Part shown: one piece after another, positions 1-64,000 of the stretch
How positions within the stretch are numbered: the first letter of the stretch is position 1
Layout: each line of letters opens with the position of its first letter
Source of the DNA: a virus
IMG/VR virus record: IMGVR_UViG_3300022752_000023
Span: 1-64,000 of that record
Length of the DNA stretch: 64,000 bases
Direction: 5' to 3' (one strand)
The notes under the pieces: model-generated
The model's input: only the letters and a program-made list of their open reading frames with translations
Databases searched by the model: none
What the model was told of the DNA's origin: nothing
Made by a program: the position numbers and the translations under genes

Positions 1-162
1 CTGTGGCGCCGGCAACGCCGGTTGTACCCGGAATACCTTGAGGGCCTGTAGCGCCTGTGGCGCCGGCAACGCCGGTTGTACCCGGAATACCTTGAGGGCC
101 TGTAGCGCCTGTGGCGCCGGCAACGCCGGTTGTACCCGGAATACCTTGAGGGCCTGTAGCGC
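1..162. repeat. Three perfect 54-bp tandem repeats encoding 18-residue collagen units, plus a degenerate fourth copy
   Basis: A 54-bp unit beginning ctgtggcgccggcaacgccg is repeated without a mismatch at 1-54, 55-108 and 109-162. A diverged partial copy follows from 163 to about 208. Each unit encodes six Gly-X-Y triplets on the minus strand. Exact nucleotide identity, including silent positions, points to recent slippage or unequal exchange. The array may continue beyond the left edge. Confidence 0.95.
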
Positions 163-373
163 CTGTGGCGCCGGCAACGCCAGTCGGACCCTGCGGGCCT
201 GTCGCGCCGATACCGCCCGGCCCGCCGCCGCCGTCAGAAAGAGCGAGCAGCGCGCCGATAGTCGTTCGTTTTGTGGCGAGATTATTCGGATTCTGCGTAT
301 CGACAATAGGAATGATATCGCTTGTCGACGGGTTCTGCTTTTCAGGCAGCGAGGAAATTCTTTTATTTGACAT
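1..373 (-). CDS. Collagen-like (Gly-X-Y) fibre protein, N-terminal part; gene runs off the left edge
   Basis: This is an open minus-strand frame starting at ATG 373 and still open at position 1. The first ~65 residues ([13 protein letters not shown]..., then an IPIVDTQNP segment and a Gly-rich linker) look like a short head or attachment domain. The rest is uninterrupted Gly-X-Y triplets ([26 protein letters not shown] and so on), the signature of phage collagen-like tail or head fibres. Such triplets form a trimeric triple helix that spaces a distal receptor-binding tip from the virion. The tip is outside the window. The fibre role is an inference from the family; the triplet repeat is seen directly. 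Confidence 0.85.
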
Positions 374-387
374 GAAACGCACCTATT

Positions 388-687
388 TCAGTATGGGTCG
401 TCATCTTCCTCTGGCCGCGGGCGGTGCTTGCGCTTTTTATCAGACTTCACCCCTTCGAGATCGTCTGCTGCGCGCACCAGCCATTTGGCTAATTTACGCG
501 CATCGGCCGGTGATAGCAGGGGGAGTTGGGAGCCAAAAACATCGACAACAATTCCTGCTTCGGTGTAATTTTCGGCGTCCCAGTCGCCAGCCTGAAAACT
601 CACCGTAGGCGAGTCGGCGGGCGCTTTAGCCGTATTCACATTGCTAAATTCTATGTGATCGGGCTTGTTAACAACAACTGTGGCCAC
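388..687 (-). CDS. Hypothetical protein, 99 aa, charged C-terminus
   Basis: I do not recognise this family. The likely start is GTG 687, 10 nt after an AGGAGG Shine-Dalgarno. The N-terminal half is mixed alpha/beta. The middle contains SPADARKLAKWLVRAADDLE, a likely amphipathic helix, and the last 20 residues are a basic-then-acidic tail (KKRKHRPRPEEDDDPY). It lies between the fibre gene and another small gene in the same transcript. Confidence 0.7.
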   Translation of the reverse strand: MATVVVNKPDHIEFSNVNTAKAPADSPTVSFQAGDWDAENYTEAGIVVDVFGSQLPLLSPADARKLAKWLVRAADDLEGVKSDKKRKHRPRPEEDDDPY

Positions 688-692
688 GTAAA

Positions 693-965
693 TTATTCCT
701 CCTGCAAATCATCAACAATAACGGGCGTTAAATTTCCGGCTCTCAACGCCACAAATTTGCCCGCATAATATTCGTCAGCGTCATCCCGAGAAAAACCGTC
801 GGTCAAAAGTTTGGCGTAAATTTTTGCCCGGCTGTACACAGCTACCGGCCCGTCGTCCGCAATGTATCCCACCCCAACTAATGCCGAATCCATATTGTCA
901 AACAATATCGCCTCGGGGTTTAGGTCGGCTAACTCGGCAAGTACGCGTTGAGATTGTGCTGTCAT
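693..965 (-). CDS. Hypothetical protein, 90 aa
   Basis: No function is recognised. The protein has a compact alpha/beta pattern: an ILFDNMDSALVGVGYI strand-rich segment followed by a YSRAKIYAKLL helix. A DDADEYYAGKF acidic-aromatic helix comes next. The start ATG 965 overlaps the stop of the upstream gene by 4 nt (ATGA), so the two are probably translationally coupled. The protein is probably soluble. Confidence 0.75.
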   Translation of the reverse strand: MTAQSQRVLAELADLNPEAILFDNMDSALVGVGYIADDGPVAVYSRAKIYAKLLTDGFSRDDADEYYAGKFVALRAGNLTPVIVDDLQEE

Positions 966-1465
966 TTTTTCACTCCGATCTGCAAATCTTCTAGAAATAA
1001 GATAGCAATATCACTGGCGCGGCGATAGCCTTCGCGTACGCCTCGTTGATACTCGGGGTGACCGGGTGGTGTATTTTTTTCGGTCATATCGGCTATTGTG
1101 GCCAGCGCGGCAACAAAACGATTATGCAGCCGGCGGTACTCGGGCGAGTTTAAAACTATGGCAGCGTCGACTGTTTGAGCTGGAGCAGCCACATCCGCCG
1201 AAAGCGTGGGCGCCAACCCTATTTTTTGCAGCGCGCGCGTAGTCCTAACAAGCGCGTCAAAATCACGAAATGTTTGCGCAGATCGTGGCACATATTTTTG
1301 AGCTAACTGATGAAGAGTTAGGCACAAACTAGCTAGCTCGTCTCCTGCGGTTTTTTGCTGCCGTTTCGTTTCGCGCCGGGCCGCTGTTTCGCGTGTATGC
1401 CGAACAAATTTTTCTCGGTCCGCTTTTTTCTGCGTGACATCTGACGACAAAACAAGCAGCGCCAT
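962..1465 (-). CDS. Hypothetical helical protein, 167 aa
   Basis: Start ATG 1465 (MALLVLSSDV) is chosen because an AAGGA lies 5-6 nt upstream. The longer open frame to 1642 lies inside the thymidylate kinase gene and is a shadow. The sequence is largely helical, with a basic, Gln-rich stretch near residues 15-40 (REKFVRHTRETAARRETKR), which may bind nucleic acid or form a coiled coil. Its end overlaps the next gene by 4 nt. The function is unknown. Confidence 0.7.
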   Translation of the reverse strand: MALLVLSSDVTQKKADREKFVRHTRETAARRETKRQQKTAGDELASLCLTLHQLAQKYVPRSAQTFRDFDALVRTTRALQKIGLAPTLSADVAAPAQTVDAAIVLNSPEYRRLHNRFVAALATIADMTEKNTPPGHPEYQRGVREGYRRASDIAILFLEDLQIGVKK

Positions 1466-1475
1466 GTGCATCCTT

Positions 1476-2105
1476 TCAAACGGGTAAGGCAGTCTTGCGC
1501 GAAACAACAGAGAACAAACGATAAATTTCTTCGTGTGTTGCGTCGACCGGCGAATCAGCGTTGATGTGGTGCACGATACTTGCGTGCGGACGATACAGCG
1601 CGTGAGTTTTGTACGCCGCTCGCATGCGGTGCTGATCTTCAATACAGCGTCGTTCGTACCTGTCTGGTCGTGTGTGGCCTATGGGACGCCGCTGCTTGAC
1701 GTTCTCTGGCGCAATGTCCATGAGAAAAAGAATATCTGGGCAGATGTACGACGTTTCGCGAAAAATATTGACAATCAGGTCAGTTGATATGTTATTTATT
1801 TCGCCCTGATAGACGAGCGTCGACAACAGCCAGCGGTCACAAATAACGACGTGCCCTTGTGTAATTAAATCACGAATATGCGCCGACAGTTCTGCGCGGG
1901 CGGCGGAGAACAACAGCATTTGAGCCGCCGGAGTAATTGGCGCGTCATTATGCAAAAGAATTTGCCGAATCGCTGTACCAATACTCGTCGTCCCCGGATC
2001 GGCCACCTGTGTCGCGGTTATTCCTTCTTTGTGCAACCGCTGCAACAACATGCGCGCCTGCGTTGTTTTGCCGGCGCCGTCGATTCCTTCGAAACAAACG
2101 AACAC
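1476..2105 (-). CDS. tmk: Thymidylate (dTMP) kinase
   Basis: The enzyme phosphorylates dTMP to dTDP in the dTTP salvage and synthesis pathway. The 209-aa length is normal for bacterial Tmk. It shows the P-loop FEGIDGAGKTTQ (residues 5-16). The DR motif is DRW at 90-92, followed by LLSTLVYQGE, where bacterial enzymes usually have DRY or DRF. RRPIGHTRPDRYE is a candidate LID-like segment. The start is GTG 2105, preceded by GAGAGG. Phage kinases of this type expand the dTTP pool. Here it could serve a genome that excludes uracil (see the UDG-polymerase fusion) or one carrying modified thymidine, but nothing in this gene shows modification. Confidence 0.93.
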   Translation of the reverse strand: MFVCFEGIDGAGKTTQARMLLQRLHKEGITATQVADPGTTSIGTAIRQILLHNDAPITPAAQMLLFSAARAELSAHIRDLITQGHVVICDRWLLSTLVYQGEINNISTDLIVNIFRETSYICPDILFLMDIAPENVKQRRPIGHTRPDRYERRCIEDQHRMRAAYKTHALYRPHASIVHHINADSPVDATHEEIYRLFSVVSRKTALPV

Positions 2106-2118
2106 TTGGTTCCTCTCG

Positions 2119-2433
2119 TTAACGCCCGGTGATTTGAAAACTAGGGGAGTCGCTGCCCGCTGGTTTTGCGATTTTGCTCTGATTGCCGGTAATGCCGACG
2201 TCGCCGGGAACTTGGATAATTAACTCCTGTGCCGGTTCAAACAGCAGTAATTCACGCCCGTCAGCGAAGCGTAAAGCGAGCCCGTTAGGCGTATGGCCGA
2301 CCCCGACTACGCTATTTGTCGCCAACCACGTAGCAGCGTAGTCGCAAAAAGCTTTAAGTTGCTCGCTGACGAGTTCTGGTTTCTTTGCCGTAAAATCGTC
2401 AAGAATGCTATTCAACACTTCGCTTGCGGGCAT
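2119..2433 (-). CDS. Hypothetical protein, 104 aa
   Basis: No family is recognised. The start at ATG 2433 has a good GGGAGG 6 nt upstream. The N-terminal ~45 residues look helical (SILDDFTAKKPELVSEQLKA). The remainder is beta-rich and ends in a Ser/Thr/Pro tail. Its 5' end overlaps the 3' end of the HD-domain gene by 26 nt, placing it in the same operon just before tmk. Confidence 0.7.
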   Translation of the reverse strand: MPASEVLNSILDDFTAKKPELVSEQLKAFCDYAATWLATNSVVGVGHTPNGLALRFADGRELLLFEPAQELIIQVPGDVGITGNQSKIAKPAGSDSPSFQITGR

Positions 2434-3169
2434 ATCGAACCTCCCGTTTCTTTTTTACTGGCGTCGGTTTATCGTTTTCGGCTTCGGCGGCTTTTGCGCG
2501 TATCCCGGTTGTATGTTGTGCGACGATTTTGTCAAGTTTGGCTTTCTGACGACATTCTTTGATTGTGCGGCTAACGTCGCCCAGAAGATTTCGCGCGGCA
2601 TGCGAAAATAACCGTAACACATAAAAACGCTCTGCCGCCCGTAACGCCAACAGATCCCCGTCAAGTTGGGTAAGTATTTTTTTAGCTTTTGGAATTGCTG
2701 TCACGCCGTTTGCATTAACAAACGCCAACAAATCGCGCGCAGTGCAAATGATGTCGGCGAGAACGATGATCTGCGAGCCTACCGGGCTGCCGCTGACTCG
2801 CCCGCGAAACTCCATATCGCGCTTTGTCTCGACCATACGAAAATCGCGGCTGATGTCAGCAACCATCGCTGCAACTTGTACCGTCGATATTTCGGCTATG
2901 TTTTCAAACGCACACGCACTGACATTTAAAACATCGTGCAACAGCGCGCCTTGAATAATCGCCGTAATACTTTCTTTTGTGTCGTCTGGTAAATAATCAG
3001 CACGTACGTCTTGATATAACTTGTGCGCGATCGTTTCTGCTTGTCGTGCGACTTGTTTGCTGTGCTCTACCAGACTAATCCCGGCGGTCGTACGCAGGTC
3101 TCGGTAGTGTTGCTCAGCAAATAACAATATGTGCCGTAACGGCACCACTAGGCTGTCCGATTTTTTCAT
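2408..3169 (-). CDS. HD-domain phosphohydrolase, SpoT/MESH1-like
   Basis: This is a probable metal-dependent phosphohydrolase. The order of elements fits the RelA/SpoT-MESH1 HD fold: SLVEHSKQVARQAETIA (first His), GALLHDV (HD pair), MVADISRDFRMVETKR and IIVLADIICTARDL (distal Asp). In the (p)ppGpp hydrolases these residues bind Mn2+ and the pyrophosphate. No synthetase, TGS or ACT domain is present, so it would be a stand-alone small alarmone hydrolase, or an HD nucleotidase. The C-terminal ~40 residues are strongly basic (PVKKKREVRYARKR). I chose ATG 3169, with GGAG 5 nt upstream, over GTG 3190, which overlaps the upstream stop. Substrate assignment is an inference. Confidence 0.7.
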   Translation of the reverse strand: MKKSDSLVVPLRHILLFAEQHYRDLRTTAGISLVEHSKQVARQAETIAHKLYQDVRADYLPDDTKESITAIIQGALLHDVLNVSACAFENIAEISTVQVAAMVADISRDFRMVETKRDMEFRGRVSGSPVGSQIIVLADIICTARDLLAFVNANGVTAIPKAKKILTQLDGDLLALRAAERFYVLRLFSHAARNLLGDVSRTIKECRQKAKLDKIVAQHTTGIRAKAAEAENDKPTPVKKKREVRYARKRSVE

Positions 3170-3186
3170 GGCATCTCCATATGCCG

Positions 3187-4230
3187 TCACACAAGTTTGA
3201 GCAAAGTTTGCCAGCCCAGCTCAAACGATTTGCGGCGTGTTGCTAGGTTGTAGTTCACCCGGCGGTTTAAGTTATCAATGTGCGCCGGCTCTGCGATAAG
3301 AGTCTGTAGCGCGGTAATCAGCCGTTCATAATCTGGCGCCGCGTGAGGTACGCCATTTTCGTCGTAGTCTACACGTGTTTTAACAAGCACGCCATTTGCA
3401 TCCTGATACACGAAGTCAAGCTGCGGGGACAGCGCAAACGACAGCACAGGCGTACCGCAATTAATCGACATCAGGCTGCAAAAGCCGTAATTGTCGCACT
3501 CGGCTGGAAATATCGTGAGATCGTGCGCCGTGTACATGGCCGGGCGTTTTGCGAGCGGCGTATTACGAATAAGTTTCACCCGGCCGGAAGTTTTCCGCCC
3601 CAAAGTCTGAAAGAACTTAGCCACGGACGGCGCAAACCGGCAAGACGTAATTGCAACCGTAAGCTGCGCGTCGGGCATGCGTTCGAGCAGGTACCCGAGC
3701 AAACCCAAAAACTGGCTATTTGCGCAACGAGCGTTTCTGTCAAACCACGGTAAAAATATCTTTACCTGCCGGCTGTTGACTGTTTTTGTTTTCTTCGTGG
3801 CGGGTAGTCCAACGTCAAACGGAATGTACGTAACGTTTTTGAATTTGTAGACTTTTGTGAACAATTCACGCGCTTCCGAATTCATCGCAATAACGTGATC
3901 GGCGCGTTGCATGACTTTGCGGAACGGCCGCATCAGTTCCTGCCACATGGGCACAATGATCGTCCGCGCATTGATACGCCGCGTGAAATTTAGCGTGTCT
4001 AGCTTTGGCGGCTGCGTGTAGATAATTGTGTGGCACGTTTTTGCCCAATGCGTAAACGGGCATTGCTTTTTATGCACGACAGCTCGGTCGTGGTGTGTGC
4101 ACAGCTTAGCCGGCGGCGTATCGGCGTAAATGGTGTACTCAACGCCCTGTGTACGCAAAAAGTCAGCAAGCCGCACAGCAAAGTACGCTTCATCGCAGTG
4201 AGCGTAATGTGTATAGATACCAATACGCAT
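3187..4230 (-). CDS. GT-B fold glycosyltransferase (GT4-like)
   Basis: The 347 aa have the layout of a retaining GT-B glycosyltransferase. The N-terminal acceptor half starts MRIGIYTHYAHCDEAYFAVRL. A linker reads ADHVIAMNSEARELF. The C-terminal nucleotide-sugar half contains IFPAECDNYGFCSLMSINCG, matching the acidic-residue/Gly-rich donor-binding region (EX7E-like) of GT4 enzymes. The gene lies directly downstream of the portal gene. The acceptor is unknown: capsid or tail protein, phage DNA, or host surface polysaccharide are all possible. The fold call is fairly secure; the substrate is not known. Confidence 0.78.
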   Translation of the reverse strand: MRIGIYTHYAHCDEAYFAVRLADFLRTQGVEYTIYADTPPAKLCTHHDRAVVHKKQCPFTHWAKTCHTIIYTQPPKLDTLNFTRRINARTIIVPMWQELMRPFRKVMQRADHVIAMNSEARELFTKVYKFKNVTYIPFDVGLPATKKTKTVNSRQVKIFLPWFDRNARCANSQFLGLLGYLLERMPDAQLTVAITSCRFAPSVAKFFQTLGRKTSGRVKLIRNTPLAKRPAMYTAHDLTIFPAECDNYGFCSLMSINCGTPVLSFALSPQLDFVYQDANGVLVKTRVDYDENGVPHAAPDYERLITALQTLIAEPAHIDNLNRRVNYNLATRRKSFELGWQTLLKLV

Positions 4231-4233
4231 GTG

Positions 4234-6156
4234 TTATTGCGCTGGGGCGCCTTGGCCAAACTGCTGCGCCATGAGCATCGCGCCGCCCTGCGAACGAGCC
4301 TGTTGTCGAATGTCGTCGATAATACTTGTGACGAGCGCGTGCATTGTCGAATCGGATCTCTTCAGTTTGATAAGCTCAGAATCCTTTACAGATTCAGGCA
4401 TAGATAACAACTGATTCGCCATAAGCTGTGCTTGTTGCTGCAACTCTTCTGGTGTGCGCGGCACGTTCGGCGAGTTCTGCCGTTGCATAAGAAACTGATC
4501 GACCGGGCTCGGTGCTTGGCCGGGCATACCGCCGGCAGGTGCTTGAGCCGGCGCGCCGCCTCCTTGCGGCATACCCGTAGCGCCGGCACCCGTGTTGCCG
4601 ACACCTGACATCATGTCTGGCGCCTGACTCATGTCCTTCATTTGCTGCGCCTGCTGCATCTCCGCCTGCATGCGCTCTTGCTCTTCCGCGTAAATCTTTT
4701 CCTCTTCGAGCATTTGTTTGATCTCGTCGCGGTAATCCAAACCAACACTCGAAAGGCCAGTGCTCTTGCTGATCTGCTGCCCCTGCATGAGCTGCAGCTT
4801 GGCCATCTGCCGGTTAAGGTCGTCAGCGTGGGTGACGCGCATCAGCTTCGCGCTGACAGGTTCCCACGACATAACGCGCGAAATCGAAGACACCAACTCG
4901 TTCAAGAACAAATTCATATTGTGCGGCAAATGGCTCCAATTTGCTTCGAACAGACGTAGCGCAGCCGGCGCGGCTTGCAGCGTCAGCGTGCCGTTGAACA
5001 ACTCAACGGGCATGCCGATGCACTTCAGCAGCGTTTCTAAACCCTGATCGAGGAGGTCGCGGGGCGCGAGCTGCGACGCGTCTCCGCCAAGCGCCTGATA
5101 CTGCACAGGAAACGGAAGAATGTTCCAGCGCGCCGGGTCGCTGCGGCGCGCCCGAATCATCGCGTTAACGCGAGCAGTAAAGCTAGAAAGATTGATTGTA
5201 TGTACCGGGTCGGACGACTGCGCGTCGCCGCCGCGCGGCATTGGCGTGATCACACGAAACGGGATAACGTAATCAAGCGCGACTGCCTCGTTGTAGCGCT
5301 TGAGAATTTGGTAGTACCACGCTTCGCGGAAGTTTGCGAGCACGCGGGAGATACCCCAACCGCGGTTGCGCATGCCGGCAAGCGGATCTTCTTTAAGGTG
5401 AAAAATCACGCCCTTATCAAACATCAAATTCTGGCCATTTTTGATTGCCTGAATAACTTCCCAGCTTGCGCGCTCAAGATGGTGCAAGTGACCCTGTTTG
5501 ATCAGCGTGCGATAGTCTTCTGGAATTTTCCACACATATGAACATTCGCCGGTGTACGGGTCCCACAAGATATCAATTTCGTGTGGGCTCCAACGTTTGA
5601 CGGTAATGTGGCTTGTGTCACCACTGCGGCGGTCTACGTGTTTCCACGGTCCAACATGCTTACATTTCGGGCACGTTGCGTGAAACTGAAAATTCTGCCA
5701 CGAAAAAGCGCACTGATCAGAGTTCATTACCCGGTCGAGCGGCATCTCAAGTCCGCATTTCGGGCAAAACAAATACCTACGAAACGGCACAAGCAGACTA
5801 GTGAAAGAATTACCGTAGGTCATGTAATCCATGCCTACAGAGTGCAACACGTTTTTAATGCTTAACGTCTCAGACAAAAACGTCTGATACTTCTCTTTCT
5901 CTTCACGGCCTGTTTTGTTTTCGCCGACGTCTCTAATTTCGACGTCTGTAATAAAGTAAGACACGACGCGGTCAACGGCCTGCCTGTAGGGACCGTTCGC
6001 GTTCATGATGTACTCAGTCCAGCGCAGGGCCGTCTGGATGCTCTCAGGCATCGACAGACTGGCTACGTCGCAGAACGGGTCCGGGAAGCGCTCGTCGGCC
6101 TGTACGCCGCGACCGAGCGAGTTATACCCCATAGAAGCGGATGGTAAGAGCGTCAC
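4234..6156 (-). CDS. Phage portal protein with an internal zinc ribbon
   Basis: The 640-aa portal protein would form the dodecameric DNA-translocation channel at one capsid vertex. Portal-like features are LRWTEYIMNANGPYRQAVDRV near the N-terminus, GVIFHLKEDPLAGMRNRGWG, IGMPVELFNGTLTLQAAPAA and an ISKSTGLSSVGLDYRDEIKQ segment. The tail is Gln/Met/Ala/Pro-rich (about residues 480-600), typical of the crown and barrel end. Two CPKC motifs (CPKCGLEMPLD and CPKCKHVG, about residues 130-165) form a zinc ribbon within the wing region, which is unusual. The start is GTG 6156 with GAGG 5 nt upstream; an internal ATG at 6132 is the alternative. No terminase or capsid gene is in the window. Confidence 0.85.
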   Translation of the reverse strand: MTLLPSASMGYNSLGRGVQADERFPDPFCDVASLSMPESIQTALRWTEYIMNANGPYRQAVDRVVSYFITDVEIRDVGENKTGREEKEKYQTFLSETLSIKNVLHSVGMDYMTYGNSFTSLLVPFRRYLFCPKCGLEMPLDRVMNSDQCAFSWQNFQFHATCPKCKHVGPWKHVDRRSGDTSHITVKRWSPHEIDILWDPYTGECSYVWKIPEDYRTLIKQGHLHHLERASWEVIQAIKNGQNLMFDKGVIFHLKEDPLAGMRNRGWGISRVLANFREAWYYQILKRYNEAVALDYVIPFRVITPMPRGGDAQSSDPVHTINLSSFTARVNAMIRARRSDPARWNILPFPVQYQALGGDASQLAPRDLLDQGLETLLKCIGMPVELFNGTLTLQAAPAALRLFEANWSHLPHNMNLFLNELVSSISRVMSWEPVSAKLMRVTHADDLNRQMAKLQLMQGQQISKSTGLSSVGLDYRDEIKQMLEEEKIYAEEQERMQAEMQQAQQMKDMSQAPDMMSGVGNTGAGATGMPQGGGAPAQAPAGGMPGQAPSPVDQFLMQRQNSPNVPRTPEELQQQAQLMANQLLSMPESVKDSELIKLKRSDSTMHALVTSIIDDIRQQARSQGGAMLMAQQFGQGAPAQ

Positions 6157-6168
6157 GGGCGCCTCGCG

Positions 6169-6318
6169 CTATTTGGACGTGTTTTGAACAGTGTCCGCAG
6201 CTCGTTTGCGGAAATCACTATCAAGCGCCTGAACCTGCGCTTTCTTTTCGGTCGGCTGCGGGGCGTCGTCGTTTTCCGGGGGCGTGACGCCAGCTTTTAT
6301 AACTCCGCACTTTTCCAT
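6169..6318 (-). CDS. Small hypothetical protein, 49 aa, between portal and upstream gene
   Basis: The frame runs from ATG 6318 to TAG 6169 and begins MEKCGVIKAGVTPPENDDAP. GAGGTG lies a few nt upstream of the ATG. It fills the gap between the portal gene and the next gene exactly. The sequence is polar and probably disordered after residue 15, with a helical KKAQVQALDSDFRKRAADT stretch. The function is unknown. Confidence 0.7.
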   Translation of the reverse strand: MEKCGVIKAGVTPPENDDAPQPTEKKAQVQALDSDFRKRAADTVQNTSK

Positions 6319-6320
6319 GA

Positions 6321-7232
6321 TTACACCTCGTCGTAATTTGCCCGCAGGGCGCGCTCAACGAGTAAAACACAGTACTCGCGGTTATCATAAACATACTGAA
6401 ATCCGGTCGTATGGACAAGGTATAACCGCCTGTCGTCGCTGATTTGTACGGCCCACGGACGCTGATAAGGATCGTTTGACGGCGGAAACCAGCGCGCTGC
6501 ATTTTGCTCAAAACGCAAGTCGTAAATTAATACGATAAAGCCGGCCTCCTCGATACTGTCAGGAGAAACTTGCGCGACCGACACAATTACGTCGTGAAAA
6601 AACGCCGGCACCGTCCCGATTCCCTCTTTTTCAAAGTACAGCAGTTTTTGCGGCGGACCAGCTTTATGCGCCGTGGCAGTTGCAGTCGGTACTGGGTTGT
6701 TTGATTGTTTCTTCAATCCAAACGCCGCCATTGGGCTGTAGTTTCGATCAATCTTTTCAATGGGCGGCATAGCAGCAGGCTGATCTAGTTCAGCGACCAT
6801 ATTTGCTACCAGTTGTTCTTCGTTATCGTCGGCGGGCGGCACGAGCGGAGGAGTTACTTTCTTTACGCGCGTCGGTACGCGCTGCACGCCGGCTTTCTCC
6901 ATCTTTGACAATTCTTCAAATACCATTGCCGCACGCTCCCTAATCGAGTTGATATCATTACCGGGAATGGCCGCCTGCGCCGTGGCTAACGCCTGCTCAA
7001 CAGCGGGCGCGGTCATTTGATCAAGAGTCAATCCCCCGACGTTAGAGCCGTTGGGATCAACAACGTTGATTTTAATTTTTGTACGGTCGTGTGGGTTGAA
7101 GTTAATTGGGATGCCGCCCGGCGTGGCCGGCGCGACGATTACACCCTTAAGCCCTCTGCTGCCGCGCATGACGTCGAGCATTGTGCGGCCGCTTTCTAGC
7201 CGTTCGTTCGCCGGGTCACGATAGTCAGCCAT
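6321..7232 (-). CDS. Hypothetical protein, 303 aa, upstream of portal
   Basis: No family is recognised. The N-terminal ~60 residues are Gly/Pro-rich (GVIVAPATPGGIPINFNPHD). A central region (about 70-190) is low-complexity and Ala/Pro/Lys-rich. The C-terminal 100 residues form a plausible globular alpha/beta domain (LLYFEKEGIGTVPAFFHDV through YVYDNREYCVLLVERAL). It is the first gene after the 7249 terminator and is co-directional with the portal gene, so a virion role is possible but unproven. Confidence 0.75.
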   Translation of the reverse strand: MADYRDPANERLESGRTMLDVMRGSRGLKGVIVAPATPGGIPINFNPHDRTKIKINVVDPNGSNVGGLTLDQMTAPAVEQALATAQAAIPGNDINSIRERAAMVFEELSKMEKAGVQRVPTRVKKVTPPLVPPADDNEEQLVANMVAELDQPAAMPPIEKIDRNYSPMAAFGLKKQSNNPVPTATATAHKAGPPQKLLYFEKEGIGTVPAFFHDVIVSVAQVSPDSIEEAGFIVLIYDLRFEQNAARWFPPSNDPYQRPWAVQISDDRRLYLVHTTGFQYVYDNREYCVLLVERALRANYDEV

Positions 7233-7248
7233 AAAAGCTCCAATAGCT

Positions 7249-7292
7249 AAAAAAAGGGGGCAACGAGTGGCCGAAGCCTAAACGTTGCCCCC
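7249..7292 (-). terminator. Strong intrinsic terminator overlapping a stop codon
   Basis: On the minus strand a perfect 10-bp stem (GGGGGCAACG paired with CGTTGCCCCC, positions 7256-7292) is followed by seven T residues (7249-7255). The stem includes the last codons of the upstream 95-aa gene and its stop lies in the 17-nt loop. It separates the 7278-17445 block from the portal operon. Confidence 0.92.
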
Positions 7293-7565
7293 GAAAGATT
7301 CTGAACTCAACTCAGGACACACTGAATACAGCTGTTTTTTCGGAATGTGAAAATACAGCCGACCAAGCGGGACCCCACCTCCGCAAACTAACCTGACGTG
7401 CTCTTCTGTTGGCAACACCTCTGCGAGGATCTTACCGGAGAGGAGCTGCGCTACCACTAAACCCGTACCACCGTCATCTGGAAAAAACGGTAGCGTACTC
7501 GGCGCGGCGTCGATGTTTAACAACCACGTTAACGCTGATTCTTCGGGTTTGATGAAATAACGCAT
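7278..7565 (-). CDS. Hypothetical protein, 95 aa
   Basis: No homology is recognised. The protein is beta-rich (LTWLLNIDAAPSTLPFF, GLVVAQLLSGKILAEVLP, RLVCGGGVPLGRLYFHIP), possibly a small barrel. The last codons and stop form part of the terminator hairpin, so it is the last gene of its transcript. No clear Shine-Dalgarno is seen at ATG 7565; expression may depend on coupling to the gene ending at 7582. Confidence 0.65.
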   Translation of the reverse strand: MRYFIKPEESALTWLLNIDAAPSTLPFFPDDGGTGLVVAQLLSGKILAEVLPTEEHVRLVCGGGVPLGRLYFHIPKKQLYSVCPELSSESFGGNV

Positions 7566-7581
7566 GTCAGGAAGTTACGGA

Positions 7582-8835
7582 CTAGCGCGCAATGCGCATA
7601 CGAACACTTTCTGCACACTCAACCGCTACCGCAGCCCCGGCAGTTGCCGAAACCCGATAATCTTCCGAAGGTTGGTAACTCGACCGCTTCGGAACAAACT
7701 CGACCGGCGCTAGCAATTCACCGCGATACGGAAATGGCGTATTCTGCCATTCCGACGCCCGGTTAACCTGAATAGCGCTGAGGCGACTCAACACTAAAGG
7801 TTTAGCCGGAAACATCGCGGCTGTAAATAGCTCTTCGTCAGTCGCTTCCCGTTGCGCCCGCTTGGGCGCGTGAAACCGCAAATACGTTGCGGCCGCAGAC
7901 GGCATCTGCTCGATCGCCATCTTGATATCAATCTTCATCTCCAGCGGCTGGTCGGGAGATATAAGCGCATCACACATTTCGTCCTCGGCGGGCTTCAACT
8001 CGCCAAGTTCGGCATACATTCCGCGCAGTAAATCATCGACAATCCACTGTGGCATCCCTTCAACGCTGTCCAGCCCGTGCCGCGCCAGAATCTTGCCGGC
8101 CGGGTTCGGTAACGACACCGTGATGTCGCGGACAGCACCAAACGGATTACGAGCCATATCGCCCAGCACAGGCGAAAAATCTTCGACCGCGGCGTCGTGC
8201 TTGATCGCCTTGGTAACGTCCTTAGCCGACTCTTCGGTAAGCGCGGCAACGTTGACATAGGTCTTGTTGCCAAACTCACGAAGCATGCTGTCGCGCAGCT
8301 TGCGCCGGTAAGTCTCTACCAATTCAGACGGAGCATTCTGGACGGCCAGCGCGGTCAACTTATCCTCGTCGATCCGCATGTGGTCACGAACAGGAATATA
8401 CACCGTCGGCCAACGACAGGGCTCGAACGTTACCGTCTCGCCCCGCTTATCGGCATACCCGTAGTTGCAGATGTTATGAAGCATGTCACAGCCACGTTTT
8501 GCGTTAAGCCTGTGTTTCTGCTTGTTCATATTCAACTGCGCGCCGAAACCCTTGGGCGAAATTGGGGCGCGAAAGTCCCACTTGCCAAGCGTTTCTAGCC
8601 ATACGTCGCCAGACCGATCTGCCAGCGCCATTGCTGGAGACAGAGTCAGCCCGCCATGCCTAGTTACTTCAAGCACCAACGCCGAAGGGCGCACCTTATC
8701 GCCGAATCGCCGAAGCGGCGAGTCGAACTTTTTGCCCTCGCCGGCTAGCCAGCTTACCGCCACGAGTTCTTCGCAGCGGGCCGCTACCCGATCGAAAGCC
8801 GCGATAATCGTTGCCTGTGTCTTCGCGATATCCAC
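7582..8835 (-). CDS. Hypothetical protein, 417 aa
   Basis: The function is unknown. I chose GTG 8835 (MDIAKTQATIIAAFDRVAAR) because AAGGAG lies 6 nt upstream; an ATG at 8883 lacks such a site. The protein is soluble and mixed alpha/beta, with no obvious nucleotide-binding motif. A central SLPNPAGKILARHGLDSVEG segment is followed by an acidic helical stretch, and the C-terminus is basic. Its 5' end overlaps the preceding small gene by 140 nt. It lies in the block of unrecognised proteins upstream of the 7249 terminator. Confidence 0.75.
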   Translation of the reverse strand: MDIAKTQATIIAAFDRVAARCEELVAVSWLAGEGKKFDSPLRRFGDKVRPSALVLEVTRHGGLTLSPAMALADRSGDVWLETLGKWDFRAPISPKGFGAQLNMNKQKHRLNAKRGCDMLHNICNYGYADKRGETVTFEPCRWPTVYIPVRDHMRIDEDKLTALAVQNAPSELVETYRRKLRDSMLREFGNKTYVNVAALTEESAKDVTKAIKHDAAVEDFSPVLGDMARNPFGAVRDITVSLPNPAGKILARHGLDSVEGMPQWIVDDLLRGMYAELGELKPAEDEMCDALISPDQPLEMKIDIKMAIEQMPSAAATYLRFHAPKRAQREATDEELFTAAMFPAKPLVLSRLSAIQVNRASEWQNTPFPYRGELLAPVEFVPKRSSYQPSEDYRVSATAGAAVAVECAESVRMRIAR

Positions 8836-9043
8836 TACTAACTCCTTTTTGCAAATTACCATCCTTGACGGATTTGGATTCAAAGTGTTTCGACGAATAT
8901 AGGGACCACTCTTTCGGCGTTACGACAATCTCTTCATAGTCTCCACTTGAAGTCTTGTCATAAAACTGAACGAGAGTCCGGGTTACATCGAGAACTTCCT
9001 GTCTGCGAACAGGCCGTCCTTTGAATCGCACAACGTTACGCAA
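8696..9043 (-). CDS. Possible small protein, ~115 aa, overlapping the next gene
   Basis: This frame contains a coherent, coding-like segment (VVRFKGRPVRRQEVLDVTRT, LVQFYDKTSSGDYEEIVV, TPKEWSLYSSKHF). A TTG start at 9043 follows an AAGGGGG; the frame is open from TTG 9118. The last ~45 residues lie in the region shared with the following gene and are Arg/Gly-rich, as expected of an out-of-frame read. Either the overlap is real or the stop has moved through a frameshift. The function is unknown. Confidence 0.45.
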   Translation of the reverse strand: MRNVVRFKGRPVRRQEVLDVTRTLVQFYDKTSSGDYEEIVVTPKEWSLYSSKHFESKSVKDGNLQKGVSSGYREDTGNDYRGFRSGSGPLRRTRGGKLASRRGQKVRLAASAIRR

Positions 9044-9150
9044 ACACGAGTTCCCCCTTACAGCAATACAGCTGCAGTTTTTAGTGCTGCCCGCGTTCAA
9101 CGATAAAACGCGGTACAATAAATATGCCAGCTTATGCTGACAAATTTAGT

Positions 9151-9603
9151 TCAGCTGTCGGGGTCCGGCAGTACGCCGTCGAAGACGTTTAAAGAGCCGT
9201 CGTCTTCGTCAGAAAAGAAATCGCCAGAGTTCACAGACGATTTTGGCGCCGCAGGTGTTTTAATCTCGGGCGGCGCTTCCAGATGAACCGGATCAATACC
9301 TAGATATCCGGTATCGTCTGGTTCGAGGCTGTCCGTGGTTATGTCAAAAAGCGGTATGTTGCCCCACGGCGTCAACAAATGCCGGAACGGTGGTTTAGAT
9401 ATGTTTAGCCGCACGCCAGCAAAGCTGAACACGCTCACATCTTTGTTGATGAGTTCTTTTAGTCGCGCGGTTAGTTTTTCTAGCGCATCAAACTCTTCTA
9501 CTTTGAAATCGCCCTCGGGGCTGAGGATGACGGCATAATAGTGCCCCGGGGCCTCAACGCCGTCAGGGGTAATCTTCGGTTCTGTTGCTGGCGCGTCGTC
9601 CAT
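9151..9603 (-). CDS. Hypothetical acidic protein, 150 aa
   Basis: No family is recognised. The first ~90 residues look globular (HYYAVILSPEGDFKVEEFDA, EKLTARLKELINKDVSVFSF). The C-terminal 60 are acidic and Pro/Ser/Asp-rich (SGDFFSDEDDGSLNVFDG), an apparently disordered acidic tail. It lies 2 nt from the upstream gene, consistent with one operon. Confidence 0.72.
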   Translation of the reverse strand: MDDAPATEPKITPDGVEAPGHYYAVILSPEGDFKVEEFDALEKLTARLKELINKDVSVFSFAGVRLNISKPPFRHLLTPWGNIPLFDITTDSLEPDDTGYLGIDPVHLEAPPEIKTPAAPKSSVNSGDFFSDEDDGSLNVFDGVLPDPDS

Positions 9604-9604
9604 G

Positions 9605-10246
9605 TCAGTCTCTCATGTCTAGCGGGTCTTTACCGTTAAACCCGGCCATCAGACCAGCCTTGTATATGCTCGGCGGGATAAGATGTGGGTGCGCTGTACT
9701 GATTCGGCGGGCAACAGCCGGCCCGTTGAACTGCGGCTCTACATACACAACAAACTTGTTCGACATAACACCCGCGACGTGCACTTCTAGCGTCTGGCCA
9801 GTGCGTGACGTCGGGTCCGGTATCAGAACAGTCTGCATAAACGAACTAGCAAAAACATGTGTGCGCTGATTTGAGTATGCGATACCGCCAAGAAACTCGA
9901 AGCACTCTTCTTTTCGCCGGTGATCAATGCAGTACAGCCGCTTGTCCCAGTTAACCGCCCGCGGTCTGTTAGGCGCTGGCATAACACCAAACCCAGAAAA
10001 AAATCTTTCTTTGTCCCGCGCAAGATCGACAAAGAACGGCCGTAGATCTTTTGACTCTGCCGGAAAACGCGCGTCAAACTCTACTACCGGGTCGCGATCA
10101 AAGCCGCCGTGTGTGAACAACAACGCGGCCGTAAACAAAACAAGCGGATGCTCGCGGCGGCTAAAAGCGTCTGCGCACGACAACGGCGCAATTGAGTCGG
10201 CGCCGATAACTTCGTCAATTTGAACAAACGTGTCCGGCCGTTTCAT
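9605..10246 (-). CDS. Hypothetical protein, 213 aa
   Basis: It is not recognised. The protein is soluble with mixed alpha/beta content. Notable segments are HPLVLFTAALLFTHGGFDRD, a basic NWDKRLYCIDHRRKEECFEF and a strand-rich GQTLEVHVAGVMSNKFVVYV. No catalytic signature can be assigned. It sits directly downstream of the RuvC-like gene with a 6-nt gap, so it may be co-expressed with recombination functions. Confidence 0.72.
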   Translation of the reverse strand: MKRPDTFVQIDEVIGADSIAPLSCADAFSRREHPLVLFTAALLFTHGGFDRDPVVEFDARFPAESKDLRPFFVDLARDKERFFSGFGVMPAPNRPRAVNWDKRLYCIDHRRKEECFEFLGGIAYSNQRTHVFASSFMQTVLIPDPTSRTGQTLEVHVAGVMSNKFVVYVEPQFNGPAVARRISTAHPHLIPPSIYKAGLMAGFNGKDPLDMRD

Positions 10247-10252
10247 TCGGCA

Positions 10253-10894
10253 TCACTGTTTTTTTGCGTTCGTTAGGCCGGCATTTGTCGTCTGAATCAA
10301 CAGCAGTAAAACAAACGCTGCGTCCACCACATTGTCAATACCGGTGGATTTATATTTCGCGGAGTCAAAGGCAGCGCCGAGCGATTTATTTGCCGCAACA
10401 ATCATATCTTCTTTGCTGGCCTTGCCGTTTCCAGTTGCAAATTTTTTGATCGTGCTGATGGCGAAACCGCTTGATATCAAATCCGCTTCTTCAGCCCACG
10501 TCGCCACCGTGACCTTCATGCCGCCCAGTACTTCTGAGGCCGTAGCGACGCGGGACAAGACCGCGGGTATACCAAACTTTTTGTTAACAAAGAACTCCCG
10601 CGGGGGTGTGTATTTTACGTCTTCATAACCAATGACGTCAGGCGCAGCTGTATTCAAAAACGCGCGCAACCGCACAAAACGCGCGGCCCCAGATTCGAGC
10701 CCCTGCACGGACAGGTCCCACTGAAACAGCTGCAACTTCTCCTGCAGCATCTTCTTGCCCGGAACGAAGTCGTATACGGCGACCCCGCAATTGCTGCCTA
10801 AGTCAAGACCAAGGAACCTAATCGCGTCAGCCGGCTTTTTATCCAGCTTTGCCCCAAACTGCTTGGGGTCCTTGTACATCCTGTACTTAGGCAC
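10253..10894 (-). CDS. RuvC-like Holliday junction resolvase (RNase H fold)
   Basis: The 213-aa RNase H-fold nuclease carries the RuvC acidic residues in order. The first strand is IRFLGLDLGSNCGVAVYD with its catalytic Asp. VIGYEDVKYTPP supplies the Glu. The basic helix region is TGNGKASKEDMIVAANKSLG, and DNVVDAAFVLLLL carries the final Asp residues. Phage RuvC-like enzymes cleave branched DNA formed during recombination-dependent replication, to ready it for packaging. This fits the RecA, SbcCD and SF2 helicase genes upstream. Confidence 0.86.
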   Translation of the reverse strand: MPKYRMYKDPKQFGAKLDKKPADAIRFLGLDLGSNCGVAVYDFVPGKKMLQEKLQLFQWDLSVQGLESGAARFVRLRAFLNTAAPDVIGYEDVKYTPPREFFVNKKFGIPAVLSRVATASEVLGGMKVTVATWAEEADLISSGFAISTIKKFATGNGKASKEDMIVAANKSLGAAFDSAKYKSTGIDNVVDAAFVLLLLIQTTNAGLTNAKKQ

Positions 10895-10903
10895 ACAGAT
10901 CTC

Positions 10904-11578
10904 CTACTTCGGGCCGGGGTAATCGGTTTGTGCGTTCGACCAGTTGACGACTCGCTGCCATAACGACGGGCGCTTTTTTTCGCTTTCGGCGCGCGCTTGT
11001 TTACACTCGCTTAGTTTTTCTTGCGCGGTCTGCAACTCCTTATACACCACATTCAGCCGAGTCTGCAATACGTCGTTCACCATTTTAAGCTGCTCGGCCA
11101 TGAAATTGGCATTATACGTCGGCGTACCATTACGAGACGCAAACTCAACGACGGTCGCCGCGAAGCGCGCCATACCAGCCGCTGCCGGAGATTCTTCACC
11201 AATCACGGATACTTCGCGCACGCCTTTAAACCACGCCGCACAGAACACCTCGCCAATAGACGCAAACAGCGCTAGCCGTACTGGATATCTAAACGCAAAA
11301 AAATCGCGCCTGTTCAGTGCCTGATCAAAAGTGCGCACGGGGTCGGCGCCGTTGACAAAGTCTCGTTGTGCCGCGGCGAGCGCTTCTGCGATTTTGACAA
11401 TCTCGTCCTGCGAGATGTTGTTTTCTTCGTACCACTTTAGCGCGTCATCTGTGCGGGCGGCCGGATCAAGATTTTCAATGGCGCGCACCATCAACGTGGG
11501 TGTTATGTACGCGTAGTCGCGCTCGGGGTTGTACAGGGGCCCGCTGTCACCTTTTTGCCGATAGCCAATGCTGCTCAT
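10904..11578 (-). CDS. Hypothetical protein with C-terminal coiled coil, 224 aa
   Basis: The start ATG 11578 (MSSIGYRQKGDSG) has AAAGGA 4 nt upstream; a longer start at 11605 would overlap the upstream gene. The N-terminal region is helical (LMVRAIENLDPAARTDDALK). A hydrophobic PVRLALFASIGEVFCAAWF helix is probably buried rather than membranous. The segment QTRLNVVYKELQTAQEKLSE continues as a charged coiled coil of about 45 residues. The function is unknown. Confidence 0.72.
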   Translation of the reverse strand: MSSIGYRQKGDSGPLYNPERDYAYITPTLMVRAIENLDPAARTDDALKWYEENNISQDEIVKIAEALAAAQRDFVNGADPVRTFDQALNRRDFFAFRYPVRLALFASIGEVFCAAWFKGVREVSVIGEESPAAAGMARFAATVVEFASRNGTPTYNANFMAEQLKMVNDVLQTRLNVVYKELQTAQEKLSECKQARAESEKKRPSLWQRVVNWSNAQTDYPGPK

Positions 11579-11588
11579 AAAATCCTTT

Positions 11589-12440
11589 CTATGACGCTGA
11601 TTCAACTTGTCGCGCAGCGGTGTGCCGACAACGGACGCACATTACGCCGGAGTCTCTAGGATCAAAAAACGCGTCTGTTTGACATGCCGGGCAGAACCGC
11701 GTGACATACGTACGCTGATGCGTAGCAAACATGCACTGGTCTGCGCCTAACCAGCAATGAACGCAAGAATGTTCATAACCTTCTGGACACGGTCGTGCGC
11801 GGGTACGGACCTCGATAAGCCCCCGGTTGTCGCGAAGCATACTGCTACTGACGCTGACTTTAGAAAACACGGGCTGCTCGCGACTGCGTTCAGCTTCGAC
11901 ATGCGCGAAAAACAACAAGTTTAAAAAGTGCATAGCCGTTGTGTACGGATAAGCACCCCAAGGAGCGGAAAAGCCGAGCGGCTGAGAAATAGCCCGGCAG
12001 CTGTTCTGGGAGAAGAACGGCGTAATTAACATAGCCGTTGGCGTGCCGCCGACGGCGCGACATTCAAGAATATACCCAGACGTTGTTTTACGTTTGTAAG
12101 GCCGAACGCCCTCAACGCATACCGGCACAAGTTCGTCTTCAAGTTGGCGCGTCCACGGCAAAACAGGTAGCCCGGCTTTAAGCGTCTCGATGTTGCCGGC
12201 TAACCGCCACGCCAACCCGTAGGCGACTTGACGCGTGAGCCGCGTGCCGGCAAGCGCCCGAATAGAATCAAACACGGCCGGCTGAGACACCGACGCCGGC
12301 AGTTCCGCCAGCACGTCGCGATAAATATCGCGCAGCGTCTCTCCGGCCACATTCGCGTCGATATATGGCCGGAGAGCGCGCTCTGCTAGTTTGTCCCGAC
12401 ACTGACGCAGCCGCGTGTAACTAAACGGCGGGCGTTTCAT
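11589..12440 (-). CDS. Protein with C-terminal zinc-ribbon-like cysteines, 283 aa
   Basis: No family is recognised. The C-terminal 70 residues contain paired cysteines suited to zinc binding: EHSCVHCWLGADQCMF, then RFCPACQTDAFFDPRDSGVM and VMCVRCRHTA. The N-terminal half is basic and helical (LRQCRDKLAERALRPYID). The layout suggests a nucleic-acid-binding protein, but this is an inference. It overlaps the upstream gene by 20 nt. Confidence 0.74.
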   Translation of the reverse strand: MKRPPFSYTRLRQCRDKLAERALRPYIDANVAGETLRDIYRDVLAELPASVSQPAVFDSIRALAGTRLTRQVAYGLAWRLAGNIETLKAGLPVLPWTRQLEDELVPVCVEGVRPYKRKTTSGYILECRAVGGTPTAMLITPFFSQNSCRAISQPLGFSAPWGAYPYTTAMHFLNLLFFAHVEAERSREQPVFSKVSVSSSMLRDNRGLIEVRTRARPCPEGYEHSCVHCWLGADQCMFATHQRTYVTRFCPACQTDAFFDPRDSGVMCVRCRHTAARQVESAS

Positions 12441-13071
12441 TGGAGTCCTGCAGCGTTACAGGCCGCGACGGCTCATTGAGCGCCGCGGTCGCGGTGGCCG
12501 CGGTCGCGGTGGCTTCGCCGCCACGAGCGACAACCTTCCGGTCGGGATTATTGGCTTCCCACTGCTGCCGGGCTTTGGTGCACGTTTCCTCGGCGCTTGT
12601 TGCCGTCTCTTTCACCGTCAGTGCTTCCTGCTCCAGCGCCAAGATAATCGTTCCAAGTTCGCTCGATAGCAGGCTGGCGATATCGCCGACACACACAACA
12701 TTTTTGACGTGCGCGACTACCGGCTCGCCTTCCTTGCCCTCCTTAACCGGCCGGAACGAAATGGTAATATCTTCGATTTTGATCGTCTCAGGAATAGGGT
12801 CGCTAAGCGCTTTGCCGTGCAATTCTGTGCCGAGCTGCCGCAGCGCATTAAATCTCGTATACAAATCTTCCATGCGCGCGGCGGCGTCCTTGATAAGCGC
12901 GGACGGATTTACACGTACAGTTTGCGGCTGCGTAGCTGCTGCCTGCAAAGCCTTAGCCAACGAGGAGGCGTCCATTTTGATTGGTACTGTCACGTTTGTT
13001 GTGCCGCCGGTGCTCGTCGCAGACGGTCGGACATCCGTACTAACCGCATCTACAATCGTCGTCTTTGCCAT
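12421..13071 (-). CDS. Hypothetical protein, 216 aa, low-complexity termini
   Basis: Start ATG 13071 (MAKTTIVDAVST) is preceded by AAGGA; a longer start at 13107 has no support. The N-terminal 40 residues are Ser/Thr/Gly-rich and probably disordered. The middle is helical (AAARMEDLYTRFNALRQLG) and then beta-like (ETIKIEDITISFRPVKEG). A helical segment (LEQEALTVKETATSAEETCT) leads into an Ala/Thr-rich tail. The function is unknown. Confidence 0.74.
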   Translation of the reverse strand: MAKTTIVDAVSTDVRPSATSTGGTTNVTVPIKMDASSLAKALQAAATQPQTVRVNPSALIKDAAARMEDLYTRFNALRQLGTELHGKALSDPIPETIKIEDITISFRPVKEGKEGEPVVAHVKNVVCVGDIASLLSSELGTIILALEQEALTVKETATSAEETCTKARQQWEANNPDRKVVARGGEATATAATATAALNEPSRPVTLQDSNETPAV

Positions 13072-13081
13072 TGTTTCATCC

Positions 13082-13486
13082 TTAAAAAGTCTTAACTGCG
13101 AAACCAAACCAATAACGTAGTCCGCTGTTTAAACCGGTATCGGGATCATACAGCAACTCAACCGGATTTCCAGTCGCCACATAAAAATGATGAACTGGTT
13201 TAGGTAGGTAAACCGCGCAAGATAACCCGATCTGCAGCAGAAACGCCATAGCGAGATCTGCCGCCGGATTTAGATCGTACGAAAAAAGTGGAATACGTAA
13301 ATACTCGTCGTGCTCTGAAAACGCCCATACTGGCTGTTCGCCCGGATTGTGGGGTGCGTCCAAAATATGCCATTTTGAGCCGCCTACCTCCTCTATGGGT
13401 TTTATGAGCGCCGGCTCAAACGGAACACCCTCGGGCCAGCGCTCGCGGGTTTTTTTCATATCTAAACGAGCAACAGAAACTTTCAT
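13082..13486 (-). CDS. Hypothetical protein, 134 aa
   Basis: It is not recognised. The protein is small, aromatic-rich and globular, with KWHILDAPHNPGEQPVWAFS and a strand-rich second half ending GLRYWFGFAVKTF. The start ATG 13486 overlaps the stop of the upstream glycosyltransferase-like gene by 4 nt, so coupled translation is likely. Confidence 0.72.
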   Translation of the reverse strand: MKVSVARLDMKKTRERWPEGVPFEPALIKPIEEVGGSKWHILDAPHNPGEQPVWAFSEHDEYLRIPLFSYDLNPAADLAMAFLLQIGLSCAVYLPKPVHHFYVATGNPVELLYDPDTGLNSGLRYWFGFAVKTF

Positions 13487-14181
13487 ATTGTCATTGTCCT
13501 CGGCTCGGCGGATTCAACGCCAGAATCATTGACGTTAATTTTCACACCCTCGCGAAAGTGGCAAAAACGAATGTTTTGATGTTTAAACGCCGCACCAAGA
13601 ACGCGCTCGCCATATTTTTGCTGAAAACCAGCCGGCGGAAAATCAAGTTGATACAGCAGCTCAGTTTTAATCGCCCACCAGCCGGCAATCACATACGGTA
13701 AATACGTTTTTTCGTACTCCGGGTTAAACCACGGCTGCTGCTGCATCCACCATAACTGCTCGTCTGGCAGCTTGGCGCGCTCTACTGACCCGACAAGATT
13801 GCAACCGCATACGTGCGTCATTACACGATCGAGCCAATCGTGTACGCCGTCCGTCGGCTCAAGATAAGAGTCATGATCAAACCACATCGTGACGGGCGCC
13901 TGAATCGGCGGCTCATAAAACATACGCCGCATCATCGGATACTTCATCAAGTTCTCAGCGCTATGGAATATTGTCGCTGAGTGGAAGTGATCCGCGATTT
14001 GTTGAACGAGAAACTGTGTCGTGTCTGGCCCCACAGCATTGCAACCGAAACGAAAAGAAACATCTCGGCTGGCCAGCTCGCGCATCGGACCGTTTAAAAC
14101 GCGTTGCGCAAGTTTAAAGTGTTTGTCTTCCGCGCCATAAAACAAAACGCAGATACAAACAGATGCGGCTCCATCCGCCAT
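13483..14181 (-). CDS. Probable GT-A fold glycosyltransferase
   Basis: The 232-aa protein begins with a nucleotide-binding-like strand (SVCICVLFYGAEDKHFKLAQ). It contains TMWFDHDSYLEP about residues 98-109, a DXD-type motif that coordinates metal and nucleotide sugar in GT-A enzymes. YVIAGWWAIKTELLYQLDF follows in a position resembling the acceptor-side loop of GT2-like enzymes. It ends near CHFREGVKINV. The acceptor is unknown. With the GT-B enzyme at 3187 the phage has at least two glycosyltransferases, which might act on DNA, virion proteins or the host surface. Confidence 0.68.
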   Translation of the reverse strand: MADGAASVCICVLFYGAEDKHFKLAQRVLNGPMRELASRDVSFRFGCNAVGPDTTQFLVQQIADHFHSATIFHSAENLMKYPMMRRMFYEPPIQAPVTMWFDHDSYLEPTDGVHDWLDRVMTHVCGCNLVGSVERAKLPDEQLWWMQQQPWFNPEYEKTYLPYVIAGWWAIKTELLYQLDFPPAGFQQKYGERVLGAAFKHQNIRFCHFREGVKINVNDSGVESAEPRTMTI

Positions 14182-14203
14182 ACACGACTCCGTTCAATTA
14201 GAC

Positions 14204-14752
14204 CTACAGCTTTACCGACGCCAGCGATGCCCGGGCCACGGCAACCGGCATGACAACCGGCGGCACGCGCGAACGACCAAGTAGTTTCAGCGCCCGCATC
14301 ACGTTGTGCTGCGAAGGCGGCAAATCTTTCTTGGCGTCTTTAACCATCTTATCGACCAGTTCAAGAAACGTCGTGCGTTCTTTCACAGACGAAAAGTTAA
14401 ACCGGACAGAAAACTGAGTTACTGTCTTGCCGGCGTGTTCGTCGGCAACGTCGCACCGATCCCACGCCGACTTATCGTCGCCACGGGTATACACACAGGC
14501 AATCCGACCAAGAAAGTCATAGACCACAATAACAGCAGACTTCTCGACGTCCCCGATTAAAGAAAAAGCGTGCGGAAACTGCGTTGCCGGAATAAACGGC
14601 AACTTTTCGACAACTTTCTCGTCAAGATCGAGGCGCTGCAGCTGCAAGGGAAATGTGCGATGCCCGTGCTCATCGTCTTTGATAAAGAATTCAGCCTCAA
14701 GCGCGCCAACGCCGGGCTCAATCACAACTGGAACGTTACGTACAGAAAACAT
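14204..14752 (-). CDS. Hypothetical protein, 182 aa
   Basis: No family is recognised. The first ~130 residues are beta-rich (VVIEPGVGALEAEFFIKDDE, SAVIVVYDFLGRIACVYTRG, TQFSVRFNFSSVKERTTFLE). A helical basic C-terminus follows (MVKDAKKDLPPSQHNVMRAL). No catalytic motif is visible. Confidence 0.72.
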   Translation of the reverse strand: MFSVRNVPVVIEPGVGALEAEFFIKDDEHGHRTFPLQLQRLDLDEKVVEKLPFIPATQFPHAFSLIGDVEKSAVIVVYDFLGRIACVYTRGDDKSAWDRCDVADEHAGKTVTQFSVRFNFSSVKERTTFLELVDKMVKDAKKDLPPSQHNVMRALKLLGRSRVPPVVMPVAVARASLASVKL

Positions 14753-14760
14753 AAAACCTC

Positions 14761-15648
14761 CTAACGCGTCATGTCAGACCGGCGACGCGGCGAGGCTTCC
14801 TGCTCTTCCGTATCGTCTTCACTCTCTTCCCGCTTGTTCAGCTCTTCCTGAACCTTTGCGCACATCGCGCGATGATCCGCAACGATGTCAGACATCTTCT
14901 CAAAGTTTTCGATGATCTCAGCAAAATAGCCTTGAACAGTTGCATCGAACTTTGACGGCGCAGCATTCACGATGTCGTCGTAAATGTTGTCGCGCTTTTC
15001 GCTAAGCCATAGCGAATCAGAACGAGAAATCCATCGGCGCTGGTGCTGCAGCAAATCATGTAGCTGCTGCTTGAGCCCCTTTGGCGACTGATGCGTGCGG
15101 CCGCTGCTCTTCTGCTTGCCCCGCATTTCCTGAAGCTCAGTCGCCAGCGTACGTGCTGTGTAAGCCTCCTCCGCGCACTTCTCCTCGACCGCAGCGCGCT
15201 GCTGATCGTCGGGAATCTGCGTGAGCAGCTGTACGTGCGATGTCGTCAGCCGCCACCGCGGGCGATCAGGACAACGCAAGCTGAGCAGGCGGATAATTTC
15301 CGCCTCGCTCGGATACTTCTCAAAGAAGTTCACGGCACCACGCATCTGCTCGACGGTATAAACCGGCGCAAAAATCGACATTAGCAGTGACGCCCCGTCG
15401 ATGTGCTGCGCCTGCTGTTCCGCCGTCAGATAACGCTCTGGATCTCCTTTTACCTCCGAAATAAGCTTGCCAATCCGCCAGTAAGCGCGCAGGCTAGCTT
15501 CCTGCGCGTCACTGAACAAACCGTCGATTTCGGACACGACGTCCTGCAACTCAGGCGTCAAATTCTCCGTAGCTACTAAGAGCGGCGAGTTACGTGACTC
15601 GACCATATCAGCCTGAATCATCGCTGCCGCCTTAGACTTCCTACCCAT
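14761..15648 (-). CDS. Helical protein, possibly related to the DUF1016 N-terminal domain, 295 aa
   Basis: Residues ~50-190 carry a pattern reminiscent of the N-terminal domain of YhcG/DUF1016 proteins: SLRAYWRIGKLISEVKGDPE, then AVNFFEKYPSEAEIIRLLSL, RWRLTTSHVQLLTQIPDD and an AYTARTLATELQEMRGK helix. In that family this part recognises DNA or partner proteins and precedes a PD-(D/E)XK nuclease. No nuclease motif is evident here. The C-terminal ~30 residues are acidic then basic (NKREESEDDTEEQEASPRRR). The resemblance is weak and the function is unproven. Confidence 0.65.
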   Translation of the reverse strand: MGRKSKAAAMIQADMVESRNSPLLVATENLTPELQDVVSEIDGLFSDAQEASLRAYWRIGKLISEVKGDPERYLTAEQQAQHIDGASLLMSIFAPVYTVEQMRGAVNFFEKYPSEAEIIRLLSLRCPDRPRWRLTTSHVQLLTQIPDDQQRAAVEEKCAEEAYTARTLATELQEMRGKQKSSGRTHQSPKGLKQQLHDLLQHQRRWISRSDSLWLSEKRDNIYDDIVNAAPSKFDATVQGYFAEIIENFEKMSDIVADHRAMCAKVQEELNKREESEDDTEEQEASPRRRSDMTR

Positions 15649-15675
15649 TGAATCTCTCCCTATAAGTGAGGTTAA

Positions 15676-16830
15676 CTATTTTCGCTTTCTGCCTTTTGGG
15701 GCCGGAAGCAGCAATTCAAGCGCGGTGGTTTGCAGTAAATCACGCAGGGTGTGGTAATGCCCGCGTGAACACCGCAACATAGCACAAAACAAGTCGTAGG
15801 CAGTGCGCTGCTTCAGCACTTCTTTTGTGTAAACGTTAATGGCGTCGCGCGGCTCGACGTCCGCACCCACCATTGCCGTATTTCGAATAATCTGCTTGGC
15901 GTCTTCTCGTGTGATCTTGAACTTCATCAAGTACGAGACCCACTTGTCGTTCGCCGCGTCCATCGTGGTTTTGTCTGGCGAAAACTCCATCGACAGCCGC
16001 ATCAGAGCCATTACGCGTGCGGCGACAACGCTCATATCAATACTGCGCTCAGCGACGTTGCCGGCCATAATCGCAGTACGGCCGACCAGATCTGCACCTG
16101 TGTGATTAAGCCGGCCGCCCTTGCCCGCAGGCGACAGCGCGGCGCCAAACTTCGTATACAGGCACGTCGACGCCCGAATAGCGTTTCCGGTGTCTTCCCG
16201 ATTTGAGAAATACCATCCCGACGCAAACGTGTGCCGCGGGTCGGTATAGATATCTGTACGCCGCGTTTTTGGGTCGATGAAATACAGCCGCAGTTCTCGT
16301 CCCAGCAGCTCAGCCCGAAAAAACTCGGCCTGCGGCTGCTTGTCGTACAGTTCGTTGCTGACGGTTTCCATAAAAACGCTGTTATCCAGCATGCGGTGGT
16401 CAAGGCCAAGAAAGCCCTCGACAGAACGCTCGCGGTGGTTTACCAGTAACGTGCGTTCTCGCAACGCATCAAACCTAACACGAAGTGTCGTGTTGTAAAT
16501 ACTGACTGCCGCCGCGATATCTGTCCCACGCGTGGTTGTCCGAACCTGCCGGACGTTTTCGCCGGACAACTCGTTAAACAACTGGGCCAGACCCACTGAC
16601 AGTACCGAAGCCAACGCCCGGAAACCGATAGCGTTAAACCGGTAGCCGTTTTCTACGATGCTCCCGTCGGGCCCCATAATTAGCTGGGACTCTTCGACAA
16701 CAGGGACTGACTCCGTGCTCGCGGAGCGCATCTCTAGAAACCTTCGGCACTCTTCTAGCTGGTTTGCCGCGAACGAGAACGCCGGCACAGGCGCAAATAC
16801 ACTACGCACCGTTGTTGTTGCCGACAACAT
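15676..16830 (-). CDS. Hypothetical protein, 384 aa
   Basis: No confident family assignment is possible. The protein is soluble. Segments are GYRFNAIGFRALASVLSVGL, SVEGFLGLDHRMLDNSVFME, LRLYFIDPKTRRTDIYTDPR and a Gly-rich GGRLNHTGADLVGRTA, with a basic tail PAPKGRKRK. The alternation of short conserved-looking loops resembles phage proteins of the DUF932 type, but I cannot establish this by eye. It ends 28 nt before the 14761 gene. Confidence 0.72.
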   Translation of the reverse strand: MLSATTTVRSVFAPVPAFSFAANQLEECRRFLEMRSASTESVPVVEESQLIMGPDGSIVENGYRFNAIGFRALASVLSVGLAQLFNELSGENVRQVRTTTRGTDIAAAVSIYNTTLRVRFDALRERTLLVNHRERSVEGFLGLDHRMLDNSVFMETVSNELYDKQPQAEFFRAELLGRELRLYFIDPKTRRTDIYTDPRHTFASGWYFSNREDTGNAIRASTCLYTKFGAALSPAGKGGRLNHTGADLVGRTAIMAGNVAERSIDMSVVAARVMALMRLSMEFSPDKTTMDAANDKWVSYLMKFKITREDAKQIIRNTAMVGADVEPRDAINVYTKEVLKQRTAYDLFCAMLRCSRGHYHTLRDLLQTTALELLLPAPKGRKRK

Positions 16831-16848
16831 TCGGGCCTCCGTGCCGCA

Positions 16849-17409
16849 CTAGTCGTAATACCAGTCTGAACCGATCGCGTTAAAGAGCGTGGTGGTGTGC
16901 TCAACTATAAAGATATTCTTGACAGTTGGCGGAAAACTGCAGATCCACTGAACACGAGGAATGCCGGTGTCGTCTGTTATATGGTTGTGGGCGCACAGCA
17001 TCGTCCGCACCACAGGAAAACACATGATGAACCGACGCTCTGTGTTTACTTCCATTCTGTGCAGATTCTTGGCCACCGCAGCGCACAACCTGTTTTTACC
17101 GTCTTTCGGCAGTTTGAACAGATCAGCCATCGTCAATTCGTGGAGCCGCGGAATACGCCGGCCGCACAAGACGCCCGGAAAGCGGTGAAACTCGGAGTTA
17201 AACCAGCTAAAGTTTAACTTGTCGTGTCCGGTCATATCCCGGCACTCGTTCACCATCTTGCCCCAGCCAGATATCTTAATCCCGCACTCCCGGAACACGC
17301 GCTTGATAATCCGCTCCTCAAACGCGAGCTGGCGCTGAAACCGAATGGCCTCGGCGCCCTGACTGTCCTGATTGAACAGCTCGTTAAAAAAGTTATCGCG
17401 CGGATCCAT
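16849..17409 (-). CDS. Hypothetical protein, 186 aa
   Basis: The likely start is ATG 17409 (MDPRDNFFNELFNQDSQG), directly after the upstream stop; the open frame extends to 17445. The N-terminal half is helical and basic (RQLAFEERIIKRVFRECGIK). The second half contains RRIPRLHELTMADLFKLPKD and a strand-rich region. No motif is recognised. Confidence 0.7.
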   Translation of the reverse strand: MDPRDNFFNELFNQDSQGAEAIRFQRQLAFEERIIKRVFRECGIKISGWGKMVNECRDMTGHDKLNFSWFNSEFHRFPGVLCGRRIPRLHELTMADLFKLPKDGKNRLCAAVAKNLHRMEVNTERRFIMCFPVVRTMLCAHNHITDDTGIPRVQWICSFPPTVKNIFIVEHTTTLFNAIGSDWYYD

Positions 17410-17410
17410 G

Positions 17411-17620
17411 TCAGGGCGCCGGATTGTTATCAAAATAGCTGGCAATTGACTCGGGTGGCGGGAGCGGCATCCACAATAGCAATTCTTGTCGCGTAGCCAG
17501 CTCGCCGCCCGTCACCATGAACTGATCGTGCGTGACCGGATCAGCCGCGAGTACTTTTTCGTCGCGGCCGGGCAGCCTGTCGTTTACGTGCGTCCACCTT
17601 CCGAACTTTGGTTCCTTCAT
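17411..17620 (-). CDS. Small DUF551-like protein, 69 aa
   Basis: The pattern GRWTHVNDRLPGRDEKVLAA, then a linker and LLLWMPLPPPES, matches the short DUF551 layout (W..V.DRLP...VL...WMPLP.PP) common in phages. The function of that family is unknown. It overlaps the preceding 91-aa gene by 80 nt. Confidence 0.66.
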   Translation of the reverse strand: MKEPKFGRWTHVNDRLPGRDEKVLAADPVTHDQFMVTGGELATRQELLLWMPLPPPESIASYFDNNPAP

Positions 17621-17816
17621 GAAGCACCTTTTCTACGTCTTTAAGCAATTCTTCGGCGTTAATGAGTTTGTCACACGCCGATTCACCCGCCGGCACGCAT
17701 TGGTGCGTAGCCAGCACATCTCGCATCACCCACGCCAACCAGTCAACCTCTTCTCGCGTAAACGAGATTGTAATACTGGACGGCGTAAGAGCGTGTTCAA
17801 TTCTTTTCTTTGCCAT
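17541..17816 (-). CDS. Hypothetical protein, 91 aa
   Basis: The N-terminal ~65 residues look genuine: TISFTREEVDWLAWVMRDVL, then a helical DKLINAEELLKDVEKVLHEG. The C-terminal 27 residues lie in the region shared with the downstream gene and are very basic (VRKVDARKRQAARPRRKSTR). It overlaps the upstream gene by 20 nt. The function is unknown. Confidence 0.62.
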   Translation of the reverse strand: MAKKRIEHALTPSSITISFTREEVDWLAWVMRDVLATHQCVPAGESACDKLINAEELLKDVEKVLHEGTKVRKVDARKRQAARPRRKSTRG

Positions 17817-18009
17817 CTGGTGTACTCACATAAATCCGCGCATCAGTGCGAAACTCTCCGCACCAATCATCACGACTGACGATCGGCCAAAAAGTATCTG
17901 GCGTACTTTGATCTGGCCGCGGCGCGTGTCGACGACAATCGCCAAAAGCTAAGTCGTTTGCTTTGTGCTTGTAATACACGCAATCTGCGCAGCAAATATT
18001 AGCCGGCAT
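17797..18009 (-). CDS. Small cysteine-motif protein, 70 aa
   Basis: The layout NICCADCVYYKHK, DCRRHAPRP, then FWPIVSRDDWCGEF places cysteines as CxxC...C...WC with a conserved-looking DWCGEF. I recall similar small Cys proteins in phages and environmental bacteria, thought to bind a metal. It overlaps the following gene by 20 nt and precedes it in the recA transcript. The role is unknown. Confidence 0.72.
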   Translation of the reverse strand: MPANICCADCVYYKHKANDLAFGDCRRHAPRPDQSTPDTFWPIVSRDDWCGEFRTDARIYVSTPDGKEKN

Positions 18010-18011
18010 GT

Positions 18012-18368
18012 TTATTCCTCATCTTCTTCTTCATATTTATCCGCGTTGTGTTCTTCGTCATATTCGTCAACGGCTTCCATGAACTCGTCAAAGGTCAAAT
18101 CAGGCGCGTTGACGCACTCCATAAACTGATACACAAACTTGCGCTCGCCCGTCTCGTCGTCAACACGCTCGACAAGGCGATAGTGCATCATGTCGCCGGT
18201 TTCGTGGTCGTAACCGCTTATGATGGTATCGGCTTCGGGAATAGGCACGGGCAGCTTAGATCCGTCTACAGGGCCGCCAAAACACTCGGCAACCTGAAAC
18301 AGTCCTTTTTGCATGCCCATAAGTTCATGCTCAAAAGTCGTATCGTCATCTTCGTTGTCATCGTCCAT
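18012..18368 (-). CDS. Acidic hypothetical protein, 118 aa
   Basis: The protein is strongly acidic at both ends (MDDDNEDDDTTFEHE and EYDEEHNADKYEEEDEE). A small globular centre contains KGLFQVAECFGGPVDG and MHYRLVERVDDETGERKFVY. It overlaps the recA stop by 1 nt. The acidic character could suit interaction with basic DNA-binding proteins or DNA mimicry, which is speculative. Confidence 0.72.
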   Translation of the reverse strand: MDDDNEDDDTTFEHELMGMQKGLFQVAECFGGPVDGSKLPVPIPEADTIISGYDHETGDMMHYRLVERVDDETGERKFVYQFMECVNAPDLTFDEFMEAVDEYDEEHNADKYEEEDEE

Positions 18369-19738
18369 TAGTCAACCTGACCTAAAGGATCAAAATCAGA
18401 ACCAACAACCTCTCCCACAGTGCTCGACGCGGCCATAAGCTCGGGCACGTCGGTCATCTGATTCTTCTTCAGCTCTTCCATCACCTGCTCACGATACTTA
18501 CGCGCGGGATCGCATATCGTGTAATCATTTACACCAAGAAGCCCGTGAAGCATGCCGAGAACCTTGGGGTTGTCTTCAAGCATGATTGAAGCTTCGACCT
18601 CAGACACTGCGTCCTGCTTAGAGATACCGAGCGCCTTGGAAAAGACGAGCGGAGTTTCAGCGTTCTTGGTACCGTGCTTGTACTCCAGATCACAAACCTG
18701 CTTGAGCAAGCCCGGCAGCTTCGGATCCATGCCCGGAACCGGCTTACCGTCGCCGGCCTGCAGCTCCATGAGCAGCCGGATCGACGCGGTGTGCCAGTCC
18801 CAGAAATGGAACTGCTGGTTCTTAAACGTCTCGTTACCGTTCTTGTCAACAGCCGGCACGATTTCGTTGTACCAGAGCAAATTAACAACGATCTTGCGCC
18901 CGGGAGCGCCGAGATTGTTCTTAGTTGCTGCGATACGAATCGAAGAACCCTCGTAGCGCGAAGGAATGTTCTTCTGTGACGCTTTTGACATATCAAGAAT
19001 CAACGTCGGGTAATAATCAAGACTCGCGCCGCCGGGGGCGTATTTCTTCGGCGGGCCAAAGCCCATCGAGTTAATCTCTTCCTTCAGGTGATTTGTCGCA
19101 ATAAGCGCGATCGGGTAATGACGCAACGTGGGCACTAACGCCGTCCGCATAAAGTCCGAAAGGTTGCGGGCAAGATACGGATGACCAGCCGCGGCGTGAC
19201 CCTCGTCGGCAACCTTCTCGACGCGCCGATCGACTTCGACAGCCGAGATAGAGTCGATGCCGATACAAATAGGAATAACCCTGTCTGGGGCGTTAGCCGC
19301 GTCGACCTGCTTGTGAATCGCCTGACAGAACTCCATGTAATGCTTCTGCCACTCCTCCACGCTCGCCGCCGTCTTGATCCGAGTGCGCGCGATGTACTGC
19401 TGGTTGTGGCTGAATAGGCCCGACATCATGGTCGGCGAGCCCTTGTTCTCCGTGTCGATCATGATGGCGCCGCCGCCATACATGTGAAACCAGCGCATAA
19501 TCTCGATGAGAAGCGCCGACTTACCGGCGCTGAACTCGCCGCGAAGCTGCGTGAAGCGCGACAGCGGGAAAATGTTAGCCTGCAGCAGATAGCGCGCTGC
19601 AAGCGTGGGAAGCGGCAAGCCGATCAGCGGATCTTGATCTTCCGCCGTCGCCTTGAGCACTTCCGTGATAACCGGATGCTCACCGTTGCGGGCGAACACA
19701 TCAACCGCGTCGTGATCTTCTTTACGTTTGCGACCCAT
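18368..19738 (-). CDS. RecA/UvsX-type recombinase
   Basis: The 456-aa RecA-fold ATPase promotes strand exchange and recombination-dependent replication. Walker A is GEFSAGKS (residues 67-74); Walker B is RVIPICIGIDSISAVE. PIALIATNHLKEE and a KKYAPGGASLDYYPTLILDM loop correspond to the motif 3 and L2 region of RecA proteins, where the GG/A pattern is conserved. The C-terminal ~150 residues are phage-specific. It lies next to a DUF262+HNH gene and downstream of the putative ssDNA-binding protein, matching a T4-like UvsX/gp32 arrangement. Confidence 0.88.
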   Translation of the reverse strand: MGRKRKEDHDAVDVFARNGEHPVITEVLKATAEDQDPLIGLPLPTLAARYLLQANIFPLSRFTQLRGEFSAGKSALLIEIMRWFHMYGGGAIMIDTENKGSPTMMSGLFSHNQQYIARTRIKTAASVEEWQKHYMEFCQAIHKQVDAANAPDRVIPICIGIDSISAVEVDRRVEKVADEGHAAAGHPYLARNLSDFMRTALVPTLRHYPIALIATNHLKEEINSMGFGPPKKYAPGGASLDYYPTLILDMSKASQKNIPSRYEGSSIRIAATKNNLGAPGRKIVVNLLWYNEIVPAVDKNGNETFKNQQFHFWDWHTASIRLLMELQAGDGKPVPGMDPKLPGLLKQVCDLEYKHGTKNAETPLVFSKALGISKQDAVSEVEASIMLEDNPKVLGMLHGLLGVNDYTICDPARKYREQVMEELKKNQMTDVPELMAASSTVGEVVGSDFDPLGQVD

Positions 19739-21078
19739 TAGTTATCTACCTCTTCATTAAAAGTAAGAGACATCTGCGACGGAGCGTTTGTAAGCCGCGT
19801 CAATTCATCTGTCGTCATGTCGCGCGCTCCGCGCGAAAGATTAGTCAGCGCGTCTTCTACAACAGTTTCTTCGCCGCCGTCGACCGCTGGAACGACGTGA
19901 CTACGATGACACCCCTTTTTACCGCGAACCCCAACTACCTTTGGTTTTCTTTTTGACTTTTTACGGTCAATGTCAAATCCAAACACGCTAGCTGGGTGGC
20001 GCAACCAATAAAGATCATGTTGCGACATTCTGACTTCTTGTTTTGCGCCTACAACTTCCGTTGAGTCGACATAAAAACGCGATTTCCATTCTTCTAATCC
20101 GTCAGCGTGATCAAGATACCACGCAATAAAATCTGCTAGCGCAAGTGCCGGAATGTCGTCGCGAAGATGTACAAAAACAGCGGCGTTAAAAATTGCGCGC
20201 ACAGTTTGTATTTCCCATGCCTTGTGCGTATGAGAAAAAGAAGCATCGCGCGCCGCTATAAGTCGGTCAACCAGCGCAACAACACTTGCTAGGTAATCGT
20301 AAAAACGTTTGATTTCTCGGTCAGCGGCGGCAATATCCCAGTTTTTTTCTTTGATCAGTTCTGATACTAAAAATTCTGGCTGCAACGTCTTGCTCTGAGT
20401 GTCGTGCGTAAGAATTTTATCCACTGACGGTTTTTTTGCCGCCCACATGTGAAACAACGCGAGCGCTCCGCGGTGTAACTGACCGTTTCGTTTTCGCCCG
20501 CCTGTGCCGAGCGAACTAGTCATGTTATTTGTTTTCAAAACGTCGGCGCCGGACAATCGCGCAGTTAGCTCCACCACAATAGCGCGCACTTGATCGTAGA
20601 CGTGTTCTCCGATTTTTATCCCACCAATTTTGAGGCCAGCAAGCTCGCCACGCCATAAATCATACGGGAGCAAGCCGGTGCCTTTGTTGAGATTTTGAAA
20701 CGAAATCATTGCAACGTCGTGTGTTTCGTGTTGGCAGTGCATAATGTGCACGCCAACATGTTTCAACAGATCTGCTTGCTGCGGCGTCAAATTAAAATTT
20801 GCTGGTGTTGAAATGGCGTTGTTCAACGTTGTCAAACGCTGCCGCCCATCTTTTAAATATCGAATCAAACTGTTAGGCAAACAGTAGGTGTGTACCGCAG
20901 CTTCAAGCCGGCCGGTTAACAACGTAAATTGAATAAAATCGCGTTGTTTCTTTTCTGGCCAAACAAATTCGCGTTGAAAAAACGGATTTACGAGTTCGTC
21001 ATGCTCTATTTCGCGCAAAATGTCTTTAACAAGTAAATCACGCGACGGCGGCTGCGGGAGAGACGTTAAAACGTCCAT
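19738..21078 (-). CDS. DUF262-domain protein with C-terminal HNH-like motif (GmrSD-like layout)
   Basis: The start ATG 21078 (MDVLTSLPQPPSRDLL) has GAAAGGAA 5-6 nt upstream. The N-terminal domain matches DUF262, a ParB/Srx-like NTP-binding fold: VNPFFQREFVWPEKKQRDFI, then YLKDGRQRLTTLNNAI (usual DGQQR) and ISFQNLNKGTGLLPYDLWRG. The C-terminus contains CHRSHVVPAVDGGEETVVED followed by ALTNLSRGARDM, an HNH/beta-beta-alpha-metal-like arrangement. DUF262 fused to an HNH nuclease is the architecture of GmrSD-type modification-dependent restriction enzymes. Its place between RecA and the ssDNA-binding candidate suggests either a replication nuclease or a weapon against competing DNA. Confidence 0.72.
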   Translation of the reverse strand: MDVLTSLPQPPSRDLLVKDILREIEHDELVNPFFQREFVWPEKKQRDFIQFTLLTGRLEAAVHTYCLPNSLIRYLKDGRQRLTTLNNAISTPANFNLTPQQADLLKHVGVHIMHCQHETHDVAMISFQNLNKGTGLLPYDLWRGELAGLKIGGIKIGEHVYDQVRAIVVELTARLSGADVLKTNNMTSSLGTGGRKRNGQLHRGALALFHMWAAKKPSVDKILTHDTQSKTLQPEFLVSELIKEKNWDIAAADREIKRFYDYLASVVALVDRLIAARDASFSHTHKAWEIQTVRAIFNAAVFVHLRDDIPALALADFIAWYLDHADGLEEWKSRFYVDSTEVVGAKQEVRMSQHDLYWLRHPASVFGFDIDRKKSKRKPKVVGVRGKKGCHRSHVVPAVDGGEETVVEDALTNLSRGARDMTTDELTRLTNAPSQMSLTFNEEVDN

Positions 21079-21098
21079 GTAGTTTCCTTTCTGATATG

Positions 21099-21150
21099 AA
21101 AACCCCGGCTCCGGCACACGCGCCACAGAGAAATACGCGGTGCCGGAGCC
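21099..21150 (-). terminator. Hairpin, probable weak terminator after the ssDNA-binding candidate
   Basis: There is a perfect 11-bp stem, GGCTCCGGCAC and GTGCCGGAGCC (21107-21117 with 21140-21150). It is followed on the minus strand by GGGG and only four T residues (21099-21102). It lies between the 21163 stop and the DUF262 start. The short T-run suggests partial termination, lowering expression of DUF262 and RecA relative to the upstream gene. Confidence 0.6.
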
Positions 21151-21162
21151 AGAGCCGAAAGA

Positions 21163-22527
21163 TTATTTCTGGGCCGCACGTGCACGAGCACGAGCCAGAA
21201 TGTCAGCAGAATCGCGCTTCGGCGGCACAGCGGCCGTCGGCGCAGCCGGAGGAGCCGGCGGCGGGTTAGAGAAAAAGTCAGCGACGCTCTCCTCAGCCTC
21301 CGCCGAAATTTCGGCGTCGGGCTGCGGATCCCACGGCGCTACGGGGTCGGGCTTCGGGGCCGGCTTCCGCGCTGCCGGCGCAGTCGCGCGCGGCGGAGGA
21401 GCAGGCGCCTCAAGATCCTCGACGGGCGTGTCTACGCCTTGAAACGTTGACGTACCCTTTGGCAGCGCTCGGAGATACTGCGGGAAATCACGCCACGCGA
21501 AATCCAACGCTTCTCGCGGAAACACCGGCGCCAGCATCTCAGCCTGCTCCTCGTACGACGGCAGCCGTAGGAAATCTTCCCACGTGCCGGCCTCAGCGAC
21601 AATGCGCTCCGCGTACGGCTCCAGCGAAATCTCCTGACCGTTAAACGTGTCGTGGAGAATACCGAAGTGCGTGTAATCACTCCGCGAATGCGGATAGCCA
21701 ACGATGTACTTCGCGCTCTGCGCACCGCGCGCAAACTTCGGGCACTGGAACGTCGTCGGACCCTCAACACCTGTCGCGATAAGATTGGCGCCGCCACTCT
21801 TAAACGCTTCGGGAAGAATCGTAAACAACTTCGCCGGACCAAACGACAGCAGGTCGCCGCTCAGATATTCGCCCGTGTTTTCGTCACGAACGCTGAGCGC
21901 CGCAGCTAACGCCTCAGCCGCACTGGTCTTCAAACCAATAATGCGGGCGTTACGCTTGTTATCGTCCGAGAACGCGCCGAGAACGATCTTTCCGTGTTCG
22001 TCAACAAACACAGAAGTCGCCGAAATAAACATCGTCTTTTCGGGCTTCTTCAGCGAACCAATGTGCGAGTTACGTACAAACTCTTTGGACAGCAGCTCCG
22101 CGAACAGCCGACCGAGCGTCGGGTGCGGGTTGTCCTTGGAGCTGTCGTACGCGACCTTGCGCAGAACGTGCAGCGGGCTTTCATACAGATTCACGTCGGG
22201 ATTGCCGTCGTGAATGATGTAGCAAATGCCCGGGTTACCTACCCAGTGCGCGCAAGTCAGCAGGCGGCTCCAGTCGCCCATAGCCACGTTATCGTGGCCC
22301 TCGCGGAAGTTGGCGAACGTCTCGCCCTTTTTACCTTCCTCGTAGATCGGCAACAGGCGCAGACACAGGCCGTTGTCGAGGAGTTCCCTGCCAGATGCAA
22401 TCAGAATGTTATTCTGCTTGCCGTAGGCGTATCGGCTCTTGCTGTTAGAGCCACCGGCGCCAATGTTGTTGGCCTTCCGGTATTCGGGATCAATTGCCGC
22501 AAAATTCGACGCATTGTAGCGTGGCAT
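21163..22527 (-). CDS. Probable ssDNA-binding protein (gp32-like role), 454 aa
   Basis: No motif proves the function. Position suggests it: directly after the polymerase, before RecA, with its own strong-looking promoter. The N-terminal ~370 residues are globular (NNILIASGRELLDNGLCLRL, CAHWVGNPGICYIIHDGNPD, KTMFISATSVFVDEHGKIVL). The last 85 residues are an Ala/Pro-rich linker with an acidic EISAEAEESVADFF segment, resembling the flexible acidic tails of ssDNA-binding proteins that recruit partners. A basic, Ala-rich end (RARARAAQK) follows the acidic stretch. The assignment is an inference from context and tail composition. Confidence 0.6.
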   Translation of the reverse strand: MPRYNASNFAAIDPEYRKANNIGAGGSNSKSRYAYGKQNNILIASGRELLDNGLCLRLLPIYEEGKKGETFANFREGHDNVAMGDWSRLLTCAHWVGNPGICYIIHDGNPDVNLYESPLHVLRKVAYDSSKDNPHPTLGRLFAELLSKEFVRNSHIGSLKKPEKTMFISATSVFVDEHGKIVLGAFSDDNKRNARIIGLKTSAAEALAAALSVRDENTGEYLSGDLLSFGPAKLFTILPEAFKSGGANLIATGVEGPTTFQCPKFARGAQSAKYIVGYPHSRSDYTHFGILHDTFNGQEISLEPYAERIVAEAGTWEDFLRLPSYEEQAEMLAPVFPREALDFAWRDFPQYLRALPKGTSTFQGVDTPVEDLEAPAPPPRATAPAARKPAPKPDPVAPWDPQPDAEISAEAEESVADFFSNPPPAPPAAPTAAVPPKRDSADILARARARAAQK

Positions 22528-22571
22528 AAAAACCTCTCTTTGTTAATAAGGGCCCTATTGCCCTATGTGGA

Positions 22572-22607
22572 TGTCTGCAACTATAGCAGACAAAACCATT
22601 CTGTCCA
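22572..22607 (-). promoter_or_regulatory. Sigma70-like promoter with an operator-like inverted repeat on the -10
   Basis: On the minus strand TGGACA (22602-22607) and TATAGT (22580-22585) are separated by 16 nt, close to the bacterial consensus. A perfect 7-bp inverted repeat, TGTCTGC-N7-GCAGACA (22572-22592), is centred on the -10 box. This would suit a repressor, or form a 5' hairpin near the transcript start. It lies in the 83-nt gap between the polymerase and the ssDNA-binding candidate. Confidence 0.62.
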
Positions 22608-22610
22608 GAC

Positions 22611-25600
22611 CTATTCGTCACAAAACCAATCGATACCCAAACCCCTAGATTTCTCGGGTTTCAGGTTCTCTCCCCAATGGAAAAACACGTCTCGGCTCAT
22701 TCCAAAGTGATACGGCCCGGCACCTTCGATTTGTGTGCCGTCAAGACGATGTGGCCAGAACGGCACACCATCCACCATACACGTCGGAATAACTTCTTTG
22801 TACACACGTTCAGCGTGCTCTAGCGGCACAATTAACACAATCGCGTCATGAATCTGCAGCGCGATTTTGTAGTCGATGTCTGAATGTTCTTCGCGGTACT
22901 TATAGAAGTTGTAAAGCGCGATCGATACAGCGTCAGCCACTCCACCTTGAATCGGAAAGTTCTGCGCCTGACGTTCTTGCTCGCCACGTACGGCTCTGTC
23001 TTTCGTCGGCATGAACCGACGGAATCGCCCGTATGGGCCAACGAGCCAGCCCGGATTTTGCGCCCGAGCGCGGCATTCGGCCAAGAACGTCTTTGTACCG
23101 GGATACGACTGGAAGTAAGCGTCTATCATCGCTTGGCACTGATCGGCCGTTACGTCGTGTCCTTCCTCTTTGCATTGCCGCGCAAGAGCTTCTGAGCCGC
23201 GGCCGTACGGAATACCGAAATTCACGTTTTTGGCTGCGACACGCAAACCCTTTACACCAGCGTCAGCCATACCCTGCTTTGTTGGCGTGACGCCGCTAAG
23301 CCTAAAAGTCTTCACAGCTTGCTGGCTGTGAATGTCGTAGTGATCCGGGTGATCCTCTGGAAGAAGATTACGCCGGACGTGCTCGATCATATTTTTATCT
23401 TGACTCAACCACGCGAGGACCGCCAGTTCCGCACCAGTGAGGTCGGTTTCGATGCCAACGCAGCCCTTGGGTACACGAAGGATCGAGCGGACGGGATGCT
23501 GGTATTTGTCCTTTCCGAGGATACGCTTGTAGTCGTCTTCCCGGCGCGAACTGAGGTTTTGGAGCGGAGGACGAGACGAAGATGCCCGGCCGGTTTCCTT
23601 CGTTTGAAACATGTGCGTACGAACTTTACCGTCGGAGTGAACACAGCCGACAAGACCTTTTTCGTACGTGTAATTACCGTTTTCATCGAGTTCGTATTCT
23701 CCGTCTTCTGTTTCCGAGGGTTTACGCAATACAGACTGCAGCACCTGACTAATAAACTTATAGTCACGAATTTTAGCCGCGGTCGAATTGATGTGCCCTA
23801 GGATACCCAGACTTTCTTTATCGGTACTGGGTGTCGCAGTGTCGGCATTAACGCCACGATACGATAACTCGTTCCACAGTACGGGGCGCTTACCAGTAGT
23901 TTTGACCGGACGCAAATCAAGCGTTTGCGCGTCGTCTGGAATGGGCGGCGCGTTTGTATAGCGATCAGCAAAGTCACGACCAAACAATGCGACGGCCAAC
24001 TGGGGCTGCGATTTTGGATTGAACGCCGGCCAGTTAAGTTCCGCGCGAATTTCTGCTAACAGTTGTTCTTGAGTATTCATGAACAGCGTCGTCAGTTCGT
24101 CGGCGCGGTTGCGGTCTATTTCGAGCCCTGTCATCTCCATTTCAAGAAACGCCAGAGATGCGTTATGCGCGGTCCAGTACGGCAGCCAACAGTCGTGCCC
24201 GGTGCTTGAACGAGCGATAATCCCGTCTTTACCGTTCGTGCCGTAAAACCGCATCATGATGCGTCGAGTGACGTCAACGTCGTATGACGCGTACGGGTGC
24301 AGAATGTGCGCCGGGCATTCGCCGTAACCGCCAACCTCGCTTGCCTTCAATTTGTTATCAGAACGGTACTTTTTCTTCCAGTGATCCAGCGGTTCCCAGT
24401 AAGTTGGGGCAGCAGTAAATCGCATGGAGCACTCGTCAAGGCCGTAACGCGCGCATTCGTTGACGGCGTGATACATAAGACTCGTGTCCCATCCGCCGCG
24501 CGTACGATCGTCTGGATCTTCGGCGGGGGCGTATTCCGCGCGCACATCCACGCCAAAATCAAAAAGCCACGGCAAGTCAGCGCGGAAAAAGTGCCCTCCC
24601 ACGCGAACGTGCCGCTCCGGCGTGCTTTTAAGCAGCCGCGTTAGCAAACGACGCGCCGCGTCCAAATTCGGTTGAAACGCTTCTGCGCCGCCCTGATGCC
24701 GCAGAACGATAGTGCGAGCCCACTTGTCTTTATTTGATATCTGAACAGTGCGCAGATACGCGCCCTCTTCTGTCGGATAGTCGCCGTGCCATTCACAGTC
24801 GATAGCGATGATATTGGAGTTAGGGTCGGGATCAGCGATCATGGCATCAACAATCTCAGCCAACGCTTCTTCGGTGTAAACGTCGGCATGATCGACGGCT
24901 TCCTCGTCTAAAATCTCGTCATGAATTAGCGCCTTGAATCGCCTAATTTGTCCAACGAAATCTTCTGTCGCCTCTGGCTTGCGCACAACAAAAGCTGGGT
25001 GCATGACCGACATAGCTTTCATCGTCCGTGTGTTGCCTTCGGCGTCTAAGGCCGAAACATCAAGAATCCGCCCGGCTAAACCAGTGATCGCGCTAGTCGT
25101 GCGCATCACAGCTTTTGTCGCCTCGTTACCGAGGCACAAAATAAACTCGGGCTGGACGATGCGCAGTTCTTGTTCGAGCAAGATGGCGCAGTTCTTAATC
25201 CACGCCGCCGGCACAGCCGTGATCTCCATCGGCGGAGCAAACTTGCAGGCAAACGTGACGTACCAGTCTTCGTACATCTCGGGACTGATGCCGCAATCCT
25301 CAAAGATGTCGGCCAGCGCGAGCATCGCCGGCCCGGCGGTCGCGTTGAGGCTTTCCATTTCGTAGTACCCGGGGAGCTTGCCAACTACCATCACCTTCGC
25401 TTTGCGCCAAGGACCGTAAGTCTCTACTGCGGCACCGCGTTTCCCCCAGCGATGACCGGGAAGAAACGGTACCGGAATAAGTTCTTTAGACGACTTGTGC
25501 GAAATCGGCAGATGGAAGTCTGGGCGATAAAGAGCGTTCCGGTACAGGTTAGTCAGATGTGTACCAACCGGAACGTTTTTCTTTTTCTTTGCGGCCGTCT

Positions 25601-25772
25601 CGTCAATTTCGTCGCCAAGCGCTACGGCATGCGCAATAAAATCTGGCCCTGCGGGCGGCATACCCGGTTCCGTAAGCGGAATGAACGGGTATGCCGCTGC
25701 AGTGAAATCTTCTGTATTCGGGTCATACAGCGTCTGCGTAAGACGATGCGTGAGCGAAATACCCTGTGTCAT
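22611..25772 (-). CDS. Fusion of uracil-DNA glycosylase-like domain, 3'-5' exonuclease and family A DNA polymerase
   Basis: This 1053-aa replicative polymerase has three parts. Residues ~125-275 resemble a family 4/5 uracil-DNA glycosylase: VVGKLPGYYE, a CKFAPP segment, EFILCLGNEATKAVM and an MHPA loop (257-260). The CxxC iron-sulfur pair is not evident. Residues ~318-520 are a DnaQ-like proofreading exonuclease, with D325-x-E327 in IIAIDCEW, HFFRADLPW and YASYDVD. The C-terminal half is PolA: motif A TDLTGAELAVLAWLS, O-helix RVAAKNVNFGIPYG with Phe at the E. coli Phe762 position, and motif C QIHDAIVLIV with Ala in place of the usual Glu. The glycosylase part may detect or avoid uracil in the template. 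Confidence 0.9.
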   Translation of the reverse strand: MTQGISLTHRLTQTLYDPNTEDFTAAAYPFIPLTEPGMPPAGPDFIAHAVALGDEIDETAAKKKKNVPVGTHLTNLYRNALYRPDFHLPISHKSSKELIPVPFLPGHRWGKRGAAVETYGPWRKAKVMVVGKLPGYYEMESLNATAGPAMLALADIFEDCGISPEMYEDWYVTFACKFAPPMEITAVPAAWIKNCAILLEQELRIVQPEFILCLGNEATKAVMRTTSAITGLAGRILDVSALDAEGNTRTMKAMSVMHPAFVVRKPEATEDFVGQIRRFKALIHDEILDEEAVDHADVYTEEALAEIVDAMIADPDPNSNIIAIDCEWHGDYPTEEGAYLRTVQISNKDKWARTIVLRHQGGAEAFQPNLDAARRLLTRLLKSTPERHVRVGGHFFRADLPWLFDFGVDVRAEYAPAEDPDDRTRGGWDTSLMYHAVNECARYGLDECSMRFTAAPTYWEPLDHWKKKYRSDNKLKASEVGGYGECPAHILHPYASYDVDVTRRIMMRFYGTNGKDGIIARSSTGHDCWLPYWTAHNASLAFLEMEMTGLEIDRNRADELTTLFMNTQEQLLAEIRAELNWPAFNPKSQPQLAVALFGRDFADRYTNAPPIPDDAQTLDLRPVKTTGKRPVLWNELSYRGVNADTATPSTDKESLGILGHINSTAAKIRDYKFISQVLQSVLRKPSETEDGEYELDENGNYTYEKGLVGCVHSDGKVRTHMFQTKETGRASSSRPPLQNLSSRREDDYKRILGKDKYQHPVRSILRVPKGCVGIETDLTGAELAVLAWLSQDKNMIEHVRRNLLPEDHPDHYDIHSQQAVKTFRLSGVTPTKQGMADAGVKGLRVAAKNVNFGIPYGRGSEALARQCKEEGHDVTADQCQAMIDAYFQSYPGTKTFLAECRARAQNPGWLVGPYGRFRRFMPTKDRAVRGEQERQAQNFPIQGGVADAVSIALYNFYKYREEHSDIDYKIALQIHDAIVLIVPLEHAERVYKEVIPTCMVDGVPFWPHRLDGTQIEGAGPYHFGMSRDVFFHWGENLKPEKSRGLGIDWFCDE

Positions 25773-25778
25773 AACGCC

Positions 25779-26849
25779 TCATAACAAAAATGAAAGATCT
25801 GCCGTGACATCAACAGCGTCAGCAGCAGCCGACAACATCTCAAATAATTCCGAGCGCGAATAGTCCGCCGGATCACGATCGTCCGGGAGAATAACCGGAA
25901 CGACGTTAACGTTTCTTTGGCAAAGCGCCGCCACAACATGCTCAAGCTCGGTCTGCGCGTCGTGATCAAGAACGACAAACACAGGCTTGTTTGCCCATGT
26001 CGTCGCGATCGTGTTGCACTGCCACGCAGATAACGTCTTACCAAAAATGCAGACGCCTGCAACTCCCAAGCGCCACACGCTCGGTACGCCCTCGACAACA
26101 ACGGCAACAGGTTGTTCGGCCGCATTATCGTAGTTGTAAAGGACCTGACTCTTGCGCATGCCGTTGTAGTATTTGACGGTGTTTTTGCCCTCTCCAACTA
26201 CACGACCCTGCCAGCCAACCAGCTGGCCGTGAAAATGCACAGGAATGTAAATTCGCCCGTGCATGATCCGGTGCTTATCTAGCCGCGGCTTTACACACAC
26301 GCCGATTTTGAACATGTCGGCAAGTTCACGAATATTTGTAAATCCGCGAGACGCCAAATACTCGACAGCCGGATGATACTCAGGCAGCGAATCAATCGGT
26401 AGAATCTCGCCGGGTGGTTCGATCGTTTCGTGTGCGGTGTCGAGCGGGACTGACCGAATCGGCGTCCGCATAAGGATCCGCCGGCCTGCGCCAAAAACCA
26501 TATCTTCAAACTGCTCTAGCCGGCCGGGCTTATCAAGACAGTTTTCGTTGTAGCACACGACCAGATGCGTGTTTGCCCGACGACCATTTCGAATGTCTGC
26601 TCCGTACCGGTGATTTACCCACAGACGATTTCGCTGATCACGACAAAACGGACAACACACACAGTAATACTCACCCCAACTGCCACGATAAGTAGACTTG
26701 CCGCGGCGAAGGGGATCATCAAATTGTTCGACCTGCGCGGGCACACCTTCGTTTGCGATATTCACTTCGCCGAATTTGTGCGCGAGCAGGCCATACAGTA
26801 CGGGATTCAGGGGATTTGAACTTGGCGCTTTTGAAACCGCCATTTTCAT
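25779..26849 (-). CDS. DnaG-type DNA primase
   Basis: This is a primase-type Toprim protein making RNA primers for lagging-strand synthesis. The start ATG 26849 (MKMAVSK) has GAGAGGAG 5 nt upstream. The N-terminal zinc-binding domain has CVCCPFCRDQRNRLWV and LVVCYNENCLDKPG. The catalytic core has IYIPVHFHGQLVGWQGRVVG, the Toprim Glu in VAVVVEGVPSVWRLG and the Asp-x-Asp in VFVVLDHDAQTE. At 356 aa it is shorter than host DnaG and appears to lack a helicase-binding domain. It precedes the polymerase and follows the DnaB helicase gene by 11 nt. Confidence 0.88.
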   Translation of the reverse strand: MKMAVSKAPSSNPLNPVLYGLLAHKFGEVNIANEGVPAQVEQFDDPLRRGKSTYRGSWGEYYCVCCPFCRDQRNRLWVNHRYGADIRNGRRANTHLVVCYNENCLDKPGRLEQFEDMVFGAGRRILMRTPIRSVPLDTAHETIEPPGEILPIDSLPEYHPAVEYLASRGFTNIRELADMFKIGVCVKPRLDKHRIMHGRIYIPVHFHGQLVGWQGRVVGEGKNTVKYYNGMRKSQVLYNYDNAAEQPVAVVVEGVPSVWRLGVAGVCIFGKTLSAWQCNTIATTWANKPVFVVLDHDAQTELEHVVAALCQRNVNVVPVILPDDRDPADYSRSELFEMLSAAADAVDVTADLSFLL

Positions 26850-26860
26850 ACTGACTCCTC

Positions 26861-28537
26861 TCACGACATCATGTCTTCAGCAAATGTGTCTACCGGCATA
26901 ATCCGCCGGGGTGTAGAACGCGGCCGAATGAGCGCCTGCGCTTCTTCTGGAGTAACCGGGGCAATGTCACCACGCTGGATGATTCGCTTAGCGGCTTCAG
27001 ATGCAGTGTACTCGTCATTCACAAGACGAATCTCCGCGACTCTATCGTCGATTTTGATTAGCCCCTTGAGATTATCCGCCCGAAGATACCGCAACTTAGA
27101 CCAATAAATTGTCGATACATGGCACGACTCGTCTCGTGCGTTGACGCAGAGACACGCGTGAAGGTTCTCCGCGAATGACTTTGAACCAGACGCGTCGGCG
27201 TGCGAAACGTACCGATATGACGGAATGTTCTTGACCTCACCTTGCGCAAGCTGATGCGCCAGCATGATCACCGCACCTGTGGGCACAGCAATCCTCGCAC
27301 GCAGTTGATCAACAGCGTTTTTAATCGGCCGCGCCAACGACTCAGCGTATTTCGTCTTGGCGTTTGCGTTCATTTCACGCTCCACCATAACGCCGCAATA
27401 GTCAATGGCAACAAAACCAATTTCCATTCCGCGTTCGCGGGCCAGCTGCTCAAGCGCAATAACAATTTCCGCCACACCACCGGCGCCGCGGTTGCCGGTC
27501 TTTTCGTTTTGCGAAAAGTCCAGATACATAAAGTTATTATTGAACCACGAACTGGCGGCGACCCAGCGCTCGCGCTCTCCAAACATTACTTCGCCGTTTC
27601 TGTTCACAGGCAACTCTCGATCGTAGTCTTTGAGGTTTTCAGCTGTAGACAGTTCCGACCAGAAGTCGCGACCAACGGCGAATAGCGAGCGGTCAATCTG
27701 CGCCGCGGCAGACCAAAACGTCGGATTCATTTTTTCGGCCGGATCTTCGTAACCGATAAACACAGACAGCTTGTTGGGCGAGTGTGCGGCGTACTGTTGC
27801 GCCATACGCACAGCCGTAACTGCCAGAAGTGTCGTCTTACCGCCGCCATACGGCCCTAAGACGCCAATAATGTCACCTTGCCGAAAGCCCTGCAGATACT
27901 CGTCAATAAACGGGAGCGTTGTGGGCACAGCAACTGGCGGGAGCGCGATGGGCTGCCCGATTTCAGGCATCATGGCCGCATTCTCGAAGCTCTTGCCCAG
28001 CGCGTCGACCGATTGCGCTTTCCTTGTCCACTGCGCTAACTGCGCCTCTAGATTATCTGGCGCGCCGCCAAACGTATTTAATACCGCTTGCGCCTCGCCT
28101 TTGATCATCCGCTCCCGAATAAATCGCCGAACAATATCCTCAATGTATGACTTTTCGGCGCGGGCTTCGACTTCAGCGAGCGGCGCAACACGGAAGCACT
28201 CGTCGACAAATCGCACCAGCGCGTCAACGGCGTCGTTGCTTAGTGCAATCGCCGCTGTCCCTGCAACAGCGTTATCACGCCACGCCAGCAGTCGAGTGGT
28301 GAGCATGTCGGCCGTAAGCGCGCCAAACTGCTCACTCAATTCTTTCATTGCCGCGAACAGGTAATAAAACGGCAGCTCGTCGATCGATTGTCCAAAATGG
28401 CCGTGTGAAAGCCCGACACGCAACGAGTCGCGCAGCAGCGCCGGGTGCCGTAAAAGACCCGAAATCATTGTGCCGATCTCGGGCGCTGTTACCGCGTCAA
28501 CTGTTTTTGGCTTTTCATCCATGAATTCACTCGGCAT
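26861..28537 (-). CDS. DnaB-type replicative DNA helicase
   Basis: This is a RecA-fold hexameric helicase. I chose ATG 28537 (MPSEFMDEKPKTVDAV), with GGAG 8 nt upstream; the frame is open to 28570. The N-terminal ~180 residues are helical, as in DnaB. The motor domain begins FIDEYLQGFRQGDIIGVLGP, with Walker A GPYGGGKTTLL and Walker B GFVAIDYCGVM. Motif 3 is VIMLAHQLAQGEV, and SHADASGSKSFAENLHACLC is the DnaB-like SS.. region with arginine-finger surroundings downstream. It is adjacent to primase, forming a primosome pair. Confidence 0.88.
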   Translation of the reverse strand: MPSEFMDEKPKTVDAVTAPEIGTMISGLLRHPALLRDSLRVGLSHGHFGQSIDELPFYYLFAAMKELSEQFGALTADMLTTRLLAWRDNAVAGTAAIALSNDAVDALVRFVDECFRVAPLAEVEARAEKSYIEDIVRRFIRERMIKGEAQAVLNTFGGAPDNLEAQLAQWTRKAQSVDALGKSFENAAMMPEIGQPIALPPVAVPTTLPFIDEYLQGFRQGDIIGVLGPYGGGKTTLLAVTAVRMAQQYAAHSPNKLSVFIGYEDPAEKMNPTFWSAAAQIDRSLFAVGRDFWSELSTAENLKDYDRELPVNRNGEVMFGERERWVAASSWFNNNFMYLDFSQNEKTGNRGAGGVAEIVIALEQLARERGMEIGFVAIDYCGVMVEREMNANAKTKYAESLARPIKNAVDQLRARIAVPTGAVIMLAHQLAQGEVKNIPSYRYVSHADASGSKSFAENLHACLCVNARDESCHVSTIYWSKLRYLRADNLKGLIKIDDRVAEIRLVNDEYTASEAAKRIIQRGDIAPVTPEEAQALIRPRSTPRRIMPVDTFAEDMMS

Positions 28538-29297
28538 CGTAATTTCTCCAATGCTGCCGTATCTCGACAACGCCTGATTTAATCTCGTTCTCTATCCACC
28601 ATTTGTATTCTGGATGCGCTGCCATTACAGCGTCATATGATCGCTGCTGCGCCTCGTAATCGAGCGCGGCTTTCCACAGGTAACGCTCTACAGCTTTTTC
28701 GCAGTTACGGCTGGCCGCGAACGCGTTTCGAAAAAACGGCGTGGCTGTAACGTAACTTTCGTCGCAGAGTACGTACAGCTCCTGCGCGGCTGTAGGCATT
28801 TTGTATATCGCGGTTGTCGCTATGCGTAGCTGCAGAGTCTCTGCCGCCACGTGAAAACGATTTTTGATTATCCGCGGCATATGCGTCACGTAATCGCGGT
28901 AAATCTCGGCGGATTTAGAGCTGTATAAAACAGACGGGCGCATTTCAGTTAAGCGCTGCTGTCCCGTCGAAATGCGCTCCGTGGCGAGCGCCGAGAAATG
29001 CGCATAAACCCAACCGCCAAGATCGGCGCCTGCGCGTTCGGCAGCGCGCAGGATTTTGCCCCAGACTGGCGTGTGTTTTACGCCAAAGTTATCTTTACCG
29101 CCGTCCCACATCGGGCGTCTTTTAATATGCGCCCGAGCTTCCCAATCGTGAACACGTTCGTTCAGATGGATGTACTGGTATCGAATGTAGGCGGCTTTTT
29201 GCGGCGGCGTAAGAAATTGATACCAGTCGACTGACAAAAGATCTAAATCATTCCCCGCTGTCAGTTCCGCGGGATCGCCAAGAGCGCTGCGCGTCAT
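28527..29297 (-). CDS. Hypothetical protein, 256 aa, in replication operon
   Basis: Start ATG 29297 (MTRSALGDPAELTAG) lies inside the end of the SF2 helicase gene (50-nt overlap); its last bases overlap the DnaB start. The sequence is helical and aromatic-rich (YQFLTPPQKAAYIRYQYIHL, AALDYEAQQRSYDAVMAAHP). A central basic patch reads ARAHIKRRPMWDGGKDNFG. There is no recognised domain. Given the location, a helicase-loading or accessory replication role is conceivable but unsupported. Confidence 0.7.
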   Translation of the reverse strand: MTRSALGDPAELTAGNDLDLLSVDWYQFLTPPQKAAYIRYQYIHLNERVHDWEARAHIKRRPMWDGGKDNFGVKHTPVWGKILRAAERAGADLGGWVYAHFSALATERISTGQQRLTEMRPSVLYSSKSAEIYRDYVTHMPRIIKNRFHVAAETLQLRIATTAIYKMPTAAQELYVLCDESYVTATPFFRNAFAASRNCEKAVERYLWKAALDYEAQQRSYDAVMAAHPEYKWWIENEIKSGVVEIRQHWRNYDAE

Positions 29298-31803
29298 GCC
29301 AATTCTGCTCCCATCCGAGGAGTTTATAGCTGTTTCGTCGACCCAGACTCTTCCGGTAGAAGGTCGGGTCAAACGTGTCCATGCAATCCAGTACTTCGCC
29401 AAACTCTTTTCGTGTGCCGTCTGGGGCTGTGTAAATTCGGCTTACACGCCCCGGACCTTGCACATCGACAATATCGCTATCCCGGTCATCGGCGCGAACA
29501 AGAACATTTAACTGTTCGAAGTCAACGCCGGTGGCCCATACGTCCGTGGCGATTACGCGCTTGAGTTGTCCAGACTCGAACTGTGAACGCATATCGTATT
29601 TTTGTATGTCTGTGAGCGGTTTGTAGTCGGCGGGCAGCAAACCCTTTTTCCGATACCCCGCGCAGTCATACGGCGACATGTTTCCATAGACGAGACTGAA
29701 ATCAGGCAATTGCGCGCCGAGATGAACAGCATGTTCAATCGTCTCTACGAGGATCAAAATCTGATGCGATTCTGGATATCCCCGCACGGCTTCGGCGATG
29801 ATACGATTCCGCTCATGGTTTGTCCAGATGCCGTATCGCTTGCGCGCCACGCGATTTCCGTAGCGCTCCGCGGGGTTCGACCGCAGGCGCATCGGCAGCC
29901 AGTTGACCCGAACTGGCACGACCAGACCAAGCTCGACGGCCTGCTGATACGTCAGCTCGAATACCATCGGACCGAACATCGGCTCAAGCACGGCATGAGC
30001 GTTGTCCATACGCGCGTATGGCGTCGCGCTCAAACCGAAATTACGGCTTGTGCGATAGCGCGCGGCAAGAGCCGTGGAAAAGTTGAGCGTGGCAAGCTGG
30101 TGAACTTCGTCGGCAAACAGAAAATCTGCGTCGCCGTCTGAGTGCGCCAAGCTGCCGGCAGTAATCACCGTCACACGTTCCCACTGCTTCCACCCATCAC
30201 CAACGCGGCCGACCTTCGGCAACAGCCGTTTCAGACTGCGCACGATGCGATCAGCAACGTCAACTGACTTTGTTACTACGTGAATCTTGGCTGTCGGGAA
30301 CAGTAGGGCTGCGGCGCCAATCAGCGTTGTGTTATGCGTCACTGTGTAATTTGTTGTCAAATACAAACCGTCGTCAGCGGCGACTGAAATACACACACAC
30401 GGGAAACTTCCGGCCGGACGGATCGCTGTAATGGCTTTCGTTTTGCCTTGTTTTGTTTTCGCCCGCCACAACGAAGCCTTACGCGGCAGCCAGAACGGAT
30501 TTACTGGCAGATTCACGGCCACGCGGTAATACACTTTTCCGGGCTGTGCCGCATATTCCTGCGGCTTGACGCGCGTTACACCGCCCAAAGAACGCACAAG
30601 TTCACAAACATCTTCGGCTAATTGCTTTGACGCAACCGGGCCGAATTCAACGTGATACTGCTTCTTGCGCACGGTGCCGTCTGTGTCCATCAACCCGCGC
30701 AACAATTCTAGTCGCTGCTCGAAACTAGCATGCTTATACGCGGCCGGTATTTCTTTATCGTGTGATAGCACACACACACCAAGCGCGTCTAAAGCGCTTT
30801 TTAACGGATTCTCGCGTTTTTTTATTCCATGCGTAATACGCCAATCATATTGCGACACATATCGAACCGATAGGCCCAGCGGCTGCACAATGCTATCAAC
30901 GCGAGTCACAATTTCACTATCAGCAGAACTGAAGCGAATACTGCTTTGCGTAAGCCCACCATCGCCTAAAAGTACACCCAGCAAATACGGATCAACCGGC
31001 AAGACTCTTTGTTGAAAATGCACGGGCGCCGCTACAGGCACGAACCATTTTGCGTTGCCCTGATTGTCGTACAGATCGTGCATTAAATTTGCAATCTGAA
31101 CTGTTTTATAGGGCGTGTTACGACATTTCTGTGCTTTTGTTCTGACGTTCCACAGATGTTCTTGGCAGCAACGAACTTTAGACCCGTCGGAAAATTCGAC
31201 TTCCACGACTTCTTTAACGCCCTGCGGATAAACTCCGGTTACTTCTGTTGGATAACCGTTAGCGCCAATCACATAATCACCGATTTGAATAGCGCCGATC
31301 GGTACAGGTCCGATATCGGTATACACCGGCTCCGTAACTGGTTGCGCTTTGCCGAACCCCGTAACGGCTTTAATAATACCGCACGGAACTCGGGAAATTG
31401 TACGCAAGCATTCTTCTTGCCGAGCACGAAACGTGATTCGCCCGTCTAGGTTTTCCCACTGCGGCGTGAAGCAATCAGGGCGCTTTCGCGGGCCTGACCG
31501 GTCAACAAGCAGAGTGGGGCAGCCAAGCTTTTTCAGTCGATTCACCATACGGGCAAGATACCCGCTGAGCACGATTACATGCCCGTGCTCGACGCGGTGT
31601 AACTTGTATTCTTTCGTTTGAAAGAACATCCGCTGCCCGGTAATCGGATCTCGGCGAGCCTGCCCGTGAACCTGCTCGACATGAGAATAGCGCAGGTCGT
31701 GAGTGAGCCGTTTGATCAGCTCGTCATTTAAGGGCGCGTTATCTGCGCCGGTAAGCGTTAAAACGTTTCCAACACGTGTAATTGTAACGGGCTGGGCAAT
31801 CAT
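29248..31803 (-). CDS. SF2 helicase (UvsW-like, DEVH box) interrupted by an intein
   Basis: The start ATG 31803 (MIAQPVTITRVGNV) directly follows the upstream TAG. The precursor is 851 aa and the mature helicase about 512 aa. Extein motifs: FRARQEECLR (Q-motif-like), Walker A AVTGFGK|TT split by the intein, DEVH in LFADEVHQLATL, motif III GLSATP, and motif VI VQGPGRVSR. This is the layout of UvsW/RadD-type branched-DNA helicases, which process recombination intermediates and R-loops and restart replication. It sits between SbcC and DnaB. Function depends on splicing, because the insertion separates the Walker A Lys from its Thr. Confidence 0.88.
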   Translation of the reverse strand: MIAQPVTITRVGNVLTLTGADNAPLNDELIKRLTHDLRYSHVEQVHGQARRDPITGQRMFFQTKEYKLHRVEHGHVIVLSGYLARMVNRLKKLGCPTLLVDRSGPRKRPDCFTPQWENLDGRITFRARQEECLRTISRVPCGIIKAVTGFGKAQPVTEPVYTDIGPVPIGAIQIGDYVIGANGYPTEVTGVYPQGVKEVVEVEFSDGSKVRCCQEHLWNVRTKAQKCRNTPYKTVQIANLMHDLYDNQGNAKWFVPVAAPVHFQQRVLPVDPYLLGVLLGDGGLTQSSIRFSSADSEIVTRVDSIVQPLGLSVRYVSQYDWRITHGIKKRENPLKSALDALGVCVLSHDKEIPAAYKHASFEQRLELLRGLMDTDGTVRKKQYHVEFGPVASKQLAEDVCELVRSLGGVTRVKPQEYAAQPGKVYYRVAVNLPVNPFWLPRKASLWRAKTKQGKTKAITAIRPAGSFPCVCISVAADDGLYLTTNYTVTHNTTLIGAAALLFPTAKIHVVTKSVDVADRIVRSLKRLLPKVGRVGDGWKQWERVTVITAGSLAHSDGDADFLFADEVHQLATLNFSTALAARYRTSRNFGLSATPYARMDNAHAVLEPMFGPMVFELTYQQAVELGLVVPVRVNWLPMRLRSNPAERYGNRVARKRYGIWTNHERNRIIAEAVRGYPESHQILILVETIEHAVHLGAQLPDFSLVYGNMSPYDCAGYRKKGLLPADYKPLTDIQKYDMRSQFESGQLKRVIATDVWATGVDFEQLNVLVRADDRDSDIVDVQGPGRVSRIYTAPDGTRKEFGEVLDCMDTFDPTFYRKSLGRRNSYKLLGWEQNWHDAQRSWRSRGTDSGE
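30331..31347 (-). other. Class 3 (WCT) intein with LAGLIDADG endonuclease
   Basis: The 339-residue insertion begins with Ala (AQPVTEP) after GFGK and ends with THN before Thr+1. No Cys or Ser nucleophile is present at position 1. The class 3 signature is visible instead: Trp in EHLWNV (block B), Cys in CVCISVAADDGLYL (block F) and Thr before the His-Asn of TVTHN (block G). Two dodecapeptides (LLGVLLGDGG and LLRGLMDTDG) mark a LAGLIDADG homing endonuclease. Splicing would join K and T to rebuild Walker A. The boundaries follow from the motif and are precise; activity is untested. Confidence 0.9.
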
Positions 31804-31804
31804 A

Positions 31805-32302
31805 CTAGCCGTCGCTTCCCGGTCCTGAGACGGGCTCGACGGAAAGGACTTCAAATGTCCCATACTTTTCCTGCGCGTTGTTGAACGGGGAAAAACCCCG
31901 ATACTTTCCAACTAAAGTGAGTAGGTGCACAAAATCTCCCAACGGAATTTCGTCTGGAAGCACTGCCGACAATATCACAATATCGCCGGGCCGAAAAGCC
32001 TCGTGAAGCGCGTAGTGGCTGCGCAGCTGATTATCGGCTTGCGGCGTCAAAATCGTCCGCCGCCAATCGTTTCTGGGTTCGCCCATGACGATCGGACACC
32101 AGTCGATTTTTTTGACGTCCGTGTGATGCCTATTGGCGATCTTGGCCGCGTAGCGCATACACGACAGCCAAGCGGACGGTAAAAACATAACGCGCTGGCT
32201 CGGGTCGCGATCAAAGCAAAAAATGACTTGGCCGTGCCGCCTCTTTTTTGCCGCGCCAAGACACACACGGTTGAACCGGATTTTGATAGTTATTTCTTGC
32301 AT
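31805..32302 (-). CDS. Hypothetical protein, 165 aa
   Basis: The sequence begins MQEITIKIRFNRVCLGAAKK, then FDRDPSQRVMFLPSAWLSCM. I recall a similar layout from other large phage proteins, without a known function. It is a compact beta-rich domain with a DIVILSAVLPDEIPLGDF segment. It ends one nt before the SF2 helicase start. An accessory nucleic-acid role is possible given the location. Confidence 0.74.
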   Translation of the reverse strand: MQEITIKIRFNRVCLGAAKKRRHGQVIFCFDRDPSQRVMFLPSAWLSCMRYAAKIANRHHTDVKKIDWCPIVMGEPRNDWRRTILTPQADNQLRSHYALHEAFRPGDIVILSAVLPDEIPLGDFVHLLTLVGKYRGFSPFNNAQEKYGTFEVLSVEPVSGPGSDG

Positions 32303-32303
32303 G

Positions 32304-33245
32304 TCACGGCTGCTTCTTGCTCATATGCTCTGCGTACGCTGCGCGCTCAGTCGGCGTCTTGAAAAACATGTTAGGCGCGAACAACCCGTCTTTCGCACCA
32401 CGACGCATCTCAAGACCATCAAGCCAGTTGTACCGCAAATAACGCACAAACGCCTGCGAGGCGCGCAGATCACCTTTAGTGCCGCCGCGGACGGCTTTGT
32501 GAATGCGGTATAAAAAGTTTGCCGGATTTTGCAGATCAACTTCCGCCGGGTCGACAGTTTTCCACGCACGTAAAACATTTGCGCAGCGCAGTTCTCGACT
32601 TTTGTGTAGCAAGCGCGTAGGCGTAGATACGTACTCCTGCACTTGTGGCGTTAAGCCTAAAAACAGTTCGAGCTTTGCCGCCCGGTCGGGTGCTTTTCGG
32701 TCAACGTACCAGCGCGGATCAACAATAGTAGCCAGTAGCTGCGCCGCGACCTCTTCGGACAACGTCGGTATGAACATCAGCGCCTTGTGCGCCGGGTGCA
32801 TACGAAAATACGTTTTTGCCGCGTCGTCAAAAACGAAGTTTGCTCGCTGCAGCCGACCGAGCATGGCGTACGTCGGATAGTCGTGCACGGAGAGTTTGTG
32901 CCACCCGCCGGCCGCCGGCGCAACGTCTACGCTGCGCATCCGGCGCAGCACAATCTGCGGGTCATAAATGTCGTCTGCCGTGTGTAAAATATTCGGCCCG
33001 GCCACCTCGACGCGATTGATCTCGTTTTTGTAATGCCGCAGATACAGCGCAGAAATTAGCTCTGCGTTTTGCGGCAAACCCAGCACACGAACCTGCACAC
33101 CCATGCCATTAAGAACCGGAGAAAGTAAAAACGAATCTAACAGCTGATCAGAGTTTGTTGCCGGGCCGATGCCGACTGAAAACCAGATCCGCCCATCTGT
33201 GTGCGTGTGCAGTTTGATTACGTTTTCATCAACTACGCTGTACAT
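32304..33245 (-). CDS. Hypothetical protein, 313 aa, between SbcC and SF2 helicase genes
   Basis: No domain is recognised. The N-terminal half is alpha/beta (GRIWFSVGIGPATNSDQLLD, GMGVQVRVLGLPQNAELISA). The C-terminal half is helical and basic (DRAAKLELFLGLTPQVQEYV, RASQAFVRYLRYNWLDGLEM). It overlaps the start of the SbcC-encoding frame end by 17 nt. The context suggests DNA metabolism. Confidence 0.72.
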   Translation of the reverse strand: MYSVVDENVIKLHTHTDGRIWFSVGIGPATNSDQLLDSFLLSPVLNGMGVQVRVLGLPQNAELISALYLRHYKNEINRVEVAGPNILHTADDIYDPQIVLRRMRSVDVAPAAGGWHKLSVHDYPTYAMLGRLQRANFVFDDAAKTYFRMHPAHKALMFIPTLSEEVAAQLLATIVDPRWYVDRKAPDRAAKLELFLGLTPQVQEYVSTPTRLLHKSRELRCANVLRAWKTVDPAEVDLQNPANFLYRIHKAVRGGTKGDLRASQAFVRYLRYNWLDGLEMRRGAKDGLFAPNMFFKTPTERAAYAEHMSKKQP

Positions 33246-35382
33246 GCCGTAACTCCGGGGCCTCTAGTTCAATTGCCGATTCAAACAAATGCGACAGATT
33301 GATTGCGTGCGTAACCAGCAAGCACTGCAAGCCTTTCGCGGTAGACAACTCGCGTAATTTTTCAAGAACCGGCGCTAAAGCCTGAATACGCGGCTGATCC
33401 AAAGACGCGGTCGGCTCATCCAAGGCGAGGAGCCCGATTTCTTCTGCAAACATGGCGTTGACGGCGACGCGAAACGCAAGTGCCAAGACCGTCTTCTGCC
33501 CGACAGATAATCGTTGAGCGACTTGTCTTCGCCCGTCGAAGAACTCGGCAATAAAGGTTGGTGTTCCATCCGCGGCTACCTTGATAACAAAGTTAACTCG
33601 AAACACCTGCAGCAGCTCGTTAATCGCGGACTCTAACCGCTGTAAGTTGCGTTGCGCTACGAGTCGCGGCGCGTTCTTTAACGCCTCTCGCGCCTTCTCG
33701 GCAACGCCCGACCAACTCCGTAATTTTTTAGCGCGCTCCTCTTGCTGCCGAACATCCGCTGCCTGCTCATCTAGTCGTTTCTTCTCAAACAAAATTTGCG
33801 CGCGCTGATCTGATAAACCCGTCCGCGTCTTCAACTGCGATTGCAGCTGTTGCAGCCGTGTCTGCGCCATATGTGCGTCCGCCTGCGTTGTCGAAATTTG
33901 CGCTAGATCGTCCTCTAGTTGTTTTTTACGCGCACGTAAAGCCTCAATGGCGCCATTCACCTGCGCCCGCTCTTCGCGAGCTTTCTGCGCTAACGGCTCA
34001 ATCTCTTTTTTAACGCGCTGAAATTCTTCGTAGTCGACGACCGCCTGTTGTAACTCGTCCTCGCTTAGATCTGGCGGTTTTACGGCCAGTAAATCTTTTT
34101 CCGCTGCGTCAAGCTGCTGCTCCTTCGCTTCGCGCGCTTTCTGCCGTTTTTCCCAATCCTGCCACACACCCTCTTTAAACGCCTGACGGCTAGCGGCATT
34201 TTTCAATTCCGCCAGCTCTTCTTCCATTTTAATAAGATCTGCTTTGTATTGTTCAACCTGCGCGGCAAGTTGAGACGACGGCGTGTGGCACGTCGGGCAT
34301 TCGGCTACGCCCTCCGATGAAAACATATCAATAAAACGCTTCGCTTCTTTAATGCGCTGCTCACGCGAGTGTTGATCGCGCCGCATCTCTTCGGCTGTGG
34401 GCTGTCCGGGCTTTTCAGGTTGCTGGTCTTTCTCTCGCTCGGCGGCGAGTTGCGCGCGAGTAAGCTGAAAGTTTTCCTTGGCTTTGGCAACGCTCTTGTA
34501 GCTGGCCCAGTGCCCCAGCGCGACTCTCGCCGCAGCGTGCGACTCTTCTTGCCCGTTTGCCGCGGCCGTCAGCGCGAGCAAGTCAGCGTCGTACTGCGCC
34601 GACGCGTTTACAAGATCGTCTAACTTTTTCTGCTGCTGCTCCAGTTGCTGTTCGAGCTTGGCCAGCTCACTGGCGCCGCGGTCACGTGCTTCCCACTGCT
34701 GAATCGTCGTCTGGTCGGCCCGCATAAGCGACACAATGTCATCAGGATTTGGCAGTTGCGCAATTTGAGTAGACAACTCGGCCGCCTGCTGTGCCGCAGC
34801 GGCAGCCTGCGTCGCTATTTCGTCCGCGGTTTGAACAATTTCAGGAATGTTTAACTTTGATAGAGACTTGCCAATCACGTCTTGACATTTGTCCGCGCGA
34901 GCAGTGTTAAACAATCGCTGAAAAAACTTATCTGTGTCAGTTTGATTGTCGTCGATAAACGAAAAAATCTCGGTCTGCGCGACGATGATAAACCGACTAA
35001 TAAATTTGGCGTCGACACCAAGCAACTTTTCTATGCCGGCAGTTACGCTCTTATCGCCGCGGCCGATTTCTTTACCATCAACTACCAACGTCGCCTGCTC
35101 CTTTTCGGGCAGCAGGTGCCGCGTCACGACGGCGATATGGCCGTTGTGCTCAAATTCCAGCGTGGCGTACGCCGGTTCGCCTTCGCGGGCATATTGCGAA
35201 ATGTTGTCGGCTTTCACGCCGAAGTTTGGATTCTCGCCGGTCAGCAGCCACCGAATCGCGCCGAATAAGCTGCTCTTGCCAGAACCGTTTTCGCCGAGAA
35301 TCGCTACCAGCCCGCGGGTAAACTCACACACTCGATAGCGGTGGTGTACCCAATTCTTCACTTCTAGTCGCAAGAGCTGCAT
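33229..35382 (-). CDS. sbcC: SbcC/Rad50-like (T4 gp46-like) SMC-type ATPase subunit of a recombination nuclease
   Basis: The 717-aa protein has a split ABC ATPase head around two coiled coils. Walker A is ILGENGSGKSSLF (about residues 29-40). The coiled-coil arms are Gln/Lys/Glu-rich. The zinc hook CPTC (GVAECPTCHTPS) lies mid-protein, the signature is LSVGQKTVLALAF, and Walker B is IGLLALDEPTASLDQ. With SbcD it forms the complex that opens and resects DNA ends for recombination-dependent replication. Its start region overlaps the sbcD gene end by 59 nt, ensuring paired synthesis. Confidence 0.92.
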   Translation of the reverse strand: MQLLRLEVKNWVHHRYRVCEFTRGLVAILGENGSGKSSLFGAIRWLLTGENPNFGVKADNISQYAREGEPAYATLEFEHNGHIAVVTRHLLPEKEQATLVVDGKEIGRGDKSVTAGIEKLLGVDAKFISRFIIVAQTEIFSFIDDNQTDTDKFFQRLFNTARADKCQDVIGKSLSKLNIPEIVQTADEIATQAAAAAQQAAELSTQIAQLPNPDDIVSLMRADQTTIQQWEARDRGASELAKLEQQLEQQQKKLDDLVNASAQYDADLLALTAAANGQEESHAAARVALGHWASYKSVAKAKENFQLTRAQLAAEREKDQQPEKPGQPTAEEMRRDQHSREQRIKEAKRFIDMFSSEGVAECPTCHTPSSQLAAQVEQYKADLIKMEEELAELKNAASRQAFKEGVWQDWEKRQKAREAKEQQLDAAEKDLLAVKPPDLSEDELQQAVVDYEEFQRVKKEIEPLAQKAREERAQVNGAIEALRARKKQLEDDLAQISTTQADAHMAQTRLQQLQSQLKTRTGLSDQRAQILFEKKRLDEQAADVRQQEERAKKLRSWSGVAEKAREALKNAPRLVAQRNLQRLESAINELLQVFRVNFVIKVAADGTPTFIAEFFDGRRQVAQRLSVGQKTVLALAFRVAVNAMFAEEIGLLALDEPTASLDQPRIQALAPVLEKLRELSTAKGLQCLLVTHAINLSHLFESAIELEAPELRHVQRS

Positions 35383-36496
35383 CGTTAGGTTCTCCTGTCA
35401 TGTATTTTGAAAACTGTACATCAAGCTCTTTGTTTGCGTCTTCAGCTGCAAGCAACGCCGCAGCCAGCTTATAAGCGTCAGTGCCGGCGCCTAGTAAATC
35501 ACCGAGCGCCGACAGTAAATCATTTTTGGCAACATCACGTGTGCTCGCGCGTTTGTCGCCGTCGTCCTTGTTTGTCAGCGCCTCACAAAATACGTGGGCC
35601 GACTCGCCAAGCGCGGTGACGAGGCGGATGTACGCGTCAGGTAGCTGTTTGTTGAACTTGACGCGCACAATCGGCTTAGCAATCTCGGCAGGCAGCTCGG
35701 CAAACTCGCACATATCTTTGATGTCGCGCTCAAACTGCCCGGCACACAAGCTATCCAGCAACTCCTGCTCGCGCACGCTGTAGTTGATAAACCGGCGTGT
35801 CTTAAGCGGTACCGGCCAAAACTCAAAGCCGCCGTCGTGCGTGTCGTTGATTACAAAGAAAAACTTTGACGGATCTTCGCCGCAATCTTGCATGCAGATA
35901 GAACCGGGCGACAGCATTCGAATCGGCTTCCCCTGCGCGTTGGTGCTTTCCACGGTTTTAGTGACGTGAAAGTCGCCAGCCAACACGGTCTGAACATGAT
36001 GCACGTCAGTCAACTCGCATTCGGTGCGGCCGACGTTGCCCATGAAATCTTTCCAGACTTGATGCACGATTAAAATATCTGTGTCAGCCGGAACTTCTTT
36101 GAACGCGGTCTGAATCTCTCCGCGCGGAAGCCAGTCGAGCCCGTATACGCGAACGCCATTGATGGTCACAGTTTGTTTGTGAATGTGTCGTGACCATTTG
36201 TGTACGCTCAACCACGGCGCATTCCGATCATACTCGTGATTGCCTTGAATATAGTAAACATCCAAGTTTGCGACCTGCATCCGACTCAGTCCGTTGCACA
36301 GTTGCGCAATTGGTCGCGCGGAGTTGCTTTTCTTTTCCAAAACATCGCCGCCAAGAATCAGCGGCAGCCGATGTTCGACGCAGTAGTCAATAATCTGATT
36401 GAAGCTGTAATACGCGTCGCCATAAATGCCGGGACGCGTTGACCATGCGCCGTCTTCGAGATGCAGGTCGGCGGTAAAAACGAAAAGAGGTTTCAC
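35324..36496 (-). CDS. sbcD: SbcD/Mre11-like (T4 gp47-like) nuclease subunit
   Basis: This is a calcineurin-like metallophosphoesterase partner of SbcC. Metal-binding motifs in order: TADLHLED (residues 8-15), LILGGDVLEK, YYIQGNHEYD, DILIVHQVW and VLAGDFHVTK (the GDxH motif). A C-terminal extension of about 150 residues presumably docks onto the SbcC coiled-coil base. The complex has ATP-dependent dsDNA exonuclease and hairpin endonuclease activity in characterised relatives. Confidence 0.92.
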   Translation of the reverse strand: MKPLFVFTADLHLEDGAWSTRPGIYGDAYYSFNQIIDYCVEHRLPLILGGDVLEKKSNSARPIAQLCNGLSRMQVANLDVYYIQGNHEYDRNAPWLSVHKWSRHIHKQTVTINGVRVYGLDWLPRGEIQTAFKEVPADTDILIVHQVWKDFMGNVGRTECELTDVHHVQTVLAGDFHVTKTVESTNAQGKPIRMLSPGSICMQDCGEDPSKFFFVINDTHDGGFEFWPVPLKTRRFINYSVREQELLDSLCAGQFERDIKDMCEFAELPAEIAKPIVRVKFNKQLPDAYIRLVTALGESAHVFCEALTNKDDGDKRASTRDVAKNDLLSALGDLLGAGTDAYKLAAALLAAEDANKELDVQFSKYMTGEPNDAALATRSEELGTPPLSSV

Positions 36497-36505
36497 GCGC
36501 TGCTC

Positions 36506-37120
36506 CTAATCTTCATCTTCTTCGTAGTCATAATCTTCGTCGTCATCAAAATACTCATCTTCGTCGTATTGCTTGGTGTAGTTTTTAGTTCCGTACGGTA
36601 ATTGCCAGTACGGATTGACCGGCGTGTCAGTCATGTCTGCGCCGTAGTCAAACGGTTTAAATAGCTTTATCAGCGTAGCGATATACGATCCGATGATTTT
36701 TGGCAGTTTATTAACGTCTATCGACTGAATCGTGTGCGTCATTTCTTTCCACGACTCAGGCTCGCCGCTGAAAAATCCGTCGTCTTTCTTTTTGCCTTTT
36801 GGCGTTGTCGTAACGACTTTGAAAAACGAAAGCGTAAACAGCTCCGCCAGCTGCGCGGTTGACGGCGCCGGTAGGCTGAGCGCCTTTGGCGGCAGACGAT
36901 GTTTTTTCTGCAGAGCTAAAAGCTCTGTATCAAAGTCTGCATGCATTTCCTGCAGGGCTCGCGCCGTTCGCGCAGCGGCAACAATCTCTTTGATGCCGAA
37001 ATTGTCTGGATTCATCAGCTCCAGAACGGACCAGAGCAGGTGGTAGTCGCGTTTCATCGCGGCTACGTACGTCCGAATAAAGTGCTGCTCAGTTTTAGAG
37101 ATATTATTCGGATTGAACAT
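36506..37120 (-). CDS. Hypothetical protein with very acidic C-terminus, 204 aa
   Basis: It is not recognised. The N-terminal 140 residues are helical (MFNPNNISKTEQHFIRTYVA, AARTARALQEMHADFDTELL). A Lys-rich loop (TTTPKGKKKDDGFF) follows. The last ~20 residues are almost all Asp, Glu and Tyr (DEDEYFDDDEDYDYEEDED). The acidic tail may compete with DNA for basic proteins, which is speculative. It is the first gene after the tRNA region in the sbcDC transcript. Confidence 0.72.
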   Translation of the reverse strand: MFNPNNISKTEQHFIRTYVAAMKRDYHLLWSVLELMNPDNFGIKEIVAAARTARALQEMHADFDTELLALQKKHRLPPKALSLPAPSTAQLAELFTLSFFKVVTTTPKGKKKDDGFFSGEPESWKEMTHTIQSIDVNKLPKIIGSYIATLIKLFKPFDYGADMTDTPVNPYWQLPYGTKNYTKQYDEDEYFDDDEDYDYEEDED

Positions 37121-37154
37121 GCGGCAGCCTTGATTACACGCACGTAACTTTAAA

Positions 37155-37391
37155 TCATTCGCCGTCGGGCGGCGGATTGTCGATCACTTTTGCAATAATA
37201 CCATCTCGCTCAAGATCTTGCAGCAATGGTTCGAGCCGCCGCAGATAACCGCACAACATCGACATCCAGTTGACAAGTTCTTCCGGCTCACGCTTTAAAA
37301 ACTTCTCTTTCAGTTCATCTTCTGTAAGGTGCTCAACTTCTACGTTTTTCCATTTGCCGTCGCGTTCTACGCGCAGATAAGCGCCAGTCAT
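37155..37391 (-). CDS. Small conserved-looking protein, 78 aa
   Basis: The start ATG 37391 (MTGAYLRVERDGKWKNVEVE) overlaps the upstream stop by 4 nt. The sequence continues HLTEDELKEKFLKREPEELV and a helical WMSMLCGYLRRLEPLLQDLE. I have an impression of similar short proteins beginning MTGAYLRVERDGKWxxxEVEHLT in other phages, without known function. Confidence 0.74.
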   Translation of the reverse strand: MTGAYLRVERDGKWKNVEVEHLTEDELKEKFLKREPEELVNWMSMLCGYLRRLEPLLQDLERDGIIAKVIDNPPPDGE

Positions 37392-37621
37392 GTGCAAGAC
37401 TCCGAAGAAACACACCCGTCTAATTTGAACACCGCCTTAAAAGTATCAAACGCCTTATCGGCGCGCATGCGTGTCATAGAGGCAATACCGATCAAAACAT
37501 TTGCAACGTCGTCAATGTCGATGTCTTCTTTTTCCAAAATACGCTCGACAACGATATCAAGGTCGTCTGCCGTGTTGTGGAGATTTGTGATATCCGTTTC
37601 TAATTGAAAGCGATCAGCCAT
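37388..37621 (-). CDS. Small helical protein, 77 aa
   Basis: The start ATG 37621 (MADRFQLETDITNLHNTADD) has TTGGAG 6 nt upstream. The open frame continues upstream into the tRNA-Met gene and that extension is rejected. The sequence is acidic and helical (LDIVVERILEKEDIDIDDVA). It is tightly coupled to the next gene. Confidence 0.76.
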   Translation of the reverse strand: MADRFQLETDITNLHNTADDLDIVVERILEKEDIDIDDVANVLIGIASMTRMRADKAFDTFKAVFKLDGCVSSESCT

Positions 37622-37674
37622 GATTAACTCCAAGTAAACAAAATTAGTCCGCAGCTCAACCGTCAGCCTCCGAA

Positions 37675-37750
37675 TAGCCGGGGTGAGATTCGAACTCACG
37701 ATCTCTAGCTTATGAGGCTAGCGAGGACGACCAAACTCCTCTACCCGGCG
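37675..37750 (-). tRNA. tRNA-Met (anticodon CAT) with initiator-like features
   Basis: The full cloverleaf is readable on the minus strand. The D stem is GAGG/CCTC with a GG in the loop. The anticodon stem is CTAGC/GCTAG with loop CTCATAA. The T arm is GTGAG-TTCGAAT-CTCAC and the acceptor is CGCCGGG/CCCGGCT. The first acceptor pair is a C1 x U72 mismatch and the D stem has A11:U24. Both are hallmarks of bacterial initiator tRNA, but the three consecutive G:C pairs at 29-31/39-41 are missing. The discriminator is A. CCA is not encoded. Lysidine-type Ile-CAT is an alternative identity. Confidence 0.9.
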
Positions 37751-37763
37751 TCTTTAGTCAAAA

Positions 37764-38297
37764 CTACATAAAAGTAGTTCGAAACGGTTTGTGTTTTATA
37801 TTGTTGCCGCGTGGTATTTCAGAAAACTGGCGACCAACAAATTTTAACCACTTGTGCACAGCGCCAACGGGAATAGAGTGCACAAGTGACACGCAATCCA
37901 TATACACGCGCTGGGAGCGCGGCGTGTTTAATTTTGTTGTTGCGTACTCCATAGCTTGATCTTCATGGTGCACAAAAAATTCCAATAAATCTCCGCCGGG
38001 GACTAAACATTTCCAGTAATCAGCACGATGCTCTAAATATTTGTCTTCATCTACGGCAAAGGCCCCAAAAATAGAGTCCAGCGTTGTATCATCGTTTGAA
38101 TATTGTTCTGCGTCTTCAAATGCCACGGCAGTTTTTGTGTAACGATACTCACACATGTTGCACGTATCGTAAAACAACACAACCTCATCGCAATTTACAA
38201 GAACAGTCAAAAATTCATCGACAGTATATCTATACGCACTACTTTTTAAATCACGAGGTACTTTTTCGCCCGTAGTTTTAGTTTTTTGTTTCGTCAT
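37764..38297 (-). CDS. Hypothetical protein between the two tRNAs, 177 aa
   Basis: The preferred start is ATG 38297 (MTKQKTKTTGEKVPRDLKSS); the frame is open to TTG 38372. No clear Shine-Dalgarno is seen. The content is mixed alpha/beta with several aromatic residues (YRYTVDEFLTVLVNCDEVVL, EFFVHHEDQAMEYATTKL). The C-terminus is basic. No function is recognised. It separates the two tRNA genes and its base composition is AT-richer than its neighbours, hinting at later acquisition. Confidence 0.66.
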   Translation of the reverse strand: MTKQKTKTTGEKVPRDLKSSAYRYTVDEFLTVLVNCDEVVLFYDTCNMCEYRYTKTAVAFEDAEQYSNDDTTLDSIFGAFAVDEDKYLEHRADYWKCLVPGGDLLEFFVHHEDQAMEYATTKLNTPRSQRVYMDCVSLVHSIPVGAVHKWLKFVGRQFSEIPRGNNIKHKPFRTTFM

Positions 38298-38395
38298 AAT
38301 GCCGGGTTGAGATTTAAACCTAGTCAAAAATTTTGTGTTAATAACAACATTTGTCCAAACTGCCACAGTCAAACATCGACATTTGCTGGTCGAAA

Positions 38396-38466
38396 TTCGG
38401 GGACTAGGATTCGAACCTAGAATAATCCGTCCAAAGCGGATTGTGATACCATTTCACCATCCCCGA
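38396..38466 (-). tRNA. tRNA-Gln (anticodon TTG)
   Basis: The cloverleaf is on the minus strand. The acceptor is TCGGGGA/TCCCCGA, the D stem GTGA/TCAC with GG in the loop, the anticodon stem ATCCG/CGGAT with loop CTTTGGA, and the T arm CTAGG-TTCGAAT-CCTAG. The gene is 71 nt with a 4-nt variable loop. The discriminator is A and CCA is not encoded. All stems pair fully. Confidence 0.93.
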
Positions 38467-38639
38467 GCCGCGCATTGAATCCCTTCATTTACGTATCTTC
38501 TGGCGCACACCTCGGATACCGTCATGACAAGCGTCGCCAGCTCGTGGTTATGACCCACTCACGGTTTGGGTGCCGGACCGTCGGATGATTGCAACGGCTT
38601 TAGCGACCAACTGGGGCACCGGCATGCCCACCGGGATAT
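38467..38639 (-). other. 173-nt gene-free stretch with nested inverted repeats upstream of the tRNAs
   Basis: No ORF or third tRNA was found. The minus strand holds GGTGCC...GGCACC enclosing CCGT...ACGG, an ACCC...GGGT pair, and CTGGCG...CGCCAG. It may be a structured leader, a small RNA or a tRNA-processing region. No promoter close to consensus was identified. Confidence 0.4.
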
Positions 38640-38918
38640 CTAGTCTTCTTTGGTTGTTGCGTTGTCCGTAAAACTAACAAACTCGCCGCCGTCGTCGTTA
38701 AAGATTAAACCGGGTTCGCCGCCGTCTAATCCCTGTGCCGCGCGCGTCGCATACTTTTTCAGTAAGTTGTAAATCTTGGCGCCGCGACGATCGCCAAATT
38801 TGATGCAGAGCAACGCTTCTACCGTCAAATACTCTTCGTATCCCTCTTCGACGTCGTCCTCTTCGTACGGGTTCTCGTCGTCAATAAACCCGCCAAAATC
38901 AAAATTTTCGTTTTGCAT
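38640..38918 (-). CDS. Acidic hypothetical protein, 92 aa
   Basis: The N-terminal 30 residues are acidic (DDENPYEEDDVEEGYEEY). A helical segment (LTVEALLCIKFGDRRGAKIY, NLLKKYATRAAQG) follows, then a Gly/Asp-rich tail. No family is recognised. It is the last protein gene before the tRNA region. Confidence 0.7.
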   Translation of the reverse strand: MQNENFDFGGFIDDENPYEEDDVEEGYEEYLTVEALLCIKFGDRRGAKIYNLLKKYATRAAQGLDGGEPGLIFNDDGGEFVSFTDNATTKED

Positions 38919-38927
38919 AGTATCGCC

Positions 38928-40074
38928 TCAATAAATAACAGTCAATGAAACAACGCAATCGGTTAGCGGAAACAGATAAACACCACGAGCTGAAAACTGT
39001 CGTGGGCGCTCCAATCGCATTACGACGCGGCCGGAGTGCAGCAACGTAGCCACAACATAAGACCCGGTTGACGAGACTGCCGCGTCGATTGAGATAACAT
39101 AATCGGTGTCCGGGACTGGCACCTGAATAGACGCGCCGTGCGCGCCTGTTGCGCCTGTGATTCCGAGCGTAGCAGCTTCTTTTGCGCCGTCAATAACGCG
39201 CTCTAACGACGCGACATCGTCTCGAAGCACGACCGCATAGTGCGCTGGTTTTGTAAACTCGCCTAGATAGCCCGAACGCTCAATCTGTTTGCGCTGCGCT
39301 TCGCTGATCACAGCGGCAATCTCTAGATGCCGCGCAGCGATACTGACATACGCCAGTAACGCCGGGCAGATTGACGCGTAATCTTCTGCAGTGTTGGTGC
39401 CAGTGACCGAAGGAGCAGACCGCGGAGAAACAGGAAAAAACTCGCCCGTTTCCAACAGCAAAAAATGCGTGTTCGTACCGTTGTCGAAAGACATGCCGCG
39501 ATAAGCCGGGCCAACCTCGCCGCTTGGTAATTTGTCACGAAAACTGACGAGGCTGGCCGATAATGCCGAAGCCATTGTGTCCGTAAACTGTGCCGGATTA
39601 AACACGCGCGCAAGCATACGCTCGTTGTAAATCTCTGGAGCACTTGGGTTCACAGTTTGAGTATTTTTGTAAGACTCGGCAACCTCGGCGATTACGGCGT
39701 CAAAGATATCTTGCGCCGGCACGTCTGGATCCGCGAGGCCGTTTTCCACCAAATCGGCAAATAGCGTCAGCGCGGCAACCAAAACGCCAGCCGTATCTTT
39801 TGCTTCCGCGCCGTATTGTTTGGCGATCGCCGGGCCGCGGCCGAGAACCGCCTGCGTGATCGAAAAAGGTACGGCGCCCCAGTTAATGTTTCCGGTCGTT
39901 TGCGCTAGTTGGCTGAGCGCTTTGAAAAACGCCGGATTTTTTGTCGGCAGCTGCGCTTGGCGAAAAAGTTCAAGCGTGCACGCCAGTAGTTTTAGCGCGC
40001 TGTGATCATCAGCGGCTTTGAATTTACCCAGAAACTCCCGAATAAGACTCGACGGTTTTTGTAATTTGTCCACT
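38928..40074 (-). CDS. Hypothetical protein, ~381 aa
   Basis: GTG 40074 is favoured as start (GGAG 6 nt upstream); ATG 40085 lacks a site. The N-terminal half is helical (ALKLLACTLELFRQAQLPTK, FFKALSQLAQTTG). The C-terminal part is beta-rich (TDYVISIDAAVSSTGSYVVA, TLLHSGRVVMRLERPRQFS) and includes a very short collagen-like GITGATGAHGAS. A virion or surface-interacting role is possible. It overlaps the upstream HTH-DHS gene by 51 nt. Confidence 0.7.
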
Positions 40075-41241
40075 GAATACTCCATCGCAAACGTTTAAAA
40101 GTGTCATCACGTTCGATTTAAAGGTGCCTGAAATGTTGTGTGCTATGCCGTGGTGGCTATTCACATATGGTGCAAAAGAAGGTTGAACGTGACTATCAAT
40201 AAGAACAGCGTGAAAATTGGGCGCGCGTTCGCTGTCAGAAAGCGCGCAACGTGCTTGAAGAAACAAATGCAGGCCGCGCATAACGTCGCCTATAAGCAAC
40301 ACTACACCGCCTTGTGTTGCACATAACTGACGAACTTGTTCGGCAAATACCAACAGATCTACATAAGTGGCCGCGCCAAAAGCAGCGCCAATCTCTGCGC
40401 CCGGACCGTCCGGGTAAATGTGCCCGGCCATTTCGCCCAACTCTACGTGCACTGTCGCCGGCACACCCAGCGTGTACGCCGAGTGCAGCAAACTGCGGTC
40501 TTTCTCGGCACGCGGCGAGTAAGCCCAGCGCCCGACAGCCTCGCCATAGCCGAGCCCCTGATTCGCGGCCAAGCGGGCCACGTAGTTCAGGTCGTGCGTC
40601 ATGCCACGTTCAGACACGAGAATGTCAGCTACTAATCCTGCGCCGGTTGTCGCGACAGCTGTGACGTATTTTTTTCGCAGCAATTCTATGGCGGTAATAC
40701 CGGCGCCGGCATGGATCGCCAGCGCCGATATAAACAACAAAACTGGTTGGTCGGCAACGCGTGCGTTGTGAATTAAACTTGCCACGTCAACGTGCGCGGG
40801 CGTAATCAAACTCGGCTTGTCAGCCAACACTGGCGGCATTGCGTCGCACGGCGGAGTCGCCGCCCGTAGAGTGTCGAATACAGGAAAAGAACTGTTTAGC
40901 CGAAGCGGAAGCTGAAGCGCGCCGGGATGTTCCACGGTTGTGCCGCGGAGCATTGGTCCGTTGCCCCACAGCAACCAGTCTGGACTGACGTGCGTATGGC
41001 TAAGAATTTGCGCCAGCAACTGCGCTGAAATGGCATACTGGCGTTTGAATACTTTACCAAGATGTGTCGAGTCTAGTTCGATAGCCCGCGCAAACGCCGG
41101 CACGTTGTTATCAAAAAGCGTAGCGCACACATACTCAAGGCGCTGCATCCACGGCTGGTCCAAGTGAGTAAGCTTGCGCCTGTTCTCGTCGCGCTTCTGC
41201 CGCTGCAATTCGCTGAGGTGACTGCTCTTTCTTCTCGGCAT
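40024..41241 (-). CDS. Fusion of an XRE-type helix-turn-helix and a deoxyhypusine-synthase-like domain
   Basis: The start ATG 41241 has AAAGG 6 nt upstream. Residues ~40-100 match phage-repressor XRE HTH domains: VPAFARAIELDSTHLGKVFK, then ISAQLLAQILSHTHVSPDWL and LLWGNGPML. From about residue 165 the sequence follows the NAD-binding core of deoxyhypusine synthase-like proteins: AIHAGAGITAIELLRKKYVT, AVATTGAGLVADILV, GMTHDLNYVARLA, then GVPATVHVELGEMAGHIYP, GAEIGAAFGAATYVDLLVFA and GGVVLLIGDVMRGLHLFLQA. The catalytic Lys region of true DHS (WGKI) is not seen. It may be a metabolite-sensing repressor rather than a hypusine enzyme. Both parts are seen in sequence; the function is inferred. Confidence 0.66.
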   Translation of the reverse strand: MPRRKSSHLSELQRQKRDENRRKLTHLDQPWMQRLEYVCATLFDNNVPAFARAIELDSTHLGKVFKRQYAISAQLLAQILSHTHVSPDWLLWGNGPMLRGTTVEHPGALQLPLRLNSSFPVFDTLRAATPPCDAMPPVLADKPSLITPAHVDVASLIHNARVADQPVLLFISALAIHAGAGITAIELLRKKYVTAVATTGAGLVADILVSERGMTHDLNYVARLAANQGLGYGEAVGRWAYSPRAEKDRSLLHSAYTLGVPATVHVELGEMAGHIYPDGPGAEIGAAFGAATYVDLLVFAEQVRQLCATQGGVVLLIGDVMRGLHLFLQARCALSDSERAPNFHAVLIDSHVQPSFAPYVNSHHGIAHNISGTFKSNVMTLLNVCDGVFSGQITKTVESYSGVSG

Positions 41242-42232
41242 GATTTGCCTTTCGTTTTTGCTGTATGACTAGTCGTCGTCCGGTTTTCCGCAGAATACCG
41301 GTGCCGGCGAGCAGCCTTATGCCGTGAACAGCACGCAAAACAGCGGCCACCAGTTCATCATATCCGTCCAGCAATTGCATCGGGTAGCGATTGAACTCGC
41401 CAAACAGATAGAAAAACTCGGTCTCGGGTTGATCATGACAATCCGAAACCTTGACTGACTTGATGTACGTCACACGGCTACCGCGAACCCGAACGCACGG
41501 TAGTTTTGTTTTTGGGGCGTGCAGAAAAAACTGTCGCGCTTCTATCAGCCAGCCGTTGTCCTGCGGAACTATCGCCAGTCGCCACATCGACCCGAGTAGT
41601 TTGCGGTTCAGCTGCTTTGTGCACTTGTCGTAGGCAGTTCGTTCTTTTTGCAGCTCACCCCACAGCAATCGTTCGTACGTTTTTACGACATCGAGGCCGC
41701 AGCCGATACGTGGATCCCAGTCAGGTGCGGCCACAAATCGTGCAGCCACCCGGCACGTAGCAATAAGCTTTGTCGCCTTGTTGTGCCGGCCGATCGCTCG
41801 CAACTTTTTACGTACGTCTCGATACTGCGCGGAGCTTATTCGAGCGTAACAAAAAGGACACACATGCGACCGGTTGCACGGACGAAACACCGCGCTCTTT
41901 TTCCACCGAAAAAACATGTAGGTAGGGCGGCAGAACAGGCAACGCTGAAAAGACAGTCGAAAGTTTTTGAAGTCAAAATCAGCGGCGTCAGGGTCTGTTT
42001 CGCGGCCGACGGGAAACCACAGCGCACGAATTGCCAGTTCTTTGAGTTTAATTGTCCACCGCTGCCGAACCGTGTTTGTGCGCCCAACAACCGCGTCGTG
42101 TGTTTTGGCGCCGTTTAAACCCAGCACAAACTGCTGAGCAAACACGTGCGCCATTCGGACGCTGACACGGTGAACGCGCCAATTTTTTATCTGATAGCGG
42201 CGGACGAACCCCGCAAAGTCGATGAGCGCCAT
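41135..42232 (-). CDS. Replication-protein-like (Rep) zinc-motif protein, 365 aa
   Basis: The centre contains SAVFRPCNRSHVCPFCYARI followed by a basic RDVRKKLRAIGRHNKATKLI. This resembles the C..H..CPxC zinc module that precedes the core of plasmid and phage Rep proteins. HUH and Tyr motifs cannot be placed confidently. The C-terminus is basic and Ala/Gln-rich (KRKANHAEKKEQSPQRIAAA). It overlaps the next gene by 107 nt. A DNA-binding or origin-related function is a hypothesis from the zinc module alone. Confidence 0.6.
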   Translation of the reverse strand: MALIDFAGFVRRYQIKNWRVHRVSVRMAHVFAQQFVLGLNGAKTHDAVVGRTNTVRQRWTIKLKELAIRALWFPVGRETDPDAADFDFKNFRLSFQRCLFCRPTYMFFRWKKSAVFRPCNRSHVCPFCYARISSAQYRDVRKKLRAIGRHNKATKLIATCRVAARFVAAPDWDPRIGCGLDVVKTYERLLWGELQKERTAYDKCTKQLNRKLLGSMWRLAIVPQDNGWLIEARQFFLHAPKTKLPCVRVRGSRVTYIKSVKVSDCHDQPETEFFYLFGEFNRYPMQLLDGYDELVAAVLRAVHGIRLLAGTGILRKTGRRLVIQQKRKANHAEKKEQSPQRIAAAEARREQAQAYSLGPAVDAAP

Positions 42233-42546
42233 TACACGTCACCTTTAATAGCGCGCAGCCGAAGAATTTCTTTGCACGCCTCCGTCATCGCCATGCCAAT
42301 AACTTTTGGCACGCAATCGTGGCGCGGTGCCTTAGTTTCGGCCGCGTATTTTGTGAGCGCGTCCATTAAATATGTATGCGCAAGCGTTGACGCGTCTTCG
42401 TCCGTGACGGCCTCTGCTGTTGTGGCCAGCGAACTCAAATAGTCCGCCGTTTCAATCGCAAGTTTTGCGCCGTCGGCACGCGGTTGTTTCGCGGCCCACA
42501 GGGTTAGCTGCTGCTCCAATTTGCGCAACGCCGCTACGTTACTCAT
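42232..42546 (-). CDS. Hypothetical helical protein, 104 aa
   Basis: Start ATG 42546 (MSNVAALRKLEQQLTLWAAK) overlaps the upstream stop. GTGGGGA lies upstream. The protein is nearly all helical, with an acidic middle (AEAVTDEDASTLAHTYLMDA) and a C-terminal ACKEILRLRAIKGDV. No function is recognised. Confidence 0.72.
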   Translation of the reverse strand: MSNVAALRKLEQQLTLWAAKQPRADGAKLAIETADYLSSLATTAEAVTDEDASTLAHTYLMDALTKYAAETKAPRHDCVPKVIGMAMTEACKEILRLRAIKGDV

Positions 42547-42815
42547 AAGTTTCCCCACGAACAATCAGCTGGCAATTTTTGCGGCTGACTAAACGTTATG
42601 TTTGTGACTTCTTTTATGGCGTCAAACAAAACAGCGGGCCCGGTGAAACTACCTTTTGTCCCGTCTTCAAATTCAAGCGTCACTGTTTGAAACATATCGT
42701 CACGTTGCTTGGGCGTTTTAACCCAAGCGCCGGCTGACGTGACGAACTGTTCTTTTGATTTTGCCGGTTTTTTCTTAGGTCGTTTTGCCACAATTACCTT
42801 TTTTTCTTTGGGCAT
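42543..42815 (-). CDS. Small protein with Lys-rich N-terminus, 90 aa
   Basis: Start ATG 42815 (MPKEKKVIVAKRPKKKPAKS). The longer frame to 42884 overlaps the zinc-ribbon gene and is not needed. After a basic leader comes a small beta-rich domain (MFQTVTLEFEDGTKGSFTGP, AVLFDAIKEVTNITF). The function is unknown. Confidence 0.7.
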   Translation of the reverse strand: MPKEKKVIVAKRPKKKPAKSKEQFVTSAGAWVKTPKQRDDMFQTVTLEFEDGTKGSFTGPAVLFDAIKEVTNITFSQPQKLPADCSWGNL

Positions 42816-42946
42816 TCCTTGTAGCCGCACACAGCGCATTTGCCCCACTGACCGACACGATTCTGGTCGCAACCGCTGCACCAAAATGTGCCGCGCTTAG
42901 TCCGTTGCGCTTTTTGCCGGTTGTTCAGGGTCTTGTCGTTTCGCAT
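42794..42946 (-). CDS. 50-aa zinc-ribbon miniprotein
   Basis: The frame from ATG 42946 to TAA 42794 reads MRNDKTLNNRQKAQRTKRG, then TFWCSGCDQNRVGQWGKCAV and CGYKECPKKKR. Two CxxC pairs (WCSGC and KCAVC) make a compact zinc ribbon flanked by basic residues. I recall similarly sized ribbon proteins beginning with a basic stretch in many phages, without an assigned role. It overlaps genes on both sides by 22 and 50 nt. Confidence 0.76.
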   Translation of the reverse strand: MRNDKTLNNRQKAQRTKRGTFWCSGCDQNRVGQWGKCAVCGYKECPKKKR

Positions 42947-43550
42947 GTTCCGGCTCTGCTGATTTCAATAAATCACGAAGTACGGTGCGCATCATCGGCG
43001 TTATTTCAACGTTTGTTGGTAAATCTGGAAACGCCGGCGGTGCGGATAAATAAGCTAACAAGTCCGATTCTTCGTCGGTCAGCGTGTTTTTTGTTTTTGG
43101 CGGCTCTGGTTCTTTAGGTGGCGCGCCGTGGTTGTCTACAAACTCACACGCTGATGTCGCCGTCACAGCATATTGATATTTAACCTCGTGCCGAACAAGT
43201 CGAGTTTCTAAATCCCACGGGCGCGGGATTGGTAAGCGGATCGGCGCGTAAGGCGTAGCCGCAGCATTAACAAAATCGTTTTCGGCTGCCGCGAGAAACC
43301 ACCACCGCAGTGCTTGCGCAGATTCGTAGCTGAATAAACCTAATTTTTCTAACTGCCCAGATCCGTCCCAGCAACCGGGAACAGGCACGCCCTTTTCACC
43401 ACGTGAAAATGATATCCGTGTCCATTTCTCGCCAATCATGTTGCCCAGAACAAACGTCGGCTTTGAAAGTGATCGCGCCTCTACTGAATAACCAATCGTC
43501 GTGCCAGACCCGTTACCGCGGTCTGTCTTGTATCCTTCTTCAAGTTGCAT
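42897..43550 (-). CDS. Hypothetical protein, 217 aa
   Basis: No family is recognised. The N-terminal ~140 residues are beta-rich (KPTFVLGNMIGEKWTRISFS, PYAPIRLPIPRPWDLETRLV). A Pro/Lys linker (APPKEPEPPKTKNTLTDEES) joins a helical C-terminus. The linker suggests two domains. The gene overlaps its upstream and downstream neighbours slightly. Confidence 0.72.
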   Translation of the reverse strand: MQLEEGYKTDRGNGSGTTIGYSVEARSLSKPTFVLGNMIGEKWTRISFSRGEKGVPVPGCWDGSGQLEKLGLFSYESAQALRWWFLAAAENDFVNAAATPYAPIRLPIPRPWDLETRLVRHEVKYQYAVTATSACEFVDNHGAPPKEPEPPKTKNTLTDEESDLLAYLSAPPAFPDLPTNVEITPMMRTVLRDLLKSAEPEHAKRQDPEQPAKSATD

Positions 43551-43761
43551 TGATTACCTTTCGCTCGTAAGTTTTTGCGAGGTTGCCGTACTCATTGCAT
43601 AAAAGAGTGTCGTCCGTGCGCGCGTCATGGGGAAACACCCACTCGCCGCACGGGCACTCTTCGCCGGACGGAGACGCATGATCTCGGCTGGCCGACTCCC
43701 ATTTTTCACTGCACGCGTCACAGTGAAATATCCGCCAACCAGCCGCGAGTGGTCGTTTCAT
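43540..43761 (-). CDS. Small zinc-ribbon-like protein, 73 aa
   Basis: Start ATG 43761 (MKRPLAAGWRIFHCDACSEK) with GGAG ~9 nt upstream. Paired cysteines HCDACSEKW and GEECPCGEWV suit zinc binding, as in FmdB-like or rubredoxin-like small ribbons. The frame continues upstream only as a shadow of the coiled-coil gene. The function is unknown. Confidence 0.74.
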   Translation of the reverse strand: MKRPLAAGWRIFHCDACSEKWESASRDHASPSGEECPCGEWVFPHDARTDDTLLCNEYGNLAKTYERKVINAT

Positions 43762-44111
43762 TTTGTACGCTCCAGCAACGCCCGCAGCGTGGCGGCGTTC
43801 CTGTCCGACTCGTCGGCCACTCGCTCGTCGTTGTCTCGCCAGTGCTGGGCGTGTTCCTCCCACTCCTCGGCCGCAGACTGAATCAAAAGTCGCTCCGCGT
43901 CGGTGGGCCGCAGCCGTTCAATCTCGGCTTCTAGTTTTGCAATTGCGATTTTGTCTGAAACAATAGCGCGCCGCAACCAATCTTCATCGTCGATATGCGT
44001 GGGTTCTTCGCTGTTAATTACCGCCTGTAGTCGACGAACTTCGGCCGCGAGTAACGCTATCTCGCGATCATCCGGCCGAGATGCTTCAATTACGTCAGGG
44101 TCGATTCTCAT
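43758..44111 (-). CDS. Coiled-coil protein with LRALLERTK C-terminus, 117 aa
   Basis: The protein is highly charged and predicted coiled coil (IALLAAEVRRLQAVINSEEP, DKIAIAKLEAEIERLRPTDA). It ends ESDRNAATLRALLERTK. The end motif recurs in the genes at 44108 and 45250, so these appear to share a C-terminal module. The function is unknown. Confidence 0.74.
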   Translation of the reverse strand: MRIDPDVIEASRPDDREIALLAAEVRRLQAVINSEEPTHIDDEDWLRRAIVSDKIAIAKLEAEIERLRPTDAERLLIQSAAEEWEEHAQHWRDNDERVADESDRNAATLRALLERTK

Positions 44112-44530
44112 TTCGTTCTCTCCAGTAGGCCGCGAAGTATCTTAGTTATTTCCCTGCAGCGCTCATTGCAACCGTCATCGTATGAATCAGCGGCTTCCTT
44201 AATCGTCGCCCGCTCTTCGTCGGTGAGCGTGGGCGGCAAATAACACGCCTGTACGTGATCCAAAAAGTGCTGCCACGCGTTATCTGTTCCGGGCGGCATT
44301 GTAGTGTTTTTGCACGGAACAGGTTCGTGTTGCGCAATATACGGACGCATGCCGTCAATAATCGCAATAGCCGCTTTAATTGTCGTGCTTATTGCGTAAC
44401 TATTTGCTTCAGGCGGCATGTTAACTGGCCGCGTAGTGTCCATAAAACCTTCGTGTGCCTGCCACAATAGATTGCGGGCGACTGAAATTAAATGCCGGGC
44501 GTCAGGGTGTAAGTGATTGTTTTCACTCAT
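44108..44530 (-). CDS. Hypothetical protein with LRGLLERTK C-terminus, 140 aa
   Basis: The N-terminal ~90 residues are unrecognised (DARHLISVARNLLWQAHEGF). The C-terminal module LTDEERATIKEAADSYDDGC through ITKILRGLLERTK parallels those of the neighbouring genes at 43758 and 45250. The start ATG 44530 overlaps the upstream stop by 4 nt. Confidence 0.74.
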   Translation of the reverse strand: MSENNHLHPDARHLISVARNLLWQAHEGFMDTTRPVNMPPEANSYAISTTIKAAIAIIDGMRPYIAQHEPVPCKNTTMPPGTDNAWQHFLDHVQACYLPPTLTDEERATIKEAADSYDDGCNERCREITKILRGLLERTK

Positions 44531-44784
44531 TTTGTTGTCACTATTTCGCCGCCCGAGTAATCGCCGCCGGTTACAACCGTCTTAGTGGCGAGCACTTGCA
44601 CCTTCGGCTTTGGCGGAATACGACCAAACCAGATACCGCAGCCGAACAGGCAGAGCCGCATTGCCGGCGCAGAAGATACGCCGATATGCAGTACATAACC
44701 CAGCCCCATCCATTCAAATCTGGCGCCCCAACGCCGCGTCGTATCAAAGTACGTTGTTGTAACAGTCCATGCAGTCGCGGTCAT
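44527..44784 (-). CDS. Hypothetical protein, 85 aa
   Basis: A small beta-rich protein (TATAWTVTTTYFDTTRRWGA, GLGYVLHIGVSSAPAMRLCL). The hydrophobic FGCGIWFGRIPP region is short for a membrane span. No family is recognised. It is coupled by a 4-nt overlap to the next gene. Confidence 0.7.
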   Translation of the reverse strand: MTATAWTVTTTYFDTTRRWGARFEWMGLGYVLHIGVSSAPAMRLCLFGCGIWFGRIPPKPKVQVLATKTVVTGGDYSGGEIVTTK

Positions 44785-44787
44785 TGT

Positions 44788-44958
44788 TTATACCTTTTTG
44801 CGTTTTCGTGTTGGTTTGACGGCTATGTACATTTCATCAATTAGGTCGTGCACTATTGGGTCGCAGTCGACGTAGCGATACGGTACGCAGCGTGTGTTTT
44901 TCAGAAACTTGCGGACGAGCGCTTTCAGTCGGCGCAACTCTTCTTTTGCGCTGTTCAT
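44788..44958 (-). CDS. Small basic protein, 56 aa
   Basis: Start ATG 44958 (MNSAKEELRRLKALVRKFLK) directly follows the upstream stop; the frame to 44976 lies inside that gene. It has a basic N-terminal helix, a middle reading TRCVPYRYVDCDPIVHDLID and a basic end (KPTRKRKKV). It may bind nucleic acid. The function is unknown. Confidence 0.68.
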   Translation of the reverse strand: MNSAKEELRRLKALVRKFLKNTRCVPYRYVDCDPIVHDLIDEMYIAVKPTRKRKKV

Positions 44959-44959
44959 G

Positions 44960-45262
44960 TCACGCGTCTCCAACAATCTCTACAGCCACCTGTTTGCTGC
45001 GCTTTTGCCGCTCCAACCATTCGCGTTCTTTCTCAAGATGGCGCTTGGCCGCGTCAATAGAATCAAACGTCATGGGGCTTCCCGTAACCGAGCCGCTGTA
45101 ATGCTCGCACAGCCGTTTTAAATAACAAGTCCACCAGCCCCAGCGATATGCAATTTTCCACCACTCTTCGCCGTTGCCGTCCGTGAACTTGACAAAAAAG
45201 TATTTACGCGTGGGGCAATAATCAGTCCACAGGTACGACTTTTCACCCGTCACGACGTACAT
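44960..45262 (-). CDS. Aromatic-rich hypothetical protein, 100 aa
   Basis: It contains EEWWKIAYRWGWWTCYLKRL with five Trp in a short span, followed by a charged helical C-terminus (AAKRHLEKEREWLERQKRSK). No family is recognised. It overlaps the next upstream gene end by 13 nt. Confidence 0.72.
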   Translation of the reverse strand: MYVVTGEKSYLWTDYCPTRKYFFVKFTDGNGEEWWKIAYRWGWWTCYLKRLCEHYSGSVTGSPMTFDSIDAAKRHLEKEREWLERQKRSKQVAVEIVGDA

Positions 45263-45579
45263 TGATTGTCTCCAAGTTTTTTCAGCAGGCCGCGAAGCGT
45301 AGCAGCATGAGACTCAAAAAAGGCTTTTCGCGCCACCGAAACAACCTCTAACGCCCAGTCTGATAGCGCGTCTTCTCCGGCAATAATAGCTTCACGCTCT
45401 TTGTCAGTAATTGGCGCGTCTATTTGAACAATCACTTTACCGCAACACGCCGACAACGTGGCGTCCTGCGCCGCAAGGCGGCGGACAGCTTCCGTGAGTC
45501 TGGCGATCTCGGCCCGCTGATCTTGAATAATCTGGTCGGCCTGCTCCCAAGACATAATCACAGTATTTGGGTCAAGCAT
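45250..45579 (-). CDS. Coiled-coil protein with ATLRGLLKKLG C-terminus, 109 aa
   Basis: An N-terminal coiled coil (SWEQADQIIQDQRAEIARLT) is followed by ITDKEREAIIAGEDALSDWA and SHAATLRGLLKKLG. The C-terminal layout is shared with the genes at 43758 and 44108. The start is the ATG at 45579; an internal ATG (MSWEQADQ) is possible. Confidence 0.73.
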   Translation of the reverse strand: MLDPNTVIMSWEQADQIIQDQRAEIARLTEAVRRLAAQDATLSACCGKVIVQIDAPITDKEREAIIAGEDALSDWALEVVSVARKAFFESHAATLRGLLKKLGDNQCTS

Positions 45580-45582
45580 TGT

Positions 45583-45672
45583 TCACCTATCGTAACCTCT
45601 GAAATAAAAATAGATAAACGCAATCGCGATCGCGGCGCCGCAGATCTCCGACACCCAGTTACACACAATCAT
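45583..45672 (-). CDS. 29-aa membrane miniprotein
   Basis: ATG 45672 to TGA 45583 encodes MIVCNWVSEICGAAIAIAFI, then YFYFRGYDR. A GGAGG sits 4 nt upstream of the ATG. Nearly the whole chain is one hydrophobic helix with a positive C-terminus, which predicts a single-pass inner-membrane peptide. It overlaps the MazG stop by 4 nt. The role is unknown; small phage membrane peptides often affect lysis timing or superinfection. Confidence 0.62.
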   Translation of the reverse strand: MIVCNWVSEICGAAIAIAFIYFYFRGYDR

Positions 45673-45977
45673 GATGCCTCCTTCACAAAGATACCCTCTG
45701 GCGTCAGCGTGCCTTTGCGGTCTTTGATCTGCTCATACGCCATTGCAAGGCAGTATTCGGGCGTGATGCCGTGTAGCTTGCAATACAGAATGAGCGTCAC
45801 AAGTACGTCGCCAACGCCGTCTACGATCGCTGTGGCGTCGCCCTTGAGTGTGGCGTCAGCCAGCTCTCCCAGCTCCGACATCGTCTTCATCAGCTGCGCG
45901 GTCGGATTGCTGTTGGGAATGATCTTCCTGTCCATCGCCCACTGAATCACCTTCTCTTCCAGTTCCTGAAACGTCAT
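45669..45977 (-). CDS. MazG-like NTP pyrophosphohydrolase
   Basis: A 102-aa all-helical protein with the MazG/dUTPase-superfamily metal motif: KTMSELGELADATLKGD (ExxE) and VDGVGDVLVTLILYC (ExxD-equivalent DxxxD). It hydrolyses nucleoside triphosphates to monophosphates. Phage relatives are proposed to cleanse non-canonical dNTPs or to lower (p)ppGpp. Together with the SpoT/MESH1-like HD gene at 2408 it could modulate alarmone levels. The substrate is not determinable here. Confidence 0.82.
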   Translation of the reverse strand: MTFQELEEKVIQWAMDRKIIPNSNPTAQLMKTMSELGELADATLKGDATAIVDGVGDVLVTLILYCKLHGITPEYCLAMAYEQIKDRKGTLTPEGIFVKEAS

Positions 45978-46203
45978 TACAGCGTCCTTGTTGTTTGAGA
46001 TAATCCATCTGCGCTAACAATATCTGATCGTGAAGCGAGAGTAGTTCAAGTGAATACTCACGCAGTTTATGCTTCAGCCGCTCGTACTCGGGCCGAAGAA
46101 GATTAAGCAGGGCGAGGATGTTCCGCATTTCTTGCGGAGTTAACTCGCCCATCGCCAGCCGAATGGCCTGCTTATCGCCGGCCCAGATCTGGTCAAGATT
46201 CAC
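45856..46203 (-). CDS. Hypothetical helical protein, up to 115 aa, overlapping MazG
   Basis: The first ~75 residues are credible coding sequence (LTPQEMRNILALLNLLRPEY, REYSLELLSLHDQILLAQMD). The last 40 residues are in the region shared with mazG and are Gly/Asp/Gln-rich, like an out-of-frame read. The overlap is 122 nt, so either an unusually long overlap or a displaced stop codon. The function is unknown. Confidence 0.58.
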   Translation of the reverse strand: MNLDQIWAGDKQAIRLAMGELTPQEMRNILALLNLLRPEYERLKHKLREYSLELLSLHDQILLAQMDYLKQQGRCNDVSGTGREGDSVGDGQEDHSQQQSDRAADEDDVGAGRAG

Positions 46204-46543
46204 TGCCGCCGGCTCCCTGCGACGAACGGCACGCGCCGTACACTGGCTTCAACTGTGTTTTGCAGCTCGCCGTGTTTGGCGACCACGTCGGAGAGTGCGG
46301 CGAGCCTTCTGGCTGCGGCCACGGCAGCGGAGGCCACGGCAGAATCGGCTGCCACGGCGATGTGACAGTACGTCCCAGTTTCGTTTCAAGGCTGTTCAGT
46401 CGCGCCTGTAGCGCTTCTAGCGCCGACCGCAGTATCTGCAGCTCTGCCCGCAGTTCTGCGACATCAAGCGCCAGATCCGCCTTCTTGACCTTCGGGCGCG
46501 GCGATTTCTTGCGGCTGTGTTTCTTCTGTAATTTCTTCGCCAT
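46193..46543 (-). CDS. Basic coiled-coil protein with Pro/Trp-rich tail, 116 aa
   Basis: Start ATG 46543 (MAKKLQKKHSRKKSPRPKVK) with AGGAG ~8 nt upstream. A strongly basic leader is followed by a coiled coil (LALDVAELRAELQILRSALE, ALQARLNSLETKLG). The tail is Pro/Trp-rich (PWQPILPWPPLPWPQPEG). It overlaps the SEC-C gene by 80 nt. The function is unknown. Confidence 0.64.
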   Translation of the reverse strand: MAKKLQKKHSRKKSPRPKVKKADLALDVAELRAELQILRSALEALQARLNSLETKLGRTVTSPWQPILPWPPLPWPQPEGSPHSPTWSPNTASCKTQLKPVYGACRSSQGAGGSES

Positions 46544-46979
46544 TAAGCTGCTCCTGCATCTTGGCAATTCGAGCACGCACTAACTCTATGGCTTGCTCGA
46601 CACTTTCAACTTCAATAAACGGGAGCTTGGCCTGTAGGTGCTCCCATTTAGTCGGACCTACGCCGGCTACATTAATCTCGCCGGGCTCTTGACTTCCAAA
46701 CTCTTCCAGCAGCGCAACAGCGGTGGCGGCTTCGCGCGACGGAAAAACCAAAATTCGGTTGTCAACGTCGGAGAAAAACTTCACACCGGTTCGATCGCAA
46801 ATCACATAGCGCACCGCAAATTCACCCGTGTCGATGTAGCTCATGGCTTTAACCGGCGCAGAATAACTTACGCGATTCTGCGGCGCATCCGGGCTGTGGC
46901 AAGTTTTAAACTTTTTACCGCTGCCGCAGGGACACCGGTCGTTACGTTTGATAATGCTATCTTTGCGAATCGTGCTCAC
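46464..46979 (-). CDS. SEC-C motif protein, 171 aa
   Basis: The N-terminus contains the SEC-C zinc motif RNDRCPCGSGKKFKTCH (CxCx8CH), as at the C-terminus of SecA, where zinc binding mediates protein contacts. The middle is a small alpha/beta region (YVICDRTGVKFFSDVDNRIL), followed by VEQAIELVRARIAKMQEQLN. The acidic Gly/Gln tail overlaps the next gene. The specific function is unknown. Confidence 0.84.
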   Translation of the reverse strand: MSTIRKDSIIKRNDRCPCGSGKKFKTCHSPDAPQNRVSYSAPVKAMSYIDTGEFAVRYVICDRTGVKFFSDVDNRILVFPSREAATAVALLEEFGSQEPGEINVAGVGPTKWEHLQAKLPFIEVESVEQAIELVRARIAKMQEQLNGEEITEETQPQEIAAPEGQEGGSGA

Positions 46980-47265
46980 GAAAAACCTCCGTGTCGCCGT
47001 TGAGCTGAATTAAACGTCGGCCAGAAGAACTAGACTGGGCCATTGTCTCTTTTTCTCTGGACTGTGCAATACGCAACCAGTTCAACCGGAAATCTTCAAT
47101 CGTGACCCCTTCCCGCGGCAGCAGCAGGTCAATTGTCATGCGCGTCGGGCCGTAGCCGCCGGCCTGATGCATTGCAACGCCAATGACCTGCGCATTAAAC
47201 AACAGCGCAATGCCTTCCTGAAGCTGCTCTAGCGGGTCGGAGTTCGATTCAAACGGCGCCCTCAT
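46957..47265 (-). CDS. Hypothetical protein, 102 aa
   Basis: It is not recognised. An alpha/beta fragment (LEQLQEGIALLFNAQVIGVA, TRMTIDLLLPREGVTIEDFR) is followed by a polar tail. The start ATG 47265 overlaps the upstream stop by 4 nt and its end overlaps the SEC-C gene start. Confidence 0.68.
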   Translation of the reverse strand: MRAPFESNSDPLEQLQEGIALLFNAQVIGVAMHQAGGYGPTRMTIDLLLPREGVTIEDFRLNWLRIAQSREKETMAQSSSSGRRLIQLNGDTEVFREHDSQR

Positions 47266-47501
47266 GGTTCGACCGTCACCTGCGCCGTCGTCATTAGCAA
47301 GCCGGCACGCATAGTCGAAATACCGTGAATGGTAATACGGTCGCCCACAATGATTGTGTCGCGGTATTGGACGCTCAGCCGGTCAGGCGCGCTCGGATCC
47401 GGGTAGATCATTTTGGGCGCGCCCTCCGCAAGCACTGTCGGCCCGCTTGTGGTCAGCATCGGCTCCTCGCGCGGAATCGTCACTACGCCGGGCGTTGTCA
47501 T
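47262..47501 (-). CDS. Hypothetical protein, 79 aa
   Basis: Start ATG 47501 (MTTPGVVTIPREEPMLTTSG) has GAGG 8 nt upstream; an earlier ATG at 47555 lacks one. It is beta-rich (SVQYRDTIIVGDRITIHGIS). No family is recognised. It largely overlaps the frame of the 47652 gene. Confidence 0.62.
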   Translation of the reverse strand: MTTPGVVTIPREEPMLTTSGPTVLAEGAPKMIYPDPSAPDRLSVQYRDTIIVGDRITIHGISTMRAGLLMTTAQVTVEP

Positions 47502-47652
47502 TGTCGAGACCTCGGTTGAAAAAGACGTGAAAGCATAACCGGCCGGGAGGGCCATACAACGTAGCGTTCGGAGGAAACGGGCTGTCAGGGTGGTCTGAAT
47601 TTTTAGCGGAAAACTGATGAACCGTGTGAAACGTGTTTTGGTTGTCAGACAT
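47383..47652 (-). CDS. Possible first gene of the 47652-41135 transcript, up to 89 aa
   Basis: The first ~50 residues look coding (MSDNQNTFHTVHQFSAKNSD, then PPNATLYGPPGRL). The rest overlaps the next gene by 119 nt and is Asp/Arg/Gly-rich. It may be a real overlapping gene, or the 5' part of a gene frameshifted into the 47262 frame. The start ATG 47652 has only a weak GAG upstream. Confidence 0.4.
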   Translation of the reverse strand: MSDNQNTFHTVHQFSAKNSDHPDSPFPPNATLYGPPGRLCFHVFFNRGLDNDNARRSDDSARGADADHKRADSACGGRAQNDLPGSERA

Positions 47653-47663
47653 GCTGCACTCGT

Positions 47664-47698
47664 GTGGCGCGGATTATGTTGTCATAATCAGTGGCGCG
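47664..47698. promoter_or_regulatory. Operator-like inverted repeat flanked by direct repeats
   Basis: The perfect dyad GATTATG-TTGT-CATAATC (47672-47689) is flanked on both sides by the direct repeat GTGGCGCG (47664-47671 and 47691-47698). It sits 12-46 nt upstream of the first start codon of the block, where a repressor or activator would act. No convincing -35/-10 pair was identified. Confidence 0.55.
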
Positions 47699-47950
47699 CC
47701 GTTTGTAGGGGGGTAAATTGGGTCAAAAATTGTGCGTAACCTATTGACGTCATTGAACTTATGACGACGCATTTAAGCGTTTTTTGTCCGAATTGTGTGG
47801 ACCTAGAGTAAGTCCTTCGGACTTACAAGGACACAAGGACATCATTTTTTTTGATCGTGTAGGCATCATTTTGGATGTCTACTGCATGATCGGGGGGTTG
47901 TTCAATTCACGTTGGGCAAACTGGGTAATTTGCCCTGACGTTTGGATAGC
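47699..47950. promoter_or_regulatory. Gene-free regulatory stretch with hairpin and tandem 8-mers
   Basis: This is the largest non-coding stretch in the window. It contains a perfect 8-bp stem with a 3-nt loop, GTAAGTCC-TTC-GGACTTAC (47808-47826). Directly adjoining is a tandem ACAAGGAC x2 (47825-47840). There is also a TGACGTCA palindrome near 47744-47751. It probably holds the promoter region for the block below, but I cannot place a promoter with confidence. A plus-strand ORF here is not credible. Confidence 0.5.
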
Positions 47951-47995
47951 AAAAAAAAGAGATAGCGTAGGGGCGGGTTTTTCCCGCCCCTACGC
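47951..47995 (-). terminator. Strong intrinsic terminator after the ParB-like gene
   Basis: A perfect 13-bp stem (GCGTAGGGGCGGG with CCCGCCCCTACGC, 47965-47995) and a 5-nt loop. On the minus strand it is followed by TATCTC and eight T residues (47951-47958). It ends the accessory transcript that comes from 57752. Confidence 0.93.
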
Positions 47996-48016
47996 TTAAA
48001 AAATCCACGCTGTTTG

Positions 48017-49138
48017 TCAGCGGGTGATGCTGGCCGTCCGGCGCTGAATTGGAATCGGCAGCGGAAAGCTTCCGTCGTGGTTGAGCGCCTTGATGCGTCG
48101 GCTGGTCGCTTCACGGTGCTGCGCCACGTTGTTCCACGTGCGGATGCACATGGCGAGCATGTTGATGCCCTCGATACGCGAACCGCCGGGGCGGCTCTTG
48201 TCGCGGATAATCTGCTCGCGCAACTGGTGCACGGGAGACTTTTCATCCAGATTGGCGCCAAGCGCTAACCCACGCACAAACGCGTTGGCGGCAGAGTTAG
48301 ACTGCATTTCCGAGATGATAGCGTGAGCGGTTGCAATAACAGCCAGCGACACCAGCGCCCGTGTCGGAGGAATACCGAGGCCGCTGCAGTATTCAACAGA
48401 TTCCTGTAGCTGCGGAGACAGCTGAAACAGCCTGAGCACGCGGTTATTTGGCAGGCGATCGCGCAGATTCTCCATGTAGAACGGATTATCCGGCGGCAGT
48501 TCCTGCGTCATGTTCATGTACTGCGCCTGCAGCCTGATGGCATGACTCCAGACGCTCTCGTTGACGTCCAGCAGGTCGACGGTCGCCAGCTGAGCGCCGA
48601 CGTACAGCGTATCGCGCGTTTTACGCGGATTGCCGCAGTCAAACGTATCGAACACGCTTGGATGGAGCCCAATGACCGGGATCATCAGCAGCGGTTTGAC
48701 TTTCTTTCCAGAAGACCGGCCAGCGGCAAACGCGGCGATCACGCTCTGCAGCGTGTGCTGCTTGTCCTGCATTGCCGTGTTCGAAAACGGCAGCGTCGAC
48801 GAGACGCCGTTAAACCGCCACTCGCCGTTCAGGATCGTCTGCGTCAGCGCACGAATATTCGGCTTGCTGGTCTTTCTGTTTGCCGTGTTATACGGCATCA
48901 GCGCTTCAGCGACGACATCGTCAACCGCGATTGGCACAAAGCTGTCCAGTCGCTGCGGCCTCCGCCGCGGATCTCCTTCCGGCAGCGGGTTGCCATCTGC
49001 ATCAACCGTCGGCCCGGGCAACGTCGCCGGCAGCGTGCGCCGCGCAGGATCAGGACACTCACGCTGCAGCATTTCCAGCGCCAGCAGGTTTTGATCGTCA
49101 AGATAAGGCCAAAAACGTGATTGTTCGTTCCTTGCCAT
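48017..49138 (-). CDS. ParB/DGQHR-like phage protein, 373 aa
   Basis: Start ATG 49138 (MARNEQSRFWPYLDDQNLLA) with AAGGAG upstream. The core ALTQTILNGEWRFNGVSSTL, NTAMQDKQHTLQSVIAAFA, LMIPVIGLHPSVFDTFDCGN and PRKTRDTLYVGAQLAT follows the layout of phage ParB/sulfiredoxin-fold proteins. These usually read ...GEW..NG..I.F..G.LLDGQHRL.AV... then F.TID.G..R. The DGQHR motif is changed to QDKQHTL. These proteins are often DNA- or nucleotide-binding and their function is mostly unknown. It is the last gene of its transcript. Confidence 0.68.
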   Translation of the reverse strand: MARNEQSRFWPYLDDQNLLALEMLQRECPDPARRTLPATLPGPTVDADGNPLPEGDPRRRPQRLDSFVPIAVDDVVAEALMPYNTANRKTSKPNIRALTQTILNGEWRFNGVSSTLPFSNTAMQDKQHTLQSVIAAFAAGRSSGKKVKPLLMIPVIGLHPSVFDTFDCGNPRKTRDTLYVGAQLATVDLLDVNESVWSHAIRLQAQYMNMTQELPPDNPFYMENLRDRLPNNRVLRLFQLSPQLQESVEYCSGLGIPPTRALVSLAVIATAHAIISEMQSNSAANAFVRGLALGANLDEKSPVHQLREQIIRDKSRPGGSRIEGINMLAMCIRTWNNVAQHREATSRRIKALNHDGSFPLPIPIQRRTASITR

Positions 49139-49145
49139 TTTTATA

Positions 49146-49412
49146 TTACTCCTTGGGTGAAGAAACAGCCTTTGAAACCGGAATAAACGCAGAAGCAATT
49201 ACACGCAGCTGTTGCCCGTCGATTTCGACCGGCACAAGTTCGTCGTTTACAAGTTGACGCACGATCTTCGGGCCGCGTGTATTCCCGCACAAGATGCTTT
49301 TTCCTGTGCTACTGGGTTTGCGTTTATCTTCGGGGATCAGCGGAATGCGCAACACAATGACGTCATCTTCAAGTGTTGCCACAATTGCGCCGATCGGACT
49401 CTTGCTCGGCAT
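49146..49412 (-). CDS. Hypothetical protein, 88 aa
   Basis: ATG 49412 (MPSKSPIGAIVATLEDDVIV) is preferred, though the frame is open to GTG 49472 and an ATG at 49433 is possible. The protein is beta-rich and small (VIVLRIPLIPEDKRKPSSTG, LVPVEIDGQQLRVIASAFIP), resembling the short proteins that many phages encode beside their DNA-binding genes. The function is unknown. Confidence 0.68.
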   Translation of the reverse strand: MPSKSPIGAIVATLEDDVIVLRIPLIPEDKRKPSSTGKSILCGNTRGPKIVRQLVNDELVPVEIDGQQLRVIASAFIPVSKAVSSPKE

Positions 49413-49478
49413 TTTGCGTTCTTTGCCGCGCATTACGGTTGGTTTTAACGAAATTTTTTCCACAAAGCACAAAGGTGG

Positions 49479-49814
49479 TTAGGCAACTACTTCCGGTTCG
49501 TTGCTGGGTTCCGGTTCTGCCGGTGCTTCAACTTCCGGCAGCATGTCATACAGCCCCATCTCCATATCGAGGATCATGGGGTTGGGTACGTCCGAGCCGC
49601 CGTATATTAAGCAGCGAACGTGCGGCTCGGCTGGTTTGCCGGCAATATGCTCGTGCAGCATCGAGAACGTGATGATGTAAAACCGCTCTGCCGGCAATCG
49701 GTCGATAAGCTCCTGCGGCAGCGATCGGTTGTATTTCATTACGTCGCGCGACAGATAGTTAATACGGTCAAGAAACTCTTTGTCTAAGTACTTGTATTTT
49801 TTGACTTCAGCCAT
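49479..49814 (-). CDS. Hypothetical protein, 111 aa
   Basis: It is helical (KKYKYLDKEFLDRINYLSRD, ITFSMLHEHIAGKPAEPHVR), with an acidic Pro/Glu-rich end (VEAPAEPEPSNEPEVV). No family is recognised. Confidence 0.7.
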   Translation of the reverse strand: MAEVKKYKYLDKEFLDRINYLSRDVMKYNRSLPQELIDRLPAERFYIITFSMLHEHIAGKPAEPHVRCLIYGGSDVPNPMILDMEMGLYDMLPEVEAPAEPEPSNEPEVVA

Positions 49815-49819
49815 TGCTG

Positions 49820-50077
49820 TTAGCGTTTGCGCTCCTGTTGCGCGTTGTGAAATTTGATGATGGCGTCTGCTGCCTGCTTGGATTCGGCGTCACTGTATCC
49901 TTCAAGCTTGACGCGTTCTTTGACGTAACGGTGTTCAAAAGACGAATGATCTGGCTCAAACGTAGCGTGCTGCGGAGCCGGCGCTTTTATCGACCCAACA
50001 ATTGACGCCATGATTCCAATAATCAGCGCCACGATAAGTACCGGCCAGCCAAATCCGCCGTTGTTGTTTTGATTCAT
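49820..50077 (-). CDS. Single-pass membrane protein, 85 aa
   Basis: A short polar N-terminus (MNQNNNGGFG) precedes one hydrophobic span (WPVLIVALIIGIMASIVGSI, residues 11-30). A charged helical domain follows (KERVKLEGYSDAESKQAADA). It is probably anchored in the inner membrane, with orientation uncertain. The function is unknown. Confidence 0.74.
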   Translation of the reverse strand: MNQNNNGGFGWPVLIVALIIGIMASIVGSIKAPAPQHATFEPDHSSFEHRYVKERVKLEGYSDAESKQAADAIIKFHNAQQERKR

Positions 50078-50373
50078 GTGTTTACCTTTCTGTGCGCTTT
50101 GTCTAACGCTTCAACTGCTTTTGTTAGTTCGGGCATCCGTTCATCGTCGTCAAACATACCGTCGCCTTTTGTGTTGGCTTCGTACACAGTTTCATCGCCG
50201 CAGTTTGGATAATCAGCGCGAAAGCGACCGTGCCGGAGTCGCAAATAGCCGGCTTGTTTGCCGTTGCCGTCTAGCACGTCGTACTGCTCGGGGCACGCCA
50301 TTGATGTTTGCTTAAGCGTGTAACCGCCGATGCGAAGATCAGGTTCGTCCCAGTTTGGGTCATTATGCGTCAC
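50074..50373 (-). CDS. Hypothetical protein, 99 aa
   Basis: A compact beta-rich domain (DLRIGGYTLKQTSMACPEQY, DVLDGNGKQAGYLRLRHGRF) followed by a helical C-terminus (MPELTKAVEALDKAHRK). No function is recognised. It is coupled to the membrane protein gene by a 4-nt overlap. Confidence 0.72.
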   Translation of the reverse strand: MTHNDPNWDEPDLRIGGYTLKQTSMACPEQYDVLDGNGKQAGYLRLRHGRFRADYPNCGDETVYEANTKGDGMFDDDERMPELTKAVEALDKAHRKVNT

Positions 50374-50623
50374 TTGGAGGCTCCATGTCGCTAGTGCTGA
50401 TGTTGGGAAATTGCTCGCGAAACTGCTTTTTGGTCCAGAAGATATCTTTATGCCCCTCGGCTGCTAGCTCCATGTCGGTTTCCATAGGGTAGTGGCGCAA
50501 AACGCGAAGCGCGCGCTGCCTGATTTCTCTGGGCACTTTCGGCGTTTTCTTTGGGTCCAGCAGGTCGTATAAGAATTCGCGCGCGTATTTAACAGCGCGG
50601 AATCTTTCGTCGGGCATAGTCAT
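50363..50623 (-). CDS. BPSL0761-family small protein, 86 aa
   Basis: Start ATG 50623 (MTMPDERFRAVKYAREFLYD). The continuation LLDPKKTPKVPREIRQRALR and VLRHYPMETDMELAAEG fits the short BPSL0761-type family found in proteobacteria and phages. The function of that family is unknown. The protein is helical, basic and soluble. Confidence 0.76.
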   Translation of the reverse strand: MTMPDERFRAVKYAREFLYDLLDPKKTPKVPREIRQRALRVLRHYPMETDMELAAEGHKDIFWTKKQFREQFPNISTSDMEPPSDA

Positions 50624-50625
50624 TT

Positions 50626-50817
50626 TTAATCTTTTTCCTCGTCTTCGTCGTTGCGGTAATAACCTTCGCTGGCGTCTACAAGTTCCATAACGCACGCCGA
50701 GTGTTCTACGATATTTTGTTCGTCAATCCAGTCGAGTGCTTGCGGTTGATGCGCAAACGGCCCGTGAATTGAATAACCCATTTCAGGGTTGCCAACAACT
50801 GCCACCCATCTAGGCAT
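50626..50817 (-). CDS. Small hypothetical protein, 63 aa
   Basis: A small globular protein, MPRWVAVVGNPEMGYSIHGP then FAHQPQALDWIDEQNIVEHS, with an acidic end (YYRNDEDEEKD). The start codon overlaps the upstream stop by 1 nt. The function is unknown. Confidence 0.68.
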   Translation of the reverse strand: MPRWVAVVGNPEMGYSIHGPFAHQPQALDWIDEQNIVEHSACVMELVDASEGYYRNDEDEEKD

Positions 50818-51266
50818 TATGTTTCCTCTTTTGGTTCATTTTCCAGTTCATCACCTTTGCGGTTTTTCACCGGTGTATAGCCGTTTTCATCGGCCTGCGC
50901 CGGCGACAATGTGCGCAGCCAATACCCGGTTGAGCACATCTCACCTTTATTGCCGGTGACTTCGCAGATGTTGTACGACATAGCTTCTGCCATGCTGCAC
51001 ACGCCTTCTACATAATCGTCGCCGCCGTTGTAGTACAGCCGTAACCCGCCAAACTTTTCTTTGATTTGTACAAACTCAACAGGCGGGCATTCCGGGCGAT
51101 ATTTTATGTGGTTTGCAATACACGCGCACGCGTTGTAAAGCAGGTCAAACCATCCGTCGCCACACTCGCAGCCAAAACACATGAGCGATTCGGTCGGCGG
51201 TTTTTCTGCTCCTTTAAACAGCTCGGGGAATTTTGCAACAAGCTGCAGCTCAAGTTCGTCTCTCAT
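50817..51266 (-). CDS. Conserved phage/bacterial protein of unknown function, 149 aa
   Basis: Start ATG 51266 (MRDELELQLVAKFPELFKGA). The layout GDGWFDLLYNACACIANHIK, VEFVQIKEKFGGLRLYYNGG, then EAMSYNICEVTGNKGEMCS and a TGYWLRTL end matches a family I recall from many phages and bacteria (FvQIKEKFGgLRfYY). Cysteines flank it, possibly a metal site. It has no known function. Confidence 0.78.
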   Translation of the reverse strand: MRDELELQLVAKFPELFKGAEKPPTESLMCFGCECGDGWFDLLYNACACIANHIKYRPECPPVEFVQIKEKFGGLRLYYNGGDDYVEGVCSMAEAMSYNICEVTGNKGEMCSTGYWLRTLSPAQADENGYTPVKNRKGDELENEPKEET

Positions 51267-51534
51267 TTTTTCCGTCCTTGGGTTTACGGGTTTTGACGGG
51301 TTTTCTTGCTGCACGTTCAAATTTTTGCAGCAGGTCGACAATGGCGTCTTGCACGTCAAACGTTTTGCCTAGCTCGTCAAACGCAGATGGTTCGCGTAAA
51401 TATGGATCTTCTTTGCAGCCTTTAAACGCCGCGTTGTACTCGCGAATTAGCTCGATTTTGCGCGCGCCAAGTGCCGAGTTAACAACTCTGAGCGCTTCGT
51501 AGGCTAACTGCGCTTCTTGCGCTGTGAGTTTCAT
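51250..51534 (-). CDS. Helical protein, 94 aa
   Basis: Start ATG 51534 (MKLTAQEAQLAYEALRVVNS), directly after the upstream stop. It is all helical (ALGARKIELIREYNAAFKGC, KTFDVQDAIVDLLQKFERAA), with a basic C-terminus (RKPVKTRKPKDGKNERR). The function is unknown. Confidence 0.72.
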   Translation of the reverse strand: MKLTAQEAQLAYEALRVVNSALGARKIELIREYNAAFKGCKEDPYLREPSAFDELGKTFDVQDAIVDLLQKFERAARKPVKTRKPKDGKNERRT

Positions 51535-51535
51535 G

Positions 51536-52078
51536 TTATTCAGCCATCGCGACAACGCGCCGACTGTTTTTCTTTTCTGTTAGAGTAACCGGCGCGACGT
51601 GCTTGAGTTGTGAGCCGGGAATCAGTGCCGCCATGTGCCGCAAGAACGTCTGCTCAAATTCGGCTTTGGTCAAATCGGAGTAGGTGCCCATGCTGCCTTT
51701 GTGATAAACCATTTCGCCGCGATAAAGCAGCTTTCCTTCTTTGGTCATACGGCAGCGCCACGAGCACACACAACCAGATCGACGGTTCCACACCTCAAGA
51801 CCGACTATGACGTCTTCTTTGCGTACGTATTTACCGCATTTGCCGACCGGAATTTCCAGCTCTTCGAGGTCCTGATCGTAGTGTGGCACTATGATATCTT
51901 TGGCGCTTTCCCACACAGCTGGAATACAGGTATCCATAAAGGCCGCGTGCTGTCTGGCGAGCTGGTCGTCTTTCTTTTTTTCTTTAGCTATTAGCTCGTC
52001 GCAAACTTTTCTTTGCGCCGCGACTATTAAACTTAAAAGCTCATGGTTCTGTTGTTCCACTTTTGTCCTCAATAACAT
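51536..52078 (-). CDS. Hypothetical protein, 180 aa
   Basis: The N-terminal half is helical (VEQQNHELLSLIVAAQRKVC, DELIAKEKKKDDQLARQHAA). The C-terminal half has GKCGKYVRKEDVIVGLEVWN and CVCSWRCRMTKEGKLLYRGE, with several Cys. No family is recognised. It overlaps the upstream gene by 38 nt. Confidence 0.7.
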   Translation of the reverse strand: MLLRTKVEQQNHELLSLIVAAQRKVCDELIAKEKKKDDQLARQHAAFMDTCIPAVWESAKDIIVPHYDQDLEELEIPVGKCGKYVRKEDVIVGLEVWNRRSGCVCSWRCRMTKEGKLLYRGEMVYHKGSMGTYSDLTKAEFEQTFLRHMAALIPGSQLKHVAPVTLTEKKNSRRVVAMAE

Positions 52079-52310
52079 CCCAGCCGATATGCCGAAAGAC
52101 GCGCTGCGTCGCGCGAAAGTCGTCGCCGTCGTCGAGTCCGGGTACTATCAGCACGAGGGTTTTGTTTTTCTTATCAATACGGAACGTGGTGCCTGATCTA
52201 GGAATTCCCCACACCGCGTCTTGCGCAGCAGCCGCCACGAGACTGCGACACCACATCAGCACTGACTCGGACGGATTATCTAGCTCAAAATTGTTATTGA
52301 GCGCTACCAT
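52041..52310 (-). CDS. Hypothetical protein, 89 aa
   Basis: A small alpha/beta protein (ESVLMWCRSLVAAAAQDAVW, GTTFRIDKKNKTLVLIVPGL), then DDFRATQRVFRHIGWDVIED. No function is recognised. It overlaps both neighbours. Confidence 0.68.
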   Translation of the reverse strand: MVALNNNFELDNPSESVLMWCRSLVAAAAQDAVWGIPRSGTTFRIDKKNKTLVLIVPGLDDGDDFRATQRVFRHIGWDVIEDKSGTTEP

Positions 52311-52812
52311 CGGATTTCGTTTCTCCGGCGGTCAAGGGTTCAGTCTTAAAGTAGTTGTTAGCAGCTGCGGCCCGGATATAGTCGCCCACCAAAAGGTCGT
52401 GTCCAACCTCGATTGCGGCGAACTTGGCCAGCGTTTCATCCAGATACTCCGCGTCCATAACAAGCGAATCTGGCCACGACGCTGCTTCCTCGGCGTATAG
52501 TTGGTCCGCGCCGTTGGCTTTGTAAAACTTTATTACTTCGTTGCGGTAGAACTCTTCTGCCGCTGGGCCGCGTAAAATCTTGGTTTCAACGGCTGCCTCT
52601 GCCGTGTTGTCGTCGTCATCGTGCGCGTCAGCGAGACGGAGCGTGCAGAGACAGCCCGAAAGTTGCGCGATAATTGTCGCCACGGTTTCGTCGTCTTGTT
52701 TTTCGCAGAAGCTGCTGGCAAAAGCCCGCAGCAGCAGCTCTTCGATAAGCTCTGCGGTTACTGGTTCTTTGTTTGCAACCAGATACTGCAGCCGTAAATC
52801 TTCTCTGCTCAT
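52294..52812 (-). CDS. Hypothetical protein, 172 aa
   Basis: The protein is mostly helical (REDLRLQYLVANKEPVTAEL, IEELLLRAFASSFCEKQDDE), with an acidic DAHDDDDNTAEAAVETK stretch and a C-terminal VGHDLLVGDYIRAAAANNYF. No family is recognised. Confidence 0.7.
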   Translation of the reverse strand: MSREDLRLQYLVANKEPVTAELIEELLLRAFASSFCEKQDDETVATIIAQLSGCLCTLRLADAHDDDDNTAEAAVETKILRGPAAEEFYRNEVIKFYKANGADQLYAEEAASWPDSLVMDAEYLDETLAKFAAIEVGHDLLVGDYIRAAAANNYFKTEPLTAGETKSDGSAQ

Positions 52813-53183
52813 ACAGAACTCGCTTCTGGTTTAGGGTCGAGGCGCTTGTGAAGCTCGTCGCGCCACACATATGCCTGCGAGCCGCGGCCAAACTTGGTTG
52901 GGCAGTTGATATCAAAATCGCGGATCATGCTGGACAGCGCGTCTAGTCCGTAGATTCCGCGCATCTGGTTGACCGGTTTGCCGTCAGGCCCAGAGATGGT
53001 GTACTTCGGGTTACTGAAATCGCTCTCGTAAATCGTGGTGCAGCGGTCGACCATTTCCTGCGGCACGCCTACGTCCAAAAACGCTTGTGGTTCAAATATC
53101 GTGTGGCCGTCGCAGATGTCTGCTGCGGCGAGCACAATGTGCGCGGGAATGTCAGTCCATTTGATGGTATGACCTTCAGTCAT
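52809..53183 (-). CDS. Hypothetical protein, 124 aa
   Basis: Start ATG 53183 (MTEGHTIKWTDIPAHIVLAA), overlapping the upstream gene; the frame to 53297 is a shadow. Segments: CDGHTIFEPQAFLDVGVPQE, NQMRGIYGLDALSSMIRDFD, INCPTKFGRGSQAYVWRDEL. No family is recognised. Confidence 0.7.
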   Translation of the reverse strand: MTEGHTIKWTDIPAHIVLAAADICDGHTIFEPQAFLDVGVPQEMVDRCTTIYESDFSNPKYTISGPDGKPVNQMRGIYGLDALSSMIRDFDINCPTKFGRGSQAYVWRDELHKRLDPKPEASSV

Positions 53184-53415
53184 CTGTCTGCTCCTCGCAT
53201 ATGCTGTCGTAGTTCTGCTCGTCGTCGCTGCTGAGCCCTTCGTATTCGGCGATGCAGCAGCCGCACACAAGCCGATTGATCCATCGATGTGCGTCATCTA
53301 CCTCGATCTCTTCGCCGCAGGCGGCGCACGGAATGATCGTGTCTTCTAGGTAGGCTAGCAGCTTTTCTTCGTCCTGCAACGCGGCGTCTTCGACGCTGTC
53401 GTGGATAGAGTGCAT
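53176..53415 (-). CDS. Small acidic zinc-motif protein, 79 aa
   Basis: Two Cys pairs, IPCAACGEEIEVDDAHRWIN and RLVCGCCIAEYEG, make a likely zinc ribbon. Both ends are acidic (SSDDEQNYDSICEEQTDD). The function is unknown; an adaptor-type protein-protein role would fit the small ribbon. Confidence 0.72.
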   Translation of the reverse strand: MHSIHDSVEDAALQDEEKLLAYLEDTIIPCAACGEEIEVDDAHRWINRLVCGCCIAEYEGLSSDDEQNYDSICEEQTDD

Positions 53416-53430
53416 GATTGTTTTCCTAGC

Positions 53431-53463
53431 GCCCGGGCGGTAGTTTTTGGCTACCGCCCGGGC
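53431..53463 (-). other. Long perfect hairpin without U-tract between genes
   Basis: A 13-bp perfect stem (GCCCGGGCGGTAG with CTACCGCCCGGGC) and a 7-nt loop lie between the 53483 stop and the 53415 start. Neither strand has a T-run after it. It could be an mRNA-stabilising or processing element, or a Rho-dependent or partial terminator. Confidence 0.6.
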
Positions 53464-53482
53464 AATGGCCTCGGTTTAGATA

Positions 53483-54106
53483 TCAGTCCCAGACGCGGAT
53501 GACGGTGTTGTCCCGGGCAACCGTACGCTGGTAGGTGATCCGATACGTGCCCGGCGGCAGCAGCCAATCGCCGTGCTCCGGGTGCGTGATCGTATTGGCC
53601 TTGGTCAGCCGGAGAATCGGACCCGCAAACGTGAGCATCGCGAGCGCGTCTTGAGCGGTCACCATGTTCGACGGCGCGTTCGGATTGGTCCGGCGCTCGG
53701 CCCACTCCGCCTCCTGCAGGCGCGGCCGCCAGTTCGGCTCCGCAGTGGAGATGCCGCGCATCTCGGCGAGCTGCGCAAACATCTCGCGCGAGTTGGCTTC
53801 TACCGGGCTGTAAACAGTCGCGCCATCGCCGTGAGCCAGACAGTGCCGGCTGCCCTTGGTGTTACCCTCGGCAAGCTGCAGCGGGAATACAGGCTGCAGC
53901 ACACGCGTATAAAGCAGCGGTGTTCCCGAAACGTCGTCGATCTTCTGGATATAAATGTCGCCCTGTCGCGCGGCGTCGCCAACACTGGCCGCCTCGGGGA
54001 ACTGCTGCGGGGCGTCGTTTTTAATCTGCTCAACAGCCGCGGCGGCGGCGCGAAGCCGCGCCACCGTGGCGTGCGAAACTGGGGCGTCAATAACAGCTGT
54101 ACTCAT
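53483..54106 (-). CDS. Companion protein of the DUF6745 gene, 207 aa
   Basis: Start ATG 54106 (MSTAVIDAPVSHATVARLRA) with AAAGGAG upstream. The core AARQGDIYIQKIDDVSG, LAEGNTKGSRHCLAHGDGAT and HPEHGDWLLPPGTYRITYQR matches a short family I recall beside DUF6745 genes in bacteria (RQGDvl..., LAeGe.tGh.H, HpEHg.i.LPPG.Y). The function is unknown. The fold is probably all-beta. Pairing with the upstream gene suggests the two act together. Confidence 0.72.
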   Translation of the reverse strand: MSTAVIDAPVSHATVARLRAAAAAVEQIKNDAPQQFPEAASVGDAARQGDIYIQKIDDVSGTPLLYTRVLQPVFPLQLAEGNTKGSRHCLAHGDGATVYSPVEANSREMFAQLAEMRGISTAEPNWRPRLQEAEWAERRTNPNAPSNMVTAQDALAMLTFAGPILRLTKANTITHPEHGDWLLPPGTYRITYQRTVARDNTVIRVWD

Positions 54107-54126
54107 GAAAAACTCCTTTGTGTGAT

Positions 54127-55557
54127 TTAAGATGCACCAATAACTCGAACCGGATTGGCCGCGTACGGAACACGCGCAGTGGTTCCCGCATCCGCCATCC
54201 AACTTTGCGCCTCGGCGCAACTACTAATATTGCGCGGTACGCTAAGAAAATAACGCCTACCCGTGGACCGACAGAACAACACCATTCGGTTTTGACCGGC
54301 GCTGTTTTCATGCCCACGCGGCGGACCAACCAGCATCTCGGTTGTGTTATCAATATCGTTAACACGGCTGTCGAGAATCGGGCAGTCTGCCTCGGCAATA
54401 AATCGATCCCAACCAAACTTTTCAATAGCAAGCCGGCGTGTTTCTTCGTTACGAATGCGCATGATGTGCGCCGTCGATAGTTGCTCCGGCTTTTCGACAA
54501 TCGTTCGGCCGGCTTCGTTCATAAAGTGTCCGTCATTGAACCACAGCTTCACGCCGTCGGCCCACTGGACTGCCGGCCCGGTCGTGCTGTGCAGATTGTC
54601 AGCCTCGTTTAACGCAATACGCGGACGATCAGCAAGAATGATGCACGACGACTGAAACGCAGCAAACGCTGTGCAGTGATGAAACACTTCGTGCTCCCAC
54701 GTCGTTGCTGGGTCGTCGATCTTCAAAATCTTGCACAGAATTTCAGCGTCGATTGCCTGCGGTACGCTGCCGAGAAAAACTCCGTCGGCTGCAAGCGAAT
54801 CAGTTGGGTTGATTAACTCGTCAATTGACACGACTCGATTCAGCTCGCCGATAGCTCCGGCGGTTGAGCTGCTGTCAAAAATGATTTTGTTGGCAACCTC
54901 AGACACTTTCTTTGCTGTTTTTAACACTTCGTTGTTGCGCATCGTCCCGTCCCAGCTACGAAAACTTTCCGTGACTGAACCGAGACCGATAGTGTCGTTA
55001 AACATTGAGCGAAAAAGATTGACTGTAATGGACAAGTTATTTGTCTTGTACATGACAATGTCTTCTACGCTTTGCCCGCGATTACGCCACCAGCGTCGTG
55101 ACAGTCCAAAAGAGTTTGCAACGAGCTTTTCGTTCGACATGTACTCTTTGCGAATTGCCCGCAACCACGTTCGGGTAAACGCGTTGTTTTGCATGTTGCT
55201 CCACCACCGGCGGCGGTCGCTATTCCAACCGAGCAACGAGTCTTTACGCAGCGGACGAATAAACGAGCTGTCAATCTCAAGCTCGCGGCACAGCTCTTTC
55301 GCGTATGTCTTTGTCATCCGGCCGCGTACTACAGCCATTGAAATCATGAACGTGACGGGAGACGCAGCTACGTGAAAAGTCACGGGGCTTTTCTTATAGC
55401 GATCTGACCGAAACGAACCTAAACCGCCTTCGTAACCGGCGCGAAGTATTTCTGCGGCTTTATTGTGGTTCGGTTGGCCGGCGTGAATAGTCTCAAGCCA
55501 GCGATCGATCGTGTTTTCAACAATGGTTCGAGTTGCTTTGGAGATCTTAGATTTCAT
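54127..55557 (-). CDS. DUF6745-like protein, 476 aa
   Basis: Start ATG 55557 (MKSKISKATRTIVENTIDRW). The C-terminal half fits DUF6745: CIILADRPRIALNEADNLHS, TTGPAVQWADGVKLWFNDGH, then EKPEQLSTAHIMRIRNEETR, RLAIEKFGWDRFIAEAD and RRYFLSVPRNISSCAEAQSW. In that family a similar HGxxGPAixWxDGxxL stretch is conserved. The N-terminal half is helical and basic. The function is unknown. It is adjacent to its usual partner gene, which suggests transfer as a cassette from a bacterial chromosome. Confidence 0.74.
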   Translation of the reverse strand: MKSKISKATRTIVENTIDRWLETIHAGQPNHNKAAEILRAGYEGGLGSFRSDRYKKSPVTFHVAASPVTFMISMAVVRGRMTKTYAKELCRELEIDSSFIRPLRKDSLLGWNSDRRRWWSNMQNNAFTRTWLRAIRKEYMSNEKLVANSFGLSRRWWRNRGQSVEDIVMYKTNNLSITVNLFRSMFNDTIGLGSVTESFRSWDGTMRNNEVLKTAKKVSEVANKIIFDSSSTAGAIGELNRVVSIDELINPTDSLAADGVFLGSVPQAIDAEILCKILKIDDPATTWEHEVFHHCTAFAAFQSSCIILADRPRIALNEADNLHSTTGPAVQWADGVKLWFNDGHFMNEAGRTIVEKPEQLSTAHIMRIRNEETRRLAIEKFGWDRFIAEADCPILDSRVNDIDNTTEMLVGPPRGHENSAGQNRMVLFCRSTGRRYFLSVPRNISSCAEAQSWMADAGTTARVPYAANPVRVIGAS

Positions 55558-55558
55558 G

Positions 55559-56014
55559 TTAGATGGTGGTTGCCATGATTGGGTCAACAAACCCGCAGTT
55601 TAGCGTGCTGTCTGTCAGCACAATTTCAAATGTTTCAAAATGATCGCAGTTCTGTACCCAGCTGCGCGGAATATTAATTACTTCGGCAAAGTCATCGCCG
55701 CCGACAAGCTCGCGGCTGTTGTCGTAGTATTCGTCGTCTGTATTTGGGTTGCAGTGCTCGGCGTAAACAACGTGCGCGCCGCTGGCGACGCCCTCGACGT
55801 CTCTCGGGATACCGTTGCTCATGAGGTATACGCCGCGATCGTGCACAAACACTAATCCGGGGCCGACGGGGGTGCGCGTTTCCGGCGGCTCTAATCCAAG
55901 CTCGCGAAACTGCTCGTCCGTCATGTTCTCGTGGCCCATGTCAAACTCTGTCGCAGCGTATGCGTGCTCAAGGCAGCGCTTTACCTCCGCGGCTTTAAAC
56001 CTTAACACTGGCAT
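55559..56014 (-). CDS. DUF3085 protein, 151 aa
   Basis: The layout MPVLRFKAAEVKRCLEHAYA, GPGLVFVHDRGVYLMSNGIP, AHVVYAEHCNPNTDDEYYDN and GGDDFAEVINI fits DUF3085. That family, from plasmids, integrative elements and phages, has unknown function. It is a single globular domain covering the whole chain. It overlaps the upstream DUF6915 gene by 20 nt. Confidence 0.8.
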   Translation of the reverse strand: MPVLRFKAAEVKRCLEHAYAATEFDMGHENMTDEQFRELGLEPPETRTPVGPGLVFVHDRGVYLMSNGIPRDVEGVASGAHVVYAEHCNPNTDDEYYDNSRELVGGDDFAEVINIPRSWVQNCDHFETFEIVLTDSTLNCGFVDPIMATTI

Positions 56015-56369
56015 CGTCTAGCTCTTTCTCTAGGTTTTTACCTCTACCAAACATCCACGCATCGCCGTCTTCCGGTCGAATGCGGCGCAGCCAATCAGCA
56101 ACGCTCGGGATGTAGCCAAGGTCTTCGTTGACGTGCTGCTCGCCGATATACCGTACCGGCACGACGCGCCCGTCAGAATTCGTGATTACTTTTCCGAAGA
56201 TTCGTTCTGATAAGAAAATCCCTTCGGAATGGTGCCGCAGCGCGCGATGACGAAAATCTGCTATATGCGCCTTGGACCCATCAAACCATTCGTGGATAGC
56301 GAGATAGTCGTCTACCTCGCCTCCCCACTTGCGCACTGACGACAGCGCGTGGTGGTACGGATGTGCCAT
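55995..56369 (-). CDS. DUF6915 protein, 124 aa
   Basis: It reads MAHPYHHALSSVRKWGGEVD, DYLAIHEWFDGSKAHIADFR, HRALRHHSEGIFLSERIFG, TNSDGRVVPVRYIGEQHVNE, then IPSVADWLRRI. This matches DUF6915 closely along its length. Many conserved His and Asp residues (HPYHH, HEWFD, DFRHRALRHH) suggest a metal site or an enzyme, but no activity is known. Confidence 0.82.
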   Translation of the reverse strand: MAHPYHHALSSVRKWGGEVDDYLAIHEWFDGSKAHIADFRHRALRHHSEGIFLSERIFGKVITNSDGRVVPVRYIGEQHVNEDLGYIPSVADWLRRIRPEDGDAWMFGRGKNLEKELDDASVKV

Positions 56370-56578
56370 TAGTCTCCTGTGTACAAATCCAGCACAGACG
56401 CAAGAGCGCTGTGTGTCGCTGACCAGTCCATTTTTTCTTCTGCAATTTCTGCCGCGCGCTCCCAGTCTTCGTTGTCTTCGCGGTTAAATTGATCTGCAAA
56501 CCACCACGCCGCGATAACGTTTCTGACTCCGCTTTTTTTGGCAGCTTGTAGTTTTCTTATTGCTTCGTCGATGGTCAT
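56369..56578 (-). CDS. Small helical protein, 69 aa
   Basis: Start ATG 56578 (MTIDEAIRKLQAAKKSGVRN); the long upstream frame is a shadow of the DUF6878 gene. It continues VIAAWWFADQFNREDNEDWE and a helical end. I recall similar short proteins near the DUF6915 and DUF6878 families in other genomes. The function is unknown. Confidence 0.74.
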   Translation of the reverse strand: MTIDEAIRKLQAAKKSGVRNVIAAWWFADQFNREDNEDWERAAEIAEEKMDWSATHSALASVLDLYTGD

Positions 56579-56579
56579 A

Positions 56580-57023
56580 TCACCACTCGTTTTCAGTGGT
56601 GTTTGTTTCCATGATGCGCTCGTTGTGCTGATGTTTAATCTTGCATTTGAGCGTGTCGATTTCGATCTCGCCAAAGCTGCCTTCGTTGATCTCCCAACCG
56701 CCCGGAAGAAGATCCCAGAGCGTTTCAGAAAACTCCTCAAGCCTTTCGAGCGAAATGATGGGCTTGGCGTCAGTGCCGGTCGGCGTTGCGTACTGCCGTT
56801 TGAACTCTTCGAAATAAACTCTGCGGCCGTTTGTAGAAGCTTCCATAGCTTCGCTGTCGTGCTGTGCTACGGGGTCGCAGAACCAGAAGCAGAGTTCTTG
56901 AAAATCCCCAGAATCGCCGCTGCCGTCATACGACGCGACTACACGTGTCACGCCGACTGCAGTAAACAGCGGGCAGATTTCTTTGAGCGTTTCAATTGGC
57001 GTTTTGACTTTGGTTTTTGCCAT
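56580..57023 (-). CDS. DUF6878 protein, 147 aa
   Basis: Start ATG 57023 (MAKTKVKTPIETLKEICPLF). The family-like layout is TRVVASYDGSGDSGDFQELC, then LEEFSETLWDLLPGGWEINE, GSFGEIEIDTLKCKIKHQHN and ERIMETNTTENEW. DUF6878 proteins share DGxGDSGQIE and GWEnNDGayGe. The function is unknown. Confidence 0.8.
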   Translation of the reverse strand: MAKTKVKTPIETLKEICPLFTAVGVTRVVASYDGSGDSGDFQELCFWFCDPVAQHDSEAMEASTNGRRVYFEEFKRQYATPTGTDAKPIISLERLEEFSETLWDLLPGGWEINEGSFGEIEIDTLKCKIKHQHNERIMETNTTENEW

Positions 57024-57024
57024 G

Positions 57025-57525
57025 TTAATAAGACGCGTACACCGTGCAGGGTTTACCGGTTTTCTTTTCCTTCTCCTCAGCAAGCGCGACAAAATTTTGA
57101 AACGACTTGACCACGCGATCCGCAAGGTTTGGGTCGCCGTATAGTCGCGTTTGCCGCTCACGCACAGCTTCCTCGACAGTCATTGGTCTGGTTGTGTCGC
57201 TTCTGATGTTTCCGCCTTCCACGACTTCGGCGCCGGTTGACTGCACCATATTCAAAAACATTTCAGCCAGCTGATGGCCTTCAGCTGTCATCGCGGGCTC
57301 TGTGACATGCGTCAGCCGCTCTCGCATGATTGCGGCTGGAATTTCCGCGCGGCAGTCATCGGCCTCGAACGCTTCGCGTACGAGAATGCGTGTGGCATAC
57401 GGCCCGCCGTGATACGCTTCGCGCAGATAGCCGACGTGGCCGGACGTAGTCGAAAAGCCGGTGGCTTGCGCTGACTTTTCTTCCTCATCCATTCCTTCCC
57501 ATTCCAGATAGATATCAATACCCAT
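57025..57525 (-). CDS. Conserved hypothetical protein (MGIDIYLEWEG family), 166 aa
   Basis: It reads MGIDIYLEWEGMDEEEKSAQ, TGFSTTSGHVGYLREAYHGG and PYATRILVREAFEADDC. The C-terminus is FQNFVALAEEKEKKTGKPCT followed by VYASY. I recall proteins of this exact layout in bacteria and mobile elements, with no known function. The final SY and the YHGGPYAT block are probably functional. Confidence 0.78.
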   Translation of the reverse strand: MGIDIYLEWEGMDEEEKSAQATGFSTTSGHVGYLREAYHGGPYATRILVREAFEADDCRAEIPAAIMRERLTHVTEPAMTAEGHQLAEMFLNMVQSTGAEVVEGGNIRSDTTRPMTVEEAVRERQTRLYGDPNLADRVVKSFQNFVALAEEKEKKTGKPCTVYASY

Positions 57526-57752
57526 TACTTGCCCCTCTTCTTTTTGCAGTTGAGTGCGGCGGTCATGTCAGACTTTGAGGCGTCGCTAATGTCGAGCGAG
57601 CAGCCACTGTCTTTGTGTGTCAGTACTATTTTTTTATCGAGCTTTTTGATGTCAGCAAGAACGGCAGCAGTTTCGGCAGCCGCCTCGTCTACAGCCTCGA
57701 TGACGTATGTTTCTGCTCGGGTGCGAGAAATGCGAACATGGAAATAAGGCAT
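57525..57752 (-). CDS. Small alpha/beta protein, 75 aa
   Basis: MPYFHVRISRTRAETYVIEA then VDEAAAETAAVLADIKKLDK; the first half resembles short conserved proteins that combine a beta strand with an Ala-rich helix. The C-terminus is basic (NCKKKRGK). It is the first gene of the accessory transcript below the terminator at 57764. The function is unknown. Confidence 0.72.
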   Translation of the reverse strand: MPYFHVRISRTRAETYVIEAVDEAAAETAAVLADIKKLDKKIVLTHKDSGCSLDISDASKSDMTAALNCKKKRGK

Positions 57753-57763
57753 TGTGTCCTCGG

Positions 57764-57807
57764 TAAATAAAGAGAGGGCGCCGGGAGAACTAACCCCCGG
57801 CGCCCTC
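57764..57807 (-). terminator. Intrinsic terminator of the Cys-rich secreted protein gene
   Basis: A perfect 12-bp stem (GAGGGCGCCGGG with CCCGGCGCCCTC, 57774-57807) is followed on the minus strand by TCTCTTTATTTA. It lies 33 nt after the stop of the secreted-protein gene. Confidence 0.85.
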
Positions 57808-57840
57808 TACAACTAGCTGTTGTTAATTACTGCCGGCAGT

Positions 57841-58164
57841 TCACTGGCAGCAGCAGCCACGGCAGCCACGGGCGCGAACCACGCGGGCCGGCGCCGTCAC
57901 AACGCGCACCGGAACCTCGACGACCGCGCGAGTGACCGTACGCGTCCGCTCGATCGTCCGACCGAACAGGGCAGCGCGGCACGAGCTGCGGCACGAGCTT
58001 TCCGTGCGGCAGGTGCCGTTGGCGCACGCTGGCGCCGCGTCCGCGACCACCGCCGGAGCAGCGGCCGCGGGCTGCACCAGCACGCTCTGGGGCTCGCCGG
58101 CATCGCCAGCAAACGCAACGGACGAAACGAACGCAAGGACCACAGCTGCAAAACAAGACTTCAT
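57841..58164 (-). CDS. Exported cysteine-rich small protein, 107 aa
   Basis: A Sec-type signal peptide is clear: MKSC, a hydrophobic FAAVVLAFVSSVAFA stretch, then an Ala-x-Ala-type cleavage site before GDAGEP. The mature part is Ala/Val-rich, then has paired cysteines (PACANGTCRTESSCRSSC) and an Arg-rich region. It ends GCRGCCCQ. The Cys clusters could form disulfides outside the cytoplasm. Export by a phage gene with its own promoter and terminator suggests expression from a lysogen or early infection, altering the host envelope. A lysis or superinfection role is possible but not shown. Composition resembles small secreted proteins I associate with planctomycetes. Confidence 0.8.
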   Translation of the reverse strand: MKSCFAAVVLAFVSSVAFAGDAGEPQSVLVQPAAAAPAVVADAAPACANGTCRTESSCRSSCRAALFGRTIERTRTVTRAVVEVPVRVVTAPARVVRARGCRGCCCQ

Positions 58165-58191
58165 GTCAATCTCCTTGAACTACCGAACAAA

Positions 58192-58213
58192 TATTGCCGC
58201 ACGCGCGGCAATA
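58192..58213 (-). promoter_or_regulatory. Leader hairpin in the 5' UTR of the secreted-protein gene
   Basis: A perfect inverted repeat TATTGCCGC-N4-GCGGCAATA lies between the candidate promoter and the AAGGAG of the gene. It may act as an operator, mRNA stabiliser or ribosome-access switch. Confidence 0.6.
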
Positions 58214-58233
58214 ACCTGCTCAGCGATACTATC

Positions 58234-58261
58234 TGTATAGCTGAACAGGATTTTGTTGCAA
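58234..58261 (-). promoter_or_regulatory. Sigma70-like promoter of the secreted-protein gene
   Basis: On the minus strand TTGCAA (58256-58261) and TATACA (58234-58239) are separated by 16 nt. The distance to the start codon at 58164 leaves a ~65-nt leader containing the hairpin at 58192. Match and location are good; activity is untested. Confidence 0.6.
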
Positions 58262-58288
58262 CCCCAAAATCCAAAATAGATTTTGGGG
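58262..58288. promoter_or_regulatory. Inverted repeat just upstream of the promoter
   Basis: The perfect dyad CCCCAAAATC-N7-GATTTTGGGG directly abuts the -35 box. There is no T-run on the minus strand, so it is more likely a regulator site than a terminator. On the plus strand it is followed only by AGTTTTGT. Confidence 0.5.
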
Positions 58289-58308
58289 AGTTTTGTCAAA
58301 ATGCGTAA

Positions 58309-58578
58309 TTACTCGCGCACTACGTGAACGTTGTACCAGAACATTTTGTCGTTGAGCCATTTGGCCTCGGCGGCGAGTGCGTCTGCGCGCGACTCAAAGT
58401 TGCGCAGACACGGCCCGCCGACTGGCGATAAATCTGCAATCCACTGTCCCGGAATTGTCGGGTCAGGCTCGACGTGACTGGCACGTTTGATATCAAGCTC
58501 ACCCAGCGCTTTTAGGTTGATCTCTTCGCCATAGAGACACTGCGCTGAGCCGTTTGGGCGAATGTATAGTTGCAGCAT
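58309..58578 (-). CDS. Conserved small protein, 89 aa
   Basis: It reads MLQLYIRPNGSAQCLYGEEI, NLKALGELDIKRASHVEPDP, then GQWIADLSPVGGPCLRNFES and RADALAAEAKWLNDKMFW. I recall proteins with this layout (IRPdGt..CLY.E.IdL..LG.L.I.RASHVEPd) in bacteria, with no known function. It ends the 64000-58309 block. Confidence 0.78.
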   Translation of the reverse strand: MLQLYIRPNGSAQCLYGEEINLKALGELDIKRASHVEPDPTIPGQWIADLSPVGGPCLRNFESRADALAAEAKWLNDKMFWYNVHVVRE

Positions 58579-58579
58579 G

Positions 58580-59581
58580 CTACATCGACATCAGGCGGCG
58601 AGAAGGTATTAGCTCGTTCATATTGACGGGTCGCGGCAAATGCGCCGCGGCGGCAGGTGTATACAAGTTTTGCCGCCGACGCTCAGACCGAGACACGTTG
58701 TACGCGTTAAATTGCGTGACGTTGTCAATGATTGCGCCGGCAAACAAAGCGTCGTCGTGTACGTCTTCACGCGTGTAGGTTTGCGTCGGGCCGTCATACG
58801 TAGGTCGAAAAATGATATGACCGCCTGCTACAACCGCGTGCCCGCGAAACGCCAGTAGCGCGTTGATTTGTTCGACGTTTGCGATGATGGCGTAATCGAC
58901 AACTTTCAGCCGCGAACGTTCGAATGTCGGGTCGTTTTGCTCTCGCGAGTAGATTGACACCTGCATCAGTTTGCTGCCTACGACCTGCGCTTTCCCGGCA
59001 ATAGTGACAAAGCCGCGAAGAACGGAGCTGCTGATTTGCGCCTCACCGCCGACGTACGCCTGCCCTTCCAGCGACGTTTGAATTGCAATAGCTTTTCCCG
59101 AAATACCGCAGTGACCGCGCAACGTGCAACTGATAACGCGGGCGTTGTCTCGGATAAAAGCGTTTTCATACGCTGTGGTCGAGCCCGAAACGATGCCGCC
59201 GTACACGCGCGCTTCGTTTGAGAATTGGCAGTCGTCCATCACGCGCGCGCGCCCGCTGATGCTCGCAAATTGGTTCAGTTTTACGTTTCCGCTGACGTGC
59301 GCGTATCCGCAGATCTGGGCCCGATCATGTACGCGTACGTTGCCCTCAACGCGGGCATTGTGATACACCTGCGCCAGTTTGTAAACAAAAACCGAATCGG
59401 CAACTTTCGCGGTATCTGCTACCCAGCCCTCGCCGTTAACGTGGCGATGCGCAAACACGCGGCCGTTACCGTCTTTGAAATCATGCTTTGACGCCCGTTT
59501 CTTCTTTGGTTTGACCGCGGCCATCACCTCTGCCGCCGCATCTAGTACGGCGACAGAGCTGTCTTTTTGTTCCTCCATCAC
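58580..59581 (-). CDS. Left-handed beta-helix (hexapeptide-repeat-like) protein, 333 aa
   Basis: From about residue 55 to 210 the sequence repeats hexapeptide-type units (VADTAKVADSVFVYKLAQVY, ARVEGNVRVHDRAQICGYAH, VSGNVKLNQFASISGRARVM). Their regular alternation of Ala/Gly/Val matches polymer-forming left-handed beta-helices. The C-terminal ~120 residues contain EQINALLAFRGHAVVAGGHI and a polar tail. In bacteria such proteins form scaffolds or acyltransferase cores; no catalytic His is placed. Its role with the AAA+ and DUF3150-like genes is unknown. Confidence 0.78.
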   Translation of the reverse strand: MMEEQKDSSVAVLDAAAEVMAAVKPKKKRASKHDFKDGNGRVFAHRHVNGEGWVADTAKVADSVFVYKLAQVYHNARVEGNVRVHDRAQICGYAHVSGNVKLNQFASISGRARVMDDCQFSNEARVYGGIVSGSTTAYENAFIRDNARVISCTLRGHCGISGKAIAIQTSLEGQAYVGGEAQISSSVLRGFVTIAGKAQVVGSKLMQVSIYSREQNDPTFERSRLKVVDYAIIANVEQINALLAFRGHAVVAGGHIIFRPTYDGPTQTYTREDVHDDALFAGAIIDNVTQFNAYNVSRSERRRQNLYTPAAAAHLPRPVNMNELIPSRRLMSM

Positions 59582-60525
59582 GACTCCATCGGAAGGACAC
59601 GCCGTCTTGGCGCGTTTGTGATCATGCTGTCTAGCGCCGTCTTTACCTCACCCATTTGCTGCGTCAGGCTTTGCCGCAGGTTTGTGTTCTTACGAAGATC
59701 CGCGACATCCACGCCAGACACGATGTTGGTCGCCTGCTCAATGAGCCTGTCGAGCTGTGCGTTAGACCGCACGTTCATACGCCGAAAGTTTTCAGAGAAC
59801 TCTTTGAAATTCTCGATTGCCGACGCCTTGAACGTCTTTTTCGTGCCATCGGGCTCGTCGGTCAGCCGCTCGATGAGGTGGGCGATCATGTCCTGCAGCT
59901 GCTCAGCAAACGCGTTTTCGGCCATAACGACCGCCGTTTCGAATCTGTGCTGTACGCGCTGCTGTTCTTGCTGATAAAGCTCAGGATTGAACGTCATCAG
60001 ATAATTCGGCGGCTCGACGGGCGGATACTCCCATCGGATATCAAATACGCCCTCCAGCGACGTCGGATAGTCCGCTGGGTTGTATAAGTCGCCAAGCTTT
60101 TCGCGGGCAGCTGTTTTGAGTGTTTCGTACTCCAGCTGTAAGTTTGCCGCAGCCGCGACTAGCTGCTCCTTGTATTCGCGCATCTTGTCTTCAAACGCGC
60201 CAATGTCCGATTGTTTAATCAGTCGGACACCGTCCTGCGGATAGGGCAGTGTCATTGAGCGCCAGTAAGCTGACGCTTGGCTCTTGAGCGTTGTTAACAC
60301 GCGATATGTCGTGTTCTTTGTATCAATCAGCCGTTTCGACGCGGTGACTAGATCAGTCGCGGCGTGAAACGTGTCAGCAGCTTGTTTGGTCTGCGCATCT
60401 GAAAGCTTGCGCTGCGTACCGAGCCACGAGAACGACAGCTTGACCGCGCCCATCGTCTGGCGCAGTTCGTCAGCCGTTCGCTCTACTGCTGCGGTTTCTG
60501 CTGGCGTTGTGTCTGTTGTAGACAT
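59578..60525 (-). CDS. Helical protein resembling DUF3150, 315 aa
   Basis: All-helical and coiled-coil-rich: KLSFSWLGTQRKLSDAQTKQ, ASKRLIDTKNTTYRVLTTLK, YWRSMTLPYPQDGVRLIKQS, then EKLGDLYNPADYPTSLEGVF and FNPELYQQEQQRVQHRFETA. The tail is LDRLIEQATNIVSGVDVADL. I recall proteins with this block order in planctomycete-type genomes, annotated DUF3150 or hypothetical, next to AAA+ ATPases. The function is unknown; it is a plausible partner or substrate of the neighbouring ATPase. Confidence 0.7.
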   Translation of the reverse strand: MSTTDTTPAETAAVERTADELRQTMGAVKLSFSWLGTQRKLSDAQTKQAADTFHAATDLVTASKRLIDTKNTTYRVLTTLKSQASAYWRSMTLPYPQDGVRLIKQSDIGAFEDKMREYKEQLVAAAANLQLEYETLKTAAREKLGDLYNPADYPTSLEGVFDIRWEYPPVEPPNYLMTFNPELYQQEQQRVQHRFETAVVMAENAFAEQLQDMIAHLIERLTDEPDGTKKTFKASAIENFKEFSENFRRMNVRSNAQLDRLIEQATNIVSGVDVADLRKNTNLRQSLTQQMGEVKTALDSMITNAPRRRVLPMES

Positions 60526-61116
60526 TCAGTCTTCCTCTTCGTCGGCTGTTTCTGCTTCATTGTTCACCCACTCGTCGATTCCGAACGCATTCACAAGCCC
60601 TTTTGGGAGCTTGGTTAACTCGTCTATATTGCGTGGAATACTAAACTCCTGAATCGCCCCATTTTGATATACGCCACAAAACCCTACGCCCGGCTCAAAG
60701 CAGTAGGCTGTGATATCAAAACCCTCGGCGGCGTGTAGGTGGTCAAAGAATTGAATTGGCGGCGACCATGCAGAATCAAACGTCAATGTGAGCTGTTTGG
60801 CTTTTGCGGATAGCCGCTTTGGCGTCTGATCCGTCTCGCGGCCGACATCCCACTTTGTTCCCCAGTGACCTATCTGCCAGTCATACCAATTCTTCGCCCC
60901 ATACAACTCCATGTTTTGCTGCTCCTGCGCTTCTAAAGCTAGTTGCGCCGTAGACCCGGATGGGCCGGCGCAACCGGCGATAGTCGCTTTCAGTTCAGCC
61001 GGGCACGGTAAAAACGTACTCATAAGACAACCACTGTTCCATGCGCGCACCAACTTGTGCAACTGCTCCGGGTCGTTGTGTTTAAACGTAACTTTGTTGG
61101 CGCACCAGTTAGGCAT
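60526..61116 (-). CDS. YubB-like/DUF1281 ferredoxin-like domain protein, 196 aa
   Basis: Start ATG 61116 (MPNWCANKVTFKHNDPEQLH), the diagnostic MPNWC.N...f start of DUF1281/YubB proteins common on plasmids and phages. Other matches are NWYDWQIGHWGTKWDVGRET and LTFDSAWSPPIQFFDHL. The whole protein is one ferredoxin-like domain with an acidic C-terminal tail. The function is unknown. Confidence 0.8.
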   Translation of the reverse strand: MPNWCANKVTFKHNDPEQLHKLVRAWNSGCLMSTFLPCPAELKATIAGCAGPSGSTAQLALEAQEQQNMELYGAKNWYDWQIGHWGTKWDVGRETDQTPKRLSAKAKQLTLTFDSAWSPPIQFFDHLHAAEGFDITAYCFEPGVGFCGVYQNGAIQEFSIPRNIDELTKLPKGLVNAFGIDEWVNNEAETADEEED

Positions 61117-61136
61117 GATTTGGCGTGCAATCCGCA

Positions 61137-61162
61137 GCTGCGGGGCGTTGCCGCCCCGCAGC
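61137..61162 (-). other. GC-rich perfect hairpin between genes
   Basis: The 10-bp stem GCTGCGGGGC/GCCCCGCAGC with a 6-nt loop lies between the AAA+ stop and the DUF1281 start. There is no T-run. It probably stabilises or processes the polycistronic mRNA; compare the similar element at 53431. Confidence 0.6.
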
Positions 61163-61179
61163 CGCAGTCTTGCTAGCAC

Positions 61180-61716
61180 TTAGCCCTTTGCGGGTGCCGC
61201 GACGCGACGCGGACGTGACGACGTGACAGCCGGCTTACCGACACGCGTGTAAATACCGCGGTTGTCAGCCGACAGGCAGCGACCCTCAGCCCAGTTCCGC
61301 AGCCGCTCGATCTGCTCAGCCGACGTCACCGAAATCGGCACGACGTTCTGGGCAGCTTCAACGAGCGGAATGTCAAGCAGCGCTGCGAGCCTGCAGCACG
61401 ACTTGATCTCGGCGCCGGTCCAGTTGGTGTCGTCCGGCTTATCCTGTGCGGCGTCGACACCGAAATGCTTCAGGTAGATGTCCCAGATTGCCGCGCGCTG
61501 TTCGGCGCCCGGCAGATCTACAAAGAAAATACCGTCGAAACGCTCGGCGCGAGCAAACGGCGCCGGCAGCTGGCTGGCGTCGTTGCAGGTGCCGATAAAG
61601 AACACGTCCGACGTGTGGTCATTCAGCCACGTCAGGAGCGTACCAAACAGGCGCGCAGAAACGCCGCTGTCGGTCTGCCCGGATGAGCCTACGCCGGCGA
61701 GACCCTTTTCGATTTC
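61180..61716 (-). CDS. Ycf46-like AAA+ ATPase, exon 2 (C-terminal part)
   Basis: After splicing, the sequence continues VD|EIEKGLAGVGSSGQTDSG. It then has VSARLFGTLLTWLNDHTSDV, FFIGTCND (sensor 1) and PFARAERFDGIFFVDLPGAE (arginine-finger-like RaERFD). A winged tail ends RRVAAPAKG. The exon alone has no start codon with a Shine-Dalgarno; the internal M (MFFIGTCND) is out of context. Exon 2 starts at 61716 and the frame joins exon 1 without change. The full protein is 494 aa. Confidence 0.85.
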   Translation of the reverse strand, partial: EIEKGLAGVGSSGQTDSGVSARLFGTLLTWLNDHTSDVFFIGTCNDASQLPAPFARAERFDGIFFVDLPGAEQRAAIWDIYLKHFGVDAAQDKPDDTNWTGAEIKSCCRLAALLDIPLVEAAQNVVPISVTSAEQIERLRNWAEGRCLSADNRGIYTRVGKPAVTSSRPRRVAAPAKG

Positions 61717-62525
61717 CGTTGATGTTACGAATTAGCCGTTTCCGCTAATTCTCCTGTATTTTCATACAGGACCAGACTATGTCATCTTGTAGCGTCGCAC
61801 ATTGCATCGGTTGCACAAACCTTTCGATGCGTGCGGCGAAGTGGTTAGTCCGCAGGAAATGCATGCTTCGTATTGCGTGCTCCAACGGCCATTTTTTAAT
61901 AGTTTTGGTGTGGCGTATTTTGCTGTGCGTGCTGCCTGCAGTTCTGTTTTGTGTTCTAACAAATGACAGCGTCTACAGACAGTTTCAAGATTGTCTAAAG
62001 CGTTGTTAGGGTTTTTATTCCCTCGCCCTAGACGATCTTTGTGGTGCACGACAAGTTTTTTCTTTTTGCCGCAACGAGAACATTGTTGTTCGTCGCGTTT
62101 AATTACGGCTGTTCTTTCGCCGTTAAAATGTCGTTGTTCGCGGTAATTTTTTCGATACTGCAAACAATCGGCGTGGTTGTCGTAATACCATTGTTTTTTG
62201 GTGTTGGCTATGCGTTGACGATTTTTGTCGTCGTTGCGATAGCATTCCAAATAACAGATTTTGCACAGTCCTTTTGCCATATGCAGCCGTTCGGTCAGGC
62301 CGCACGATTGGCAACAGGAATATTTTTTTGACCACATCTCAAAACTCTACTACAAGGCCCCCATTTCGAACCCACTTGGGTCCTACGATCTTTCGATCTA
62401 GTCGTTGAACCTTCCAAGTATATTGCTACTTGGCTTGGCTGCAAGTTGCCCGGCTTACGCTGAGGGGTTTCTTGCAATTAAAGGGCTTTTCACTGATTTG
62501 TCGCCAAATCAGGGGACTGAACTCA
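61717..62525 (-). ncRNA. Group I intron, 809 nt, in the AAA+ gene
   Basis: The splice after the exon-ending T gives the required U at the 5' site and the intron ends in G. P1 forms between the exon end GTGGAT and the internal guide GTCCCC, with the U-G wobble at the splice site. P2 is a perfect CTGATTTG-GCGA-CAAATCAG hairpin. The conserved P-like AATTGCAAGAAACC, the R element GTTCAACGACTAGA (62397-62410) and the S element GACATAGTCTGG (P7, pairing GACTA with TAGTC) are present. Removal fuses Walker B LFVD to EIEK. Self-splicing is predicted. Confidence 0.9.
61777..62337 (-). CDS. HNH homing endonuclease within the intron, 186 aa
   Basis: The HNH core is CSRCGKKKKLVVHHKDRLGR, GNKNPNNALDNLETVCRRCH, LLEH. 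Two matching zinc modules flank it: CCQSCGLTERLHMAKGLCKI near residue 8 and ACISCGLTTSPHASKGLCNR near residue 157, both C-x2-CGLT...H..KGLC-x2-C. The protein would cut intronless alleles of the AAA+ gene and spread the intron. It lies between the R and S elements of the ribozyme (P8-P9 loop region). No clear Shine-Dalgarno is visible at ATG 62337. Confidence 0.87.
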   Translation of the reverse strand: MWSKKYSCCQSCGLTERLHMAKGLCKICYLECYRNDDKNRQRIANTKKQWYYDNHADCLQYRKNYREQRHFNGERTAVIKRDEQQCSRCGKKKKLVVHHKDRLGRGNKNPNNALDNLETVCRRCHLLEHKTELQAARTAKYATPKLLKNGRWSTQYEACISCGLTTSPHASKGLCNRCNVRRYKMT

Positions 62526-63473
62526 ATCCACAAACAACACGCACGGAGCCATTGCGTCAACCTGCTTGAGCGCGCGACGCATGTTACCCTCGGACTCGCC
62601 CACGAACTTGCCCATGAGCGAACCGAAATCCAGCATTACGGTCGGACGACCGACTTCGTTGCCAAGTGCTTTGGCAAACTGCGACTTGCCGCAGCCCGGA
62701 GGCGACAGCAAAAGAACGCCCTTGGGGCGCTTGTCTACGTTGGTTTCGCCTTGCCGCCGCATGGCGCGCAGGCAGAAACTCTTAAGGTTTTCGAGGCCGC
62801 CAAGATTCTCAAAGTTGGCGTCGCCACGATAGAGCGTCATCGTACCGCTCTTTTCAAGCGTCTGCGCCTTGATACCCCAGATCGTATCGGGCGACAGCTT
62901 GTTGTTGCGCACCAGCGACAGCGCGAACGCGTTCTCGGCCTCCTGCCGAGTCAGGCCGCGCGAGGCGTCAACCACCGCCGCGACTTCCTGCTCGGTCGGC
63001 TTGGCGAACGGGGAGCCGTCAGGGAACAGCTCGGTGCACACGGTCTTGAGCTGTTCCAGATCCGGCAGCTCGTGATGCACCACGGTAAACAACTTCTCTA
63101 CCTCGGGCTGCAGCTGCAGCACCGGCGCGACGATAATGATATGTTTACCCTCGCCCTTACCCTGCACGACGCGGTTTGCAAGTGCCTGCAGCACCTCCGG
63201 GTTGCCGAGAAACCGGTGAAAGTTCTTCAGCACAATAAGCATGGGCTGCTTGGGCTGCGGCTGATCAAGAAACCGCAACGCCTGTAGCGGGCCGGGAGCC
63301 TGCGCGTTCCCCGAATAAAGCTGGCGGTCGATGTCCCAGACATCGAATCCCCATTCCTTCTCTTCCGTTACACGACGAACCGACGCAATCGCGTCGTCGC
63401 ACTCCTGTGATTCAACCCAGATGCCGGAGAAGCCGGCGCATACCAGCTCCTTGATTTCTTTTTCGAGCGACAC
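62526..63473 (-). CDS. Ycf46-like AAA+ ATPase, exon 1 (N-terminal part)
   Basis: Exon 1 encodes 316 residues, ending ...APCVLFVD at a TGA created by the intron. The N-terminal ~220 residues (SGIWVESQECDDAIASVRRV, LRFLDQPQPKQPMLIVLKNF) form a degenerate ATPase-like domain typical of Ycf46. The AAA+ core follows: FENLGGLENLKSFCLRAMRR, GVLLLSPPGCGKSQFAKALG (Walker A), GKFVGESEGNMRRALKQVDA and Walker B CVLFVD|E. Downstream genes encode DUF1281 and DUF3150-like proteins; upstream are DUF2997 and DUF1257. The biological substrate is unknown. Chloroplast and cyanobacterial homologues are associated with inorganic carbon or photosynthesis-related genes. Confidence 0.88.
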
Positions 63474-63514
63474 TTGTTGCCTTTGATGTTGTTTTGTGTG
63501 TGGGCCAGTTATTG

Positions 63515-63706
63515 TCAGTTACTTTCAGCGATTTGCTCGTCGTTGCTGGCGGTATAGAACTCGCCAGTCAGTTGCTCATCCACCTTTGCGCCTAGCGCCT
63601 GTTCCAGCGCCCGCGTGGCATCCTGACACGAACTGCCGGTGAAACCGCTCGTCTCGATCTTGGTGCCGCCCTTCGGGTCGACAACGATATGAATGGTCTT
63701 CGACAT
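63515..63706 (-). CDS. DUF2997 protein, 63 aa
   Basis: Start ATG 63706 with GGAGG 9 nt upstream. MSKTIHIVVDPKGGTKIETS, GFTGSSCQDATRALEQALGA is the DUF2997 layout (MSkTIeiiVsPkGetrvET.GF.G..C..aSr.LE.ALG). The tail is polar. In cyanobacteria and similar genomes the family is commonly next to DUF1257 (Ycf35). The function is unknown. Confidence 0.85.
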   Translation of the reverse strand: MSKTIHIVVDPKGGTKIETSGFTGSSCQDATRALEQALGAKVDEQLTGEFYTASNDEQIAESN

Positions 63707-63708
63707 GT

Positions 63709-64000
63709 TTAGAAACCTCCCGTCAGGCTGAGTTTGACCGAACCGTCCGGCAGCATTTCCTCGAACACCGAGTAGCCGCCCTTCTGCGCTTCGTAGATCG
63801 CCTTCTCGACCGCGTACGCCTGCAGGAACCTGTCCAGCTCTTCCTGCTTGCCCCACGCGCCGTTGTAGTTGTCATAGTTCGCGGCGCCGGTTTCCGTATT
63901 GAACACAGCCGGGAACTGCCAGCCGGGAAGCTTTACAGCGAGACCGTCCGCCGACTGCCCGGCGAAAAGAACGTGATGACCGGCCTTCGGCGTCTCAAGG
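63709..64000 (-). CDS. DUF1257 (Ycf35-like) protein, C-terminal part; gene runs off the right edge
   Basis: The open frame ends at 63709 and continues without a stop to 64000. The C-terminal segment NYDNYNGAWGKQEELDRFLQ, AYAVEKAIYEAQKGGYSVFE and EMLPDGSVKLSLTGGF fits DUF1257/Ycf35, where a helix carries the YAveK block before GF.v.EE...dGsi.L.L. The start is beyond the window. It is adjacent to DUF2997 and the AAA+ ATPase. Confidence 0.8.
   Translation of the reverse strand, partial: LETPKAGHHVLFAGQSADGLAVKLPGWQFPAVFNTETGAANYDNYNGAWGKQEELDRFLQAYAVEKAIYEAQKGGYSVFEEMLPDGSVKLSLTGGF

Follow-up and report, generated by a model that had tools for sequence, protein, structure and literature searches.

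What kind of protein is encoded by a phage gene whose product looks like a repressor at one end and like an enzyme at the other? The question is posed by a minus-strand gene in the window analysed here, a stretch of 64,000 nucleotides (positions 1 to 64,000) of the 144-kb virus record IMGVR_UViG_3300022752_000023 from IMG/VR. An initial annotation had read this gene as a CI/XRE-style helix-turn-helix (HTH) fused to a deoxyhypusine synthase (DHS)-like core, and all of the motifs that it quoted are present in the minus-strand translation of 40024-41241. The features at the locus are:

40024-41241, minus strand: HTH-GSU2086-like fusion gene (open reading frame of 405 residues, ATG start)
40948-41154, minus strand: probable CI/XRE-type HTH region (residues about 30-98, motif VSPDWLLWGNGPM)
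40057-40800, minus strand: predicted DHS-fold, GSU2086-like domain (residues about 148-395)
41135-42232, minus strand: upstream gene of 365 residues with the motif RPCxxxHxCPFCxAR, overlapping the fusion gene by 107 nt
38928-40085, minus strand: downstream gene of 385 residues, overlapping the fusion gene by 62 nt
38640-38918, minus strand: gene of 92 residues, next in the same conserved block

A chance reading frame can be rejected, because full-length relatives in seven IMG/VR contigs align with the protein from end to end (74-87% identity) and dN/dS is low (0.05-0.09 in the C-terminal core; 0.07-0.22 in the HTH, for the comparisons that allowed an estimate of dS). All seven contigs share the gene order of the window, five of them are about 194-205 kb long, and the carriers belong to an uncultured phage family with genomes of roughly 200 kb. 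A fold search of BFVD returned no viral relative at E ≤ 0.001, and the literature searched contains no description of a viral protein that combines an HTH with a DHS fold, in keeping with the original remark that no phage regulator of this shape had been described.

The N-terminal half is likely to be a CI/XRE-type HTH, as judged from a set of weak matches that point consistently to repressors. Helices are predicted at residues 30-42, 47-56, 60-69, 73-81 and 88-92, and the pattern ends, as in CI/XRE-type phage repressors, in a SPxWLLTGxGxM-like motif. Profile searches matched phrog_9710 (E 2.8e-4), phrog_2328 ("transcriptional repressor", E 0.016), the PDB entry 4ich ("transcriptional regulator", E 0.0019) and, as the best Pfam hit, HTH_31 (E 0.0085), with the Pfam scores below the curated cut-offs. 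A tblastn search with the HTH region matched 16 phage records, and each of the 15 that are annotated is a repressor or HTH regulator. An hhalign comparison with a profile of five repressors gave a probability of 98% over 71 columns, a value that is optimistic because the five had been picked by similarity. The AlphaFold model of this region is helical, with four to five helices in the expected order, at a pLDDT of 51, and Foldseek found no PDB match for it. The proposed HTH in the first ~100 residues is supported by its annotated relatives, but its E-values are modest and the structural model does not confirm it.

What follows the HTH sets the protein apart from CI/XRE-type repressors, since a DHS-fold domain takes the place of their S24 peptidase/dimerisation domain. 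Nor do the fusion phages show a tyrosine integrase: PF00589 has no match in eight records that include six of them, and a reading of the protein as a lysogeny-type switch is not supported.

For the C-terminal half, AlphaFold places most ten-residue blocks from residue 141 to 390 at pLDDT 71-93, and the best PDB matches of this domain in Foldseek are the C-terminal domain of ArgZ and DHS (7cmc, 6juy; E about 4e-7), with TM-scores that, normalised by the whole query, reach only 0.38-0.41. Because the modelled core is mostly confident and is placed by Foldseek among these proteins, the initial fold call was right, and the predicted structure confirms a DHS fold. The closest structural counterpart, the ArgZ/AgrE C-terminal domain (ornithine cyclodeaminase, LOR/SDH), has been solved in AgrE with NAD+ bound (6lrg); the fusion protein differs from it in sharing about 13% identity and in having an HTH in place of the arginine dihydrolase domain. 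DHS itself shares the overall fold, its first Rossmann region (residues 163-209) aligning weakly.

Membership of the DHS family, by contrast, is rejected on profile scores and motif loss, so that only the fold part of the earlier assignment stands. The protein scores 13.6 bits against Pfam DS (PF01916; cut-off 27), has no eIF5A link and shows no DHS catalytic lysine motif, with GDVMRGLHLFLQA at about the corresponding place as judged from the sequence; the suggestion that the active-site lysine is absent is thus upheld. The NCBIfam model GSU2086_dom, on the other hand, matches the window protein in two stretches at E 9.3e-27 and its relatives at 3e-29 at best, is found in all six fusion phages searched, and is joined by an hhalign match to plain GSU2086 proteins at E 1e-25; the bit score against the family model (NF052581) is 94.4, under the curated cut-off of 250. 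By sequence, the C-terminal half is a strongly diverged offshoot of GSU2086 rather than a DHS: it shares with that family the fold and the family motifs over residues about 150-350, and differs from it by its low score, the added HTH and the residues that it has lost. The ordinary readings, namely a chance reading frame, a true DHS and a plain repressor, all fail for this protein, which is a new combination of domains built to a known design.

The plain members of the family point to sugar metabolism. In Geobacter, the GSU2086 gene encodes a hypothetical protein between hldE and gmhA in a sugar biosynthesis operon (PMC5585712). An HldE/PfkB/SIS homologue lies within about 5 kb of 70 out of 79 bacterial GSU2086 loci (a raw count), and such genes also adjoin GSU2086 on two plasmids. 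Two bacterial GSU2086 proteins, L084 (5001-6503) and L134, end in a nucleotidyltransferase domain of HldE type, recognised by eye, and these fusions directly support a heptose-type role for the family. A profile of the fusion protein matches 92 of 148 sampled genomes of one phylum, and all of the matches listed start after the HTH; unusually long bacterial GSU2086 frames are accounted for by read-through or by nucleotidyltransferase fusions. No HTH was found on any bacterial GSU2086 protein among those examined, and no bacterial counterpart of the fusion was seen.

Plain, HTH-less GSU2086 genes also occur in two other phage groups, represented by L020 (311 bits, a full member above the cut-off) and by L021-L023 (238 bits, just under 250). 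Both plain-GSU2086 phages tested have an HldE-like gene, whereas HldE (TIGR02198) has no match in the available sequence of six fusion phages (G000-G005); GmhA (TIGR00441) has none in eight phages, the same six and two with plain copies, and for both searches the records may be incomplete. The L020 locus is syntenic with the fusion locus but lacks the HTH, its order being the counterpart of the upstream gene (4001-5005, orthologous to that of the window), plain GSU2086, and then the HldE-like gene and an orthologue of the metallophosphoesterase encoded in the window. Within 2986-8375 of the same record (IMGVR_UViG_3300010883_000017), a sugar dehydratase/epimerase, plain GSU2086 and the bifunctional HldE-like gene lie close together, and this segment is possibly a phage-borne heptose-type nucleotide-sugar pathway. 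A phylogeny gave the fusion a branch of 6.5 changes per column, too long for its placement in the tree to be trusted.

Which functions could the domain have kept? Among 70 columns that are each conserved in at least 97% of bacterial GSU2086 proteins, the window fusion retains 27, compared with 62 in L020 and 49 in L021. The part that aligns with DHS/ArgZ, namely the N-terminal Rossmann half with the first Rossmann motif TTGAGLVADI, has been kept, and this loop and HVELGEMAGHIYPDGPGAEIGAAFG, both putative pocket elements, are near-invariant across the fusion clade. Missing from the domain are the GQFGLWxET loop and the YYFRPWKTxLxRT motif; in addition, Q329 stands in place of the FLKAL lysine and Ala205 in place of the histidine of IHD.

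Residue loss, strong constraint and an attached HTH are together best read as the marks of a ligand-binding regulator. We put the probability at about 0.5 that the protein is a phage one-component regulator in which a CI/XRE-type HTH is coupled to a ligand-sensing domain of DHS fold derived from GSU2086. The probable HTH is fused to a descendant of the GSU2086 family, plain members of which belong to heptose-type sugar-nucleotide operons. The enzyme-like domain has shed most of its signature residues, including the lysine of FLKAL and the loops of two motifs, but stays under strong purifying selection. It has thus most likely given up the parental reaction and binds a small molecule instead, either a dinucleotide of NAD type or a heptose phosphate/ADP-heptose, and the bound ligand would alter DNA binding by the HTH, perhaps through the oligomeric state. 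Ligand binding, DNA binding, gating and targets of the protein are inferred. Of the candidate ligands, the heptose-type sugar nucleotide is suggested by the parent family and NAD by the fold. The proposal that the domain senses NAD(H) or a polyamine rather than catalysing is accordingly narrowed: since the family is GSU2086 and not DHS, and sits in heptose operons, nothing supports a polyamine, and a heptose-type ligand and/or NAD(H) is likelier. More tentatively, the phage may have lost a heptose pathway and turned its enzyme into an HTH sensor that reads an envelope-sugar or NAD metabolite of the host to time expression.

The same observations bear on two other explanations. DHS-fold proteins form tetramers, and many phage repressors depend on a domain for oligomerisation, so the C-terminal half may merely stand in for the dimerisation domain of CI as a scaffold that senses nothing. 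The loss of catalytic-looking signature residues would suit this role, but the near-invariance of the putative pocket loops suggests that they hold a ligand and do not serve surface packing alone, and we regard this role as unlikely. It is rather improbable that the C-terminal half is still an active, NAD-using enzyme with a different specificity, which the HTH directs to DNA or to a complex bound to it; strong purifying selection and the retained Rossmann half would fit such an enzyme, and the motif losses could reflect a changed reaction rather than none, but the conserved Lys, His and Arg and two whole motif loops of the plain homologues are gone.

If the protein is a ligand-gated regulator, where might it bind? 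The initial annotation had proposed operator dyads immediately upstream of 41241 or at 47672. The first site can be dismissed, as the DNA there lies inside the overlapping gene 41135-42232. At the second, two elements are found:

47672-47689, minus strand: perfect 18-bp dyad GATTATG-ACAA-CATAATC, a candidate operator or mRNA hairpin
47704-47729, minus strand: TTTTTGACCCAATTTACCCCCCTACA, a conserved, promoter-like block (not of sigma-70 consensus) immediately upstream of the dyad

Both elements are clade-specific and stand at the head of a minus-strand gene block, with an ATG (47652) following the dyad at a distance of about 20 nt. A very strong intrinsic terminator (47964-47996, 14-pair stem), conserved in relatives, lies further upstream. 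A single exact match to the dyad exists in about 144 kb, and the dyad is invariant in the fusion-phage clade. The exact 18-mer is present in 12 IMG/VR contigs, seven of which belong to this clade (among them L144, which has an identical promoter block and comes from a sample that also yielded a fusion contig). In the seven, at most 133 open codons run through the site; in the other five, the flanks are unrelated and the site lies inside open frames of 175-2965 codons. In mRNA, the dyad sequence can form a hairpin as well (z −2.8). A real, invariant dyad thus exists at 47672, but its link to the HTH is partly contradicted and was not accepted: the likely recognition helix (residues 58-69) reads STHLGKVFKRQY in most relatives and PSHLSQVLAGRL in L006/G004, and the dyad is unchanged (L145) despite the strongly different helix in G004. 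Because the helix diverges in one phage and the dyad does not, binding of the HTH at this site is doubtful.

As for the surroundings of the gene, both overlaps recur in relatives and the order of the three overlapping genes is the same in all. The upstream gene, conserved in all relatives and common to the window phage and the distant phage L020, has no match in Pfam, PHROGs, NCBIfam or PDB, and the downstream gene is 75-85% identical in relatives. A MazG-like pyrophosphatase is encoded in the same region (45669-45977), and a link of the locus to defence systems was rejected for want of a PADLOC match. The conserved order might suggest a host-takeover or counter-defence unit in which the fusion protein and both partners form a complex within which the HTH contacts protein or DNA, but this is very improbable, since neither partner matches PADLOC, Pfam, PHROG or PDB and compact phage genomes often have overlapping genes.

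Regulators that sense metabolites through a domain derived from an enzyme are well known in bacteria, and ROK, RpiR/SIS, BirA and NadR share with the fusion protein, by analogy only, the design of an HTH attached to a domain that is, or once was, an enzyme and that binds the metabolite concerned. We know of none that uses a DHS/GSU2086 domain, and the pairing of this fold with a repressor-type HTH is, as far as we could find, undescribed; if the ligand-gated reading is true, no other transcription factor that we know of has a sensor of DHS fold. Should its ligand prove to be a heptose or NAD metabolite, the protein would illustrate how host metabolism is read by a large phage, and its study would also inform the reaction of the widespread GSU2086 family.
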